In this document: piece after piece, positions 1 through 64,000 of the stretch | How the letters are laid out: each line of letters opens with the position of its first letter | Position numbering within the stretch: position 1 is the first letter of the stretch | NCBI GenBank assembly: GCA_009664345.1 | Contig: CP043547.1 | Location: 1,054,001-1,118,000 of the forward strand | Source: Planctomycetales bacterium 10988 | GTDB lineage: Bacteria > Planctomycetota > Planctomycetia > Pirellulales > Pb10988 | Length of the DNA stretch: 64,000 bases | Direction: 5' to 3' | The notes under the pieces: generated by a model | Databases searched by the model: none | What the model saw: only the letters and a program-made list of their open reading frames with translations | Told to the model about the DNA's origin: nothing | Program-made: the position numbers and the translations under genes

Positions 1-261
1 TTCTGTTAACTCAACAAGCTGAGGAAAGATCATCGGCTCCCCACCTGTTAACACGGCATGTCGACAGTCCGGGGCAAGCTTTTCTAATTGCGATAAGATT
101 TCGTCAATGGAATAGTTTATACCTTCGGGATTCCAGGAGGCATATGGAGTATCGCAAAACCAACAGCGAAGATTACACCCGCTTACACGAACAAACAGGC
201 TCGGCGTGCCGGTGAGTTTTCCTTCTCCTTGTCGAGAGTAAAAAAGTTCCGAAATCTTCAT
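1..261 (-). CDS. queE: 7-carboxy-7-deazaguanine synthase QueE (partial, C-terminus outside window)
   Basis: Radical-SAM enzyme that converts 6-carboxy-tetrahydropterin to 7-carboxy-7-deazaguanine, on the path to queuosine and other 7-deazaguanines. The 87 visible codons begin [14 protein letters not shown], followed by the CNLRCWFC motif (CX3CX2C, 4Fe-4S ligands) and the LTGGEP segment typical of QueE. The gene runs off the left edge. Its ATG overlaps the queC stop in an ATGA arrangement (258-261), so the two are very probably translationally coupled in a queC-queE operon. Identity is secure from the N-terminal motifs; the rest cannot be seen. Confidence 0.93.
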
Positions 262-971
262 GATTGATATTGAGTTGGATCGGGAATGCCGGCTTCCTCA
301 AAGCCTTTCATGCGAAGATGACACGCATCGCACCTTCCACAGGCAATCCCTTGATCATCGGGGTCATAACAAGAATGCGTTATGCCGTAATCGACGCCTA
401 GCTCTGTTCCTTTTAGAATGATCTCGGCCTTGGTCATCGTAATGAGGGGGGTGTGGAATTTATAGTGATGTCGCCCTTCGACGGCTGCCTTGGTCGCGAG
501 GTTTGCCATATTTGCAAAGGCTTCAATATACTCCGGCCGGCAATCCGGGTAGCCACTGTAATCAATGGCATTGACACCGAGGAAGATATCTTCGCAGTCG
601 ATCATTTCACAATAGCCCACGGCAATCGAGAGAAATACCGTATTCCGAGCCGGTACATAAGTCACGGGAATCTCTGCGGACATCGTTTCACTATCTCGCT
701 CCTTCGGCACTTCGATGTCCGCAGTCAAGGCACTTCCTCCAATGGTTGAGAGATCGACCTTTAGGACCAGATGCTCTATCACATTCAATGCCTGCGCAAC
801 CTGTTTTGCACTGTCTAATTCAAAGCGATGCCGTTGGCCATAATCGATGCTCAACGCATAAAGCTGATATCCCGAATGCTTCGCCATTGCCCCGGTCGTG
901 GCAGAGTCTAATCCTCCTGAAAGGAGGATCAAGGCTTTCTTTGAATGAGAACTAGAACTATTGATATTCAC
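258..971 (-). CDS. queC: 7-cyano-7-deazaguanine synthase QueC
   Basis: ATP-dependent enzyme that turns 7-carboxy-7-deazaguanine into preQ0. The N-terminus carries the PP-loop ATP pyrophosphatase motif SGGLDSATT and the segment IDYGQRH. The C-terminus has the four-cysteine zinc site (C-Y-D-P through C-G-R-C-D-A-C). I place the start at the GTG at 971, which has AAAGGA six bases upstream and gives a 237-residue protein of normal length. A TTG at 1061 would add 30 residues that do not look like QueC. It precedes and overlaps queE, and diverges from queF. Confidence 0.93.
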
Positions 972-1192
972 TCGCGATCCTTTATGTCGAAAAGGCAAAG
1001 AGCAGAAATTTCTCGCATACGCATTAGACAAAACAGAGAGGAAATTGTCAGTACCGCACAAAAGTTAGGTTTTGCAGGTCGCGGTTCGAAGAATCTCAAT
1101 TCTTTTCGGGTCTTTTCACCTTCGCCTCTTCCCTAACTTAACAGTCTTGTCGTATGATCACGTAGACGAGTTATTGCTGCAAGGAGTTCGTG

Positions 1193-1558
1193 ATGAGTGA
1201 AGATTTTCGGATTTTGTTGGAAACTTTTGCCAATCCATCGCCGAATCGTGATTATGAAATTAAGATCACCTGCCCGGAATTTACCTCGGTTTGTCCCAAG
1301 ACGGGTCAACCGGATTTTGGGACGTTGATCATTACCTACTATCCGGGGCAAAAGTGCGTTGAGTTGAAAAGTTTAAAACTCTATCTCCAACGCTTCCGCA
1401 ATGAAGGCATCTTTTACGAAGCGGTGACCAACCGTATTTTAGAAGACTTGGTCGCCATGATCGAGCCTCGGCAGATGGTGCTGGAAGCACTCTTTACGCC
1501 ACGAGGTGGAATTTCCTCGACGATCACCGCAAAATATCACGCCGAATCGTCCAGCTAA
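1193..1558 (+). CDS. queF: NADPH-dependent 7-cyano-7-deazaguanine reductase QueF (short type)
   Basis: Reduces preQ0 to preQ1, the base later inserted into tRNA for queuosine. The 121-residue protein has the family core [15 protein letters not shown], in which Cys34 would form the covalent thioimide and Asp41 act as acid, followed by [16 protein letters not shown], the usual substrate/NADPH motif (the common RNHG is RNEG here). The length fits the unimodular QueF type. ATG 1193 is preferred over GTG 1190 because AAGGAG at 1181-1186 is six bases upstream. It is divergent from queC across about 220 bp. Confidence 0.94.
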
Positions 1559-1587
1559 GAGGCGAAACCGGACAGCGGTAGAGATCT

Positions 1588-1980
1588 TTAATAGGGTGAA
1601 TCGGTTAAACTCGATGCTTGGGAGCTGTTGAGTGGAAGAAAAAACGGCTCCAGTTTGACAAAAGTTTTCTGTCCGATTCCATTGACTTTTTGCAAGTCGG
1701 CTATCTTCACAAAGGGGCCATGCTCTTCCCGATAAGCGACAATTCGCTTCGCTAGGATTTCTCCGATATCAGGGAGTTGCGTTAGTTCCGGCCAGCCGGC
1801 TCGATTCAAATCTACTCGATAGGGAATCGTTTGGATCGGCAATTGCTCGAACTCGATCAGTTCCTGCTGAGGCCCGCCCCGTTGCAACCAAGTGGCGATC
1901 ATCAAACCTAAACAAAGCAGATGAATCCCGGCAATGACAGCTTGATCGCTTCGTCGTAGCCAAGGGTGTTTCTCTGCCAT
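1588..1980 (-). CDS. Helix-hairpin-helix (ComEA-like) membrane protein
   Basis: A 130-residue protein with one predicted membrane segment (about residues 14-33) and a C-terminal pair of helix-hairpin-helix motifs: LPDIGEILAKRIVAYREEHG and then VNGIGQKTFVKLEPFF. This is the architecture of ComEA-type DNA-binding proteins, which bind double-stranded DNA non-specifically and in competent bacteria act at the envelope. No other competence gene is nearby, so a role in DNA uptake is only a possibility. It stands alone, convergent with queF and divergent from the PGK-like gene. Confidence 0.82.
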   Translation of the reverse strand: MAEKHPWLRRSDQAVIAGIHLLCLGLMIATWLQRGGPQQELIEFEQLPIQTIPYRVDLNRAGWPELTQLPDIGEILAKRIVAYREEHGPFVKIADLQKVNGIGQKTFVKLEPFFLPLNSSQASSLTDSPY

Positions 1981-2229
1981 CGAATGTCGCCTGAGGTCGT
2001 AAACTTAGGAAATTACTCAACTTTGATCGTACAACGGAAGCTAGTAGACGTCAAAAGCTAAAACGAATCGTTCATTAGATTTCCGTGAAAAAGACAAACA
2101 TTGAAAAACCCCCGCACTTCTGCCCAGCGAACGCTTCCGTTTTTGTCTGTGTTTGGTATTCTGTTCTCAAAAGGTAAGTGCAAACTTCTTTCATTTGCAA
2201 ATGATCCTTCCCATACTTCGGAGTGAAGA

Positions 2230-3642
2230 ATGACTATTTCGGCAGAACAAATGCAATCCTGGTGTCGCAAACTCTTAGGTTTTGCGGACGATGCCCCGTG
2301 CTTGCCTTTGGAGGATTATATTGAAGCGATTCCGAAGTTGACTTCTCTGTCTGACCTTCCTTCCGGCACCACGGTCTTGATTCGTGGAGATGTCGATGCA
2401 AAGCCCGGCAGTGCTATTGGGGAAGGGGATATCCGTCTTCGCTCGATGGTCGAAACCCTCAAGTTCGGCCAAGAAAAAGGTTGGATTCAAGTCATCTTTG
2501 GCCATATCGGACGGAAGCCCGAAGGCTCGCTTTCGAAGGTAGCCGACCGGATCGGCCAGCTGTTGGACTGTGAAGTTGAGCTGATTGAAGATTGGGTAGA
2601 GGATTCAGACGAAGGGGCTCAGGTCAAGTCAGAAGTGAAAGAGTTAATTGCCTCCGCGAATCCCGGCTCGATCATCGTGCTAGAAAATACCCGAAAGTAC
2701 GACGTGGAACGGGTCTTGTGGAAAGTCGGCGATGAAGATTTGGCCGGCTGTTCGGGACCATTGGCACATTTTGCGAACAGCATCGCGGATGCGATCGGAA
2801 CGGTTTATATTCACGAAGCTCTCTCGGCGGGAAGTCTTGATAGTTCCAGCGTTGTCGTTCCTGCAACGATGGAGAAGGTCGCCCTTGGTAGCTACTTAAC
2901 GGGTGAGCTGGAAGGCCCGATGATTCAGTGCCGCAATGCGGAATTGGTCATCTTCAGCGGGTTGAAAATCGATAAGCTCGATGACTTGGAATCGATTGTT
3001 TCTCGCGGAAAAGTGAAGAAAGTGATCGCGGCGGGTTCGTTGGCGATGGCCCTGAAGAAAGCCAAAAGTGTTCTCGATGGGGACGAAATCTCGATCGGCG
3101 TTTCAGAGAACCCTGAGCATTCAGATAAACCTTATTACATTGAACCTTCGCGAATTGACCAAGCAAAAGCACTTTTGGCAACCGGAGATGAAAAAGGCGT
3201 CGAGTTCGTTTTGCCCGTAGATTTTGTCCTTTCCGATGGACGGATCAAGGAACAACTTGATGCTCCCGATCAACAACTAGATGTCGGGCCTCAGTCGAGT
3301 AAGCTCTTTGCCGAGAAGGTCACCGAGTTCATCGCTTACCATCATGAAAAAGTTGCCAGCGGGAAAGGCCCCGCGGTTGCCTTCCATAATGGTGTGTTCG
3401 GCATGTTCGAAGACCCGCAATTTGAAACGGGAACGAAAGAGTTCGTCGCCCAACTCAAGCGAATGCATGATGCCGGCGTAGAAGTCTATGTTGGTGGCGG
3501 CGAAGGGGGCAAGGCCCTGGAAAAATATGGGGATGAAAGTGACGTGAAGCATGTCTTCACTGCAGGCGGAACAGTGCTCAACGCCCTCGGAAATGATCCG
3601 ATTCCGTACCTTCAAGCACTCTATCTTGCCGAGAAAAAATAA
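2230..3642 (+). CDS. Divergent phosphoglycerate kinase family protein
   Basis: 470 residues covering the whole two-domain PGK fold. Recognisable motifs in order: IRGDVDA (for canonical RVDFNVP), GHIGR (SHLGRP), LENTRKYDVE (LLENVRF), HNGVFGMFE (WNGPMGVFE), VGGGEGG (GGGDSA) and the C-terminal TAGGT. Compared by eye, some residues needed for catalysis look replaced: the Arg of the AHRAHAS motif (here SAGSLDSSS) and the lysines of LMKKE (here YLTGE). It is also longer than the usual ~395 residues. It could be a diverged glycolytic PGK or a paralogue with another role; a canonical pgk may exist elsewhere. A strong terminator follows at once. Confidence 0.8.
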   Translation: MTISAEQMQSWCRKLLGFADDAPCLPLEDYIEAIPKLTSLSDLPSGTTVLIRGDVDAKPGSAIGEGDIRLRSMVETLKFGQEKGWIQVIFGHIGRKPEGSLSKVADRIGQLLDCEVELIEDWVEDSDEGAQVKSEVKELIASANPGSIIVLENTRKYDVERVLWKVGDEDLAGCSGPLAHFANSIADAIGTVYIHEALSAGSLDSSSVVVPATMEKVALGSYLTGELEGPMIQCRNAELVIFSGLKIDKLDDLESIVSRGKVKKVIAAGSLAMALKKAKSVLDGDEISIGVSENPEHSDKPYYIEPSRIDQAKALLATGDEKGVEFVLPVDFVLSDGRIKEQLDAPDQQLDVGPQSSKLFAEKVTEFIAYHHEKVASGKGPAVAFHNGVFGMFEDPQFETGTKEFVAQLKRMHDAGVEVYVGGGEGGKALEKYGDESDVKHVFTAGGTVLNALGNDPIPYLQALYLAEKK

Positions 3643-3669
3643 ATATCTCTCAAAGATGATTGAATCGAG

Positions 3670-3708
3670 CCGGCCGCTAAGCCTTTGTTTAGTGGCCGGT
3701 TTTGTTTT
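3670..3708 (+). terminator. Rho-independent terminator after the PGK-like gene
   Basis: A 12-bp GC-rich stem (3670-3681 with 3688-3699, two G-U pairs), a 6-base loop, then TTTTGTTTT. It lies 28 bp after the PGK-like stop codon and just before the end of the convergent glycosyltransferase gene. Confidence 0.85.
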
Positions 3709-3711
3709 GGG

Positions 3712-4953
3712 CTATGCCGCTCTGGACTCAAGAGAAGCATCCGAAAAGTGCGGAGAAGCAAGTTGATTCCAGAGGAAAGATTGGATTCGCCGAAGCATTT
3801 GCTCCTCAAAAATTTGTTGAGAGAAGCGGAGTGATTGCTCCCGGCAGCGAATGGAAGAGACCTGTTCGCGGTCCGTTTCGAAGCGTTCAAGCGTCGTACA
3901 TAGCGAATCAACGGAAGACTCTTCGAAAAACAATCCGGTCCCTTCTCGATCCGACTCCGGTGCCACGACCGTTTCAGTAGCCCCCCCTTTTTGCAAGGCA
4001 ATGACGGGGCAACCGCAGGCCATCGCCTCCACGGGAACGATGCCAAAATCTTCTTCACCGGGGAAAATCAGTGCTTTCGCACGACGAAGATAGTTCCGGA
4101 TGGCCTCATTTGACTGCCAGCCAAGCCATTGAATCGAATCCGATGGCTCTTGTTTTAAACGCGCCGCTTCAGGCCCCTGCCCGATAATGATTAACTTTTT
4201 CTTCAATCGCCGACAAGCTTCAACCGCTAAATCGACACGCTTGTAAGGAACGAGTGCGGAAACGCAAAGATAAAAATCTTCCCTTGGCTGATAACTCGGG
4301 GTAAAAAAGTCGGTATTGACCGGAGGATAAATGACTTCACTTGCCCGGCCATAGCACGATTGAATTCGCTTCTGAACGGTTTTACTAATGGCAATGAAAT
4401 GCGTAACATTCTGGGCAACCTGATAGTCCCAGCCGCGGATACGATCCAAAAAGTAGTTTTGAAGAGATCGTTTTAGCCTCTTAAAGCCAAACTTCGAGGC
4501 GTTTTGTTCGGGGAGATATTCTTCACGCAAAATCCAAGCGTATCGCATTGGCGTAAAGCAATAGCAAAGATGGGGAACTCCCGGCGGCACGGAGATACCT
4601 TTGGCAACCGCGTGACTCATGCTCACCACAAGGTCGAGCGTCTTAGGAAGTCGTATCTTCTCGACGGCTCGCGGCATCAACGGTAATAAACCGCGGTAAT
4701 AACGGCTCACCGCAGGCAGCTTTTGTAAGTAGCTCGCACGAAGATCTCGGGTACGAAGATGTGACGAAAGTGCCTCACGACAATGAATCAATGTGTAAAG
4801 CGGGCTCTCGGGAAAGTGGCGAACGAGAGAGTCGAGGCATTTTTCACCTCCACGCATACCAATGAGCCAATCGTGGACAAAGGCAAGTTCTGCCGTATGA
4901 AACGGAGGGCCATCAACTCGTTTTGAAAACGCAGTGCTTTCCAGTTCGATCAT
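3712..4953 (-). CDS. Glycosyltransferase family 4 protein
   Basis: A 413-residue GT-B glycosyltransferase that probably moves a sugar from a nucleotide-sugar donor during polysaccharide or glycolipid assembly. N-terminal segment FVHDWLIGMRGGEKCLD is typical of GT4 enzymes of this subgroup. The C-terminal domain holds GEEDFGIVPVEAMACGCPVI, the EX7E donor-binding motif, and a preceding segment (VSALVPYKRVDLAVEA) that starts the second Rossmann domain. ATG 4953 has AGGG seven bases upstream. The acceptor and product cannot be inferred; no polysaccharide locus is adjacent. Confidence 0.9.
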   Translation of the reverse strand: MIELESTAFSKRVDGPPFHTAELAFVHDWLIGMRGGEKCLDSLVRHFPESPLYTLIHCREALSSHLRTRDLRASYLQKLPAVSRYYRGLLPLMPRAVEKIRLPKTLDLVVSMSHAVAKGISVPPGVPHLCYCFTPMRYAWILREEYLPEQNASKFGFKRLKRSLQNYFLDRIRGWDYQVAQNVTHFIAISKTVQKRIQSCYGRASEVIYPPVNTDFFTPSYQPREDFYLCVSALVPYKRVDLAVEACRRLKKKLIIIGQGPEAARLKQEPSDSIQWLGWQSNEAIRNYLRRAKALIFPGEEDFGIVPVEAMACGCPVIALQKGGATETVVAPESDREGTGLFFEESSVDSLCTTLERFETDREQVSSIRCREQSLRFSQQIFEEQMLRRIQSFLWNQLASPHFSDASLESRAA

Positions 4954-5116
4954 TCAGACCCTGACTTCGAGAATCACCTTAGGAGTACATCGGATTGTGT
5001 CCGGATGGACAACTGCGGAAGACTCGCGAAAAGTGATCGATGGGTCAAGAGCAGATCGCAATAATCGGGAAGAGATGGAAGTCGTTCAGGAGAGAAGATT
5101 GGATAAAGGATATATT

Positions 5117-5148
5117 GGGGGATCTCCCTATAAAAGAAATGATCCCCC
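5117..5148. repeat. Inverted repeat downstream of csrA
   Basis: GGGGGATC (5117-5124) and GATCCCCC (5141-5148) form a perfect 8-bp stem with a 16-base loop, between csrA and the start of the GT4 gene. A second imperfect hairpin lies at about 5174-5220. Either could end csrA transcription, but neither has a clear U-run. Confidence 0.5.
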
Positions 5149-5223
5149 ACTGTGAATCCTGTAATCCATAAGGCTAGCTTACAAACTCCCTTTTACGAGT
5201 TTCGATTTGTGAGCCAGCAATTA

Positions 5224-5463
5224 TTAGGCATAGGCGTAAGAATCTTGAAGTCCCATTCCGGATTTAGAATCAGAATCCGAGAGAATCGGTTGAGTCGATT
5301 GGAAAGATTGGACAGCTTCCTTCAATTCGTCACGGACAATGCGGACGTCCTCAGGAGCTTCGATACCGATCTTGACGCGATTTCCCTTCACTTGGGTAAT
5401 GGTGATCACGATATCGTTACCAATGTGAAGCTTTTCTCCAACTTTTCGGCTCAGAACTAACAT
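5224..5463 (-). CDS. csrA: Carbon storage regulator CsrA
   Basis: A 79-residue RNA-binding translational regulator that binds GGA-containing hairpins in mRNA leaders. The first 47 residues match the family closely: MLVLSRKVGEKLHIG, VKGNRVKIGIEAPEDV, IVRDEL with the conserved Arg. Residues beyond about 55 form a polar tail ending in YAYA that E. coli CsrA lacks. The start has GGAGGA seven bases upstream, and that GGA-rich Shine-Dalgarno could itself be a CsrA site, allowing autoregulation (inference). No flagellar gene is adjacent. Confidence 0.95.
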   Translation of the reverse strand: MLVLSRKVGEKLHIGNDIVITITQVKGNRVKIGIEAPEDVRIVRDELKEAVQSFQSTQPILSDSDSKSGMGLQDSYAYA

Positions 5464-6286
5464 GCAACTTCCTCCATGAGATGATGCGTAACCGTGGGAT
5501 GATAACTTGTTGTCAAAGAAGTGAGATATTCTTGTCGCTCTTTGACATCGCTTTGAGTTGTGAGTGTTGTTTCTTGCTGAAAGCGATGATTGATAGTTAG
5601 CATCTTCGGTGCCAAAGAGTAAAAAAGGCGCGGATTTTTATTATGTTTTTTATAAGTTGTTTATATTTATAGGCTTATAAAAAACGTCCAAATATAGGCT
5701 TGTAGGAGCAAGTTTTTGAAGACCCTCAGATTGTCTCAAAATAAGACAGTATTCTTTAAGTGAGACAGCATTTTTTCTCAAGTTCGACGGAGATGAGAAC
5801 CTCCAGGCACCGAATAATAGCTATTTTGGTTGTCAAGCTTTCGAAAACTGCTAAGACTGACTTCAATTTGACCACGCAAATCTGTCCTAATTATCCCAAT
5901 GCCTCTATTTTGACTGTTCATTTTACCGATCAGCACGTTTATTGACATTTTCTCATACTTGGAAACCTAAAAATCTTGTCAATAAGGCAGTTTCGATCGC
6001 CAGACTGCCAATCTGGCCTGTCAACTGCCATCTAAAATCATGGTAAAAACAATATTTTCCTGTAATTTCATAATTCGTTAAGATTCCTGAATCTATAGAG
6101 TCTCTGAATGAGAGAAGCCGAACTAATATCTGAAATTAGCCTGATTCATATCGAAAGAACGAGTTAATTGTCCGCTGGAGACACAAACAAGATTGACCTC
6201 TTGATACGAACCAGTTACAGTTCCGCTGCTTCCATTTCCTGATCGTATCCGGATCATTGATCTAAGTCATTAAATTCAAATGATTT
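5464..6286. other. Long AT-rich intergenic region upstream of csrA and the GT39 gene
   Basis: 823 bp without a convincing gene, between divergent genes and clearly AT-rich. Visible elements: a repeated ATAGGCTT(A/G)TA at about 5667 and 5694; TTGTCAA at 5510, 5830 and 5976 (TTGACAA on the minus strand, resembling -35 elements facing csrA, without good -10 partners); a perfect 8-bp inverted repeat TATTGACA/TGTCAATA (5940-5947 and 5977-5984); and AGACAGTATT/AGACAGCATT near 5745 and 5763. No tRNA or known riboswitch was recognised. Confidence 0.6.
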
Positions 6287-8092
6287 ATGCCATTTTATCT
6301 CCTGCAAACAATTTGCCGACATCTCTATAGGAGTCCCATGGCGTGGCTGTTGACATTCGCTTTAGCCGTCCAAATCTCTCTCTATTTTAACACGATCTCT
6401 CCTGCAAGGGACGCTGTTCGGACTTTTCAGACTGTCGAAGCATTGCGAATAGCATCGACTTGGGAACCGTTAATCGCCTCCAATGATTACCCAGTCTTCC
6501 CATTCTTATTATATTTGCTAGACGCTTTATGTCGTCACTCCGTTCAAGCAAGTTCTTCAATTGTTTGGGCTCAGAAAGCACAAATCCTCTCTTCTGGTTT
6601 TCTGGTTCTCTCTGTTATTCCCCTTTATTATTTGTTGCAATTCCTTTATCAGAAAAAGGTTAGTGTCTATGCCGGCTTTCTATTTCTTTCTTTGCCGGCA
6701 GTGGCGAGCTTGGGCATGGAGGGATTGTCAGATAGTTGCCACCTTCTTGGCTGGCTGCTCTGTTTAATGTGGGTTGGATATTTCTTTCGTCTTTCAGGAG
6801 AAGTTTCCCACGGATTACCTATTAAGAACGTTAGCATTAACGATGAAACTTCAAAACAAGCCATACTTTATTTTTTACTGGCAGGTATTGCGGCTGGGAT
6901 AACGGCCTTATTGAGAATCGAAGGGCTTTTTCTCCTTGCAGGCGTCACCTTTAGTTTTCTGTGCCTTTATTGTTCTAAGTACCTATCCAATAACAAGATA
7001 CCGATCATTTCCATCGGAAAGATTGCCGCTTTTCTGCTACCTGCCTGCCTTCTATTGGGAGGTTGGATCGCCTGGAGTGGGAAAGTAACCCCTAAACATC
7101 CCCTCCCGATGTGGCTCGTAGGACAATTGACTGAGGATAGACCTGCCTTTTCGGAGAGCATGGAGTTGGAGAAAAGGACCTTCTTCGGTGAGAATTTTAA
7201 CTTTTCTCAAAAAGAGACAGTTGAATCGAGCCGTCGTTTCGGACTTCTCGCCGCCATGGAGATGCTGCTCACAGAATGGGGAGAGGCAACGCTTGGTATT
7301 TGGGGAATTTTAGGAATTCTAGGAACTATTGGCGTCCGAAAACACCTACGATTTGCATTTGATCGCCTCCTTTTTTTCCTTGTCCTCGGATTTCTTGGAT
7401 GTACTTGGCTCTTTGTGGCCAAGATGGGCTATTTATCCACCCGACATCTAGTCGTTCCTCTTGTTCTCAGCCTAGGTGCAATGGTGGTTGGCCTCCAAAT
7501 GGTCAGTCGATTTCTTGGGAGAATCATCCATACGCTGATATTGAGATGGAAGGGTTTTGCTTTTCGCGGTAGAGTGTATCCCGATCGGAACTTAGCCTCA
7601 GGCCAGATCACGACTGGAGTGATCTTCGGACTGCTTCTTTTTGTGCAAATTGGACTCGTGCTGAAACCCTTACATTCGAATCAAAAAGGCCATGTCGAAT
7701 GTGGGATATGGCTGAGAGAACATGGAGCAGAGAACGCTATCGTCCTTGATACGGTAGGGTTAACGAGTCTCTATTCCGATCTCCAAACCAAAGGATATCA
7801 CGAAGCGAAGGACATTTTCCAACGGAATCAGTTGGATTATGTTGTTCTTGAGGCCAGAGAGTTGGCTTATGATAGCCCTCGTGCAAGAACCTTATCGTGG
7901 GTTCTTTCTCAAGGTGCGGAACATATGGAAACATTTCCTAAGTCACCAATGAATAATAACTTAGAGATCAAAAGAAAAGTTCTGCTGTATCGGTGGAACC
8001 GACAGAAATGGGCAGCAAACCTCCAGCAAGACGCGTTGGAAAGACAAAATTCCTTGCTAGGCGAGCGGAACTCCCGTGAGTTGCGGCGGTAA
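6287..8092 (+). CDS. GT39-type (PMT/ArnT-like) integral membrane glycosyltransferase
   Basis: 601 residues with about ten hydrophobic segments. The N-terminal layout is that of lipid-linked-sugar glycosyltransferases of the GT-C fold: a first membrane helix, then an extracytoplasmic loop with an acidic residue (PARDAVRTFQTVEALR), then LLYLLDALCR. It probably uses a polyprenyl-phosphate sugar as donor. The C-terminal soluble part (about 480-601) is short. No clear Shine-Dalgarno precedes the ATG. The gene is more AT-rich than its neighbours. A methyltransferase-like gene follows 56 bp downstream, probably in the same transcript. Confidence 0.72.
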   Translation: MPFYLLQTICRHLYRSPMAWLLTFALAVQISLYFNTISPARDAVRTFQTVEALRIASTWEPLIASNDYPVFPFLLYLLDALCRHSVQASSSIVWAQKAQILSSGFLVLSVIPLYYLLQFLYQKKVSVYAGFLFLSLPAVASLGMEGLSDSCHLLGWLLCLMWVGYFFRLSGEVSHGLPIKNVSINDETSKQAILYFLLAGIAAGITALLRIEGLFLLAGVTFSFLCLYCSKYLSNNKIPIISIGKIAAFLLPACLLLGGWIAWSGKVTPKHPLPMWLVGQLTEDRPAFSESMELEKRTFFGENFNFSQKETVESSRRFGLLAAMEMLLTEWGEATLGIWGILGILGTIGVRKHLRFAFDRLLFFLVLGFLGCTWLFVAKMGYLSTRHLVVPLVLSLGAMVVGLQMVSRFLGRIIHTLILRWKGFAFRGRVYPDRNLASGQITTGVIFGLLLFVQIGLVLKPLHSNQKGHVECGIWLREHGAENAIVLDTVGLTSLYSDLQTKGYHEAKDIFQRNQLDYVVLEARELAYDSPRARTLSWVLSQGAEHMETFPKSPMNNNLEIKRKVLLYRWNRQKWAANLQQDALERQNSLLGERNSRELRR

Positions 8093-8148
8093 TAGTGATC
8101 ACAAACCTTCATCCATCTCGGAACCAGTAAGCAAAGTAGTAATCGACG

Positions 8149-8871
8149 ATGCGAATGTTACTCAACATGGCGAAGGACCTACTCCCCCTCCAAAGTCCCA
8201 CCTATGAATTTTCTTTGAACGGGACGAGTTCGACGGATTGGAGCCCTAGGGAATTATTTCCTGGCCGCCCTTATTTTCGTTTTCATGCGACGAATTCTTT
8301 AGGAATCGATCCGTGGGAAGAATGGTCTGAGTTCGACCTGCCCCGCGAAAGTGCCCGCACGATTCTTTGCCTTCAAAGCTTACACTATGTTTATCAATGG
8401 CAAACTGCAGTGAAGGAATTCGAAAGACTCTTGGCACCCGGGGGAGTTTGTTTTCTTTCGCTGCCTGGCCCTGAACAAAGAGAGCCGATTGGTCATGAAT
8501 ATTGGAGACCCACTCCTTCGGGAATGGTCCGCATGATGCAAGGCTTCGATGCACGCTTAATTGGTTGGGATAACTTTCCACAGGGGAACCTTTTTGCCTT
8601 TGGGTTCAAAGCACCGTTAACTTCCCCATTTTCCCAAACTCTCGGCACGATGATGGGGAATTACCAAAATTACGCCGATCAAACCCGACCAGGGAATTGG
8701 TTAGGAAACGTTTGGCGAACAAAATGGTCTCCCTTCCAATTGAAACCATTTTTTCGACGGCGATCCGAGGAATCCGTCACCTTTATTCTTGACTACTCAA
8801 GCAAGCTTGTCTGCACATCGGATGAAAAATTGTTATCATCCAAAAAGAATCAAGACTTTCCACTTCGCTAA
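8149..8871 (+). CDS. Methyltransferase-like protein lacking SAM motif I
   Basis: A 240-residue protein whose middle matches the second half of type-11 class I methyltransferases: SLHYVYQWQTAVKEFERLLAPGGVCFLSLPG-like sequence (residues about 84-110), as in enzymes that find a candidate and then rank it as a main product. The N-terminal Rossmann part is absent: I see no GxGxG SAM-binding motif, and only 56 bp separate the start from the previous gene, so there is no room for a missing domain. It may be a degenerate or accessory protein. It likely shares a transcript with the GT39 gene. Confidence 0.62.
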   Translation: MRMLLNMAKDLLPLQSPTYEFSLNGTSSTDWSPRELFPGRPYFRFHATNSLGIDPWEEWSEFDLPRESARTILCLQSLHYVYQWQTAVKEFERLLAPGGVCFLSLPGPEQREPIGHEYWRPTPSGMVRMMQGFDARLIGWDNFPQGNLFAFGFKAPLTSPFSQTLGTMMGNYQNYADQTRPGNWLGNVWRTKWSPFQLKPFFRRRSEESVTFILDYSSKLVCTSDEKLLSSKKNQDFPLR

Positions 8872-9185
8872 TAGGTATGGTTTTTGCTTGTCTTAAATAA
8901 ACAGCGAAGCTATCTGAGAGAACCACTTGAACGCTTTATCTTCCCGCCAAACTTTGCATAATCAACACGATTGACAGTTCATTTAGATGCCCAATCGGCT
9001 CTGCCCTTCTTTATCTGATCACCCGGTTGACAATTCAGCAAAGTACCGGTCGTTTGCCTGCCGGGTTTATCGGAGTTTTCAAGTCGATCTCAGCTCAAAA
9101 TAAACGATAAGACGATCAGAAAATCCATTATGACCTGAGCCCCTCAGGGTGATTTTCGGATTATCTGCAATTGAGGAGTTGGTTC
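8872..9185. other. Intergenic region upstream of the hybrid histidine kinase
   Basis: 314 bp with no gene. It holds two related elements (8964-8996 and 9020-9048, entered separately) and a small hairpin CCTGAG-ccc-CTCAGG at 9134-9148 just before the kinase start. The Shine-Dalgarno TGAGGAG is at 9172-9178. Confidence 0.6.
8964..9048. repeat. Two related direct-repeat/hairpin elements
   Basis: The motif CG(A/G)TTGACA(G/A)TTCA occurs at 8968-8981 and 9024-9037, 56 bp apart. Each copy also starts an inverted repeat with a different sequence: CGATTG (8968-8973) pairs with CAATCG (8991-8996), while CCGGT (9024-9028) pairs with ACCGG (9044-9048). The conserved middle with co-varying stems suggests a repeated structured element or paired operator sites. 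Confidence 0.5.
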
Positions 9186-12140
9186 ATGGTAAAAACGTAT
9201 CTCTCTTGGGTTGTCCCCTTTCTAACGGTGGGGATAGCTCTGGTGATCAAATTTGCCTTTGAGCCGTATGTCGAGCCAATCGAGGCTCCGTTTCTGCTCT
9301 TGACCGCTCCGATTATGATCAGTGCCTGGTATGGGGGATTATGGCCCGGCATTCTTAGCTTATTTCTCTCAAGTATTGCCGCTGATTACTTTTACGTCAA
9401 ACCCTATCACACCTTTCAGCTCCCCGAATCCGATGAAGTCGTCAAAGTCGCCCTCTTTATCGGGCAGGGGGCTTTGATCTGTTATCTTGCTCAAGAAATG
9501 CACCGAGCGAGGATTCATTCTCAGCGACATGCGCTAGCCGCGGAGCAAGCCTTTGATGATTCCCAAGAACATGTCCGGGCATTAATCCGTGCCAAAGGGG
9601 CTTTGCAAGCAAGCCAGGCCAGCTTCCGCCGCCTGGTTGAAGCCAATATCATCGGGGTGTTTTTAAGAAATTATGAGGGTGATATTCTCGATGCGAACGA
9701 ATCGTTTCTTCATCTGGTCGGTTCGAATCTCACCGAACTCCGGGAAGGGAAGATGAATGTGCATCAACTGATCCCCGATGAGGAAGAATATCTTGAACTT
9801 GATGATCAAGCGATTGATGAGATTGAACATCAAGGGCGATGTACGCCTTATGAAACGGAGCTAATTCGTACGGATGGAAGACGCATTTTCGTTTATCTCG
9901 GGGCTGCAAAACTGGCGGAAGAAGATGATCAAGCGATCTGTTTCGCCCTGGATTTAACGGAGCAAAAAGAAACAGAACAAGAATTGCAACAAGCGAAGGA
10001 ACGGGCCGAAGGAGCGGATCGAGCTAAGAGTGAATTCTTGGCAAATATCAGCCATGAACTGCGGACTCCGATGAATGCCATTATCGGAATGACGCAACTT
10101 GCTTTGCAGGCGGACCTTTCGCCAAAAGTCCGTGATTATCTAAAAACAAGTAAAGAATCCGCGGATATTCTCCTGCGTTTACTGAATGATATTCTTGACT
10201 TTTCGAAGATGGAGGCGAACAAATTTTCGCTCGATTCTATCCCCTTCGTTCTGCGAGATACCATTGATGAAGCGGTAAAGTCCGTATCAGTAAGTGCTTA
10301 CGAAAAGGGATTGGAATTGGCGTGTAATATGCCGATTCAAATTCCTCAAAATCTGATCGGCGATCCGGTTCGGCTCAAACAAGTGATATCCAATCTCATC
10401 GGAAACGCGATTAAATTTACCGAGCAAGGGGAAGTCATTCTCCGAATCGAGGTCGAATCACAAACCTCGCATGAAGTTTCTTACCTCTTTAGTATTACCG
10501 ATACTGGGATTGGTTTGACCACCGAGGATCAGGAGAGAATCTTCGCTCCATTCACCCAAGCGGATGCTTCCACCACACGAAGATATGGCGGAACCGGTCT
10601 GGGCTTGGCGATCTCCACGGAAATGATAGCCAAAATGGGGGGACGACTTTGGGTTGAAAGTGAAAAAGGCAAAGGGAGCACCTTCTTCTTTACTGCTCGA
10701 TTTGGCATTGATCACGATGCCCAACAGGTTGTCGACTTTGATTCCGCGCAAGCCTTGGAAGGGATGCAGGTTCTGGTCGTTGATGACAATGCCTCTAGTC
10801 GTCAAATCCTGCGGGAAGCCCTCTTAAGTTGGTCGATGAAACCCGTTACGGTGAGCGATGCCTCGACAGCCATGGAAAAATTAGAGGAAGCTTCCCGGCA
10901 AGGCGAAGAGATTCCTTTGACCATTATTGACTCAATCATGCCGGGAATGGATGGATTTTCCTTGGCAGAGAAGATCGAAAAACATCCAGGAATTACTACG
11001 GAAATGATCCTGATGATGTCCTCCGCGGATGAAAAACTATTCAGCGAAAGAACGGAAGAGCCCCCGGTAACGGCAACGTTGCAAAAGCCGATCTCTCAGT
11101 CGGACCTTCTCGATTCCATTATTAAGGCAACCGGGTGTGACCCCGTCAAGGAACAGAGTCTCGTCTCGTTCGATGAGCCCGTTCCGTCCAGTCAATCACT
11201 CAGGATCTTGGTAGCGGAAGATACTCCGGCCAATCAAGTGGTCATTGAAACAATCCTGAAAAATCGTGGGCACCGAGTCTCTGTCGCTCATAATGGTCGT
11301 GAGGCGGTAGAACAATTTCAGAAAAATTCGATCGATATCATTCTGATGGATGTGCAGATGCCGACAATGGATGGCTTGCAGGCTACGCAAACGATTCGGT
11401 CTTTGGAAAAATCCGCCAGTACACGGATGCCTATTGTCGCGATGACCGCCCATGCCATGGCGGGAGATCGGGAACGCTGCATCTCTTCAGGGATGGATGC
11501 CTATTTGGCAAAACCCATTGACGCACATCATTTGATTGAGATGATAGAAAGTATCACCTTAGGACGCCGCAAAAGTCGTTGGATGATTCAAGCGATCGCT
11601 GAGGAAGGGAAAAGTCCAGAGAGTGGAGAACCCCCTCTTTCCGCGAAGGAGACCGTTGTGGAAGGGAGAACCGAGGCAGGCGATGTCCGAGAAACCATTG
11701 ATCAAAGCAAGGATGCCAAAATGACTGACACTGTTTCAACCGCTGCTTTGGAAGAAACCATCTTTGACCCGCAAGCTTCGCTCAAACGACTTCGCAATTC
11801 CAAGTCGTTATTTAAGGAGATGATCACCCTTTATCAAGAAGATAGCCGCGATCTCTTGGCGAACTGCGTGACCTATCTGGAAGAACAAGATTGGCCGGAA
11901 TTGACGCGGGCAGCACATAGCTTAAAAGGGCTGGCATCCAGTTTTGATGCTGAAAAAGCACGTTTGGCCGCATTTGAACTGGAACAGTTCGCCCGAACTC
12001 AGCAGGATGCTTCTTCGCTGGATGAAGTCCAGCTAAAAGAAAAACAAGAGAAACTCACTTCCCTTTACGAAACCCTTCAGTTGGAAACGAATCGGCTTCA
12101 ATCTGCTCTCGACCTCTATGTCGAAAAAGAACTCGCCTAG
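9186..12140 (+). CDS. Hybrid sensor histidine kinase with two receivers and Hpt domain
   Basis: A 984-residue complete phosphorelay in one protein. In order: a four-helix DUF4118/KdpD-like membrane domain (about 1-110), a short coiled stretch, a PAS domain (about 140-265), HisKA with SHELRTP (His290), HATPase_c (N-box NLIGNAIKFT, G1 DTGIGLT, G2 GTGLGLAIS), receiver 1 (Asp582 in IIDSIMPGMDG), receiver 2 (Asp722 in LMDVQMPTMDG) and an Hpt domain with AAHSLKG (His911). This fits a His-Asp-His relay, with an output regulator elsewhere since none is adjacent. ATG 9186 has TGAGGAG seven bases upstream; the TTG at 9171 lies before that site. Confidence 0.93.
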   Translation: MVKTYLSWVVPFLTVGIALVIKFAFEPYVEPIEAPFLLLTAPIMISAWYGGLWPGILSLFLSSIAADYFYVKPYHTFQLPESDEVVKVALFIGQGALICYLAQEMHRARIHSQRHALAAEQAFDDSQEHVRALIRAKGALQASQASFRRLVEANIIGVFLRNYEGDILDANESFLHLVGSNLTELREGKMNVHQLIPDEEEYLELDDQAIDEIEHQGRCTPYETELIRTDGRRIFVYLGAAKLAEEDDQAICFALDLTEQKETEQELQQAKERAEGADRAKSEFLANISHELRTPMNAIIGMTQLALQADLSPKVRDYLKTSKESADILLRLLNDILDFSKMEANKFSLDSIPFVLRDTIDEAVKSVSVSAYEKGLELACNMPIQIPQNLIGDPVRLKQVISNLIGNAIKFTEQGEVILRIEVESQTSHEVSYLFSITDTGIGLTTEDQERIFAPFTQADASTTRRYGGTGLGLAISTEMIAKMGGRLWVESEKGKGSTFFFTARFGIDHDAQQVVDFDSAQALEGMQVLVVDDNASSRQILREALLSWSMKPVTVSDASTAMEKLEEASRQGEEIPLTIIDSIMPGMDGFSLAEKIEKHPGITTEMILMMSSADEKLFSERTEEPPVTATLQKPISQSDLLDSIIKATGCDPVKEQSLVSFDEPVPSSQSLRILVAEDTPANQVVIETILKNRGHRVSVAHNGREAVEQFQKNSIDIILMDVQMPTMDGLQATQTIRSLEKSASTRMPIVAMTAHAMAGDRERCISSGMDAYLAKPIDAHHLIEMIESITLGRRKSRWMIQAIAEEGKSPESGEPPLSAKETVVEGRTEAGDVRETIDQSKDAKMTDTVSTAALEETIFDPQASLKRLRNSKSLFKEMITLYQEDSRDLLANCVTYLEEQDWPELTRAAHSLKGLASSFDAEKARLAAFELEQFARTQQDASSLDEVQLKEKQEKLTSLYETLQLETNRLQSALDLYVEKELA

Positions 12141-12276
12141 TTTTCAGTTTTACTCTTAGCGGAGTTACTCTACCCTCTTTCTAAAAAATGCCCTGGATTT
12201 TTCCGGTCTGGAGCGTTATGGTGCCGCAACAAATTTTCGGATCGTTCGTTGTCGGCATAAGCGAGAGGCAGAGAGC

Positions 12277-14043
12277 ATGAGTTCCCGTGACAAGGATGTG
12301 GCTACGGCGGAAGGATCGGAGATCGCTCTTTCCCCTTGGAATCGATCTTTCCCCCTTGTTTTACTTCCAGAGTTTCCTGCCTTCAGCGGGACGAAACTTA
12401 CCTATTGGCTTGCCTTCTTCGTCGTGTTGGGAGTTGTCGCGCGACTCGTCCGATATGGGCTATGTTTTCCCTTATGGGGCGATGAAGCTTTCCTGGCGGT
12501 GAACTACCTGGATCGATCTTTTGCAGAAATGCTTCTGCCACTGGAGTATCACCAGTTTGCTCCGCTGGGATATCTTTGGCTGCAACTCGCTACGGTGAAG
12601 CTGGTCGGATTTCACGAGTGGGGCTTGCGTCTTGTTGCATTGTTGGCAAGCTTCCTGGCGATTGCACTTTACTGGCAACTTTGTCGGCGACTTTTTAAAG
12701 GGACGACTTTCCTGCTGGCGATCGCCATGTTTTGCGTTGCCTATCCGGTCGTCCGCTACTCCGCCGAAGCGAAACCTTACGGAACCGACTTACTGGTCTC
12801 TTTAACATGGATGGTTCTGCTTGTTGAATGGCTCTATCGTCCTGAACAAAAACGGTGGCTGGCTGCATTATTGGTCTTTGCCCCACTTTCTGCCTTGCTT
12901 TCGCTAACGACGGTCTTCCTCGGAGGAGCGACGAGCATCGTCCTCTTTGCTGTCTTTATTTGTCAGCGACGGTGGACGGCTCTTCCTTGGTGGCTGGGAA
13001 TTTCCACGGCGATGACAGGCGTATTCTTCTGGCATCTCAAATTGATGCAACCTTCGCTGGGGGGAACGCGGCTGGAGGAAATGCAAGAAACATGGAGTAC
13101 CACCTTTCCGCCAAGTTGGGAAAGTGGACAACTGATAGGATGGCTCGCGGAGACCTTTTGCAGTGATATCTTTATGTATCCGATCGGCGGGGCAAACCAT
13201 GGGAGTATTTTGACTGCCATTAGCTGTGTGATCGCGGTCGTTTGGCTCCTTCGAACCAAAAAATATACGATGGCGGGGCTGTTAACTTTGCCACTTCTTT
13301 TAAATATCGTCGCGGCTTTTTTACACCGTTATCCCTTAGGGGGACATGTTCGGTTCGCGCTTTATTATGCCCCGTGTGTTTTGTTGTTGCATACGTTTGG
13401 GATTGCAGTGTTTGTAACTTGGCTCTCTTCGCGACGCATTCAACTTTCAAAAAGAACTTTTTATGGGTTGATGGCAGGATGTATTCTGATCGCCGTTGGC
13501 TCGATGGCGCGTGATTTCGTGAAGCCTTCCAAGTCTTACAATGAAGTGCGTGCCAGAGGGTTTGCTCAATGGTTTTGGCATGATGAAGGGATCGAGGCGG
13601 AGCTAGTTTGCCTGCATCGCGATTTGGGAGTGACGTTCTCTCCACTTGCTTATGAGTGGGGATACTCAAGCGTTTACCAATGTAATCGTCGGATCTATTC
13701 GCCTCGCCATGCGGCTGGAGAACCCGTACGCTATGATCAAGTTTCCAACAAACATCCGCTCCGCTGCATTGAATATTTCGCTCCAGGCTATCCTTATGAT
13801 GAGGCCAAAAAAGCCGCTTGGATCGCGGAGATGGAGAAAGATTATCAACTGACCGGCATTCGACGCTTTCCCTTTCCTTTCTATCATAAGGATCGAGAGT
13901 ACCGCCGCACGGATTATTTAGTGGTCTATGAATTTATGCCACTTGAAAGAAGTGAGTCGGAGTCAGCACCCCGCCGATCCGCTGAGACGATCGCCAGGGA
14001 GTTTCACGGCAAGTTCGATAACGCCGCGACCCAGAAAAGATAA
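12277..14043 (+). CDS. GT39-like integral membrane glycosyltransferase
   Basis: 588 residues with about ten membrane segments and the PMT/RgtA-D type N-terminal pattern: first helix, then the loop FPLWGDEAFLAVNYLDRSF with acidic residues at the active-site position, then HQFAPLGYLWLQ. The family transfers sugars from polyprenyl-phosphate carriers on the outer face of the membrane. The C-terminal soluble portion (about 420-588) has several Cys and Tyr residues. The second such enzyme in the window (compare 6287-8092), but the two are not close in sequence. Its 3' end overlaps the convergent cdsA by 40 bp. Confidence 0.75.
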   Translation: MSSRDKDVATAEGSEIALSPWNRSFPLVLLPEFPAFSGTKLTYWLAFFVVLGVVARLVRYGLCFPLWGDEAFLAVNYLDRSFAEMLLPLEYHQFAPLGYLWLQLATVKLVGFHEWGLRLVALLASFLAIALYWQLCRRLFKGTTFLLAIAMFCVAYPVVRYSAEAKPYGTDLLVSLTWMVLLVEWLYRPEQKRWLAALLVFAPLSALLSLTTVFLGGATSIVLFAVFICQRRWTALPWWLGISTAMTGVFFWHLKLMQPSLGGTRLEEMQETWSTTFPPSWESGQLIGWLAETFCSDIFMYPIGGANHGSILTAISCVIAVVWLLRTKKYTMAGLLTLPLLLNIVAAFLHRYPLGGHVRFALYYAPCVLLLHTFGIAVFVTWLSSRRIQLSKRTFYGLMAGCILIAVGSMARDFVKPSKSYNEVRARGFAQWFWHDEGIEAELVCLHRDLGVTFSPLAYEWGYSSVYQCNRRIYSPRHAAGEPVRYDQVSNKHPLRCIEYFAPGYPYDEAKKAAWIAEMEKDYQLTGIRRFPFPFYHKDREYRRTDYLVVYEFMPLERSESESAPRRSAETIAREFHGKFDNAATQKR

Positions 14044-14912
14044 ACAACCGGAGCGGCAAGCATCAAGGAATCGAAGAGGTCAAAGACGCCTCCAAATCCT
14101 GGCATCCAAGTGCTGGAATCTTTGCGACCCGTAGAGCGTTTCAGCAAAGATTCAGCTAAATCCCCGATCATGCCGGCTAGCCCGACAATCACGCCGAAGC
14201 TGACCCAAAGCCACCAAGGGACTTCCCAATCTTCTACCGAAGTCACGAGGGGAGTCAGCCAAACCAGAGAGATCCAAGCTCCAAGAATCGCAGCAGCGAC
14301 CGCACCCAAGCCGCCTTCGATGGTTTTTCCCGGAGAAACACGCGGGGCCATCTTATGCCTCCCGGCGATTCTCCCCACCGTGTAAGCTCCGATATCGCTC
14401 AGCTTCACGACCAGGACAAGGGAAATCAACGCGGCAATCCCGCAAGAACCATCGGCTTGATGTTCAAAGCCCAGCCAGCGAAGTTGCATTCCAAAGGTAA
14501 ACGTCCAGCCTACATAGCCAATGGCGAAGACCGTCGTTGCCAGCCGGGCAATGACTTCGGCAGGTTCCTTGTAACGACCGATTTCGATACAAAAGACCAC
14601 CAGCAAACTCGCGGCAAAGCCAATCGCCGGGGCAAACCAAGCGGAGAAAACCACGTCCGGTGGCCCAAAGAGAAAGCGAGCCAGCGGACTGCTCAACAGC
14701 ATTACTACCGTACCGATGTGAATGGTCTTGGCGGAAACCGAAAGCTTTCCATCTCGAAGGAGCCCCACCAGTTCATTGACGGTCGTCAGCCCAGCGACGA
14801 AAATGAGGCACGCAAAGACATACCCGTTCACACTCGGAAAGGCATCGAGCCACATTAAGAGAAAGAAGCCGACCGAAAAGAGGATGCCAAGTACGATACG
14901 ATGCTGGAGCAT
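14004..14912 (-). CDS. cdsA: Phosphatidate cytidylyltransferase
   Basis: Makes CDP-diacylglycerol from phosphatidic acid and CTP at the membrane, the branch point of phospholipid synthesis. The 302-residue protein has about eight membrane helices, the SPGKTIEG motif and the CdsA signature region SLLKRSTGRKD followed by PGFGGVFDLFDS. The usual HGG and DRxD of the signature appear as FGG and DLFD; I believe this is common in planctomycetes. It lies 124 bp downstream of uppS on the same strand, a widespread pairing, and overlaps the convergent GT39-like gene. Confidence 0.92.
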   Translation of the reverse strand: MLQHRIVLGILFSVGFFLLMWLDAFPSVNGYVFACLIFVAGLTTVNELVGLLRDGKLSVSAKTIHIGTVVMLLSSPLARFLFGPPDVVFSAWFAPAIGFAASLLVVFCIEIGRYKEPAEVIARLATTVFAIGYVGWTFTFGMQLRWLGFEHQADGSCGIAALISLVLVVKLSDIGAYTVGRIAGRHKMAPRVSPGKTIEGGLGAVAAAILGAWISLVWLTPLVTSVEDWEVPWWLWVSFGVIVGLAGMIGDLAESLLKRSTGRKDSSTWMPGFGGVFDLFDSLMLAAPVVYLFWVAALSNLP

Positions 14913-15036
14913 CTTAGAGGCCTATCCAAGGTAAATGCCAGGGGGAGAACGATTATCGAGAGAGAAATTATTTTCTTAGAAAGGATGAAACCACGATGAA
15001 TTGCACCGATTGTAGTCGTTCTTTTATGGATTGCAA

Positions 15037-15792
15037 CTAAGCGTGGAGCCCGCCGAAACGGCGATCTCGATTCGCGAAGTCGCGGATGGCTTGATGAAGG
15101 TGATCTTCCCGAAATTCGGGCCAACCCGTTGGGGTGACCCAAATCTCGGCATAGCTCATTTGCCACAGCAGAAAGTTGCTGATTCGCATTTCTCCGGCAG
15201 TGCGAATCATGAGGTCCGGGTCCGGCATTCCGCCAGTATATAACGCTTGGCTGATGGACTCTTCGTCGAGGTCCTCTGGATTGAGTTCCCCGGATTGAGC
15301 CGCTTGAGCAAGTTGGCGACAGGCATCGAGAATCTCTTGACGAGCCCCATAATTAATGGCTAAACAGAGCCGCATTCCGGTGTTTTCACTGGTAAGCGAT
15401 CGCGTCTTTTCCAGTTCATTCAAAACCGAATCGGGCAAACCCTGACGGCGACCAATCACCGAGAAACGGAGGTTGTTCCGTTGAATGGTGCTTCGTTCTT
15501 CGATGAGATACTGTTCCAGCAATTGCATGAGGAAACGCAATTCGTGCGGTGGCCGTTTCCAATTTTCATGCGAAAGACAATAGAGCGTTAATTGCTCGAT
15601 CCCCAGGCGACTGCATTCTTCCACGCAGCAACGGACACTTTTTACCCCACGGCGATGGCCTTCGATCCGAGGAAGTCCTTTACTTTGTGCCCAGCGGCCA
15701 TTGCCATCCATAATAATGGCGATATGCCGAGGCAGTTGCGCCGCGGTGATCCCGAGGGCTTGCAAGGAACTTTCCGTCGTCGTCGCGCTCAT
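15037..15792 (-). CDS. uppS: Isoprenyl transferase (undecaprenyl diphosphate synthase)
   Basis: Condenses isopentenyl diphosphate onto a prenyl diphosphate to make the C55 lipid carrier for cell-wall and surface sugars. Motifs: IAIIMDGNGRWAQ (catalytic Asp), GHRRG, TLYCLSHENWKRP, and RTAGEMRISNFLLWQ-like C-terminal motif for the second substrate. I use ATG 15792 (251 residues, typical length), with GAGG about ten bases upstream; a TTG at 15861 would add 23 atypical residues. It sits between purA and cdsA on the minus strand. Confidence 0.94.
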   Translation of the reverse strand: MSATTTESSLQALGITAAQLPRHIAIIMDGNGRWAQSKGLPRIEGHRRGVKSVRCCVEECSRLGIEQLTLYCLSHENWKRPPHELRFLMQLLEQYLIEERSTIQRNNLRFSVIGRRQGLPDSVLNELEKTRSLTSENTGMRLCLAINYGARQEILDACRQLAQAAQSGELNPEDLDEESISQALYTGGMPDPDLMIRTAGEMRISNFLLWQMSYAEIWVTPTGWPEFREDHLHQAIRDFANRDRRFGGLHA

Positions 15793-15899
15793 GGGCAATC
15801 CATCCTCACCACGATACTTAGCGTTTGTGGTCAAAAGTAAATTGAGATTTACCTTTTCCAAATGTTTACCTAATTCTGAAGGGTTTTGACCACTGGCTC

Positions 15900-17201
15900 T
15901 TAGGCATAGGAAGAGGTCAAGAACATCGTCTGTTCACGATCCGGGCCAACCGAAACAATCTCAATCGGGCGACCGATGCAATCTTCAAGTCGTTTCAAAT
16001 AATCCATCGCGGAGGCAGGAAGTTCTTCCGCGGATCGCATTTTTGTCAAATCGACATCCCAGCCAGGAACGGTTTCCAGAATGGGCTTCGCATCCGCCAA
16101 GTCATCGACGTGACTGGGGAAGTCGGTTACTTTCTTGCCGCGAATGTCATAAGCGGTGCAGATCGAAACTTCCGGCAGGCCACTCAACACATCAAGCAAG
16201 GAAATCGCCAGACAATCCGCTCCACTGACGCGAGCCGAATAACGAGCTGCGACGGCATCAAACCAACCACATCGTCGAGGCCGACCGGTGACCGTACCGA
16301 ATTCATTCCCTTGGGTGCGAATTTGGTCCCCGAGTTCATTATCCAATTCCGTTGGGAAAGGACCGCCACCGACGCGGGTATTGTAGGCTTTAAGCACCCC
16401 GATAATTTTATCGAGCCGCTTGCCGGGAACGCCGGAACCACTGCTGATTCCTGCCCCAGAGCTATTGCTAGAAGTCACAAAGGGAAAAGTTCCGTGATCG
16501 ATGTCGAGCAAGGCCCCTTGTGCCCCTTCGAAGAGAATCCGGCGATCCTCATCAATGGCGTCGAGCAGAATCTTGGTACTATCGCCGATATACGGTTCAA
16601 GTTCTTTCGCATAGCCAGAGAATTCTTGATAGATGGCGTCAGCATCCAGCGGAGTAAAAGGAGAACCATTACTCAACGCGGCCAACATCATATTTTTTTC
16701 TGTAGCAATTTCTGCAATTCGCTCCTTAAGATTCGAGCGGTAGAGATCGCCGATGCGGATCGCTTGCTGACGGCCGGCCTTGTCTTGATAGCAAGGACCG
16801 ATCCCCCGCATGGTCGTGCCGATCGATTTTTCGGGACAACGCAAGGCATCGTGGACGCGTTCGGTTTCGGTATGCCAAGGAAAAATGACGTGAGCCCGGT
16901 CGCTGATCAACAGATTCGAGCCGACTTCAATTCCTTGTGAGCGAAGGCGTTTGATTTCATCCAGCAACCGGGGCGGGTGAATGACCGCTCCTCCGGTGAT
17001 GATGCATTGAACTCCTGGATGAAAAATGCCGGAAGGGACCAAGGAAACAGCATACTTTTTGCCGTCAATGACGACCGTATGCCCCGCATTCGCCCCCCCT
17101 TGATAGCGGACGACCATTTCAAAGTCGGCACTCAAGAGGTCTACGATTTTCCCTTTGGCTTCATCGCCCCACTGTAAACCGATCACACACGTAGCAGGCA
17201 C
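15900..17201 (-). CDS. purA: Adenylosuccinate synthetase
   Basis: First committed step from IMP to AMP: IMP plus Asp plus GTP gives adenylosuccinate. 433 residues with the N-terminal QWGDEAKGKIVD (the usual GDEGKGK with Gly replaced by Ala), GGANAGHTVV with the catalytic His, IGTTMRGIGPCYQDK, the DIDHGTFPFVTSSN region and the guanine-recognition TGRPRRCGW with the C-terminal substrate loop. Starts with GTG at 17201, with AGGAGA seven bases upstream. First of the purA-uppS-cdsA minus-strand run (107 bp to uppS). Confidence 0.96.
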   Translation of the reverse strand: MPATCVIGLQWGDEAKGKIVDLLSADFEMVVRYQGGANAGHTVVIDGKKYAVSLVPSGIFHPGVQCIITGGAVIHPPRLLDEIKRLRSQGIEVGSNLLISDRAHVIFPWHTETERVHDALRCPEKSIGTTMRGIGPCYQDKAGRQQAIRIGDLYRSNLKERIAEIATEKNMMLAALSNGSPFTPLDADAIYQEFSGYAKELEPYIGDSTKILLDAIDEDRRILFEGAQGALLDIDHGTFPFVTSSNSSGAGISSGSGVPGKRLDKIIGVLKAYNTRVGGGPFPTELDNELGDQIRTQGNEFGTVTGRPRRCGWFDAVAARYSARVSGADCLAISLLDVLSGLPEVSICTAYDIRGKKVTDFPSHVDDLADAKPILETVPGWDVDLTKMRSAEELPASAMDYLKRLEDCIGRPIEIVSVGPDREQTMFLTSSYA

Positions 17202-17450
17202 AAGCGTTCTCCTGCGAACTTAATATTTCACAAAAAAGCACTCTCACAAGAAAGCTTGGACCTCTTTCACTCGTCGGAAAGAAATCCGCGCAGCCTCGAA
17301 GAGTGACCACCAAGATTTTTTCAAGCTTCTAGTCTAGATCGAACCTTGGAATGTGACAAGGGTTGAGCATCCGATATCTTGAAGAGGACCGGAGCTGAAC
17401 CGCAAAAGAGGAGCTTGTGCCTGAAGAGAAAGAAATTTCTTATCTCCGGC

Positions 17451-17978
17451 TTACGGGTCCATTCGTCCGCCGTCCATCCATTCGCCCACGGTTCGAGGCG
17501 GACCATCATAGGACTCTTTCGAAGAAGAAAACGGCCACCAACTCGAAAAGCCTTTTTTTGACTGGCGGGCTTCGTAACGATTGCGGCTTCCTGTCAGCGG
17601 TCGGGTTGGCGTCGAGGTCGATCCCCCACCGGGGATGATCCAAGAAACGGCCTTTCCGGTGGTTCGAGCGGTTGTCTTGACCACTTTCTTCGTTGCTCCG
17701 GCGGTTGTTTTAAAGACGGCAACCGTTCCAGAAGCAACCGCGGAACCTCCTTGCTGGACCCAACCGACAGGTTTCTTCACAATCGGCAGGAAGCCGGGAC
17801 TTTCGCCGGACATCCACGATGGTGAAACATCTTTCGTACTCGTATCACCAGGTCGGTCTTTCGATAACCAACTCGACAGGGGCGAAGTTCCGCTTTGGGC
17901 AAAGAGTGGTCCTGAGAAACTCATCGAACCTAAAAACAAGCACACAACAACAGCGATTGCCCTACGTGTGAAAGGCAT
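17451..17978 (-). CDS. Small secreted protein of unknown function
   Basis: 175 residues. A clear signal peptide (about 1-27, cleavage after LFAQ) is followed by a Ser/Pro/Gly-rich, basic, probably disordered sequence with a short hydrophobic Val/Ala stretch (AVASGTVAVFKTTAGATKKV). The last part is rich in Ser, Trp and charged residues. No domain recognised. The start has AAGGAGG eight bases upstream, so translation is convincing. About 250 bp upstream of purA on the same strand. Confidence 0.72.
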   Translation of the reverse strand: MPFTRRAIAVVVCLFLGSMSFSGPLFAQSGTSPLSSWLSKDRPGDTSTKDVSPSWMSGESPGFLPIVKKPVGWVQQGGSAVASGTVAVFKTTAGATKKVVKTTARTTGKAVSWIIPGGGSTSTPTRPLTGSRNRYEARQSKKGFSSWWPFSSSKESYDGPPRTVGEWMDGGRMDP

Positions 17979-18338
17979 CGTAAAGTCCTCCTTGAAGGGG
18001 ATGCCAAAGAAGTGAAGGTAGCATCCGAGAAATGAATGAATCTTTGAGAACTAGAGATCGGCTATAATTTGCCATCTTTTCCCGATTGGATCTAGAGGAA
18101 TTTTTTCTTGGGGATTTCCGGGCAAAAGAGTTGCATTCGCCAGGGAAGCGAAGATATTGCAAGGGGAAACGACAGAAATTTGAAAATCGGTCGGGAACTT
18201 TTCTCTACGCTTCTGCGTCAACGAATCAGATACCCCCAGCTAGCTAGGTAAGGGCCCGAGCCTTGGTAGCAAGTCCTACAAAATCACTGAGATGCCAGAC
18301 TTACCCGTTGATTAAATATGACAAAGGATTCATCACCC
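17979..18338. other. Intergenic region between a secreted-protein gene and the alpha-2-macroglobulin gene
   Basis: 360 bp between divergent genes. Only the Shine-Dalgarno AAAGGA (18323-18328) of the downstream gene and that of the upstream minus-strand gene are clear; no confident promoter, hairpin or RNA gene seen. Confidence 0.55.
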
Positions 18339-24524
<6,186 letters not shown>

Positions 24525-24572
24525 TTTCTTCAATCCTCGATTTCTTACGTTAGAACTAATAGTCGAACTTCT

Positions 24573-24609
24573 AGCTCCTTCTCGAATTATCCCGGAAGGA
24601 GCTTTTTTT
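24573..24609 (+). terminator. Rho-independent terminator after the alpha-2-macroglobulin gene
   Basis: AGCTCCTTC (24573-24581) pairs perfectly with GAAGGAGCT (24595-24603), followed by a run of T. Lies 50 bp after the stop codon. Confidence 0.9.
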
Positions 24610-24819
24610 AATGACTCTAGCAACCAGAATTACTAGATGTTTTCAATTTTTTCAAAAAAATCACGAACTATTTTTTTTAGCGGTGACAAGCCTTTGTCAC
24701 TCCCTGTAGTAAGGTGTGAGTGCGGTAGAAATCAGGGCAAACAAGCATTTCAGGTTCTTCACTCGAACCACTTGGGGCTGCGATTGTCTGATAGATACAC
24801 GCCTTCGTTCTCCGAGAGA

Positions 24820-24872
24820 CGACGGTCGAGAGAACTTTCATTTGCAAGGGTTCACCCCAAACTCGACCGTCG
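24820..24872. repeat. Perfect 11-bp inverted repeat
   Basis: CGACGGTCGAG (24820-24830) and CTCGACCGTCG (24862-24872) are exact reverse complements, 31 bases apart. No U-run follows, so it is not a standard terminator; an operator or a leader-RNA stem is possible. Confidence 0.55.
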
Positions 24873-25155
24873 CTTCTTGGGTTCTATTACGAGATGCGAC
24901 CTCTCCCATGATATATTCGTTGCTGTTTAAATAGTTGTTCTCGTTCCCTTCTTTAAAGCGAAGTGGAGTTCCTGCTAGCGACCCTTGTTCAGTACTCTGA
25001 TTCCCCTTAGGATGGATTTTTCTTCATGTATCAATCACTTGCCAAGCCTTCGTGACCATTCGAGACCGCACAGGAACGGCTTCCCCAACCGAGATGCTCG
25101 CCAACTTCGGGATCTCCGTCTGGTCTTTCTTTCGAGAAAAGGCATAAAGTTTGGA

Positions 25156-26112
25156 ATGCCGATGGACCCAGCACATTCCTCTGCAAAAATGAGTTCCGCG
25201 AACTCAACAGAGAGGCTTGCCGAATCACCCATTCAAGCGAAACGGCCAAAACAAAAGAGACGACGCCTTAGAAGTTATCTACTTCCAGTAGGTCTTTTCT
25301 TGCTTACGTTCATTTCCATGGAGCTATCCTGGTGGTTTTTTCATGGTTGGCGCTGGAACTTTCTCTCCGGCCAGCCTGACACTTGGAGAGAAGCCTTCCT
25401 CTACGGATTTGCCCTGATCGCGATTTTACTTTGTCATGAATTAGGACATTATCTCCAAGCCGTCCGTTATAGAGTCGCTGCAACTCTCCCCATTTTTATC
25501 CCTATGCCACTCAATCCCTTGGGAACCCTCGGGGCGATTATTCTAATGGATGGGTTATCCGCCGACCGCAAAGAACTCTTTGATATCGGACTCTCCGGCC
25601 CCATCGCCGGAATGGTAATTGCCCTTCCAATGTGTTGGCTTGGAATCGCTCAAGCGGAGCCGGTAGCAACGGATTTAGCCCCCATTTTCGGTGAGCCGCT
25701 CCTTTGGAAAGGGCTTGTCTACCTCATTCACGGCCCCATTTCGGAAGGAATGATTCTGCCTCTTTCTCCGTTTGGGGCTGCCGGCTGGGCTGGCTTGTTC
25801 TTGACAGGTCTCAACATGCTCCCCATCAGTCACCTAGATGGCGGGCACGTCACGCATGCGTTGTTTGGAAAAAGAGCACGCTATTTAGCTTATAGTGTGT
25901 TAATGATTTGGCTTCTCTATACAATGCTTTCCGGTTACTATAGTTGGTTGGTCATGATCTTCTTGCTCTTCATGATTGGCCCTACGCACCCCCCAACGGC
26001 AAACGATCGTGTTCCTCTTGGCACAACAAGAACAGTCATCGGTTATGCTTCATTATTGCTCCCGATTTTGTGCTTTACACCGATGCCCATCAATCCTGAA
26101 TTTATGCAGTGA
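25156..26112 (+). CDS. Site-2 protease family (M50) intramembrane metalloprotease
   Basis: A membrane zinc protease. LLCHELGHYLQ holds the HExxH zinc site in a membrane helix and LPISHLDGGH supplies the third ligand, both as in M50 peptidases. About six membrane helices and no PDZ domain, so the subgroup is unlike RseP; substrates are unknown. The start is uncertain. ATG 25156 gives 318 residues with a basic cytoplasmic tail before the first helix. A TTG at 24985 or ATG at 25012 would extend it with low-quality sequence. Confidence 0.85.
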   Translation: MPMDPAHSSAKMSSANSTERLAESPIQAKRPKQKRRRLRSYLLPVGLFLLTFISMELSWWFFHGWRWNFLSGQPDTWREAFLYGFALIAILLCHELGHYLQAVRYRVAATLPIFIPMPLNPLGTLGAIILMDGLSADRKELFDIGLSGPIAGMVIALPMCWLGIAQAEPVATDLAPIFGEPLLWKGLVYLIHGPISEGMILPLSPFGAAGWAGLFLTGLNMLPISHLDGGHVTHALFGKRARYLAYSVLMIWLLYTMLSGYYSWLVMIFLLFMIGPTHPPTANDRVPLGTTRTVIGYASLLLPILCFTPMPINPEFMQ

Positions 26113-26186
26113 CGTATCGAATAGAATTAAACAAAGAAAAAGTTAAATAACTTTTAACCACAAATGTTACAAGTTATAAGGACAAA

Positions 26187-26783
26187 ATGGAAACAAAAAC
26201 TCCATATGTAATAGCGTTAGATTGGGTTGTGGAACTTCACGGCAAACAACGACGAAAAGTAAAAGATATCCCCTACATCACCCATTTAATGTCGGTATCA
26301 AGCCTTGTCTGGGAGGCAGGTGGAACAGAGACGGAAGCGATCGCGGCCTTGTTGCATGATGCCGCTGAAGACCAAGGTGGAGAAGAAATTCTTCATCAAA
26401 TTGAAGCAAAGTTTGGAAAGAAAGTGTCAGAAATTGTCGCAGGCTGTAGTGATACCTTTGAAACTCCCAAGCCACCTTGGCGAGAACGAAAAGAAACGTT
26501 TCTCAATTCGCTTCGTGGTGCGTCCCCTTCTATCCATTTAGTTGTTGGAGCGGATAAACTTCATAATCTTCGCGAACTGGTCGCCGCTTATCGAGAAGAA
26601 GGAGAACGGCTCTGGAAACATTTTCGAGGAGGAAGGGCCACCCTTTGGTATTATTGTCAGTTAGGTACTTATCTCCAAGAAACAACCCTCTCTCCAAGAA
26701 TCCTTAATCCCTTATTGGCAAACATCCGCGAACTTCATCGGTTGGCGGATGAACCTTGTCCGCTAAAAAAAGTTCCTGTCTAG
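26187..26783 (+). CDS. HD-domain protein resembling small alarmone hydrolases
   Basis: 198 residues. The HD-family metal site is complete: His33, His57-Asp58 (ALLHDAAED), Asp123 (ADKLHNLRE). Residues 19-62 (GKQRRK...IPYITH...AALLHDAAED) align by eye with the (p)ppGpp hydrolase domain of SpoT and Mesh1-type small alarmone hydrolases, including the Glu-Asp pair after the HD motif. There is no synthetase, TGS or ACT domain. Hydrolysis of (p)ppGpp is therefore a fair guess, but other nucleotides are possible. The AT-rich gene has AAGGA close upstream and is followed after 31 bp by the HEAT gene. Confidence 0.8.
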   Translation: METKTPYVIALDWVVELHGKQRRKVKDIPYITHLMSVSSLVWEAGGTETEAIAALLHDAAEDQGGEEILHQIEAKFGKKVSEIVAGCSDTFETPKPPWRERKETFLNSLRGASPSIHLVVGADKLHNLRELVAAYREEGERLWKHFRGGRATLWYYCQLGTYLQETTLSPRILNPLLANIRELHRLADEPCPLKKVPV

Positions 26784-26814
26784 TCACCTGAACGAATTCG
26801 ATCGGAAGGTTGAA

Positions 26815-28137
26815 ATGAAGACCGTTACAAACATCATGCAAACCTTCCAATCACAGGATCAATCCGATCCAAAATTTCTTCAAGCTCTGTCAGAGAGTAA
26901 CATTGTCACGCTACAGGATGCGAAGGAACTAGATCAATTTTTAAAGAGACTTCCTTTACAAGAACTATCTCTTGACAATCCTGACATCTCTGTCAAGACG
27001 CACCAAGAAGCAGTTCTCGCGAGCGTACTTCCAATCTACTTAAGGCTTGATAGAAGCTTATTAAACAATTTTGTCCCCTTAAGTGTGTTAGGTGTCATTA
27101 CTCATTGGCTTGAATGTTTTTTATCAAGTGATCAACCTCCCGAAAAGCTTTGCTTGCAACTTCTGACACTTTGTATCCGTCTTCAAGTGTTTGAATGCCG
27201 ATCGTTTCTGAAACAGGCGGCTCGAAAACCTCTGGCCCCTCATTCTTATGATTGGGCAATCCTTTTCGATGAAATTCAATCGTTTCCAGAGTTGACATTG
27301 TCTCTACTGGAGGACTTTAAACATCCATTGCCGCCGAGTATCATCGGCTTAAGTTTTTTAGATTTTGCCAATCAACTGGGATATCAAGGTAAATTACCCG
27401 TTCATCCTTTTGACACTTCTCAGGGAATTCAACGCCTGGATCAATGGCTTCAAGAATCCTATACAACTTACCCGACAAAAGCTTTAAGTGTTGCCTCAAG
27501 TTTGGGCCATTTAAAAAATCCTCAGCGGCAGTATCTATTAAACAAATGCCTCAATCACGAAGATGAGAATGTAAAATGTGAAGCAGCTTGGTCTGCTGTT
27601 CTCATGGGGAAAGAAGAAAGTCTGACACTTCTCAAAGAATTTGCAATAAATAATTGTTTTCAATATCGGGCTTGTGAATATTTAACCAGACTCGGGAAGC
27701 CAGACTTGATCCCGGAGGAGGCAACGAGCCTCCAACAACAAGCTTTAGGAGAATTGATCGATTGGCTAACTCAACCTTCTGAGTTCGGTTGGCCGCCGGA
27801 TGAAGTCAATATTCGATCAACCATCAATATTGAATGGCCTCCCACAGGAAGAGAAGAAAATCTTTCTATTGTCGAATATCGTTATCAATACTCTCCCTTT
27901 CAAGATACAGATAATTTGGAACAAAACCCACAACCTTTTCATGGAGTCGCTCTTATCGGTTCGATTCCGTATAGTCTTTACCAGCACACTTCGCCGGAGA
28001 TGAAAGACGAGGAAGTTTTAGCTGTTCACTGTTGTTGGGAAATGAAGGTATTAAAAAAATCAAAAGCTCCAGATACCTTATCTGTCGAAGCAGGAAAGCG
28101 TTTATTAAAAGAAACAATTCAAACGGTTAACCAATGA
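26815..28137 (+). CDS. HEAT-repeat-like protein of unknown function
   Basis: 440 residues, no signal peptide, mostly helical. The region about 215-310 reads like HEAT repeats: runs such as ALSVASSLGHLKNPQRQYLL and CLNHEDENVKCEAAWSAVLMG have the spacing of helix pairs. The C-terminal part (about 330-440) is beta-like and not recognised. It follows the HD gene by 31 bp and precedes the thioredoxin-fold gene by 52 bp, so a three-gene operon is likely. A scaffold role is possible; no enzyme motif is visible. Confidence 0.75.
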   Translation: MKTVTNIMQTFQSQDQSDPKFLQALSESNIVTLQDAKELDQFLKRLPLQELSLDNPDISVKTHQEAVLASVLPIYLRLDRSLLNNFVPLSVLGVITHWLECFLSSDQPPEKLCLQLLTLCIRLQVFECRSFLKQAARKPLAPHSYDWAILFDEIQSFPELTLSLLEDFKHPLPPSIIGLSFLDFANQLGYQGKLPVHPFDTSQGIQRLDQWLQESYTTYPTKALSVASSLGHLKNPQRQYLLNKCLNHEDENVKCEAAWSAVLMGKEESLTLLKEFAINNCFQYRACEYLTRLGKPDLIPEEATSLQQQALGELIDWLTQPSEFGWPPDEVNIRSTINIEWPPTGREENLSIVEYRYQYSPFQDTDNLEQNPQPFHGVALIGSIPYSLYQHTSPEMKDEEVLAVHCCWEMKVLKKSKAPDTLSVEAGKRLLKETIQTVNQ

Positions 28138-28189
28138 GTTATCGATGCTTCTGTATTTAAAAAATTTGAATTACCCCAGGAGATGAATC

Positions 28190-28846
28190 ATGACAAAATG
28201 TTATTTTAAAGCCATTTGTTTTATGACGATCTTTTTTACTCTTTTAACAGGGCATTCGTTCGCGGGTAAATATAATCCTGACACTGATATTGGCGACCCT
28301 GCTCCGCAATGGGAAAACTTACCGGGTGTGGATGGAAAACTACATAGCCTTTCCGATCTAAAAGAAAAAGATTTTGTAGTTGTTGTGTTTACTTGCAACA
28401 GTTGCCCTGTCGCTGAAGCTTATGAAGATCGGCTGATTAGCTTCGCTCATCAATATACAGGACCTGAAAAGAAAGTCGCCCTCGTTGCGATCAATGTAAA
28501 TAAAATCGAAGAGGACTCACTTGAACAAATGAAAGTCCGAGCGGAAAGCAAAGGTTTTCCCTTTCCTTATCTTTATGATGAGAGTCAACAAGTCGCAAAG
28601 GGATTTGGAGCTGCGTTTACACCAGAGTTTTTTGTTTTGGATAAAGAACGAAAGATCGTTTATATGGGTGGAATGGACGATTCCAGTAATCCCGAAAAAG
28701 TCGAAAATCACTTTTTAGAAATGGCCATCCAAGATTTGGTGAATGGTAAAACTCCAGAGGTTCAAGAAACGGTGGCCTTCGGTTGTTTAATTCGTTTTGA
28801 ACGAGAGCGTCGATCACGAAAACCGCGTTCCAAAACGAAAGATTGA
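28190..28846 (+). CDS. Exported thioredoxin-fold (AhpC/TSA-Redoxin) protein
   Basis: 218 residues with a signal peptide (1-25, cleavage near HSFAG). The redoxin domain starts GDPAPQWENLPGVDGK; the active site is VFTCNSCPVAE with Cys69 and Cys72 (CxxC), and the cis-Pro motif appears as FTPEFF. It would act outside the cytoplasmic membrane as a thiol reductase or peroxidase-like enzyme. The basic tail (RFERERRSRKPRSKTKD) is unusual. Shine-Dalgarno AGGAGA is well placed. Last gene of the probable HD-HEAT-thioredoxin unit. Confidence 0.87.
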   Translation: MTKCYFKAICFMTIFFTLLTGHSFAGKYNPDTDIGDPAPQWENLPGVDGKLHSLSDLKEKDFVVVVFTCNSCPVAEAYEDRLISFAHQYTGPEKKVALVAINVNKIEEDSLEQMKVRAESKGFPFPYLYDESQQVAKGFGAAFTPEFFVLDKERKIVYMGGMDDSSNPEKVENHFLEMAIQDLVNGKTPEVQETVAFGCLIRFERERRSRKPRSKTKD

Positions 28847-29040
28847 TGAAGTGTAGACGCATGGTCGGAAATTTGTTCACACCATCTTTACTTCTGTTCT
28901 ATTCTAACGAATTTCCCGATTTTAGGACTTGACCTGATTTCGCTATTTTCCCACAATTTGGAGGTAGCTCAAAGTTACCTGCCCCCTTATCTGGTATCAA
29001 TATAATAGCGAACCCAAACGCTTGCTGAAGGAGCGGCACG

Positions 29041-29463
29041 ATGCCCAGTGAGACAGAAACCTACACGACTATCTTTACCCGAGTTGCCAAACATCGCTTG
29101 TTTTCATTTTTTGAGAAGTGGGGAGTGAACGAGCCTTACGAGAAATCGGAAGCTCCTATTGAGCCTTGCGACTCTCAATCCACCCCTTTTGAATCCACTC
29201 AGAATGTGAAAGTCGGTCAAGTTTCGCCTCAGTCAGAGACTCCAGTTGAGGAATTTTGCCTTGTCAGCAATGAAGAAATCGGTCAAGTCGCCGGTGAAAT
29301 TTGGTCGTTTCTACATCATCAAGGTCCAGCCACTTTTGAAACATTGGATCATTCGCTGGAATACTCGCGGGATACACTCCTGCTAGGGGTTGGCTGGCTC
29401 TGCCGCGAAGACAAATTAAACATTCAACGAGAGGAAGAATTTAATACACTCTCCTTGCGTTGA
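29041..29463 (+). CDS. Winged-helix domain protein (DUF2582-like)
   Basis: 140 residues. An unstructured acidic N-terminal half is followed by a C-terminal winged helix: EIGQVAGEIWSFLHHQGPAT, then LEYSRDTLLLGVGWLCREDKL. This is the pattern of the small winged-helix DUF2582 family, which has the pattern IG..AG.VW..L...G and LGWLARE.KI. A role in DNA binding or protein interaction is likely but unproven. AAGGAG lies eight bases upstream of the ATG. TATAAT at 29001-29006 could be a -10 element, but no good -35 is seen. Confidence 0.75.
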   Translation: MPSETETYTTIFTRVAKHRLFSFFEKWGVNEPYEKSEAPIEPCDSQSTPFESTQNVKVGQVSPQSETPVEEFCLVSNEEIGQVAGEIWSFLHHQGPATFETLDHSLEYSRDTLLLGVGWLCREDKLNIQREEEFNTLSLR

Positions 29464-29551
29464 GCGAAGTCGCACGTCAAAGTAATCTTAGTACTTCCTT
29501 TCTGCTGAGAGGAGGAGATTATTAACGTGCGCTTTCTCTTAAGGAGAACAG

Positions 29552-30226
29552 ATGAAACAACTCGGCCTCACGCTTGTTTTAAGTTGCTTTGTTACCCTCG
29601 GTTCGCTTCAGGCAGAAGAGTCGGAATGGACTTGGCTGTTTGATGGCGAAAATATGGATCATTGGCAAAACTATTCCGGGGAGCCCATTCCTGAACAGTG
29701 GGTCATTGATGATGGTAGCTTGCATTTAACCGGCAAAGGTGGCGGAGACCTTGCTACCAAAGAGATGTATGAAAATTTCGATCTTCGCTGGGAATGGAAA
29801 ATTTCCCCCGGTGGGAATAGCGGGGTGATTTATCTTTCGCGACCTGGCGATGCCAAGCCTTACATGAGTGGTTTGGAATATCAAATTCTGGATGATAGTG
29901 CCCACAAAGATGGGGCCAATCCGTTAACTTCTGCCGGAGCCCTCTATGCTTTGGTTAAGCCTGAAGACAAAGAGCTTCATCCTGTCGGTGAATGGAATAC
30001 CTCCCGGATCGTCGTCAAGAACAATGTCATTCAGCACTTCGTGAATGGTAAGAAGGTGCTTCAGCTCAAAAAGGGCTCGAAGAAATGGGATAAGCTGGTT
30101 TCAGAAAGCAAATTTACCCGCTGGGAGCAATTTGGCAAAACCACCAAAGGTCATATTGTGCTGCAAGATCATACCGACCCGGTTTGGTATCGCAACATTC
30201 GTATTCGTGAACTGGATGTTGAATAG
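29552..30226 (+). CDS. Secreted DUF1080 (3-keto-disaccharide hydrolase) domain protein
   Basis: 224 residues with a signal peptide (1-22). The DUF1080 domain has the family start WTWLFDGENMDHWQNYSGEP, WVIDDGSLHLTGKGGGDLAT, the WKISPGGNSGVIYL motif and the C-terminal DHTDPVWYRNIRIREL. Members with this concanavalin-like fold hydrolyse 3-keto-glucosides outside the cytoplasm and are greatly expanded in planctomycetes. AAGGAGA precedes the ATG. A second DUF1080 gene starts 39 bp after this one. Confidence 0.92.
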   Translation: MKQLGLTLVLSCFVTLGSLQAEESEWTWLFDGENMDHWQNYSGEPIPEQWVIDDGSLHLTGKGGGDLATKEMYENFDLRWEWKISPGGNSGVIYLSRPGDAKPYMSGLEYQILDDSAHKDGANPLTSAGALYALVKPEDKELHPVGEWNTSRIVVKNNVIQHFVNGKKVLQLKKGSKKWDKLVSESKFTRWEQFGKTTKGHIVLQDHTDPVWYRNIRIRELDVE

Positions 30227-30265
30227 CATTCTTCCCCCACCCTCCCGCAATTGGTCCTCCCTATC

Positions 30266-31021
30266 ATGCATTCCCCCCTCTTCCAGTTACGGACGAATTT
30301 CCGAGTATTTGCTTTACTTGTGCCGGTCGTAATTTGTTTGAATACTGCTCAAAACTTAACGGCTCAGCAACTCAAGCCTTCCGATGATCTACTGGCATTG
30401 TTGCCAGGTGATTCAGAGGAAAAAGACGCAGATCAGTGGAAGTCTCTTTTCAATGGGAAAACGCTCGAACCTTGGAAAATTACCAATTTCGGAGGTGAAG
30501 GCGATGTTTGGATCGAGGAGAATGCTCTCTACCTAGAGTTAGGGGATGACCTGACGGGGATTACTTGGGATAGCGATTTCCCATTTCCTCGGGATAATTA
30601 TGAAGTGAAGATCAGGGCAAAACGCGTACTGGGAAGCGACTTCTTCTGCGGAGTCACTTTCCCGGTAGGCCCTGATTATTGCAGCTGGATCGCCGGAGGA
30701 TGGGGAGGCACTGTGGTTGGGCTTTCCAGCCTCGACGGGAAGGATGCTTCGGACAACGTCACCACACAGTATCTTAATTTTAAACTCGAACAGTGGTACG
30801 ATTTTCGCCTTCGGGTGACAAAAGAGGACATCACAACTTGGATCGGTGGGAAGCAAAACCTCCACGTTCCTCGGGACAAATATCAATTCACGATTCGCCC
30901 CGAGGTAAGTCTGTCCAAGCCATTTGGCATCTGCTCATGGCAGACAACCGCCGCAATTCAGTCCATTCAAATTCGAATGCTGAGTGATTCCAAGGATGCT
31001 TCCGAGAAAGAAGCCGAGTAG
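30266..31021 (+). CDS. Secreted DUF1080-like protein
   Basis: 251 residues with an N-terminal hydrophobic signal segment (about 10-30). DUF1080 features: WKSLFNGKTLEPWKITNFGGEG, VWIEENALYLELG, then strands ending in a C-terminal PFGICSWQTTAAIQSIQIR. It is more diverged than the preceding gene, and the conserved NSG..Y motif is replaced by FFCGVTFPVG. ATG 30266 is used; the TTG at 30251 adds five residues. It very probably shares an operon with the gene before it. Substrate unknown. Confidence 0.85.
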   Translation: MHSPLFQLRTNFRVFALLVPVVICLNTAQNLTAQQLKPSDDLLALLPGDSEEKDADQWKSLFNGKTLEPWKITNFGGEGDVWIEENALYLELGDDLTGITWDSDFPFPRDNYEVKIRAKRVLGSDFFCGVTFPVGPDYCSWIAGGWGGTVVGLSSLDGKDASDNVTTQYLNFKLEQWYDFRLRVTKEDITTWIGGKQNLHVPRDKYQFTIRPEVSLSKPFGICSWQTTAAIQSIQIRMLSDSKDASEKEAE

Positions 31022-31025
31022 TCGG

Positions 31026-31877
31026 TTAGCTGGCTTTATCCAACTTTTCGCTGGTTGCAGAGCGATTTGATAAATGCGGCTTTTTGGTCGAAGAACCGGA
31101 TTGAGCTTCGTCCTGCCGCTCGGTTGCCTTGGCCATCGGAAGCTTCAAGGTGAAGGCAGTCCCCTTACCGACGGTGCTTTCCACGCGGATTTTCCCATGA
31201 TGATTTTCGAGAATCTCGCGACACATGGATAGTCCGATTCCCGTCCCGCCTTTGCCGCTGGCATCGGGTCCAGATTTCGTGGTGTAGAAAGGCTCAAAGA
31301 TCTGCATCAGTTGCTCTCGCGGAATGCCGCAACCATTGTCGCGAATCTTCAAGTCAACCATTCCGTTTTCCGCATCTTCTTTCACGGAAATCCAGAGCAG
31401 GCCGCCTTGTTCCATGGCCTGCCGAGCGTTGATGATCAGGTTCATCATGACTTGTTGAATCTGGCCGGCGTTGATCCATGCCTTGGGGACCTTGTCAAAG
31501 TCACGCTCAACTTTAATGCGGTATTTGTTGAGTTCTTTTTCCAACAAGAGCAGCGTATCTTCGATCAATGGCTCAAGCTCAACGGCATCGAACCGTTCAC
31601 CGCGATTGCGGGCGACCGCCAAAATCGAGCTGGTAATTTTGGCAGCACGTTGGCTGGCGGAGAGAATTTTTTGGAACGCCTTCTCTCTAGTGGCATCGTC
31701 TTGGTGACGCAATCCTAACTTGGCGTAATTGATCGTCGTGGTCAGGATGTTATTGAATTCGTGCGTGATCGTACTCGATAACTCCCCTAAGGTCGCCATC
31801 TTTTGGGCCTGGGCAAGTCGAGCTTGAAGCGATCGCACTTGATCTTCGAGGTTCGTCGTTGGAAGTTGGGAAGCCAT
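31026..31877 (-). CDS. Soluble sensor histidine kinase
   Basis: 283 residues without membrane segments or an input domain. A short coiled coil (about 8-25) leads into HisKA with TITHEFNNILTTTINYAKL (phospho-acceptor His about 39), then HATPase_c with N-box NLIINARQAM, G1 DNGCGIP, and G2 GKGGTGIGLSM. This is the NtrB/ZraS-like, short cytosolic type. A basic, Ser-rich tail follows. No response regulator is adjacent, so its partner is unknown. It is convergent with the DUF1080 gene. Confidence 0.9.
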   Translation of the reverse strand: MASQLPTTNLEDQVRSLQARLAQAQKMATLGELSSTITHEFNNILTTTINYAKLGLRHQDDATREKAFQKILSASQRAAKITSSILAVARNRGERFDAVELEPLIEDTLLLLEKELNKYRIKVERDFDKVPKAWINAGQIQQVMMNLIINARQAMEQGGLLWISVKEDAENGMVDLKIRDNGCGIPREQLMQIFEPFYTTKSGPDASGKGGTGIGLSMCREILENHHGKIRVESTVGKGTAFTLKLPMAKATERQDEAQSGSSTKKPHLSNRSATSEKLDKAS

Positions 31878-32206
31878 GCACCTCGGTCCTCATAAGAGAG
31901 AAAGTTCGCAATTCGGAATGGCTTCTGGGGAGAGAAAGTATTCTTGTTGCTCGTCGGCGATTGCGACACAAGATCCTTTATATAACCTCAGATAAAGCGA
32001 TTCCTTCTTGGAAATCGTCGAGATTGGCAAGCTAACTTCAATCGAACTATTGAGAAAATTCAGCAAATTCGCTTTGATTGCGAAGTTAGGACTCGTTAAA
32101 AGCCCAACAGATTACCAGCCCTCTCCAGAGATCACTGGCTTCTCCGATTAGAAAAAATTACCCGAAGCGAGTCTCTTCACTGCTTCGGGTAGGAAGGTCA
32201 TTTTGC
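31878..32206. other. Intergenic region between the PNP and histidine kinase genes
   Basis: 329 bp. Contains the terminator at 32152-32191. The rest has no recognisable gene or RNA. Confidence 0.55.
32152..32191 (-). terminator. Rho-independent terminator after the PNP gene
   Basis: TACCCGAAGC (32159-32168) pairs perfectly with GCTTCGGGTA (32182-32191). Read on the minus strand the stem is followed by ATTTTTTC. It is 16 bp after the PNP stop codon. Confidence 0.9.
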
Positions 32207-33043
32207 TCAAGTTGTCTTCTTCGCCTCATACGCCAACAGACCTTTGACAATCGCCCGCAGCTTCGGTTCCGCGTTATTGGCAGTTTCGATAATGTCGGGA
32301 ACGCTGACGGGTTCCAAAGCATCCGGGAGGCAAAGATCGGTCACAATCGAAAGCCCGACGGATCGCATTCCGGAATGCACCGCGACAAGGACTTCCGGCA
32401 CGGTCGACATTCCAACGACATCCGCCCCGATAGTTCTCAAGAAGCGGTATTCGGCTCTGGTTTCCAGGTTCGGCCCGGTGACCGCGACATAGACCCCTTT
32501 ATGAGCGGCAAAGTTCTCTTTTCGGGCGATTTCCAGACCTTGATCGATGAGTTCTTTATCGTAAGGTTCGATCATATCGGGGAAGCGAGGCCCCAGCCGA
32601 TCATCATTGATTCCAATCAACGGGTTACCTGTCATCAGGTTGATATGATCGTCGATGAGGACAACATCCCCTTTGGCATAGTTGGGATTCATCCCCCCAC
32701 AGGCATTGCTGACCATGAGCAAGTCCGCCCCCATCGCCTTCATCACGCGCACGGGAAAAGTAATCTGTTGATAAGAGTACCCTTCGTAGGCATGGAAACG
32801 TCCTTCCATGGCAAGAATCGGGACGCCTTCCAACTTCCCGCAGACGAGTTGCCCGGCATGCGAGACCGAAGTGGATTTCGGAAAATGGGGGATTTTTTCA
32901 TAAGGAAGGACTGCTTCGGTCTGAATCTCTTGGGCAAGCCCGCCGAGACCGGTTCCTAGAATAATTCCAACTCGAACGGATTGATCCCATTCCTGTTTGA
33001 TGGCAGCGACTGCTTCCTGAACCTGATCGTATATTATTTCCAT
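32207..33043 (-). CDS. Purine-nucleoside phosphorylase (trimeric PNP family)
   Basis: 278 residues. Cleaves purine nucleosides with phosphate to base plus ribose-1-phosphate in salvage. Motifs: ILGTGLGG (phosphate loop), EGRFHAYEG, NACGGMNP, and GPNLETRAE with Glu195 at the position of human PNP Glu201, then VGMSTVPE. The residue equivalent to human Asn243, which selects 6-oxopurines, is Asp236 here (IVTDLCLP), as in methylthioadenosine phosphorylases. Substrate choice may therefore include 6-aminopurines. ATG 33043; terminator 16 bp after the stop. Confidence 0.92.
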   Translation of the reverse strand: MEIIYDQVQEAVAAIKQEWDQSVRVGIILGTGLGGLAQEIQTEAVLPYEKIPHFPKSTSVSHAGQLVCGKLEGVPILAMEGRFHAYEGYSYQQITFPVRVMKAMGADLLMVSNACGGMNPNYAKGDVVLIDDHINLMTGNPLIGINDDRLGPRFPDMIEPYDKELIDQGLEIARKENFAAHKGVYVAVTGPNLETRAEYRFLRTIGADVVGMSTVPEVLVAVHSGMRSVGLSIVTDLCLPDALEPVSVPDIIETANNAEPKLRAIVKGLLAYEAKKTT

Positions 33044-33132
33044 GTAGAGTTTCTCTTCAATTCAATTCGTTGCGTGAGGGATGCTGGGCAATGTGAGCTT
33101 TGGAGAACTACCGACTTACGAGAAAGCAAACG

Positions 33133-33438
33133 CTAATCTTCATCCTCGCTCTGGTCTTCTTCTTCGTCCTCTTTGTCGGCTTTCTCCTCGTCTTCCTCTT
33201 CGTCGTCGAACTCGCCTTCGAATTCAGGATCGAGGATGGGATCAATATCACTATCGGGGAAGTCATCATCCAAGAGGTCCGCGTCCTCTTCATCATCATC
33301 TTCGTAGTCAAAATCCTCATCGAATTCCTCGTCGAAATCATCGTCCTCGACATTGGAATTGAGAAGTTCATCGGGAGAAATTTCGGACTTTACACCGAAT
33401 GTTTCCTGCAATTGGGGTGGAATTTGCAATCCAATCAT
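33133..33438 (-). CDS. Very acidic small protein
   Basis: 101 residues; after residue 30, more than half are Asp or Glu (DEEFDEDFDYEDDDEED and similar), so the protein is strongly anionic and probably disordered. The first 28 residues (MIGLQIPPQLQETFGVKSEI) look like a short structured or targeting segment. Its ATG overlaps the stop of another small ORF in ATGA fashion (33435-33438), and PNP follows 90 bp later. The plus strand also has an open frame here, but it is a mirror of the Asp/Glu codons. Function unknown. Confidence 0.62.
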   Translation of the reverse strand: MIGLQIPPQLQETFGVKSEISPDELLNSNVEDDDFDEEFDEDFDYEDDDEEDADLLDDDFPDSDIDPILDPEFEGEFDDEEEDEEKADKEDEEEDQSEDED

Positions 33439-33710
33439 TTCACTTGCTCGTTCTTATCTATAGAGGGAAGCATAGTCCGCTTCCTTGTTGAAAATCTTCG
33501 CAGCTCGTGGTCAACAGTACCCAGAGAGTTACGATGCTCGAGTGTTTCTCCGTGTCGCATAGACTCGGCCACTGACTCTGAGAAGTTTTGGCACTGGAGG
33601 GCAGCATCGGGAGCTTTCTTTGCTGCATCGAACCATTCCACACAACAGATGTCAAGGGGTAGCCCCCCGGAGTTGCCCCACGCACGGCCAGGAAAGGAGG
33701 ATTTGGACAA
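33435..33710 (-). CDS. Possible small protein coupled to the acidic protein
   Basis: Up to 91 residues from TTG 33710. The part from about residue 24 on (VEWFDAAKKAPDAALQC, then NFSESVAESMRHGETLEHR, LGTVDHELRRFSTRKRT) looks like a compact amphipathic-helix protein rather than a shadow frame. Its stop overlaps the start of the acidic protein (ATGA), which supports real coupling. The start is unclear; a GTG inside, at the CCVEW segment, is another option. No family recognised. Confidence 0.4.
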   Translation of the reverse strand: MSKSSFPGRAWGNSGGLPLDICCVEWFDAAKKAPDAALQCQNFSESVAESMRHGETLEHRNSLGTVDHELRRFSTRKRTMLPSIDKNEQVK

Positions 33711-34069
33711 ATTGATGGTACAGGGAAGGAGTTATGGGACCTGTTTCTTTTCATGGATGCATTCGATCTTTTCTGGGGTGATGCTGAAATTCCTGCCGTG
33801 TTTGATAAAATGCTAGTCGGCAGCCATCTCCCTCAGCAGAGATTATGCAGAAGTCGTTCGATCGGGTTGAGCAGAACCAGGAATTTATCGTTGGAGTTCC
33901 GCCTCCCAGCCTGGGAAATCTTCCCCGATTGAACTACAACAAATGAATGACCCATGGGTTATTGACCGGAGCGGCGAAGCAGCAAAAGGAATCCTTCGCG
34001 CTCTGACCGGAACCATCCAACATACGCAATGAAATTTCTATAAATAGGTCTTCGATAGAAAGAATTATC
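33711..34069. other. Intergenic region upstream of the universal stress protein gene
   Basis: 359 bp with no recognised gene or RNA. A TATAAATAGG-like stretch at about 34041 is near the start of the stress gene and may be promoter DNA, but no clear -35 partner is seen. Confidence 0.5.
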
Positions 34070-35002
34070 ATGAGTGATTACCATCGCGCAATTGTGGCGT
34101 TAAGCATGCAAGATCCCGATACGAATCTTGTCAAGAACAGTCTCCCGCTGATTGAAGCACTTGGAGTGAAAACCGTCTATGTCACTCACCTTTCGGTGAA
34201 TACGGACCTTCCTGACGACGAATCCTTGGCTCAAGGTCTGGAGCCTGTCCGTGAGGAGATTTTGGAACAGGCACGGGACCTCGCCAAGCAGGTTCCTGAA
34301 TGGTCGAAAGAGATCGAAGTCGAGGTGGTCGCCACTCCGAATGCTTCGATCAAATCGTTGTTGGAATTCGCCAAGGATAAGGATATCGGATTAATTTGCT
34401 TGAGTTCCGGAGCAGAGAAACCAAGCCCTCTTTCGCGGCAAGCCGTGCGTCTTGCCCATCGAGCCTTCTGCTCCATCTTCGTCGCTCCGGATGCTCCGTT
34501 CTTTCCCTTCCAAAAGATTTTCGTGCCGGTCGACTTTTCCAAATCCTCCGGGGAAGCGATGCGGTGGGCGGTGAAGATCGCCGAGTACGACCCTGCCGCG
34601 AAGATCGTCGCTCAACATACTTATGATGTCCCGACCGGTTTTGAACGGAGCGGCTCCAGCTTTGATGAGTTTGCCGGATGTCTCCTGGATACGGCGAAGA
34701 AGCGATGGGAACGGTTTAAATCCGATTACGATGTGCCCGACTCCGTTTCGATCCGTTACGATCTGATTCCGCACAGCGACCGCCATCACGAATCGTCGAA
34801 ATATATCGTCTCCGCTGCGGAGGAAGAAGACGCCGATTTGGTCCTCTGCGGTAGTCGCGGAAAATCGGGGCTGGCGAGTATTGTGGTAGGAAGTGTCGCT
34901 GAAAGCCTTCTGGAAAAATTACCACTGCCGATGTTCTGTGTCCGCGAACGCAAAGAACGGATGGGGTTGATCGAGGCCCTTTTCGGTTTCGAAAAGTCTT
35001 AA
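34070..35002 (+). CDS. Tandem UspA-domain universal stress protein
   Basis: 310 residues made of two UspA domains. Domain 1 (about 1-145) lacks a full ATP motif. Domain 2 (about 150-300) has CGSRGKSGLASIVVGSVAES, the GX2GX9G(S/T) nucleotide-binding motif, with the usual VDFSKSSGEAMRWAV opening. Such proteins bind ATP and are induced by stress or growth arrest. It stands alone on the plus strand, about 80 bp before the amidohydrolase gene. Confidence 0.92.
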   Translation: MSDYHRAIVALSMQDPDTNLVKNSLPLIEALGVKTVYVTHLSVNTDLPDDESLAQGLEPVREEILEQARDLAKQVPEWSKEIEVEVVATPNASIKSLLEFAKDKDIGLICLSSGAEKPSPLSRQAVRLAHRAFCSIFVAPDAPFFPFQKIFVPVDFSKSSGEAMRWAVKIAEYDPAAKIVAQHTYDVPTGFERSGSSFDEFAGCLLDTAKKRWERFKSDYDVPDSVSIRYDLIPHSDRHHESSKYIVSAAEEEDADLVLCGSRGKSGLASIVVGSVAESLLEKLPLPMFCVRERKERMGLIEALFGFEKS

Positions 35003-35080
35003 AACTCATTCGTTAAATACTTCGCTTTTTCTAGGTTTCAGAACGTTCCCCTAGTGCAAAGGTAGAAACGAGGTCATACG

Positions 35081-36316
35081 ATTTCGGCAATAAAAGGGTA
35101 TCGGGCGAAGTGGGTATTGCCCATGGATGGGCCACCCATTGAAAACGGCCTAGTGAGAGTCCAAGCTTCGCAACTTGTAGAGGTTGAACCAAAGAGGCCC
35201 TTTTCCGAGAGGGAAGGGATAGAAGACCTCGGCGAAGTGGCGATTGTGCCGGGCTTTCTGAATGCCCATACCCATTTGGAATTTAGTCATTTCGAACAAC
35301 CGATCACTCCCGCCCTTCCTTTTACGGATTGGATCGGGAGTGTTGTTCGTTCGCGTCGCGGAACAGAGACTTCTCCACAAACTTCGCTGAAGAAGGGTTT
35401 TCGCGAGTCTCACCTTGCCGGAACCGTGGCTTTGGCCGAAATCGCCACTGAGGGATGGACTTTCGATTCTTTCAACGATCCATGCTACCAAGGGATTGTT
35501 TTTCGAGAAGTCCTTGGTTTTCAATCGGATCGGATCGAGCCGGGCTTGGAAACAGCAGAGACTTTCCTCAAAAGTACTTTTTGCAATTCCCGGTTGCGAC
35601 AGGGACTTAGTCCTCATGCTCCGTATTCGGTCCATCCGCAACTTTTTGAAGGTTTAATGGAACTGGCGGTTCGATATCGTGTCCCAGTTGCCATGCATCT
35701 CGCGGAAACCAAGGAGGAACTCGAATTCCTTCGTTTTGGCACTGGTCCTTTCCGTGAAGTGCTGGAACGTCTCGGCGTTTGGGAGGAGACTTCTTTCTTT
35801 CACGGGAAGAAACCGCTTGATTATCTTGAGCGACTTTTCCAAGCGGTCCAAAGCCTTGTCGTTCATGGGAACTATTTGTCCCCGGAGGAGCTAACCTTCC
35901 TCGGAGAACGTCGAGATCGAATGGCGGTCGTCTTCTGCCCACGAACGCATTGCTATTTCGAGCATTCCCCTTATCTACTGAAAGCGATGCTCGAAAAAAA
36001 GGTAAAAGTACTTTTAGGAACAGACAGCCGCGCTTCCAATCCTAATCTTTCACTCTACGAAGAAGCTCAACTTATTTATCAGTCAACCAGGGAAGCGGAG
36101 TGGCTGTCTGCTGCGGACCTTTTAAATAAAATCACCTTGGAAGCGGCTCAAGTTCTAGGCTTTCAAGAACACTTGGGAAGCTTAACTCCTGGCAAAGAGG
36201 CTTCCTTCGTCGTCATCCAGCCAGGCGGAAATCCACAAGAGCCAATCGAAGCCCAACTTCTGGCAGAGGATGCGCGGATTAAAAAAGTCATGCTGCAAGG
36301 AAAGTGGGTCTCCTAA
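35081..36316 (+). CDS. Amidohydrolase (TRZ/ATZ, aminodeoxyfutalosine-deaminase-like), probable AUU start
   Basis: About 411 residues, a metal-dependent deaminase/chlorohydrolase-type TIM barrel. Motifs: GFLNAHTHLEFSH (HxH), PHAPYSVHP, MHLAETKEELEF, VVHGNYL and LLGTDSRASNPNLSLYEEAQ (catalytic Asp). Subgroup: cytosine, guanine or futalosine-type deamination is possible; substrate not decided. The family N-terminus YRAKWVLPMDG is encoded in frame from 35096, upstream of the first ATG/GTG/TTG (TTG 35117), with no canonical start before the stop at 35063. ATT 35081 has GAGG seven bases upstream and is my best start; ATG 35123 would delete the first beta strand. Confidence 0.87.
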   Translation: MSAIKGYRAKWVLPMDGPPIENGLVRVQASQLVEVEPKRPFSEREGIEDLGEVAIVPGFLNAHTHLEFSHFEQPITPALPFTDWIGSVVRSRRGTETSPQTSLKKGFRESHLAGTVALAEIATEGWTFDSFNDPCYQGIVFREVLGFQSDRIEPGLETAETFLKSTFCNSRLRQGLSPHAPYSVHPQLFEGLMELAVRYRVPVAMHLAETKEELEFLRFGTGPFREVLERLGVWEETSFFHGKKPLDYLERLFQAVQSLVVHGNYLSPEELTFLGERRDRMAVVFCPRTHCYFEHSPYLLKAMLEKKVKVLLGTDSRASNPNLSLYEEAQLIYQSTREAEWLSAADLLNKITLEAAQVLGFQEHLGSLTPGKEASFVVIQPGGNPQEPIEAQLLAEDARIKKVMLQGKWVS

Positions 36317-36341
36317 GACTCTTCAAAAGTACTTTTTGGAA

Positions 36342-37496
36342 TTATTGAGACCCGAACTCGCCACTGTCATAGAGACTCCAAAACTCCGCAGGTTTCATTC
36401 GGCCTTCAAGCTGGATGCCCAATTCTTGCAGCGAGCCCATCTTACGGACGACATCCAGACCGGTCTTGATCTGATTGGGATTGAAGATCAGCCGGGTCAG
36501 CCGCAGGTCTTGCAAGTCGGTCAGATCGGTGACTTGTGTTTCTCCAATGTGCAAGCGTTGAAGGGGAAGTCGCGAGATCGGCTCCAAATTCGAAACAGGC
36601 GTTCGATGCAAGGTCAGGCTCACCAGCGGGGATTGCGAAAGTGGGGAAAGGTCCGAAACAGGGGTCATATTCAACCAAAGCATTTGCAATGGAGCCCCTT
36701 TGAGCGGCGAGAGGTCGCTCACTTTCGTATCATAAAGATTGAGTTCGATCAGAGGACACCCTGCCAAGGGTTCCAGGTATTCAACTTTCGTGCTATTTAA
36801 GTAGAGTTTATTGAGCGGCATTCCCTTGAGAGGGCTGATGTCATCAATGCGAGTTTCGTCGAGGTAAAGTTCACGCAGTGGCATTCCTTTTAACGGGGTT
36901 AAATCCTCGACCCGAGTTTGTAAAAGATCGAGCATTACCAGCGGCATTCCTTCCAGCGGCTTCAGATTGTCTACGCGGGTGCCCCGGGCGATGAGTTGTT
37001 GCAACTTCATCCCTTTTAGTGGCGACAGGTCCGTCACATTGGTGGCCGTAAGGTCCAAGCCGACTAACGGTAAACCCTCCAGTGGGGAAAGATCGCTGAC
37101 CGCTGTTTGAATCAAAGCAATCTGGGAAGGCAGTCCTTGATCAAAGATAAATTGCCCATCCATTTGATAACTTGGGTTCTTGGCCTTGATTGCGGCGTGA
37201 AGCTCCGGTTCGGTCATGTTTGCCCGCCGTGGCATGCCGACAGGCGAGCGACGGGGAGAGATCGGGCCGATAGCCGATTGGATCGCCGCTTCGGTTTCCT
37301 CCTCTGTGGATAACTCGGCCGACTCCATCTCTTCTGCGTCTTCTTCTACTGAGGTAGATTCTTCAGACGAAGAATTTTCCGTTTCTGAAGGCGATTTCTT
37401 GACGGAAGGTTGGCAGCCAACTAAGCCGAGTGTGCTGACCAAGGCAATCGAAAGTAGCGAGCAAAGCATGAGGTTGAAGGCGGGTCGAAAGTTCAT
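36342..37496 (-). CDS. Leucine-rich-repeat lipoprotein
   Basis: 384 residues. A lipoprotein signal (hydrophobic h-region then LVGC, about residues 9-27) is followed by a Ser/Glu-rich spacer (about 28-75). Then come about ten copies of a 21-residue LRR of the type PLxxLxLxxTxVxDLSPLKGM, and a C-terminal cap (MGSLQELGI, AEFWSLYDSGEF) that often ends planctomycete LRR proteins. It should be anchored to a membrane and present a protein-binding solenoid. ATG 37496 gives the lipobox; a TTG at 37580 would overlap the Hsp70 gene upstream. Gene order with the Hsp70 genes suggests co-transcription. Confidence 0.88.
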   Translation of the reverse strand: MNFRPAFNLMLCSLLSIALVSTLGLVGCQPSVKKSPSETENSSSEESTSVEEDAEEMESAELSTEEETEAAIQSAIGPISPRRSPVGMPRRANMTEPELHAAIKAKNPSYQMDGQFIFDQGLPSQIALIQTAVSDLSPLEGLPLVGLDLTATNVTDLSPLKGMKLQQLIARGTRVDNLKPLEGMPLVMLDLLQTRVEDLTPLKGMPLRELYLDETRIDDISPLKGMPLNKLYLNSTKVEYLEPLAGCPLIELNLYDTKVSDLSPLKGAPLQMLWLNMTPVSDLSPLSQSPLVSLTLHRTPVSNLEPISRLPLQRLHIGETQVTDLTDLQDLRLTRLIFNPNQIKTGLDVVRKMGSLQELGIQLEGRMKPAEFWSLYDSGEFGSQ

Positions 37497-37555
37497 GGGA
37501 TTACTTTCAGTGAGGCAAGCGGGAGCGTTCAAGGGGGGATTGCTGGTAAGCGACG

Positions 37556-39097
37556 TTAGGCCATGCGGTCGTCGATCCAAATCTTCCAGGCATCCATTTG
37601 ATCCGCACTAAGCCCGTTTTCTCGTTGGATCTCTTGTTTAAAAGGCTTGTCGTTTTCGGTGCCTGGGAAGCTGACCGCCACGGCCAACCGTCCATTTTCA
37701 CCGTAATTAAAGAAAACTTCAACCGGGCTGAGGGCAGGTAAATTACCGGGAAGCGGCTCAATGACACATTCACCGATGGTTGTGCAGGCATCCGGCGAAG
37801 TGCCTTCCCCTTCGACAATGGTGACTTTGACGTTTCGCTGATTCGCCTTTTGTGTTTTAAAAATACGTTTTGCTTTGATGGGCAACGTGCTGTTTCGAGG
37901 GATAACAATCACATTTTGTTGGCGATTCGTTTTTCGACTAAGTCCCAAGATCCCAAGGCTGTGACTGTTTACATTACGGATTTTGAACGAAGGCGGTTGA
38001 CCTTGAGCCCTGGCAATGAGAAGCCCTGCCCGTAAAGCCGCACCGTGGGCAACGGCTTCATCCGCGGAAACGGCATCTTCCGGGGGTTTACCTGCTAGAT
38101 TTGCCAAGGCTTCTCGTACCATGGGCATTCGCGACGAACCACCAACTAGGAGAATGCGATCGATTGCCGGCCAATCCATTTCTACCGTTCGTAAAAGCTG
38201 GCGGGTCGTAAAGAGAGTACGATCCAACAGATCTCCGGTCAGTTCTTGAAGCAACTCTTGCGACAGTTCGACACGGAGGGTTTTTCCTCGATAGTCACAC
38301 GTGACGGCCGTTTTGGATCGGGCGGAAAGCGTTCGTTTGGCATCTTCACATTCTCGCCAGAGCCGGGCCGCTTGATCTTCATCTTCTCGAGGATCGAGGT
38401 CATATTCTTGTTGGAATTGCTGAGCAACGTAATCGATTAACCGCTGATCCCAATCACGCCCTCCAAGTTCGACGTCGCCATCGGTGGCAATCGCTTTGAA
38501 CTCGCTGCCATGCACTGTCATCAAGGTTACATCAAACGTTCCGCCCCCCAGATCGTAGACCAATACATTGAGCGGCTTCGTGGATTCGCCTTCTTCATTG
38601 AGAAAGCCATGACGAAAACCATAAGAGATTGCAGCGGCGGTCGGTTCGTTGATAATATCGAGGACATTCAACCCGGCCATTTTTCCGGCATCCTGCGTGG
38701 CCTTGCGTCGCGGTTCGTCAAAGAACGCGGGCACGGTGATCACACAATATTTGAAATCTCCTATGAGGCGGGCCGCATCATTTTTCAGCTTTTTTAAGAT
38801 GCAAGCTTCGATCACTTCCGGCGGAAATTGATTGCCACTGATTGCCTTGCGGTAGGCACGCCGCCCGATATCTCGTTTGGCACATTCCGCAATCAAGGAA
38901 CTTTCGGTCCCAATCGCTTTGAGGGCTTCTTTTCCGACGATAATGTCATCTTCATCGATCAAGACGAGACTTGGCGTCAGAAGTTCTCCTTCTGCATTCA
39001 CTAAAGTCACGGGGCGACCGGTTTCATCGAGGTGAGCAATGGCCGAATAGGTCGTTCCTAGGTCAATGCCTACGGCAGCGTACTTTAGGTCTTTCAT
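37556..39097 (-). CDS. Lid-less Hsp70 family protein (short)
   Basis: 513 residues. Complete actin-like ATPase domain: GIDLGTTYSAIAHLDE (phosphate 1), VITVPAFFDEPRRKATQDAG, NEPTAAAISYG (connect 1), VYDLGGGTFDVTL (phosphate 2) and LLVGGSSRMPMVREAL (adenosine). The C-terminal part (about 380-513) resembles a shortened substrate-binding beta domain. The alpha-helical lid and EEVD-type tail of DnaK are missing. No dnaJ or grpE is adjacent. It is a paralogue of 39437-41881; both share an ending of the type LPxNLPxxxPVxxxxxYxxNGRL. Confidence 0.93.
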   Translation of the reverse strand: MKDLKYAAVGIDLGTTYSAIAHLDETGRPVTLVNAEGELLTPSLVLIDEDDIIVGKEALKAIGTESSLIAECAKRDIGRRAYRKAISGNQFPPEVIEACILKKLKNDAARLIGDFKYCVITVPAFFDEPRRKATQDAGKMAGLNVLDIINEPTAAAISYGFRHGFLNEEGESTKPLNVLVYDLGGGTFDVTLMTVHGSEFKAIATDGDVELGGRDWDQRLIDYVAQQFQQEYDLDPREDEDQAARLWRECEDAKRTLSARSKTAVTCDYRGKTLRVELSQELLQELTGDLLDRTLFTTRQLLRTVEMDWPAIDRILLVGGSSRMPMVREALANLAGKPPEDAVSADEAVAHGAALRAGLLIARAQGQPPSFKIRNVNSHSLGILGLSRKTNRQQNVIVIPRNSTLPIKAKRIFKTQKANQRNVKVTIVEGEGTSPDACTTIGECVIEPLPGNLPALSPVEVFFNYGENGRLAVAVSFPGTENDKPFKQEIQRENGLSADQMDAWKIWIDDRMA

Positions 39098-39436
39098 CCG
39101 TTAGGACCCAACTTTCTAACTATTATCATTCCTGGCAAGCGTAAAGCTTGACCAATTCGTGAGTTGCCTGTGACTTCTATCACTCTAAATAGAGAAGAGA
39201 TCATGGCCAAGTCTTGTTCCTTGCGAATGGTGGCGAAGTTGATTCTACATTCTTCTCAGGATGGGTTTGTTCTCTAACAACACCGATAGATTCTGAGAAG
39301 AAAGGGCTGGCTGAAATCAATACCTTTTGGTTTACTTTCTGCAGATTGAATTCACGATGAAGGAGGTTCAATGAAGTTGCCAATATGCTAGTTTTCGCCT
39401 GACTGAGAATTTTTGTCAACGCCCAAAGATATTTTG
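39098..39436. other. Intergenic region between the two Hsp70-family genes
   Basis: 339 bp. No CIRCE inverted repeat. On the plus strand GAAGGAGGTTCAATG (39358-39373) is a strong ribosome site followed by a six-codon frame ending at 39391. On the minus strand TTGACAAAAATT at about 39405-39418 resembles a -35, without a clear -10. Confidence 0.5.
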
Positions 39437-41881
39437 TCACGGGGAATCTTCGGAAACAGGGGGCACTTGTTTCAACCCAGGGAGGTCTAAATTCAGGACA
39501 TTCGCCGAAGGTACAAACCTAGCAACAAGATAATAAGCACAAATGATCGACATTCCTCCCAGGAAAATCCAGAGAAAGACTCCCAGCCGCTTTTTCCGTC
39601 TTCGTCGTTCCCGAGCTGCCAGACTAGGCCCTTCCATGTCCGGAGAAGATGCGGCACTTGTGGAGCTTCTGCCAGTGGATGCGGACTGCAATCTTCGATA
39701 GCCATCAAAGGAAGAGGAAGGAGTCTCACGAATCGAAAATCCCGGAGTCCCCGGACGTTGCGGAGCAGCCGGAGCGCTGGTTGAGTTAATTTGGAGAGTT
39801 TGCGTTTGAGTTGCGGTTGCTAAGCCGGAGCCGAACTCATAGGAATCGTTGTAGGAGGTATACTGCTCGGTCTCCTGCTCCTCCACGGCGCTCGCCTGTA
39901 ATCCTTCTCCAAAAGTGTTTGGAATGCGATGTCCACCCGATGGCCCCGTCGTTGGGGAGCGGAGCGAGGAACTTGGTGGAAAGGAAGGCTTTCGGGGGGA
40001 ATTCTCCGCCGGACCCGAGACGGACTGAGCCACAATCTGTTCATATTCTGCCGTTATGGAATCGGTTTCCGACTCTGGCGTGTCCAAGAACTCATCGAGG
40101 TCGTCATACGTTTCGACAACCGGGGCTTCGAATTTTTCAGGGGCTTGCTGCGTGGAAGCAACCGGCATCGTGGGTGCAGAGGGCGGAACGGAGGGGCCCG
40201 TCAGAAAGTCATCTTCCTCCAAGAATCCCGATGCAGCAGCTTCCTCAGTAGGTGTCACCGTCGGAGCCGAAAGTGGAACAGCAGGATACTCCTGCTCTTG
40301 GGGCCTTCCTTTCATATCCTCTTCAATGGCGATGTCGAAAGCATCCATGCCGCCTTCCTCCGCCAGAATATTCTTCCAAGCATTGATCTGTAAATCATCA
40401 AGGCTTTCTTCCCGTTCCAGCTCTAGCGAAACGGCGTTCTGGGTGTTTTCGACTTGTGCTTGAACCTTCAGACGTCCATTCACTTCGTATTCATACGTGA
40501 TATGAACCGGCCAATCCTTGGGCAAATTCGGAGGAAGCTCCCTTAAAACGGTACGACCAATTCGCGAGCAATCCTCGGGATCGCTGCTTTCCCCTTCCAG
40601 AACTTGCACTACGATGGAACGTTGATTGGCTTGCCGGGTCACACACTTCAACGTTTTCTTAGCGGGAAGCGGGGTATTTTTCTGAATCAGAATTGTATTC
40701 GTCTTCTGAGAAGTTTGCAGATCATATCCTTCAATTCCCAGGCTATGGGCGTTGACATTCGTGACATCGAACGTCGGCTGATGCCCCGCTTCCCCTTTGG
40801 CGGCAAGAAGATAACGGGAATAGATGGCCGCTCCGCGGGCGACGGCTTCATCGGGATTGACTCCATGATCGGGTTCGATGCCGGAAATATCCCGCAACAT
40901 CGCGGCAACCATCGGCATGCGAGTCGAGCCACCTGTCATCAAAATCCGGTCGATTTTGTCCCAAGTGAGTCCGGCGGTTTTGATCAAATTGTTCGTAGTA
41001 AACTTCGTTCGCTCCAATAAATCGAGCGTTGCCTCTTCGAAGTCAGCCCTAGTGATCTTGATTTCAATTTCTTGGCCGGCATGATGAACGGTGACTTTGG
41101 CACGCTGACGAGCGGTGAGGGTGTGCTTGGCTTCTTCCGCTTGTCCAATGAGCCGTTGCATGGAAGCAAGGTCTTCGCGGGGATCAAGAATATGCTCGGC
41201 CATGAAGCGTTCGGCCATCAGGTCGACTAGACGCATATCCCAATCGTAACCACCTAGTTGCACATCCCCATCGGTGCAAATGGTTTTCAGATCGCCGGCC
41301 TGCATATCAATAAGAGTTACATCAAACGTCCCCCCGCCTAGATCATAGACAACGACCTTAATTCGCTCTTGCGGGGCACCGTATTTGGTGAGATATCCCA
41401 ATTGCTCGCCAAAAGAAAGCGCGGCGGCAGTCGGCTCATTAAGAATATCGAGGACATTGAGACCCGCCATTACCCCGGCATCGTACGTTGCCCGGCGGCG
41501 AGGTTCATCGAAAAAGGCCGGCACGGTGATGATCGATTGAAGTTCCGGGCCGATTGCTTCAAGCATATCCTCTTTGAGTTTACGGAGGATATAAGATTGA
41601 ATCACTTCGGGGCGGAGTTGCTTGCCATTGATCGGGCGGGAGTAGAAAGGCTTACCCATATCGCGTTTGGCACAGGAAGCGACGCGGTCCGCTTTCAACA
41701 CAGCGACGCTTTTGGCTTCCTTCCCGACCACAACTTCTTGATCATCAAACAGGACGACGCTGGGAGTAACGGTACTCCCTTCGCTGTTTCGGAGTAAAGC
41801 ACTTCGCCCGGTCTCATCGATCCAGGCCATGGCCGAGTAGGTCGTCCCAAGATCGATTCCTACCGCTTTGCTATTGGACAT
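39437..41881 (-). CDS. Membrane-anchored lid-less Hsp70 family protein
   Basis: 814 residues. Hsp70 ATPase domain (1-385) with GIDLGTTYSAMAWIDE, ITVPAFFDEPRRRATYDAG, NEPTAAALSFG, VYDLGGGTFDVTL and LMTGGSTRMPMVAAML, then a shortened substrate-binding beta domain to about 530. A Pro/Ser/Glu-rich, low-complexity linker of about 220 residues follows, then RRRRKKR and a single membrane helix (about 765-787), and a tail of about 25 residues. The charge pattern predicts the ATPase inside and the tail outside. ATG 41881 is chosen over TTG 41887. Paralogue of the short gene downstream. Confidence 0.93.
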   Translation of the reverse strand: MSNSKAVGIDLGTTYSAMAWIDETGRSALLRNSEGSTVTPSVVLFDDQEVVVGKEAKSVAVLKADRVASCAKRDMGKPFYSRPINGKQLRPEVIQSYILRKLKEDMLEAIGPELQSIITVPAFFDEPRRRATYDAGVMAGLNVLDILNEPTAAALSFGEQLGYLTKYGAPQERIKVVVYDLGGGTFDVTLIDMQAGDLKTICTDGDVQLGGYDWDMRLVDLMAERFMAEHILDPREDLASMQRLIGQAEEAKHTLTARQRAKVTVHHAGQEIEIKITRADFEEATLDLLERTKFTTNNLIKTAGLTWDKIDRILMTGGSTRMPMVAAMLRDISGIEPDHGVNPDEAVARGAAIYSRYLLAAKGEAGHQPTFDVTNVNAHSLGIEGYDLQTSQKTNTILIQKNTPLPAKKTLKCVTRQANQRSIVVQVLEGESSDPEDCSRIGRTVLRELPPNLPKDWPVHITYEYEVNGRLKVQAQVENTQNAVSLELEREESLDDLQINAWKNILAEEGGMDAFDIAIEEDMKGRPQEQEYPAVPLSAPTVTPTEEAAASGFLEEDDFLTGPSVPPSAPTMPVASTQQAPEKFEAPVVETYDDLDEFLDTPESETDSITAEYEQIVAQSVSGPAENSPRKPSFPPSSSLRSPTTGPSGGHRIPNTFGEGLQASAVEEQETEQYTSYNDSYEFGSGLATATQTQTLQINSTSAPAAPQRPGTPGFSIRETPSSSFDGYRRLQSASTGRSSTSAASSPDMEGPSLAARERRRRKKRLGVFLWIFLGGMSIICAYYLVARFVPSANVLNLDLPGLKQVPPVSEDSP

Positions 41882-42280
41882 GTTCAACCATTGGCGATGG
41901 GGTCACCGCCAGCCTCCTACGTTCGCATTGAGAAAGGCACTGCTGCAAAAGATGGAAAGGAGATGCGTTCGAATCGCACAATGAAATGAGCATTGAATTC
42001 CCTTGATCCTAACAAATGTCATCTCTTTACTCAACTTCCGCCCTACGGAAAGAAGACTAGAAATTGGTAATTCCAACTTCCGCGAAGGGAATAACTCTTC
42101 TATCTTTTGCAACCCCTACTTTCTCTATTTTAACGTGAAATGTCTTTTTGTCGCTTGAGAAAATAAACGAGAGAGGGAAACTCCAACGAAAAAACTCCCA
42201 GAAAGCTGTATGGAAGGGTGGATTCCATGACTTTCCGGGAGTTTAAATCTTACTCGATTAAATAATCTGAAAGGCTCGCT
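41882..42280. other. Intergenic region between nrdJ and the large Hsp70 gene
   Basis: 399 bp. Holds the nrdJ terminator (42188-42244); otherwise no convincing gene, RNA or promoter. Confidence 0.55.
42188..42244 (-). terminator. Rho-independent terminator after nrdJ
   Basis: AAACTCCCAGAAAG (42192-42205) pairs with CTTTCCGGGAGTTT (42231-42244) with one mismatch, 25-base loop. On the minus strand the stem ends in GGGAGTTTTTTCG. Lies about 40 bp beyond the nrdJ stop. Confidence 0.85.
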
Positions 42281-45200
42281 CTAAGAGCAACCCATGCTAT
42301 TGCCGCAGTTATGGCAAAGATAGCAATTGCCGTTGCGGACGGTGATCGCTCCGCAAGTATCACAGGCCGGGGCATCCGTTTGGAACTTGGCGAACTGTTC
42401 GTTGCGAACTTGCACCGTGCCGCCATCGGAATGTTCCGAAGTCATCCGGCGAATGTTCCAAGCTTGACCCGTCGGGGTAACAATCGACTTAGCGGTACTC
42501 GGAGGAGGCAAAATTGCCGTGCCCGAGGAACCGTTGCCATTGGCTTGAATGGGGTGGCCATTGCCGTTTTTATGACCGTTCTTGTGGCCATTTTTGGAAT
42601 GTCCGTTGGTGCCGTGATTTTCATTTTTCACGGTAGAGACCGCTTCGAGTTCGGCATCTTTACGAGCGTCGATTTCTTCCATGCTCCCGTTAGGGTCCTC
42701 CGGAGCCCCGGTGGGAGACTTTGGGTTTTCTTCCTCCGCCTGTTTGGCATCCATCGCTTCCATGGCGGCTTGCGGGGAGTTGGCCTCTCGATAGCCATCG
42801 AGGAAGGTCATCCCCATCCAGCGGAAGATATAATCAATCACGCTCTTGGCAATGGGAATATCCGGGTTGCGGGTTGGCCCCATCGGGTCAAAGCGGGAGT
42901 GCGAGAACTTATTGACATAAACTTCCAGCGGCACCCCATATTGCAAGCTCATCGAAACCGCCGTGCCGAAGCAATCCATCAAACCGCCGATGGTACTTCC
43001 TTCTTTGGCCATGGTGATGAAGAGTTCGCCTGGCCGATCGTCGTCGTAAAGGCCAACCGTGATGTACCCTTCATGCCCAGCCACGCTGAACTTGTGGGTG
43101 ATCGACTTGCGGGTGTCGGGCAGACGTTCCCGCATCGGCTTGGCAACTTCGATTTGAACAATCTTTTCGACGGGTTCTGCGTCTTTCTTCGATTTGCTGG
43201 TCGCCAGCGGTTGACTGCCTTTGGAACCATCACGGTAGACGGCCAAGGCTTTGAGGCCCAAACGCCAACCTTCCAGATAGGCCTCGGCAATTTCAGCCGG
43301 AGTGACATCTTTCGGCATGTTAACCGTTTTGGAAATCGCTCCACTCAAGAAAGGTTGAGCCGCGGCCATCATCTTAATATGGGCATGCCACGAGATCGAA
43401 CGCTTGCCGCCAGGAGGTGGGAAAGCACAATCGAAGACCGGGAAGTGCTCTTCCTTCAGTTCCGGACATCCTTCGATGGAATCGTTTTTGTCAATGTAAC
43501 TGGTGATGGCTTCGATCTCATCGCCGGCATACCCGAGCGAACGCAAGGCCATCGGCACCGTGCGGTTGATGATCTTCAACATCCCGCCACCGGCCAATTG
43601 CTTGTATTTGACCAAAGCGATATCCGGCTCGATCCCGGTGGTGTCGCAATCCATCAAGAAGCTAATCGTTCCGGTGGGAGCCAAGACGGTCGCTTGAGCA
43701 TTGCGGAAACCATATTCTTCTCCGGCTTTGACGACATCATCCCAGATGCGGGCCGCCGCAGCTTTGAGATTCGAAGGAGCCGTCGAGTCAATCTCCTTGA
43801 CCGCCTCCCGATGCATTTTCATCACGCGGAGCATCGGAGCGGCATTTTCTTCATAGCGAGCAAACGGCCCGACAGCCGCCGCCATTTCAGCACTCGTCAG
43901 ATTGGCAAAGCCGTGCAACATCGAAGTGATGCAACCACACAAGCCACGACCTTCATCGGAGTCATACGGCAAGCCCTTCGACATCAACAAGCTGCCTAAG
44001 TTCGCAAAGCCAAGCCCAAGCGGTCGGAACAAATGGCTGTTGGTGGCGATTTGTTCGGTCGGGTAACTGGCGTGATCGACCAAGATTTCTTGAGCGATGA
44101 AGAAGAGACGGCAGGCAGATTGGAAACGCCCCACATCAAAGCTGCCATCGGCTTGGCGGAACTTCATCAAGTTGATACTTGCCAAGTTGCAGGCGGTATC
44201 ATCAAGGAACATATATTCCGAACAAGGATTACTGGCGTTGATCGCCCCCGAGTTCGGGCAAGTGTGCCAGTTGTTAATCGTCGTATCATATTGAACGCCA
44301 GGGTCTCCGCAGAGCCAAGCCCCTTCGGCCATCTTGCTGAGGACATCCCGGGCGGGATAAGTCGGGGTATCGCCATCGCTCCGTTCGTTGACCCAGTGGG
44401 TTTTCCAAGGTTTGTCCTTGACGACGGCATCCATGAAGTCATCCGTCACGCGAATCGAGAGGTTCGCATTTTGGAACATCACCGAGCTATAAGCTTCCGA
44501 ATTGAAGTTCGAATCGTAGCCATTTTCGATTAGGATGCGGGCTTTCTTCTCTTCCTTCGACTTGGCATCGATGAATTCCATAATATCGGGATGCCAAACT
44601 TTGAGCGATTGCATCTTGGCCGCTCGTCGGGTTTTTCCACCACTTTTGACAACCGCGGCGATTTGATCATACACCCGCATGAAGGAAAGCGGTCCGGAAG
44701 GACGCCCACCGCCGGAGAGTTTTTCGCGGCAAGAGCGAATCGTCGAAAGGTCAGTCCCGGTCCCCGATCCATATTTAAAGAGCATCGCTTCACTGAACGC
44801 GAGGCCCATGATCGATTCCATATTGTCATCGACGCTTTGAATGAAGCAGGCGGAACCTTGCGGGAATTCGTAAGGATTCTCGGGCTGTGTGGCTTTGCCT
44901 TCTGCTTCGTCCCAGTGCCAGTTACAGCGATCCCCGGTGATTCCATAAATATGATGGAGCCCGACATTGAACCAAACTGGCGAGTTGAAGGCCCCGTGTT
45001 GATGCAAGCAGAGCCAAGTCAGATCGCGATAAAATCGTTCGCCATCTTCTTCCGAAGCGAAATAGCCATCAGCCACCCCCCAATCAGCGATCGTGCGGCT
45101 GACGCGATGAATGAGTTGTTTGACACTCTTTTCACGTTCTTCGGTGCGAACTTCCCCATAGAAATATTTGCTGACGACAACATTCGTTGCCAACTGACTC

Positions 45201-45418
45201 CAAGAGGCCGGGACTTCGCATTCTGTCTGCTCGAACAGGACTTGCCCGTTTTCATCTTTGATGGCAGCAGTGCGATAATCCCATTCAACCGTGTCGAATG
45301 GGTCTTGCACTTCAGTCGGACAAAAGGTGGTTTCAATTTTCAACCCATTTTTCGGGTGCGATTCCGTTCCCTGGCTCTCAGGTGTATTGTCCGGAAAGAA
45401 TGGCTGATAATCGGACAT
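42281..45418 (-). CDS. nrdJ: Vitamin B12-dependent ribonucleotide reductase (class II)
   Basis: 1045 residues. Reduces ribonucleotides to deoxyribonucleotides with adenosylcobalamin; needs no oxygen and no small subunit. Motifs: PEFPQGSACFIQSVDDN-like (first redox Cys), GSGTGTDLSTIRS, NPCSEYMFLDDTACN (active-site NPCSEY) and PTGTISFLMDCDTTG. A linker rich in Asn-Gly-His (about 955-985) precedes the C-terminal zinc-ribbon motif CDTCGAITVRNGNCYLCHNCG. ATG 45418 has GGAGC close upstream; the TTG at 45481 adds 21 atypical residues. NrdR-box-like sites lie upstream, and a terminator follows. Confidence 0.96.
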   Translation of the reverse strand: MSDYQPFFPDNTPESQGTESHPKNGLKIETTFCPTEVQDPFDTVEWDYRTAAIKDENGQVLFEQTECEVPASWSQLATNVVVSKYFYGEVRTEEREKSVKQLIHRVSRTIADWGVADGYFASEEDGERFYRDLTWLCLHQHGAFNSPVWFNVGLHHIYGITGDRCNWHWDEAEGKATQPENPYEFPQGSACFIQSVDDNMESIMGLAFSEAMLFKYGSGTGTDLSTIRSCREKLSGGGRPSGPLSFMRVYDQIAAVVKSGGKTRRAAKMQSLKVWHPDIMEFIDAKSKEEKKARILIENGYDSNFNSEAYSSVMFQNANLSIRVTDDFMDAVVKDKPWKTHWVNERSDGDTPTYPARDVLSKMAEGAWLCGDPGVQYDTTINNWHTCPNSGAINASNPCSEYMFLDDTACNLASINLMKFRQADGSFDVGRFQSACRLFFIAQEILVDHASYPTEQIATNSHLFRPLGLGFANLGSLLMSKGLPYDSDEGRGLCGCITSMLHGFANLTSAEMAAAVGPFARYEENAAPMLRVMKMHREAVKEIDSTAPSNLKAAAARIWDDVVKAGEEYGFRNAQATVLAPTGTISFLMDCDTTGIEPDIALVKYKQLAGGGMLKIINRTVPMALRSLGYAGDEIEAITSYIDKNDSIEGCPELKEEHFPVFDCAFPPPGGKRSISWHAHIKMMAAAQPFLSGAISKTVNMPKDVTPAEIAEAYLEGWRLGLKALAVYRDGSKGSQPLATSKSKKDAEPVEKIVQIEVAKPMRERLPDTRKSITHKFSVAGHEGYITVGLYDDDRPGELFITMAKEGSTIGGLMDCFGTAVSMSLQYGVPLEVYVNKFSHSRFDPMGPTRNPDIPIAKSVIDYIFRWMGMTFLDGYREANSPQAAMEAMDAKQAEEENPKSPTGAPEDPNGSMEEIDARKDAELEAVSTVKNENHGTNGHSKNGHKNGHKNGNGHPIQANGNGSSGTAILPPPSTAKSIVTPTGQAWNIRRMTSEHSDGGTVQVRNEQFAKFQTDAPACDTCGAITVRNGNCYLCHNCGNSMGCS

Positions 45419-46124
45419 AGTTGCTCCATCTATAAGACAGAAAAGTGGCATGCAGTGATCGAACAAATACTTTCTGAGCAAGCATCTGCCCGTGTACTCT
45501 CAGGTCGATGATCGGGGAAGAAAGAATTTCCTATGACTTCGTTGAATCTCGATTAAGCACTTCCAGCGTTTCAACACAAATTCGATAGAAGGTTAATCGT
45601 CAACTCTCAAGCCAACTATACAGGCTTAATTGGAAGATGAAAAGCTCATCTTGTGTGATAATTGAAAATACACACTATATCTAGTTGGCGGGCGATTCGA
45701 TATTGTGCCCAGGAGTGATTGCCTAACATGACTGCTAGCAATGCTTTGACTCTAATGACTTCATAGCGTGCTTCTTCAATTTGGCGAGATTATTCCAAGA
45801 AGTCAATAAAGAATTTTTTTATTTTTCGCAAAGATCGCAGGGTACAAGCGTACAAATCTCTTCACATCTCAGCCGACGACGACCCGGAAGATTTAAACTA
45901 TGTCGGAAATATCGGGGTTGAACTCTACTGATTTGAGGTCTGCAAGGCACTTTTGGGAGTGAACAGGCGGAGGAAGATGCGAATTGCTCTAGCCTTGGAT
46001 GGACAGAAGAGATATGCTCTTCCGCGCGCCGCGGAATGAATCAGGAAAATCGAGGCAGATGAGGACACTTGGTCTAAACAAATATAGAAATAAGCGGCAA
46101 CTCTTGGGAGGAATGGATTTCCCC
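45419..46124. other. Intergenic region upstream of nrdJ and the Pro-rich lipoprotein gene
   Basis: 706 bp between divergent genes. Contains the NrdR-box-like pair at 45672-45708. I looked for a cobalamin riboswitch (B12 box) and saw none. Near 45838 is a short repeat of CGTACAA type. A T/A-rich stretch is at 45805-45830. Nothing else recognised. Confidence 0.55.
45672..45708. promoter_or_regulatory. Tandem NrdR-box-like operators upstream of nrdJ
   Basis: ACACTATATCTAGTTG (45672-45687) matches 13 of 16 positions of the NrdR box ACACWATATATWGTGT. CGATTCGATATTGTGC (45693-45708) matches 10 of 16, with its right half ATATTGTG exact. The copies start 21 bp apart, two helical turns, as expected for paired NrdR sites. 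NrdR is an ATP/dATP-sensing repressor of ribonucleotide reductase genes. The sites are about 255 bp before the nrdJ start codon. Confidence 0.65.
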
Positions 46125-46739
46125 ATGACAAAATTCGATATACAAGGAGGGAAAGCCGGGCAGCTTCGGATGTCCTGTAACCTCTTATTAATAATAGGCT
46201 TATGCTTTTTGGCAGGTTGTCGAAATGGCCCGCGACCGGCGAATGTGAACCCTTTTGCGGGGCAATCGACAGTTCCGCCGCCGCAGCCGATTTCGCCTCA
46301 ACCGCCGCCGCAATCCTATTATCAGCAAAATGGGACCAATCCCAGCTATCCTCCGGCGACTTCGCAGCGAGTTCCAAACACCGCCGCGGATGGATATCCA
46401 CCTTTCTTGCCAGGAAGATCGGGAGTTACCCAGTCGGGTTATCAGACCTACTCTCCGCATGGAAGTACGGAATCGGAAATTCAACTGATGTCTGCTGAAG
46501 AAGAAGCGAAAGCCCCGGCACTTGGGAATCCACAAGAAGGTTGGATTCCGATTGAACCAGCCGAAGACCCTTTTCAACGACAGGACTCTAGCTCGTCGTC
46601 GTTACCCAGTTCGCAGCCTAGCTATCTCCAACCGCGAGTCGCCCAACAACCGAGTTCAAACGGAACGGATTCGACCACTCCAGAGCGAATGCAGGTGCCG
46701 ACGGTTCGCTGGGAAGACTTGCCGCCAGCAAGGCAATAG
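46125..46739 (+). CDS. Proline-rich lipoprotein
   Basis: 204 residues from ATG 46125. A lipoprotein signal (about residues 16-32: CNLLLIIGLCFLAGC, lipobox LAGC) is followed by sequence rich in Pro, Gln, Ser and Gly (VPPPQPISPQPPPQSYYQQ), which is probably disordered, like a cell-surface linker. No domain recognised. Starts at 46113 or 46170 are also possible; the lipobox stays in all. The end is 28 bp from the convergent membrane protein gene. Confidence 0.68.
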   Translation: MTKFDIQGGKAGQLRMSCNLLLIIGLCFLAGCRNGPRPANVNPFAGQSTVPPPQPISPQPPPQSYYQQNGTNPSYPPATSQRVPNTAADGYPPFLPGRSGVTQSGYQTYSPHGSTESEIQLMSAEEEAKAPALGNPQEGWIPIEPAEDPFQRQDSSSSSLPSSQPSYLQPRVAQQPSSNGTDSTTPERMQVPTVRWEDLPPARQ

Positions 46740-46766
46740 CACGATAAATGCTTGAACAGAAATGAT

Positions 46767-47381
46767 TTAGGGAATGAAGTTGGGGTGCTCGACCACAATC
46801 GTCAAGCCATTGCCACTTGGGGAATTATAAGGCAAAACCCGATTGACCTGAAATTTTTCCCCGAAAACGACAAGTATTTTGATCGGTACTTCCCCCCGTT
46901 CAAAGATAGCCTTACGCATCAATTCAAGACGCGGCCACGTTTCTGGATTCGCCCGGATCGCTTCCTTGACCTCTTCCGAACGGGCATTGGTAATCTGGGC
47001 AAGTTGCTCCGGTGTAATGTCACGCCGTCGGTAGCCGCTTCCTTCTAGCTCCAGATATTCACCCATGACATTGATATAGGCCGGGTTTAATTCTGCGAGG
47101 CGAAAGAGGACTTCTTGTTCAGCTTCTTGCTGGGCATCGGAAGCGGTGGTTGCATCATTCCAAGTCGTTCCCACAAAACCAATTACGCCGAGACTAACGA
47201 CTAAGATAATCAAGCCAATCGCCGCCACCGCACAACCCACCGCTCCCATATAAGAAACGCGGCTGGCATCTTCATCCAGAGACTGATCTTGGACCGGCAC
47301 AGCGGTCATTCTCGACATCCCCCCAAAACCCAAGTCACCTTGGGGAGGTTTCGATTCAGGAATAGATTCAGGCTTCGACAT
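46767..47381 (-). CDS. Single-span membrane protein of unknown function
   Basis: 204 residues. A cytoplasmic Pro/Ser-rich N-terminus (about 1-45) leads to one membrane helix (about 47-73: GCAVAAIGLIILVVSLGVIGFV), then a mixed charged domain (about 80-204) with PEQLAQITNARSEEVKEAIR and a short beta-rich end (PIKILVVFGEKFQVNRV). No family recognised. Start at ATG 47381 with GAGGAG about eleven bases upstream; a TTG start at 47417 was not used. Divergent from the Mrp-like gene by about 210 bp. Confidence 0.72.
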   Translation of the reverse strand: MSKPESIPESKPPQGDLGFGGMSRMTAVPVQDQSLDEDASRVSYMGAVGCAVAAIGLIILVVSLGVIGFVGTTWNDATTASDAQQEAEQEVLFRLAELNPAYINVMGEYLELEGSGYRRRDITPEQLAQITNARSEEVKEAIRANPETWPRLELMRKAIFERGEVPIKILVVFGEKFQVNRVLPYNSPSGNGLTIVVEHPNFIP

Positions 47382-47590
47382 CTTGGGGGAACTCCTCGGT
47401 TTCGCAATCAATAGCAACGATCGGGTAGGATCTCTAAACTATAAAGTGTCAGGGGAATGCTCGCAACCTTCGCGACCTACTCGCTTAGTCAGACGCGAAC
47501 CTTGCCCAACTTGCTCTGCTTCCTTAAATTGGTTATAGCAATCGCAAAATGTACACGCCCTAGCAAACCCTCTGAATTTTAAAGATTTGA

Positions 47591-48703
47591 ATGTCTGAAC
47601 AAGCCCCCTCCGCGGAACAAATCCTGGCCCTCTTAAGTGATTATCCTGACCCGGAAAATGGCCGTCCTCTGCAAGCGAATAAACAACTTCGCGATATTCA
47701 GGTCAGCGACGATCGTATTTCCATGACACTTGCTCTTACTACCTTTACGGCACCGCTCTGGAATAAAGTTCGCGCGGATTTGATCGAACGGCTCCAAAAC
47801 CGCTTTTCGAATCTTCCTGAAATCAGCATCGATCTCGTGACGCACGAACGGGTCGCCTCGAAAATTGGACAAGTGGGATTACGTTGTAAAAGCGTGATCG
47901 CGGTCGGTTCCGGCAAAGGTGGAGTCGGCAAAAGTACGGTCGCCGCCGCCGTTGCATATGGTCTGCAAAACGCTGGTTGTAAAGTCGGCCTCTGCGATGT
48001 GGATGTGTATGGGCCAAGCATCCCCCACTTAATCGGAGTCAATGAACGCCCGGAAATTATTGAAGTCCCTGGCCCGAATGGAGAGCTTGTCAATAAAATT
48101 CAACCCGTTGAACATCATGGACTGAAAGTGATGTCGATGGGCTTTCTCGTCGAAGAAGGCCAAGCAGTTATCTGGCGGGGGCCAATGCTCCATGGAGCCG
48201 TCACGCAATTTTTAAGGGATACCAATTGGGGCGAGCTCGATTATTTAATTATTGATATGCCACCAGGAACGGGGGATATCGCACTGACACTTTCGCAACT
48301 TTTACCGCTGACGGGGTCCGTCGTGGTTTGCACCCCGCAAGAAGTCGCACTGCTAGACGCGGTGAAGGCAATTGCCATGTACCGAGAAGTCAACATTCCT
48401 GTCTTGGGAATGGTCGAGAATATGAGCTACTTCTTATGTCCCGACAATGGAAAACGCTATAACATTTTCGGAACGGGTGGAGCACGAGAAAAGGCTCAAA
48501 AATTAGAAGTGCCTTTCCTGGGTGCGGTTCCGATTAATGCTACGATTTGCGACCTCGGTGACGAAGGAAAAATAGGCGCGGTCTATGACAAAGACATCCA
48601 TACCGACTACGACGCTTTTGAAAATATTTGTTTTCAACTCGTCAGTCAAATCGCTAAGAAACGATCAACGGGAACAAGCCGGCCTTCACTACCAACATTA
48701 TAG
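47591..48703 (+). CDS. apbC: Mrp/ApbC (NBP35-type) iron-sulfur carrier ATPase
   Basis: 370 residues, deviant-Walker P-loop ATPase that carries Fe-S clusters to apo-proteins. An N-terminal MIP18/DUF59-like domain (about 1-95) precedes the ATPase, with GSGKGGVGKSTVAAAVAYGL, DVDVYGPSIPHL and DYLIIDMPPGTGD. The usual CPxC motif after VENMSYF reads CPDN, so the second cluster-ligating Cys is missing. It may still be a scaffold ATPase, or its cluster may be held otherwise. Divergent from the one-helix membrane gene. Confidence 0.93.
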   Translation: MSEQAPSAEQILALLSDYPDPENGRPLQANKQLRDIQVSDDRISMTLALTTFTAPLWNKVRADLIERLQNRFSNLPEISIDLVTHERVASKIGQVGLRCKSVIAVGSGKGGVGKSTVAAAVAYGLQNAGCKVGLCDVDVYGPSIPHLIGVNERPEIIEVPGPNGELVNKIQPVEHHGLKVMSMGFLVEEGQAVIWRGPMLHGAVTQFLRDTNWGELDYLIIDMPPGTGDIALTLSQLLPLTGSVVVCTPQEVALLDAVKAIAMYREVNIPVLGMVENMSYFLCPDNGKRYNIFGTGGAREKAQKLEVPFLGAVPINATICDLGDEGKIGAVYDKDIHTDYDAFENICFQLVSQIAKKRSTGTSRPSLPTL

Positions 48704-49033
48704 AATCCAAAGGTTTTAATTGTTGTAGAGTGTGATCGTAAACAGCCAAAATTTATTCCTTTCTGGGACTAAAACGTTTCAAGGTCAAGTGGATCATCGC
48801 ATTAAGAACGGTTGTTCGATGATGCAAAAAACACTTTTTGTGGTATGCCCAACGCGAATCTCCCGTTTCTCCTTTCCATTCCAGCTTCTCTTTCGACGAC
48901 CTTTGGCAGGTGGTCGATTCTTCCACGCTCAGTTGCATCGCAATTCGCAAAAAATCGCGCCGGATAGATAGGTGCTTTTCAGGCCTTAAGAATCCGGGGT
49001 AATTTGCGACTCTCCTACTTCTAGTAGGCCGGC
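48704..49033. other. Intergenic region between the Mrp-like and first ABC permease genes
   Basis: 330 bp with two convergent gene ends. A small inverted repeat CCTAC/GTAGG (about 49014-49028) precedes the permease end. No gene, RNA or strong terminator recognised. Confidence 0.5.
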
Positions 49034-51784
49034 TTATTCACGGCTTCGGCCTTGCGAGAGTAAGGTAAGAGGGGAGGTGAATCCGATACGTAGGGCAGGC
49101 CAAACGGTCGCCAAGCCTGAGAAGAGAAGCGTTGCCAGACAACCAAGCGTCAACGGGAGCCATGGGACTTTTAAAGCCGTTTCCATTCCGCCGAACCAAC
49201 TGGTGACTTGGCTCAACGCTGTCCCGCTCCAACCGGCAATCAATCCGAAGGCACAACCCAGCACACACGCAACGCATCCAATGAGAATCCCTTCCGCGAT
49301 AACAATCCGCACGAGGGTGCTCCGGGTAAAGCCTAAGGCCCGCAAGACGCCGAAGTCCCACTGCCTTGCACGTACCGAAGCCAAAAACATGTTCAACACG
49401 GCGATACTTGAAATCCCCAGGGCAATCAGTGGGACGACACTCATCACCCACAGCCAAAAGGTTGCCGAGCGAACGATGGTGGCTCCGATCTCGGCGGTCG
49501 GAACGATTCGCACTTCAGTATCCCGCATGTCGTCCGTGATCGAGATGCCTTCACTTTCGTAGCTGGATTTGGCTTCTCGCAGGATTGAGTCGGTGTCTAG
49601 CGGTTCATCAGTCGAGTGTACCCAACCATGCCGCGGACCGGGTAAGGCGAAATCTTCAGCGACCGTCTTATAACTTGCAAAAACTAATCCAGAGGAGCGA
49701 TGCGTTCGAATCCGCATGCCGGTTACCTTGGTCATCCACTGACCACCACGGACCTTGACAGCTCCGGCAATTTTATAGGGAACTGGATGCGTCGGATTCT
49801 CAGGCGGGATTAGATAGAGCTCATCGCCGACCTTCAGGCCGGACTGACTGAGAAAATGATCCGGCACGACACAGCCCCGCTCGGAGTTCATCATCGTGAT
49901 CGCCGTATCGGGGGAACCTGCCGTCCACGTTGTCTCAATCAAGGGGGAGGTGCCACCAAAAGCCGCTTCTGGATTGATCCCTGCTAAGACCAGGACCATC
50001 TGACGGGTGACCGAAGGATGCTCCGCGCTGTTCAACACATCGTCTCGCATGCGAGGTTGCTCGATCATCAACGGCTCGAATCTCGCATTTTTCGTGGCTT
50101 TTAACTTTTGAATCGCTTTGTCGGTCAAAGGCCGCTTGAAAACCAACGTGGCGTCGGGTGCCCAACTTGTCGGAATGAAGGTCTCGACCATCGACCATCC
50201 CCAAACGTGGATCGCTGCTCCCAACCCAAGCCCAACACTCAAGGTCACCGCGCAGCCAACGCTGCGCCAGAGCTGCGAACTTATTTGTTGTTCCAGTAAA
50301 TAACTGGGCAGACCGAAGAGTCGGGCCATCCAAGGAGTAAGAAGTCGGTCGACCGCAAGAACTAAAAAGGGAGCCAGTAACAGCAGCCCCGCGGCCAAGC
50401 TAGCTGCCCCGATCAGAAGGCGGTCATAGACCGGATCGGTGAGACCTGGAGGGAATAGGAAACTCAATATTGGCAACACGCCCAGCAAGAGCAAAGCCAG
50501 CCAGAGACACCAGACAGGGAATATTTGCCCTTCGCCGACCTTGTTCTGAGGCCCGACGGCATCCAACGGCTTAACACGAGTCGCACGCCAAGCGGGAAGA
50601 ATTCCGGCAAGTAAGGCAGCGCCTGCGCTAATGAGGCCCGCTAGGGTGACACTGGTCCAATGGACGCTGATGCCATGACGAACGACACCTTCGGTCGCTT
50701 GATCAAAGAGTTGAATGAGGAGCCAGCCGACTGGTATCCCGAAGGTTAAGCCCAAGATGGTGAGCAGGAGGCCTTCGCCGACGACGAGCGCTGCCAACTG
50801 TCTTTTCGTAAGAGCCACGGCCCGCAACAACGCAAAGTGCCGTGTTCGTTCACTGACTCCCATCGAGAGGGTGGAAAAGACGACCAGGAAGGCAAGCACG
50901 GTCGCGACGATTCCAACTACATATGCTTGCAAGGTCATATTGCTCGCCTGAGCCGCTTCGGACATTTCTTCTTCCATGTCCACGTCCGTCATGAATTGAG
51001 CTGGTTTCGGCAGGCCGTAAAGCTTCGGCATCATGCGATAGCGAAAAGTATGAACATCGACCTCCGGCTTCAGAACGACGCCCACAAAGGTAATCTTCGG
51101 CTCGGTCCCGCGTATGGTTCGAGCATCTCGCATGGAGAAGAACGCCGCCCCGACACTTGGGCTAGGCAACATGCGAGACCCTACGACTTGTCCTGTGATC
51201 GATTCGGGAGGAGGTTCGATAATCCCCACGACCGAGAGACGTGGCCGGTCGCTTGTCGGACCAGGCACCAGTAACCGATCTCCAACTTCAACTTCGAGAT
51301 ATTCGGCGAACTTCTGGCCAAGCACCACCTCTACTTCCTCGGTTGCATCATCCCCAATCCAACGGCCTTGTAGTAAAGGAAAGGGCGGTATGCTCGCATC
51401 CGTTCCAATCGCAATATCTTCAATGCCGGTATCGATTACCGCCTCGCGGTATCGCCGTCCTTGAGTTGTTTTTTTCTCAGCAGTCAACGAAATCAGCTCC
51501 GCCCACATTGGATCGGCAATCGCCACCTCTTGATCGTTCCTCAATAGTTCCAACGCTTCGGGCATCACTTCCCGGTCGGCCTTTCGGCTGATCGGATCGA
51601 CTACCAAGATATAATGTCCCAATGCCCGCGAGGCATATTTATCCAAGGAACGAATCGCCGAGGAGTACATGCTCGTGATCAAGATCAAGAGGCAGACCGA
51701 GCATGCAATTGCCAGAGAAGCCAGCAACGTTCGCACCTTTTGCTCCCACAAATGCGATCGAATCAACATAAAAACCATTTGCAT
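49034..51784 (-). CDS. ABC transporter permease, FtsX/MacB-type (large, two FtsX domains)
   Basis: 916 residues. N-terminal membrane helix (about 13-35), periplasmic MacB-PCD-like region (to about 285), then the first FtsX domain with SMGVSERTRHFALLRAVALT and, after a second periplasmic region, the C-terminal FtsX domain with NMFLASVRARQWDFGVLRAL. Such two-module permeases couple ATPase action to the periplasm in lipoprotein, peptide or siderophore export or in cell-wall regulation; substrate unknown. Stop 66 bp upstream of nothing further; the partner ATPase gene (51850-52623) lies just upstream on the same strand, so the pair forms an operon. Confidence 0.9.
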   Translation of the reverse strand: MQMVFMLIRSHLWEQKVRTLLASLAIACSVCLLILITSMYSSAIRSLDKYASRALGHYILVVDPISRKADREVMPEALELLRNDQEVAIADPMWAELISLTAEKKTTQGRRYREAVIDTGIEDIAIGTDASIPPFPLLQGRWIGDDATEEVEVVLGQKFAEYLEVEVGDRLLVPGPTSDRPRLSVVGIIEPPPESITGQVVGSRMLPSPSVGAAFFSMRDARTIRGTEPKITFVGVVLKPEVDVHTFRYRMMPKLYGLPKPAQFMTDVDMEEEMSEAAQASNMTLQAYVVGIVATVLAFLVVFSTLSMGVSERTRHFALLRAVALTKRQLAALVVGEGLLLTILGLTFGIPVGWLLIQLFDQATEGVVRHGISVHWTSVTLAGLISAGAALLAGILPAWRATRVKPLDAVGPQNKVGEGQIFPVWCLWLALLLLGVLPILSFLFPPGLTDPVYDRLLIGAASLAAGLLLLAPFLVLAVDRLLTPWMARLFGLPSYLLEQQISSQLWRSVGCAVTLSVGLGLGAAIHVWGWSMVETFIPTSWAPDATLVFKRPLTDKAIQKLKATKNARFEPLMIEQPRMRDDVLNSAEHPSVTRQMVLVLAGINPEAAFGGTSPLIETTWTAGSPDTAITMMNSERGCVVPDHFLSQSGLKVGDELYLIPPENPTHPVPYKIAGAVKVRGGQWMTKVTGMRIRTHRSSGLVFASYKTVAEDFALPGPRHGWVHSTDEPLDTDSILREAKSSYESEGISITDDMRDTEVRIVPTAEIGATIVRSATFWLWVMSVVPLIALGISSIAVLNMFLASVRARQWDFGVLRALGFTRSTLVRIVIAEGILIGCVACVLGCAFGLIAGWSGTALSQVTSWFGGMETALKVPWLPLTLGCLATLLFSGLATVWPALRIGFTSPLTLLSQGRSRE

Positions 51785-51849
51785 CGTCGAAAGCCTTTTT
51801 GTTGGTGGGCCGTTGGTCTTAGGGAGGGTTTGTGTTGAACTCGATCCGT

Positions 51850-52623
51850 TTAACGTTCGGTCGCCAAGGGAGCTTCGAGCGCCGTTTGATAGCGTTGGGA
51901 AAGATCGCGTGCGTCTTCGAGGTCCGCAGTCGGAAAATCATCGACCAATTTGCCGTCACGGAGAACAATCACTCGATCGGCCCACTGGGCAACAGCGGGT
52001 TCATGCGTGACGACCACGATCGTACGCTGGGCGGTTTCCGAAAGCTCTTTAAGAATCCGACAGAGTTCTTGCCCTGCCACAGAATCTAGGCTGCCGGTTG
52101 GTTCATCTAAGAGGAGAAGGGCCGGATCGCAAATCAACGCCCGAGCGATGGCAACACGCTGTTGCTCTCCCCCCGACAAGGCATCGGGTTTGTGCTTACG
52201 GCGAGCAGCTAAGCCAAGCTTATCGAACAGTTCGGTAATTCGCGCTTCGATACCCGCTCGACCCACTGCCGGAAGCAGGACATTCGCCTCGGCGGTTAAA
52301 GTGGGGATCAGATTAAACGCTTGAAAGACCAACCCGATGCGATTCCGCCTGAATTTGGTCAACTTGGCATCGGATAACTTTGCCAAGTTTTCTCCTTCGA
52401 TGAGGATTTGGCCGCCGTCGATATCCGTCAAGCCGGCGATGGCGTGCAAGAGTGTGCTTTTCCCTGAACCCGACGCACCCATGATGGCCAGAAATTCGGC
52501 GTGGTTTGCCTTCAAGCTGACCCCGCGAAGGGCATCGACACGGCTTTCACCTTGATGGAAGGTCTTGCTAACTTCCATCAATTCGAGCGGCGGAGGATTG
52601 CTGGATATGGATTTCGTTGCCAT
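51850..52623 (-). CDS. ABC transporter ATP-binding protein (LolD/MacB type), pair 1
   Basis: 257 residues. Walker A GASGSGKSTLL, Q-loop, signature LSGGEQQRVAIARAL, Walker B LLLLDEPTGS, and the switch His in VVVVTHEP. The MacB/LolD subgroup is shown by VFQAFNLIPTLTAEANVLLP and by a linked FtsX-type permease 65 bp downstream. Energises that permease. It is divergent from the second ATPase (52898), with 274 bp between their starts. Confidence 0.93.
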   Translation of the reverse strand: MATKSISSNPPPLELMEVSKTFHQGESRVDALRGVSLKANHAEFLAIMGASGSGKSTLLHAIAGLTDIDGGQILIEGENLAKLSDAKLTKFRRNRIGLVFQAFNLIPTLTAEANVLLPAVGRAGIEARITELFDKLGLAARRKHKPDALSGGEQQRVAIARALICDPALLLLDEPTGSLDSVAGQELCRILKELSETAQRTIVVVTHEPAVAQWADRVIVLRDGKLVDDFPTADLEDARDLSQRYQTALEAPLATER

Positions 52624-52897
52624 TAGCGCCCCTACTAAGTAGAGATAGGCTGAATCTCAATGGGCCACTTTTGAAAGGGAGATACAGCTGGATGCGGTGA
52701 TTCCATCGTGAAACCGCTTGGCTGCCGGCTCCATGGAATCTGGAGGGATGGGGGCTAGAGGTTGCCATTGATTGAGGTTCTTAGCGAACTTTGATACTCT
52801 ATTTGATCCCGTAATTGATGTAAAGGGTTCGTCGGACAGAGATGTCTCGGCAAGGTTCACAGGGCTTTTTAAAATCACGCAAGAGGAGGTGTTGAGG

Positions 52898-53713
52898 ATG
52901 CCTAGCAGGGTAGAGAGTTCATCCGAAGAATTTCAGGATCGCAACTTGGAAGGGATCATTCCCTTGCAAACGGAACACCTTACCAAAACGTTTCGTCAAG
53001 GCACGGATTCGATCAAGGCCCTCAACGGCGTTTCTCTCGAAGTACAAGCAGGGCAATTCTTGGCGATCATGGGGCCGAGCGGGTGTGGGAAGAGTACGCT
53101 GTTACATGTGATGGCCGGACTGACGCGACCAGATACCGGAACGGTCAGCGTTGCTGGGCAGCAACTCGCGAGCCTGCGAGACGGAAAGCTCACCGATTTC
53201 AGACGTCGTCAAATCGGATTGGTCTTCCAGCAGTTCAACTTGGTGGCCACGCTGACGGCCCTGGACAACGTGATGCTCCCACGATTGGCCGAAGGCAAAG
53301 GAGGCAAGCCAGCGAAAGAAAAAGCCATTTCCCTGTTGGAGCGACTTGGACTTGCGAACCGTTTGGATCATACGCCGGATGCCATGAGTGGAGGCGAACA
53401 ACAACGCGTCGCCATCGCCAGAGCCCTGATCACGGACCCAGCCATTATCTTGGCGGATGAGCCTACCGGCAGCCTTGACTCAGCCAACGGGCATGCGATC
53501 TGTTCGCTCTTGAAAGAACTCAACGAAGAAGAAAAACGGACGATCGTGATTGTCACGCACGAGCCCTCCGTCGCCGCCTGGGCTGAACGCGTTGTCGTGA
53601 TGAAAGACGGCACTGTCTGTTGCGATTGGTCCGATGAAGAGATTCATGACGTACATAAGTTGGCAAGCCGCTATCAGGACGTCGTCGCTGATCCGTACGT
53701 TGCCCAGGCATAA
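52898..53713 (+). CDS. ABC transporter ATP-binding protein (LolD/MacB type), pair 2
   Basis: 271 residues. Walker A GPSGCGKSTLL, signature MSGGEQQRVAIARAL, Walker B IILADEPTGS, switch His in IVIVTHEP. Close to the other ATPase but not identical (VFQQFNLVATLTALDNVMLP). It faces away from the first pair and is separated from the second large permease by the TonB receptor gene. ATG 52898 has GAGGAGG eight bases upstream; the long TTG-initiated form from 52772 is unlikely. Likely partner: the permease at 56317-59247. Confidence 0.93.
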   Translation: MPSRVESSSEEFQDRNLEGIIPLQTEHLTKTFRQGTDSIKALNGVSLEVQAGQFLAIMGPSGCGKSTLLHVMAGLTRPDTGTVSVAGQQLASLRDGKLTDFRRRQIGLVFQQFNLVATLTALDNVMLPRLAEGKGGKPAKEKAISLLERLGLANRLDHTPDAMSGGEQQRVAIARALITDPAIILADEPTGSLDSANGHAICSLLKELNEEEKRTIVIVTHEPSVAAWAERVVVMKDGTVCCDWSDEEIHDVHKLASRYQDVVADPYVAQA

Positions 53714-53719
53714 TGCCTC

Positions 53720-53767
53720 AAAAACAACGGCCACTCTAACCCCAATTGATAGGGAGAAGAGTGGCCG
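53720..53767 (-). terminator. Terminator-like hairpin between TonB receptor and ATPase genes
   Basis: CGGCCACTCT (53728-53737) pairs perfectly with AGAGTGGCCG (53758-53767). On the minus strand the stem is followed by TTGTTTTTGAG. It may end the receptor transcript; on the plus strand it has no U-run. Confidence 0.75.
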
Positions 53768-53818
53768 AGGTCATCGAATCCTTCGAGCCGTATCGAGCTT
53801 TTCATTGACACGGAGGTT

Positions 53819-56110
53819 TTAGAAGTGCAAACCTCCTCGCATCGTCAGATACCGAGGCGCTCCTTGAATGATGTAGCCCACCGTATCGGCGCTGTCGACA
53901 TAGTTGGTATCAAAGACGTTCTCAAGATTGATGCGGAAATAATAGTTTTGGCAAGGACAATCGTACGCCAAGCTGAGATCGACGCGGGCGAAGTCAGGTA
54001 GTGCAAACGTATTCTCGTTGTCACCCCAACGGCCGGTTTCAGACACGAACCCAACGCCAGGACGCCACCCTTTGAGATGGCCCGTAAAGCCTAGATACTC
54101 GAGGAAGAAAGCGAACTTGTTCTGAGGAACATTGATCGGAGTCAACCCTTGCAGGCCCGCGGTATTGGTGGTGAACTCCGCATCGAGATAGCTGTATCCC
54201 CCGTAGAGATTAAAATTCTCTCCCAATTGCCCCACGGCTTCAAATTCAAATCCGGTCGTTGCTTGATCCCCAAGGAGGGTGAGAAAGCCGTCATCGGGAA
54301 TGTTGGGTTGGGCGATGTTGGTTTGTTCAATATTAAAGACCGAAGCGGTCGTAAGTAGTCGTTTATTGAACAACTCGCTCTTGATCCCGGCCTCGATCTG
54401 CTTCCCATCTCGGAAGGGAATCGGTTCGGTAGGAGAGAGCCGACCGAACTGAGGCGTTAAAGCGGTCGAATAGGCAACAAAAGGATTGATGAGATCGTTG
54501 ACGTGGTAAACGCCTCCGATCGCATAATCGACTGTCTCATCCGCACCGTCTTCTGGATAGGCAACAAATTCGGCATTCATATAACGGAGACCACCGAAGA
54601 CGAAGAGTCGTTCTCCAATCGTCATATAATCCTGTAGGTAAACCGCTCGCTCTTTAATTCCCCCTAAGGAGAAACTGATGGGCGGTCCCAATGCCGGTAA
54701 ATCCCCGAACTCCGGATGGGGGAAATCGAGCGCACCGGGAACAAAGCCTGTTTGCCGCGAGGAGAGCGCTTCATTTCGAAGATGACTGACTCCGATGGTC
54801 AAGAAATGCTCAACATAGTCCCCGGTCCAAAATTCCCCGGTGATCTGCGCTCTTGCTTCTTGTTGATCGTAGTCTTCTGAAAATCGGCGGACGAAGCGAT
54901 CGTTGATCCCACTTCCATCATCTACCCCGGAGGCGAAGTCCCACAAGCCGTCGATGTTAGAACGTCCGGCACGGCCACCGATGAAGAATTCCCAGCCTTC
55001 ATCCAAAGGCAAGCGAAATTCGATCGTACCGATATTATGTTCTCGGTTGACGAAACTCGCTGGACCGTAGAAAGGATCGCTGTTGTAAAGGATCGTCCCA
55101 TCCATCAACGCTTTCGTACCGAAATCCTGAGGCTCATTGTGATTGCTGTACTCATAGGAAACATACAATTCGCCATCGAGAGGGGTTTTCCAACTAGCCG
55201 ACGGGGAAGCGATGAATCGGTCATAGCGTCCGATATCATCATTGCTCCCATGGCTCGTGATGTTGGCTTGAAAGCCTGTGGTGATGAACCGGTAGGCAGC
55301 CGTTTCCTGTTCGTTCATCGGTCCGGTCAGGTCGAGCATCGCCCTGGAATGATCAAAGTTTCCCAAAGTCGCTTCGATCACGCGGCTCTCTTCATATTCC
55401 GGACGCTTTGAGATAAACCGTACCACCCCGCCTGGAGTGGCGGTTCCATAAAGGAGCGAAGCCGGGCCTTTGAGGATTTCAACCTGATCGTAAAGCGAAG
55501 GATCGTAGTGATAGCGTCGGCCCGCTGTGCGAAAGTTGTCGATAAAGATGACGTTTTCTTCGGGGTTTCCAATCGAGAACCCCCCAAAACCTCGAATATT
55601 AAAAGCCGGCGAATCTCGACCTCCGGACGACGCGCCAGGGACGTAGGTAAGCGTGTCTTGCAAGTCCTGCACGTTGATCGAATCGAGAAACCCTTCCGTC
55701 AAGACGTTGACCGTCCTGGGAGTTTCAACAAGCGGCGCAGGCACATTCATCCCAGCGCTAGATTGATCGGACCGGAAGTCAATCGACGGATTAAAGCGTG
55801 GCCCCTGTGCCTGTTGGGGAAAGCTCGGCGGGATGCTTGGGGAAAAATTGGGAGGCGGAGTGGGAGGAAAGAATTGTTGCGTCTCCCCCTCTTGAGATTC
55901 GCCTTGTTCCACTTCTTCCTGCTCGCCCTCGACCACCGTCGGCGGGAGAATGAGGTCTTCGTCCGACTCTTGTTGTGTCTCTTGCTGGTAAGCCACCCTG
56001 CGCGACGTATGCTCTTCTTCAGCCCAACCCGCAACGGTCAGACTGCCGATACAGACTAAAACTAAAGGAATTTTAAGTGTGCGTAGGTCTAGACGCATCA
56101 TCATGATCAT
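53819..56110 (-). CDS. TonB-dependent siderophore-type receptor
   Basis: 763 residues. Signal peptide (about 1-30), then an acidic and Pro-rich region (about 45-105: VVEGEQEEVEQGE, PPTPPPNFSPSIPPSFP), a plug domain (about 125-235: TPRTVNVLTEGFLDSINVQDL, FNIRGFGGFS, VEILKGPASLLYGTATPGG) and a 22-strand-type barrel to a C-terminal Phe (RYLTMRGGLHF). The plug and spacing fit siderophore receptors (TIGR01783 type). The disordered acidic N-terminus is not usual. TonB, ExbB and ExbD are not in the window. Flanked by two ABC modules. Confidence 0.93.
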   Translation of the reverse strand: MIMMMRLDLRTLKIPLVLVCIGSLTVAGWAEEEHTSRRVAYQQETQQESDEDLILPPTVVEGEQEEVEQGESQEGETQQFFPPTPPPNFSPSIPPSFPQQAQGPRFNPSIDFRSDQSSAGMNVPAPLVETPRTVNVLTEGFLDSINVQDLQDTLTYVPGASSGGRDSPAFNIRGFGGFSIGNPEENVIFIDNFRTAGRRYHYDPSLYDQVEILKGPASLLYGTATPGGVVRFISKRPEYEESRVIEATLGNFDHSRAMLDLTGPMNEQETAAYRFITTGFQANITSHGSNDDIGRYDRFIASPSASWKTPLDGELYVSYEYSNHNEPQDFGTKALMDGTILYNSDPFYGPASFVNREHNIGTIEFRLPLDEGWEFFIGGRAGRSNIDGLWDFASGVDDGSGINDRFVRRFSEDYDQQEARAQITGEFWTGDYVEHFLTIGVSHLRNEALSSRQTGFVPGALDFPHPEFGDLPALGPPISFSLGGIKERAVYLQDYMTIGERLFVFGGLRYMNAEFVAYPEDGADETVDYAIGGVYHVNDLINPFVAYSTALTPQFGRLSPTEPIPFRDGKQIEAGIKSELFNKRLLTTASVFNIEQTNIAQPNIPDDGFLTLLGDQATTGFEFEAVGQLGENFNLYGGYSYLDAEFTTNTAGLQGLTPINVPQNKFAFFLEYLGFTGHLKGWRPGVGFVSETGRWGDNENTFALPDFARVDLSLAYDCPCQNYYFRINLENVFDTNYVDSADTVGYIIQGAPRYLTMRGGLHF

Positions 56111-56316
56111 CTGCTAGTACCTTATGAGAGAAAGTTGTGAAGTTCTCCCTAGACGCTCACCTCATGCGGCATCCTCGGTACTAACATAGAGAAGCATAAC
56201 CAAGCATCGGTCCTTCTAGACAATTCAATGAATTCTTAACCTACATGTCCGCAATGTTTGCGCAATTTGAATGATTCACAATGATACTGCATGATTTTCC
56301 GGGCAAATGGTACTCT
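56111..56316. other. Intergenic region between the TonB receptor and second permease genes
   Basis: 206 bp. A weak Fur-like stretch (TGAATGATTCACAATGATA, about 56266-56284) lies upstream of the receptor, below the quality I would call. No other feature. Confidence 0.4.
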
Positions 56317-59247
56317 CTAGAGACCTCCTCGGCCCGCTTGAAGAAGGGTTAAAGGTTCTGCACGCCCCACGCGAAATGCTGGCCAAAGCCCAGCCAACAA
56401 GCAGAGCACCAGCGTGAGGGCGAAGCCAATCGATAGCTCTGCCCAAGGAATGAGGAAGACCGGAGGCCCGGCCGCCCATCGACCGTATTTGGCCATCCCT
56501 ACTCCACACCACCCGGCAATCAGTCCAAAGGCCAGACTGAGGAAGCAGGCGACCACGGCGATCAAAATCGTTTCGAGAAGAATGAGCCGCACCAATTGCC
56601 AGCGGCGAAAACCAATCGATCGCAAAACGCCATACTCCCAGGTCCTTGAACGAACCGAGGCCATGATGGCATTGGCCACCGCGAGAGACATGATGACAAG
56701 TGTAATTAACGGAAGTTGACTCATTCCCCAAATCGTTGCGCCTGCGGTCAGAGCAATCGCTTTGCGAACGGTCTGGGTCGCCGTCGCGCGAGCAAACGGT
56801 CGATAGGCCGTGATTTCGCCGTAGCCTTCTGATTGAAAAGAGCCCCCTGCATCCCGTTCAGCGATTTGTTGGAGGTCCTTCTCGATCGACGTTAGGGGAA
56901 CTTCTGGATCGAGGTTCATCCAAAAGAACTCCGTCCGCTCTAGATGGAAGTCTCGCCGGACATGCTCCCGTCCTGCGAAGATCATGGTCGAGGTGCGAAC
57001 AAAATGTCGGCGGACCCCGGAAAACTTCGTAATCCACTGCCAACCTGGTAACGAGACAACCGCGACAATACGATAGGCTACCCGTTCTTCTTCCGCATTC
57101 GACGGCGTAAACCCAAGCTCATCCCCGATTCCCAGGCCCGACTTCATTTGAAAATCTTCAGAGATGATGCAGGCATCTCCCGATTCCAAGGCTTTGATCG
57201 CCGCATCGCGATCCCCTTCAACGAACGGCACTTGCAAGAAAGGAGCGTCCTCATCAAATGCCCATCCCGGCTCCACCCCGAACAAAACGGCATTGTCATA
57301 CCTCAATCCCGAAGGAGCCGCGGCATCCCCCCAATCAAACTTTGCCTGCTCGATGGCGAGTGGCATGACTTCCTCGGCTTTCACCCCGTTGACCTGTTGG
57401 ACTTCCGCGAACCCATCCTCATCCAAGCCAATAGGATGAAACGCCACCAGCATGTCCGGCAGCCATTCGCCCGGCATGAACTGTTGTAGCATCGAAACGC
57501 CCCACGTTTGGGTCGAGGTAAATAACGCCAAACCCAACGACAAGGCGAGCGTCGCTCCAATCGTTCGCCACATATTGCTGGATAGTTGCGACTTCACGAG
57601 ACGCCCATCCAATCTCAGCGACCAGCTAAGTCCAGGAGCCAAGAGCCGTTCGCAACCAATTACGATCATCGGAGAGAGCAACATCATTCCCACCACCAGG
57701 GCGGGCCAACTCACAATTGCATAGAACCAGATACGCCATCCATCCGGCATCGGAATGACAAACACGGAGAGCGGCGCCAAGGCCGTGAGCAAGAGTCCCG
57801 CCATTCCTAGCAGCCCCCACCAGCGGAATCGCTGCTTACGAGTTTGTGAAGACATGGCCTCTAGCGGTTCGATACGCATTGCCCTCCACGCCGGCAAGAT
57901 CGCAGCGCCGAACGCCCCGGCCAGCACGGTCAGCCCGGTAAGCAGAACAGAAGTCTGACCTAATACCGCTCCAGCACCAAACAACCCCGGAGCGAGTTGG
58001 CTTCCGATTCTTAGCATCACCCATCCGGCCAGGAGCCCACCCAGCCAACCTAGAAGTGCGAGGATCATGCTTTCAAAGGCGATCACGCCTGCCAGTTGGG
58101 ATTTTCTTAAGGCAATCGCCCGCAGCATGGCAAACTCTCGTGCCCGTTCACTTACTCCCATGCTGAGCGTCGAGAAGATAATGAATACAGCCGCCATCGC
58201 CGCCATCCCGGTAGCCGCCCAAGCTTGCGATGCTTGGCTCGTGACGGAGTACGACGACTCCATTCCTTGCCGAACCTCCTCGTAGCTCACCAGCTTGACC
58301 GGGGGTTCACTCTCTGCAAACCGTGACTTCCACACCTTTTGGAACTCGGTGGTCGTGACTCCGTCGCGGAGAGAGATTTGCAAAACATTCGCATAGGCTG
58401 GAAATCCGTTGATCTTTTCTCCAACGGAAGGGCGAACGTAAACAGCATGCGTAGCCGGGCCTTCGGTGTACGCGTTCGGCATCCCGAGATTCGTCGGTCG
58501 AGAGCTTGCTTCTTTCTCAGGACTCTCAGGTTTGATCGCGGCAGAGTCTTCATCCTCAGCCGCGCCTTGCTGACTTTGTTTACTTTCCTTTTGAATCGGG
58601 GGACCATAACCTCCGAGACTCGGGGCATCCGGTGCCTGCTCGACGATCCCGATCAAGGTAAGCTGCACTTGATTCGCGAGCGAAGTGATGAGGATTTCAT
58701 CTCCCACAGAAACTCCCACCTGCTGGGCGGCATCGTAACTCATTACCGCTACCAACTTCTCGTCGGCTTCGGAAAACCACTTACCGTCTAATACGTCGTA
58801 GGGCGGTTCCGTTGCAGGAGTGCTGACCAACACAGGATCAATCGGGGGAGCACCATTGACCGGCGGACGCGAACCAACCAGCAACTCCAAGGCATTTTTG
58901 GACGCTTCGGAATCGCTTTCCTTGGGAACACTCGTCACCGAAACACGGGATTGCGTAATCGGATTGAATTCCAACACCCCAGGATCGGCCCGAAGCTGAG
59001 AAGTTAACCCTTCGTCAATAGACAAAAAAGTTCCTGGAGGAGCGGCCGTAAGAACCAAGGCATCGTAACGTCCTAGGAATTTTCCGGCGTTTTCATCAAA
59101 CTGCGACACGAGAGCATCGTAACCGCTGACGACCCACACAACGGCACAAGTCGAAGCAATCACCCCGACCATGGTAATGATCGCCCGCCCTGGATGTCGC
59201 CACATTTGAGAGAGAACCAATTTACAAACGAGCAGCAAGTAATTCAT
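56317..59247 (-). CDS. ABC transporter permease, FtsX/MacB-type (large, two FtsX domains)
   Basis: 976 residues, same plan as 49034-51784: N-terminal helix (about 20-42), periplasmic region, FtsX domain 1 with TLSMGVSERAREFAMLRAIAL, second periplasmic part and FtsX domain 2 with NAIMASVRSRTWEYGVLRSIGF. A basic/acidic loop (KESKQSQQGAAEDEDS) in the first periplasmic part is unlike the other permease. The two permeases are paralogues. It lies upstream of the TonB receptor on the same strand (206 bp apart), so the permease, receptor and ATPase may be one functional unit. Substrate unknown. Confidence 0.9.
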   Translation of the reverse strand: MNYLLLVCKLVLSQMWRHPGRAIITMVGVIASTCAVVWVVSGYDALVSQFDENAGKFLGRYDALVLTAAPPGTFLSIDEGLTSQLRADPGVLEFNPITQSRVSVTSVPKESDSEASKNALELLVGSRPPVNGAPPIDPVLVSTPATEPPYDVLDGKWFSEADEKLVAVMSYDAAQQVGVSVGDEILITSLANQVQLTLIGIVEQAPDAPSLGGYGPPIQKESKQSQQGAAEDEDSAAIKPESPEKEASSRPTNLGMPNAYTEGPATHAVYVRPSVGEKINGFPAYANVLQISLRDGVTTTEFQKVWKSRFAESEPPVKLVSYEEVRQGMESSYSVTSQASQAWAATGMAAMAAVFIIFSTLSMGVSERAREFAMLRAIALRKSQLAGVIAFESMILALLGWLGGLLAGWVMLRIGSQLAPGLFGAGAVLGQTSVLLTGLTVLAGAFGAAILPAWRAMRIEPLEAMSSQTRKQRFRWWGLLGMAGLLLTALAPLSVFVIPMPDGWRIWFYAIVSWPALVVGMMLLSPMIVIGCERLLAPGLSWSLRLDGRLVKSQLSSNMWRTIGATLALSLGLALFTSTQTWGVSMLQQFMPGEWLPDMLVAFHPIGLDEDGFAEVQQVNGVKAEEVMPLAIEQAKFDWGDAAAPSGLRYDNAVLFGVEPGWAFDEDAPFLQVPFVEGDRDAAIKALESGDACIISEDFQMKSGLGIGDELGFTPSNAEEERVAYRIVAVVSLPGWQWITKFSGVRRHFVRTSTMIFAGREHVRRDFHLERTEFFWMNLDPEVPLTSIEKDLQQIAERDAGGSFQSEGYGEITAYRPFARATATQTVRKAIALTAGATIWGMSQLPLITLVIMSLAVANAIMASVRSRTWEYGVLRSIGFRRWQLVRLILLETILIAVVACFLSLAFGLIAGWCGVGMAKYGRWAAGPPVFLIPWAELSIGFALTLVLCLLAGLWPAFRVGRAEPLTLLQAGRGGL

Positions 59248-59724
59248 GGGAAGGTGCTTTATGACATAGGAAGGACTGTTTCAGGACCTGAGCGAGCTAA
59301 CAATCGGTTCACTGCAATCCGCCGAACCTTGCAAACAAGCTGCTCGATCTACACATAAGCTTCGCCTAGGTGAAATGAAGGCGATCTTTGGACCTGGGAG
59401 GTGACGTGGCCTTACCTTGACCCATCTGAGTAGCATAGACACTCCCATCCTCAATTCAATAGGTGCAAGAAGTCACGGTTGAAAAGGAGGTTGCTTGGAC
59501 CTGATTCCTAGCATGAGAAGCGTGGAACGGGTGACTTCCGCGACCGCCTTCATCTATCCTGGTTGAGAGCAAACTGAAGAGATACGCATTCATCAAAAAA
59601 TCAAGCCACCGCTGGGCAGAAGCGGTGGCTTGAAAGGACTTGCAAATGGGAACGATGTGTTGAGGAAGTTAGAAACTTTTACAGGGGCGAAAAGGTCCAT
59701 CTAACTTCGACATCGCATTGCAAG
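59248..59724. other. Intergenic region between the permease and methyltransferase genes
   Basis: 477 bp. Only the methyltransferase terminator (59595-59632) is clear; no gene or RNA recognised. Confidence 0.55.
59595..59632 (-). terminator. Rho-independent terminator after the O-methyltransferase gene
   Basis: CAAGCCACCGCT (59602-59613) pairs perfectly with AGCGGTGGCTTG (59621-59632), 12 bp, 7-base loop. On the minus strand it is followed by ATTTTTTGATG. Confidence 0.92.
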
Positions 59725-60423
59725 TTATTGTTTTTTGAGGGTGATCCCCATTCCGCCGCGGACGACAGTTTCTAGATTTGGATCAGTGGTGATGGCTTCC
59801 ATGAATTTGGGGTCGGCCATGCGAGGGTTGATGTTATGGGCTAGGATCAATCCACCAGGGCGAAGCATGGGGAGGAGTTTATTTAAATAGTCGACATAGC
59901 CTTCTTTGTCTGCGTCAAGGAAGATGACATCGATTGTCCCTTCCAAACTTTTCACTTCTTCGTGAGCATCGCCTTCGACCAAGGTAATCATGTCGGTCAT
60001 GCCGGCTCGTTTAAAATTTGCCCTGGCGGTGGCGGCTCGATCGGCGTCGATTTCGTACGTGGTCAGCTTTCCGCCGGTTTCTTTTAAAGCAAGTCCGAAC
60101 CAAATGCCTGAATATCCGGTGGAAGTCCCAAGCTCGACAATATGTTTCGCGTTGACAGATTGAGCCATGATGCGGAGGAGGCGGCCATCGTGTTCGGGAA
60201 CATTGCGAAAGCGTTGGTTTTCCGCGATGTCGGCGAGCACAGTGAGGGCAATCTTTTCGAAGTCATTCGCGGCCAAGGGGCCCTTTTCCAATTCCACATC
60301 ACCAGGGGACCGGTCATAACCTGGGCCTCCGCCTGGTTGGGCAAATGCAACCAAAGGGGCAGCCGCGAGGAAAGTGAATGTACTTAACAAGGCAAGAGCA
60401 AGGTTGTACTGCGTGAGGTTCAT
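59725..60423 (-). CDS. Probably exported class I O-methyltransferase
   Basis: 232 residues. A signal peptide-like N-terminus (about 6-30, ending APLVAFAQP) is followed by a complete SAM-dependent fold of the catechol/caffeoyl-CoA O-methyltransferase family: GRLLRIMAQSVNAKHIVELG, STGYSGIWF, YEIDADRAATARANF, then DVIFLDADKEGYVDYLNKL and RPGGLILAHN. SAM is normally cytosolic, so an exported methyltransferase is odd. ATG 60423 has AGGAA eight bases upstream. A strong terminator follows. Confidence 0.87.
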   Translation of the reverse strand: MNLTQYNLALALLSTFTFLAAAPLVAFAQPGGGPGYDRSPGDVELEKGPLAANDFEKIALTVLADIAENQRFRNVPEHDGRLLRIMAQSVNAKHIVELGTSTGYSGIWFGLALKETGGKLTTYEIDADRAATARANFKRAGMTDMITLVEGDAHEEVKSLEGTIDVIFLDADKEGYVDYLNKLLPMLRPGGLILAHNINPRMADPKFMEAITTDPNLETVVRGGMGITLKKQ

Positions 60424-60546
60424 CAAATGATTCCTGTCATCAACTGAAAGTACAAAGTAGGAGGGAGAAAACTAGATTCCGTTCGTACTATTCGTAATGC
60501 GAGAAACCGATTCGTCCTGGGTCACGTTTTTTTTTGAAGTAGTCCC

Positions 60547-62781
60547 CTACTGGATGGCAGCCCTTGCCAACACCTGTTGTTCAGCTAACCGGGGGTCCAA
60601 TGTGGGTGGCACGCCGGTTAGCAACAGGGAGGCTTCGCGGTGATGAACAAGAAATTCAATCCAATCGAACCATGGAATAGGGGGCATCCCTTGTTCTTTT
60701 TCAAGTGATTCTTCAAGCCAGTGGTGGAGCGATTTTTCCGACTGAGCCAACGCCTCGGCCGCTTCGGATAGTTGCCCGGTTTTCTGATAGGCGATGGCTA
60801 GTAAGGGATAACTAATTCCATTGCCTGGCCAACTCGGATCTTCTTCATGAGACTGGTGAAGTCGTTTTATCGCTTGTTCGTAGTTCCCTGCCTCCAGATG
60901 TGCCCAACCGGCGATATACAACTTTGCTCCGTGCGGCATTCGGGAGATTCTGGTAGGCCCCTTGGCATGTGAGGGGTGGTCTTGAAATAACTTTTCGGCT
61001 CGTGTTACGAGGGCAGATGCTTGATTTTGAGAAAGTTTGCCGATCATGACCCCGCGAACTTCGGTGCCAAGATAGCCATTATCCGATCCTAACAATGTTG
61101 TCGAGATCCGCTGGTACTCTTGAGGTGAGCCGGCGAAGTAAAAGACTTGCGGAACCCCTAAGAATTCCGCTCCATTGACCGGGCATCCCAATTCGAGGGC
61201 CTTTCGATAATCCTGCACCGCTTCCTCCCATAACCCCAGCTTCGCATAGAGCGAACCTCGCTCCAACCAGACATGAAAGTAGCGAGGCTGAACTTCGGTT
61301 GCCCGTCGATAGGCCTCGTGGGCATCGGCCCAGTCTCCCGCTTCGACAAAGGCACGGCCAGAGGTGAGGAGTAAGTTCGCTTCTTTGAGTCGTTCCGTAA
61401 AATCTTCCAACTCCTGGCGGCTCTGATTGGCTTTTGATTCCGCGACTTGAGCTTGCTTCAAGGCATCGTAGGCAACGCTCGCTTGCCAGACGCTGATTGC
61501 CGTTCCCAAGATCAAGGCTGCGGCAACCAAGGAGACCGCGATAAAAGCGACCTTGTTGCGGCGGGCAAATTTGGAAAGTCGGTAGGAAGCTGAAGGCGGG
61601 CGGGCCTCGATCGGCTGCTCGTTGAGATAGCGAGTGATATCTTTGGCGAACGCCGCGGCACTGGGATACCGTCGATTCCGATCTTTCTCCAACGATTTCA
61701 TCACGATCCAATCAAGATCACCTGCCAGCAAGGAGGAGAGTTTCGCCGGGGCCAACTGACGATGCATTGAGACCGTACTTGCCAGTTGATTTTCCAAAGT
61801 ATTCAAGCGAGTACTGGGACGTGGGGGTTCTTCTTCACGAATGATCCGCCGCATCTCGTCAAAACTCACGCGATTCAAACGTTCGAGCGTGAACGGCGTA
61901 GAACCGGTCAAAAGTTCGTATAACAGAACGCCGAGTGAATAAATGTCGCTCCTCGTATCAATATCGTCATTACTCATTTCGGCCTGTTCGGGACTCATAT
62001 AGGCTGGCGTTCCCATCATGGAGGCAAATTGAGTATAGATCGTCATATCAGTTAGATTCTGACCGATTGCCTTGAGAATTCCGAAGTCGATCACCTTGGC
62101 AAGCGGTTGTCCATCTTGAAGCGTCACCAACACATTCGAGGGTTTTAAATCTCGATGGATAATCCCTTTCTGATGGGCATGATGGACAGCATGGCAAATG
62201 GAAAGAAACAACTGGAGTCGTTGTTGCGTCGTAAGCTGCTGTTGATCGCAAAACTTGTTGAGCGGAACGCCACGCACCAATTCCATCACGAAATAAGGCT
62301 GGCCCGTCTCGGTGACGCCTGCATCGAAGACCCGAGCGATATTCTCATGATCCATCATCGCGAGGGCCTGCCGTTCCGCTTCAAAGCGGGCAATGACCTC
62401 GCGGGATTCCATCCCGGGTTTAATAATCTTCAACGCAACACGACGACGAACCGGCTGAAGTTGATCGGCGACGAAGACTAATCCAAAGCCACCTTCTCCG
62501 ATTTGCTCCATGAGTTTATAAGAGTCGACCATCGTTCCGGGAACAAAACTTGTTTGAACTCCCAGGCTTCCGCCTCCTTGAAAAAGAGTCGGCAGATACG
62601 AAGAGGCCAGTGGCCGATCGATAGGGTTCTCCAGACGGTCGTGCTCTCTCAACAAGGCGACCACGGCATCGAGTAGGTGATTATCTCCTTCGCAAGCCTG
62701 CTGCACAAAGGCGGCTCGCTCGCTCGGCGATTCAAAATCGAGCGACTGGAGAAAGATCGATTTTTCCGAACCGATAGCCAT
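60547..62781 (-). CDS. Ser/Thr protein kinase with TPR repeats and one membrane helix
   Basis: 744 residues. Short N-terminal helical region (about 1-85), protein kinase domain with GEGGFG (95-100), catalytic ALKII Lys118, HRDLKPSN (209-216), DFG (232-234) and the SPEQ activation segment. A membrane helix (about 410-432) separates it from a C-terminal TPR region (about 460-700). This is the common planctomycete sensor kinase. ATG 62781 chosen (TTG at 62829 rejected). The ECF sigma factor gene lies 138 bp upstream on the same strand, so it probably acts on or with that sigma factor. Confidence 0.93.
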   Translation of the reverse strand: MAIGSEKSIFLQSLDFESPSERAAFVQQACEGDNHLLDAVVALLREHDRLENPIDRPLASSYLPTLFQGGGSLGVQTSFVPGTMVDSYKLMEQIGEGGFGLVFVADQLQPVRRRVALKIIKPGMESREVIARFEAERQALAMMDHENIARVFDAGVTETGQPYFVMELVRGVPLNKFCDQQQLTTQQRLQLFLSICHAVHHAHQKGIIHRDLKPSNVLVTLQDGQPLAKVIDFGILKAIGQNLTDMTIYTQFASMMGTPAYMSPEQAEMSNDDIDTRSDIYSLGVLLYELLTGSTPFTLERLNRVSFDEMRRIIREEEPPRPSTRLNTLENQLASTVSMHRQLAPAKLSSLLAGDLDWIVMKSLEKDRNRRYPSAAAFAKDITRYLNEQPIEARPPSASYRLSKFARRNKVAFIAVSLVAAALILGTAISVWQASVAYDALKQAQVAESKANQSRQELEDFTERLKEANLLLTSGRAFVEAGDWADAHEAYRRATEVQPRYFHVWLERGSLYAKLGLWEEAVQDYRKALELGCPVNGAEFLGVPQVFYFAGSPQEYQRISTTLLGSDNGYLGTEVRGVMIGKLSQNQASALVTRAEKLFQDHPSHAKGPTRISRMPHGAKLYIAGWAHLEAGNYEQAIKRLHQSHEEDPSWPGNGISYPLLAIAYQKTGQLSEAAEALAQSEKSLHHWLEESLEKEQGMPPIPWFDWIEFLVHHREASLLLTGVPPTLDPRLAEQQVLARAAIQ

Positions 62782-62919
62782 TGAGTTACGCCGTTCAATC
62801 TGAGTAGACGAAGTTCTCGCGACAGTCAAAGCTTGTCGGGAACTTTCAAAGATGCAGAAGATCGTGTCTATTTAGAAATGCGAATTCTTGAGGAAGACCG
62901 GGTCAATCAACTTGAAGGA

Positions 62920-63480
62920 TTATTCGGGATTCAGTTCGCGGCCGAGCCAGGCCCGAGCATAGGCCCAATTTCTTTTCACGGTTCTGGAAGAAATACCCAA
63001 GACCTCCGCGGTTTCCTCGATGGTCAAACCAGCGAAATACCTCAGTTTGACAAGCCGTGCTAACTCTGGTTCGGAATGAGCTAATTTATCAAGGGCAGTA
63101 TCAAGATCGAGCAACTCGTCGATATCTCGATCAGCGACGAGGGCATCCTGATCCGAAATTTCAAAGCGATCACGATCACCACCCCGTTTTAATGTTTTGC
63201 GCCGTCGAGCATTTTCAATGAGAATTCGCCGCATCGATTCCGCGGCCGCTGCAAAGAAATGTCCACGGCTATCCCAACAGTGCTCTTCCCCACTTCCCAA
63301 CAATCGCAAATAGGCTTCATGCACGAGAGCCGTCGGTTGTAGCGTTTGCCCGGAAGGCTCGTTTCGCATCTTGAGCGTTGCCAATTTACGTAGTTCCGCA
63401 TACACCAACGGCAGCAAATCGCTGGCGGCAGCAGGGTCTCCTCCTTCAATCTGATGGAGAATCTGGGTGACTTTCGACAC
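62920..63480 (-). CDS. ECF-type RNA polymerase sigma factor
   Basis: 186 residues. Region 2: LLPLVYAELRKLATLKMRNE, with the promoter-melting helix; region 4 helix-turn-helix: LTIEETAEVLGISSRTVKRNWAYARAWL. These are the features of the ECF group linked to Ser/Thr kinases in planctomycetes. GTG 63480 has AGAGGGG five or six bases upstream and gives normal length; a TTG at 63522 adds 14 residues. Directly upstream of the kinase gene (138 bp). No anti-sigma factor is adjacent; the kinase may take that role. Confidence 0.93.
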   Translation of the reverse strand: MSKVTQILHQIEGGDPAAASDLLPLVYAELRKLATLKMRNEPSGQTLQPTALVHEAYLRLLGSGEEHCWDSRGHFFAAAAESMRRILIENARRRKTLKRGGDRDRFEISDQDALVADRDIDELLDLDTALDKLAHSEPELARLVKLRYFAGLTIEETAEVLGISSRTVKRNWAYARAWLGRELNPE

Positions 63481-63597
63481 AAAGGCCCCTCTGCGAAATT
63501 GGGGAATGAAAAACGCGTTCAATCGCAGTATTTCGATCCTCTGATTTTACTACGCCCGAAAGCGAGTTCCAAGCAGTCCACCCAGGAACACTCTAGA

Positions 63598-64000
63598 CTA
63601 TTCCGAAACTCGATCCTCCTGAGAAACGGATTTGGATATCTCGGCGTTCGCAGGATTCGGAGCTGTCTTCAACATAGACATGAAAAGATAGACAATTGCC
63701 CCCACGGAAAATGTCACCAGGGTGCCGACCATTTGCCAAGGATCGAAGCTGATCATCATTCCTGCGGCTAGCAGGGTGGCGAGGATATAGATGGCCGGGA
63801 CGAGATGACTGAGATGAAGGATCGTTTTTTTGCGAATCGTAGGTAAAAACAGACAGAAGACCGAACACGCCGCCGAGATCGACAAGGTTAAACCAAGATA
63901 AGAGAGGAGCTTCTCTAAAGTAGAATTGAGTACTAAGAAGGTGGCCAACGCGACCTGGATGATCGTCGCCATCAGCGGTCGGCCATCTTGAAGACGAAGC
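63598..64000 (-). CDS. APC-type amino-acid permease (partial, C-terminal end)
   Basis: The frame is open to the right edge; visible sequence is DGRPLMATIIQVALATFLVL, then STLEKLLSYLGLTLSISAAC, FLPTIRKK, and two more membrane helices (about residues 60-110 of the visible part) before a charged tail. The order helix - IRKK loop - helices is that of the C-terminal end of APC/LAT amino-acid permeases. The ATG at 63972 is inside the reading frame, since in-frame codons continue above it. Substrate cannot be judged. Confidence 0.6.
   Translation of the reverse strand, partial: LRLQDGRPLMATIIQVALATFLVLNSTLEKLLSYLGLTLSISAACSVFCLFLPTIRKKTILHLSHLVPAIYILATLLAAGMMISFDPWQMVGTLVTFSVGAIVYLFMSMLKTAPNPANAEISKSVSQEDRVSE

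Follow-up and report, generated by a model that had tools for sequence, protein, structure and literature searches.

A lidless Hsp70 pair in a planctomycete and HPD-less J-domain proteins as its candidate partners

Introduction

The HPD motif is treated as indispensable to J-domain function. In the DnaK-DnaJ complex, D35 of this motif contacts R167 and also Q378 of DnaK, and H33 contacts the backbone of L391 in the DnaK linker (PMC8215388). R167 pairs with D393 of the linker and with D481 too, and changes at R167 and D393 disrupt the stimulation of DnaK by DnaJ (PMC7289447). DnaK R167H suppresses DnaJ D35N (Suh et al. 1998, as cited in PMC7289447 and PMC5519331), and DnaK R167A is suppressed by D35N (PMC13012618). 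These suppressions indicate that the D35-R167 contact can be re-made. A recent review described J proteins without HPD as enigmatic and as a topic for future study (2026; PMC13254874).

Here we analyzed a 64,000-nucleotide stretch (the window, positions 1054001-1118000) of Planctomycetales bacterium 10988, whose genome is a single contig of 6.65 Mb. The window encodes two Hsp70 proteins, denoted S and L, and we compared them and their gene neighbourhoods with those of relatives.

Results

The open reading frames agree with a preliminary description of the window, in which two Hsp70 genes and an LRR lipoprotein gene stand on one strand, separated by 60 bp (LRR gene to S, 37497-37556) and 339 bp (S to L) (Table 1). 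ORF analysis places the start of L at the ATG at 41881 or a TTG at 41887. Both proteins fall in the Hsp70 superfamily (PF00012, 375 bits for S and 368 bits for L against a cut-off of 20.6). The match runs to about position 508 of the 599 in the profile, which is where the lid would begin, so a full ATPase domain and a missing helical lid, as described before, were found in both, together with a complete SBD-beta. Neither is a DnaK by the TIGR02350 equivalog, against which the two score 337 and 364 bits (cut-off 822.6 bits). Modelled with AlphaFold2 (pLDDT 75.6), S shows an NBD, an SBD-beta and a single C-terminal helix (residues 498-511), and the model aligns with DnaK structures, including the J-domain-bound DnaK 5nro (TMq 0.85).

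Table 1 Features of the lidless Hsp70 locus in the window.
Feature	Position	Strand	Basis
LRR lipoprotein, 384 aa, lipobox LVGC, ATG at 37496	36342..37496	-	ORF, Pfam
S, soluble lidless Hsp70, 513 aa	37556..39097	-	ORF, Pfam, model
S linker motif NVNSHSLG, replacing DnaK LLLDVTPLSLG	37952..37975	-	alignment
Asp147 codon of S, aligned to DnaK R167 (J-domain contact)	38657..38659	-	alignment
L, lidless Hsp70 with low-complexity linker and TM anchor, 814 aa	39437..41881	-	ORF, Pfam
TM helix of L, residues 769-789, FLWIFLGGMSIICAYYLVARF, after RRRRKKR	39515..39577	-	sequence
L linker motif NVNAHSLG	40736..40759	-	alignment
Asp145 codon of L, aligned to DnaK R167	41447..41449	-	alignment

Past SBD-beta, S continues for about 30 residues, and inspection of its sequence found neither a TM helix nor a signal peptide. 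L continues for about 330 residues, ending in RRRRKKR, a TM helix and a 25-residue tail. By the positive-inside rule, a basic stretch before a TM helix marks the cytoplasmic side, so the Hsp70 part of L is predicted to be cytoplasmic. A signal peptide with a lipobox means an exported lipoprotein, and the LRR protein is therefore predicted to be exported, which would put it and the cytoplasmic S in different compartments. The membrane link that had been proposed is present in L itself, in its TM helix.

Among named sequences, those closest to S come from Pirellulales and Pirellulaceae MAGs, so the order of this genome is probably Pirellulales. Elsewhere the genome encodes three further lidless Hsp70s and three canonical Hsp70s. 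The TM helix of L, the R167D replacement, the three other lidless Hsp70s and the J-like partner family outside the window had all escaped the preliminary description. An Rfam scan and a plasmid DNA similarity search gave no match, and promoter and terminator scans gave no excess over shuffled sequence.

We then analyzed the residues with which DnaK meets its J protein. In both S and L, R167 is replaced by Asp, D393 and D481 by Asn and E217 by Lys, so that the DnaK contact pair of R167 and linker D393 reads D and N; the Q378 equivalent is Arg or Tyr, and P419 is retained. About six residues of the GrpE signature loop of DnaK are gone in the window Hsp70s. Across the family, position 167 is Asp in 83/83 aligned D-type members and Gly or Ser in 13 counted with the sister type (including the degenerate G012 copy). 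Q378 is replaced in 93/96 members, and nearly all lack the GrpE loop and carry the linker NVNSHSLG. R167 is kept in the three canonical Hsp70s of the same genome and in DnaK, HscA and HscC of E. coli. The equivalents of K70, P143, R151, E171 and T199 are intact in nearly all members, the window pair included, and from these retained catalytic residues S and L are predicted to hydrolyze ATP.

In a phylogenetic tree, the lidless family forms a clade apart from DnaK, HscA and HscC (support 100/100), which, with the absence of R167, places the window Hsp70s outside HscA and HscC. The S clade (100/99) and the L clade (100/100) both lie inside it.

In 17 genomes of the order, which represent 7 families, the L gene lies a short way upstream of S in the same orientation (14 from signature positions; G004, G022 and G012 from homologue neighbourhoods), and two MAG contigs (L072 and L073) show this arrangement too. 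Two genes stand between L and S in G020, and the upstream copy in G012 is degenerate (G167, E171D, T199K). The TM tail is conserved within the L clade: in 10/11 further tandems that we read out, the L copy ends in a recognisable hydrophobic tail segment, and in L131 the same-frame reading continues beyond the expected end. In relatives the two genes often stand only some bases or tens of bases apart, so L and S are likely co-transcribed there; the spacing in the window is 339 bp. The earlier view of an Hsp70-like ATPase pair with a membrane link, probably not a general chaperone, is supported, and the pair is conserved. The flanks of the tandem vary (for example Uma2, MobA-like, helicase, radical SAM and cytochrome/HEAT genes), and no conserved third gene was seen beside it among the neighbourhoods examined; many of the sampled genomes are fragmented drafts. 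The LRR protein was rejected as a conserved partner: homologues occur in about half of the relatives sampled, and none adjoins these Hsp70s in 24 relatives. Of the gene order first described, only the L-to-S part is thus conserved among relatives.

Reading the neighbourhoods of lidless Hsp70 genes, we found a recurrent gene, denoted pJ, whose product has an N-terminal J-like domain with the pattern (Y)(R/H)xWLGI...YxLLG...HVR(K/T)(F/Y)...LLNE(L/I)AxAxxCLxDxxxKxxYD. By sequence, this domain is a J-domain homologue. J-domains made up nearly all top matches of the pJ profile in the PDB (best E 1.6e-4), an hhalign comparison of pJ with the J-domain gave 96.5% (E 7e-10), and the profile retrieved the canonical DnaJ of the same genome (E 3.9e-9). 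One pJ of this genome matched Pfam DnaJ with 30.6 bits in a single-genome search and with 25.1 bits when scanned alone, the latter below the cut-off of 27.8. None of the aligned pJ sequences has HPD where helix II ends. Chance-like HPD strings occur elsewhere in the L128 pJ and in pJ of the G167 lineage, where the string sits five residues further on.

The pJ proteins carry diverse modules, namely MshEN plus TM, FHA, Ig-like, WD40/PEGA/LamG, LRR/NPCBM or FGE-sulfatase. The genome studied here encodes nine of them, together with three HPD-type DnaJ proteins. The search covered Planctomycetota and a viral collection, in which the sole match lay on a phage-like contig (L106); a single-sequence AlphaFold2 model of this phage pJ was of low confidence (pLDDT 57) and gave no significant structural match. 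A scan of a contig collection found 8 loci only, with no pJ among them.

Genes for pJ and D167 Hsp70s are linked. Across 97 genomes of the order, 42 of the 109 D167 signature sites, in 36 genomes, lay no more than 4.5 kb from a pJ match, against about 0.6 expected by random placement in 5.5 Mb genomes; because neighbourhoods of this kind had supplied the seeds of the pJ profile, linkage is fairly judged from the 22 non-seed genomes. One adjacent pair, in L055, consists of an Hsp70 of 542 aa and a J-MshEN protein of 345 aa. With kinship ignored, and with counts that rest on an exact DNA signature and miss variants such as DVVNEP, pJ was present in 57/57 genomes with the D167 signature and in 21/40 without it, so that 21/97 genomes have pJ and no detected D167 Hsp70. 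In a wider sample of the phylum, 8/9 signature genomes had pJ. The ninth match (G032) is a long-branch outsider, which we rejected as a family member. In other classes, one Hsp70 is flanked by two pJs (L134), one pJ is flanked on both sides by Hsp70s (L153), and one protein joins a pJ to a degenerate Hsp70 in which Asp at 167 persists (L192).

Divergent pJ genes stand next to L-clade Hsp70s in L090, L095 and L129, three genomes in all, and no pJ was seen beside S-clade genes in the neighbourhoods examined. The tie of the window pair to pJ is therefore one of family. The reported absence of DnaJ and GrpE genes nearby held throughout the window, where no HPD-less J-domain gene was found either; the pair presumably uses a pJ encoded elsewhere in the genome. 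The remark that no dnaJ was near had masked the usual neighbour of the family, an HPD-less J-domain protein.

The residue at one site of pJ helix II was found to match position 167 of the neighbouring Hsp70. Beside D167 Hsp70s, this site is Arg in 23, Lys in 5, Gln in 1 and Asp in 1 (R/K in 28/30), the exceptions being Gln in L130 and Asp in L180; it is Gln beside G167 (5/5) and S167 Hsp70s (7/7), together 12/12. The G/S167 Hsp70s form a single clade (100/99), so the covariation amounts to about one event and the Fisher value of 8e-9 is no test of coevolution. The pJ column corresponds to DnaJ H33 in an ungapped alignment, although the register relative to HPD could be out by some three residues: the pJ Arg falls at H33 with mafft, and hhalign opens a gap. 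The match is suggestive, and not proof, of a specific contact. A second candidate charge swap, between J K26 and Hsp70 position 217, gave no clean pattern and was rejected.

Discussion

We consider it rather likely, judging from sequence comparison, that these proteins constitute an Hsp70-J system whose contact is rewired, which works alongside DnaK-DnaJ and in which the two partners would physically bind. S, as a soluble member, and L, as a membrane-tethered one, would belong to a planctomycete Hsp70 family that operates apart from DnaK-DnaJ-GrpE. The pJ proteins, many of which combine a TM helix with a sensory or ligand-binding module, would be the co-chaperones of this family. L would be anchored in the inner membrane, its Hsp70 part facing the cytoplasm, and S would be soluble and co-produced.

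We infer that pJ binds these Hsp70s through an inverted contact and controls their ATPase. pJ may dock on the NBD/linker face in the manner of DnaJ, with the ion pair of DnaJ D35 and DnaK R167 replaced by Asp in the Hsp70 and usually Arg or Lys near the HPD site of pJ. Both halves of the D35-R167 pair may have been lost together and then replaced, leaving Hsp70s that would answer to pJ and not to DnaJ. With the contact replaced, canonical J-domains should not drive these Hsp70s, nor should pJs drive DnaK. Without a lid and without the GrpE loop, fast binding and release of clients is expected, and such fast-exchanging Hsp70s could act as ATP-switched docking factors at membrane complexes. Somewhat more tentatively, and at a little under even chances, HPD-less J-domains may activate R167-to-Asp Hsp70s, giving two mutually blind Hsp70 networks that share a cytoplasm, the second of which is membrane-tethered and steered by FHA, MshEN and other modules on its J proteins.

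The main rival to activation by pJ differs from it on whether pJ stimulates the ATPase. R167D may instead decouple these Hsp70s from J control, fixing NBD and SBD-beta in a J-bound-like arrangement, with pJ recruiting them without ATPase stimulation. This agrees with simulations of DnaK(R167D), which were compared with J-domain binding in terms of the NBD-SBD-beta distance (PMC7289447), with the recruiter roles that a 2026 review suggests for J proteins without HPD (PMC13254874), and with Asn at the D393 and D481 equivalents of both window proteins. However, the catalytic residues are intact in nearly all members, suggesting that regulated hydrolysis matters, and the matched Arg/Lys or Gln at the pJ site hints at a specific contact. 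We regard a J-independent switch of this kind as unlikely, at perhaps one chance in a few. Under either account, the Hsp70 system would be linked to the membrane and fast-exchanging.

S and L could also be ordinary Hsp70 paralogues whose lid disappeared through drift, with canonical DnaJ and GrpE as their helpers. In line with this, the DnaK-family fold and catalytic residues are kept, and three HPD-type J proteins are available in the genome. Nevertheless, an old and diverse clade with conserved operons has changes at R167, Q378 and D393 as well as in the GrpE loop, and changes of DnaK at R167 and D393 disrupt stimulation by DnaJ (PMC7289447), which makes this origin improbable. The earlier proposal, in which the Hsp70 pair handles envelope proteins or signals together with the LRR lipoprotein, fits the 60 bp spacing on one strand, and in G009 one L-clade neighbour is a pJ-TM-LRR-NPCBM protein. 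Among the other 23 genomes sampled, however, no LRR homologue adjoins these Hsp70s, and the exported lipoprotein would sit across the membrane from the cytoplasmic Hsp70s. We therefore give this partnership very little credence, and the LRR lipoprotein is probably a bystander.

The large natural set of HPD-less J-domains beside arginine-less Hsp70s makes the HPD question testable with natural pairs. If the proposal of activation by pJ is true, it provides an example of two insulated Hsp70 networks run by one cell. Our search found no prior description of such an Hsp70-pJ system in the open-access literature (subscription papers lay outside the search).

Among known systems, DnaK-DnaJ-GrpE shares the Hsp70 NBD and SBD-beta with their catalytic residues and a helper with the J-domain fold (for pJ, by sequence). 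The window family differs in having no lid, no GrpE loop, R167D/G/S, NVNSHSLG for LLLDVTPLSLG, a helper without HPD, and one Hsp70 (L) that is membrane-anchored. HscC of E. coli is likewise specialised and has J proteins of its own, DjlB and DjlC, which are membrane-linked and carry an altered motif (HPE), but HscC keeps R167 and the lid, and HPE keeps the acid. HscA and HscB are a dedicated Hsp70-J pair encoded adjacently and without the GrpE loop; in contrast to the present family, HscA keeps R167, the lid and the LLLD linker, and HscB keeps HPD. The HPD-less (type IV) J proteins, such as Pam16 and DnaJB13, share with pJ a J-domain without HPD. Pam16 pairs with a canonical J protein against a canonical Hsp70 (PMC13254874), whereas pJ has an Hsp70 of its own, encoded with it and lacking R167. 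The same NBD and SBD-beta architecture is found in DnaK or BiP constructs with a truncated lid (for example 5obu and 7a4u); these are laboratory truncations, whereas the lidless family is natural.

Divergent Hsp70 genes and HPD-less J-domain genes

We found catalytic-site changes (G167, E171D, and T199K) in the G012 tandem Hsp70, whose membrane tail is still present. These degenerate sites indicate that the protein is a putative pseudo-ATPase. In the bacterium's own genome, the two Hsp70-family proteins encoded after DnaK comprise 607 and 976 aa, and the R167-type Hsp70 gene (canonical Arg kept) adjoins a gene for an HPD-type DnaJ.

The HPD-less J-domain protein of the viral contig contains a zinc-ribbon-like stretch; the contig is phage-like, and its other genes include tape-measure-like and tail-like ones. 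The G014 family, with three J-like genes in tandem, lacks the D167 signature (Asp aligned with DnaK R167). The J-like/MshEN gene was located immediately 3' of a lidless Hsp70 gene, an arrangement observed in two orders. Cyclic di-GMP is the ligand of some MshEN domains.

Positions of additional Hsp70-family, J-domain, and other loci
Position	Source	Feature
L080:7290-9395	G012	Degenerate Hsp70, upstream in tandem
L192:3-2879	G088	Single 959-aa ORF, HPD-less J-domain plus degenerate Hsp70
L056 (2346000-2364000)	Own genome	Canonical DnaK gene, then two divergent Hsp70-family genes within 8 kb
L057:6147-9140	Own genome	R167-type Hsp70, ~997 aa, very long C-terminal extension
L106:449-1342	IMGVR_UViG_3300005663_000052	HPD-less J-domain protein gene
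L137:425-6734	G014	Tandem array of three HPD-less J-like genes
L055:9061-10098 (and relatives)		Single protein with a J-like domain, MshEN domain, and TM
18318-24524	Window	ORF of 2068 aa
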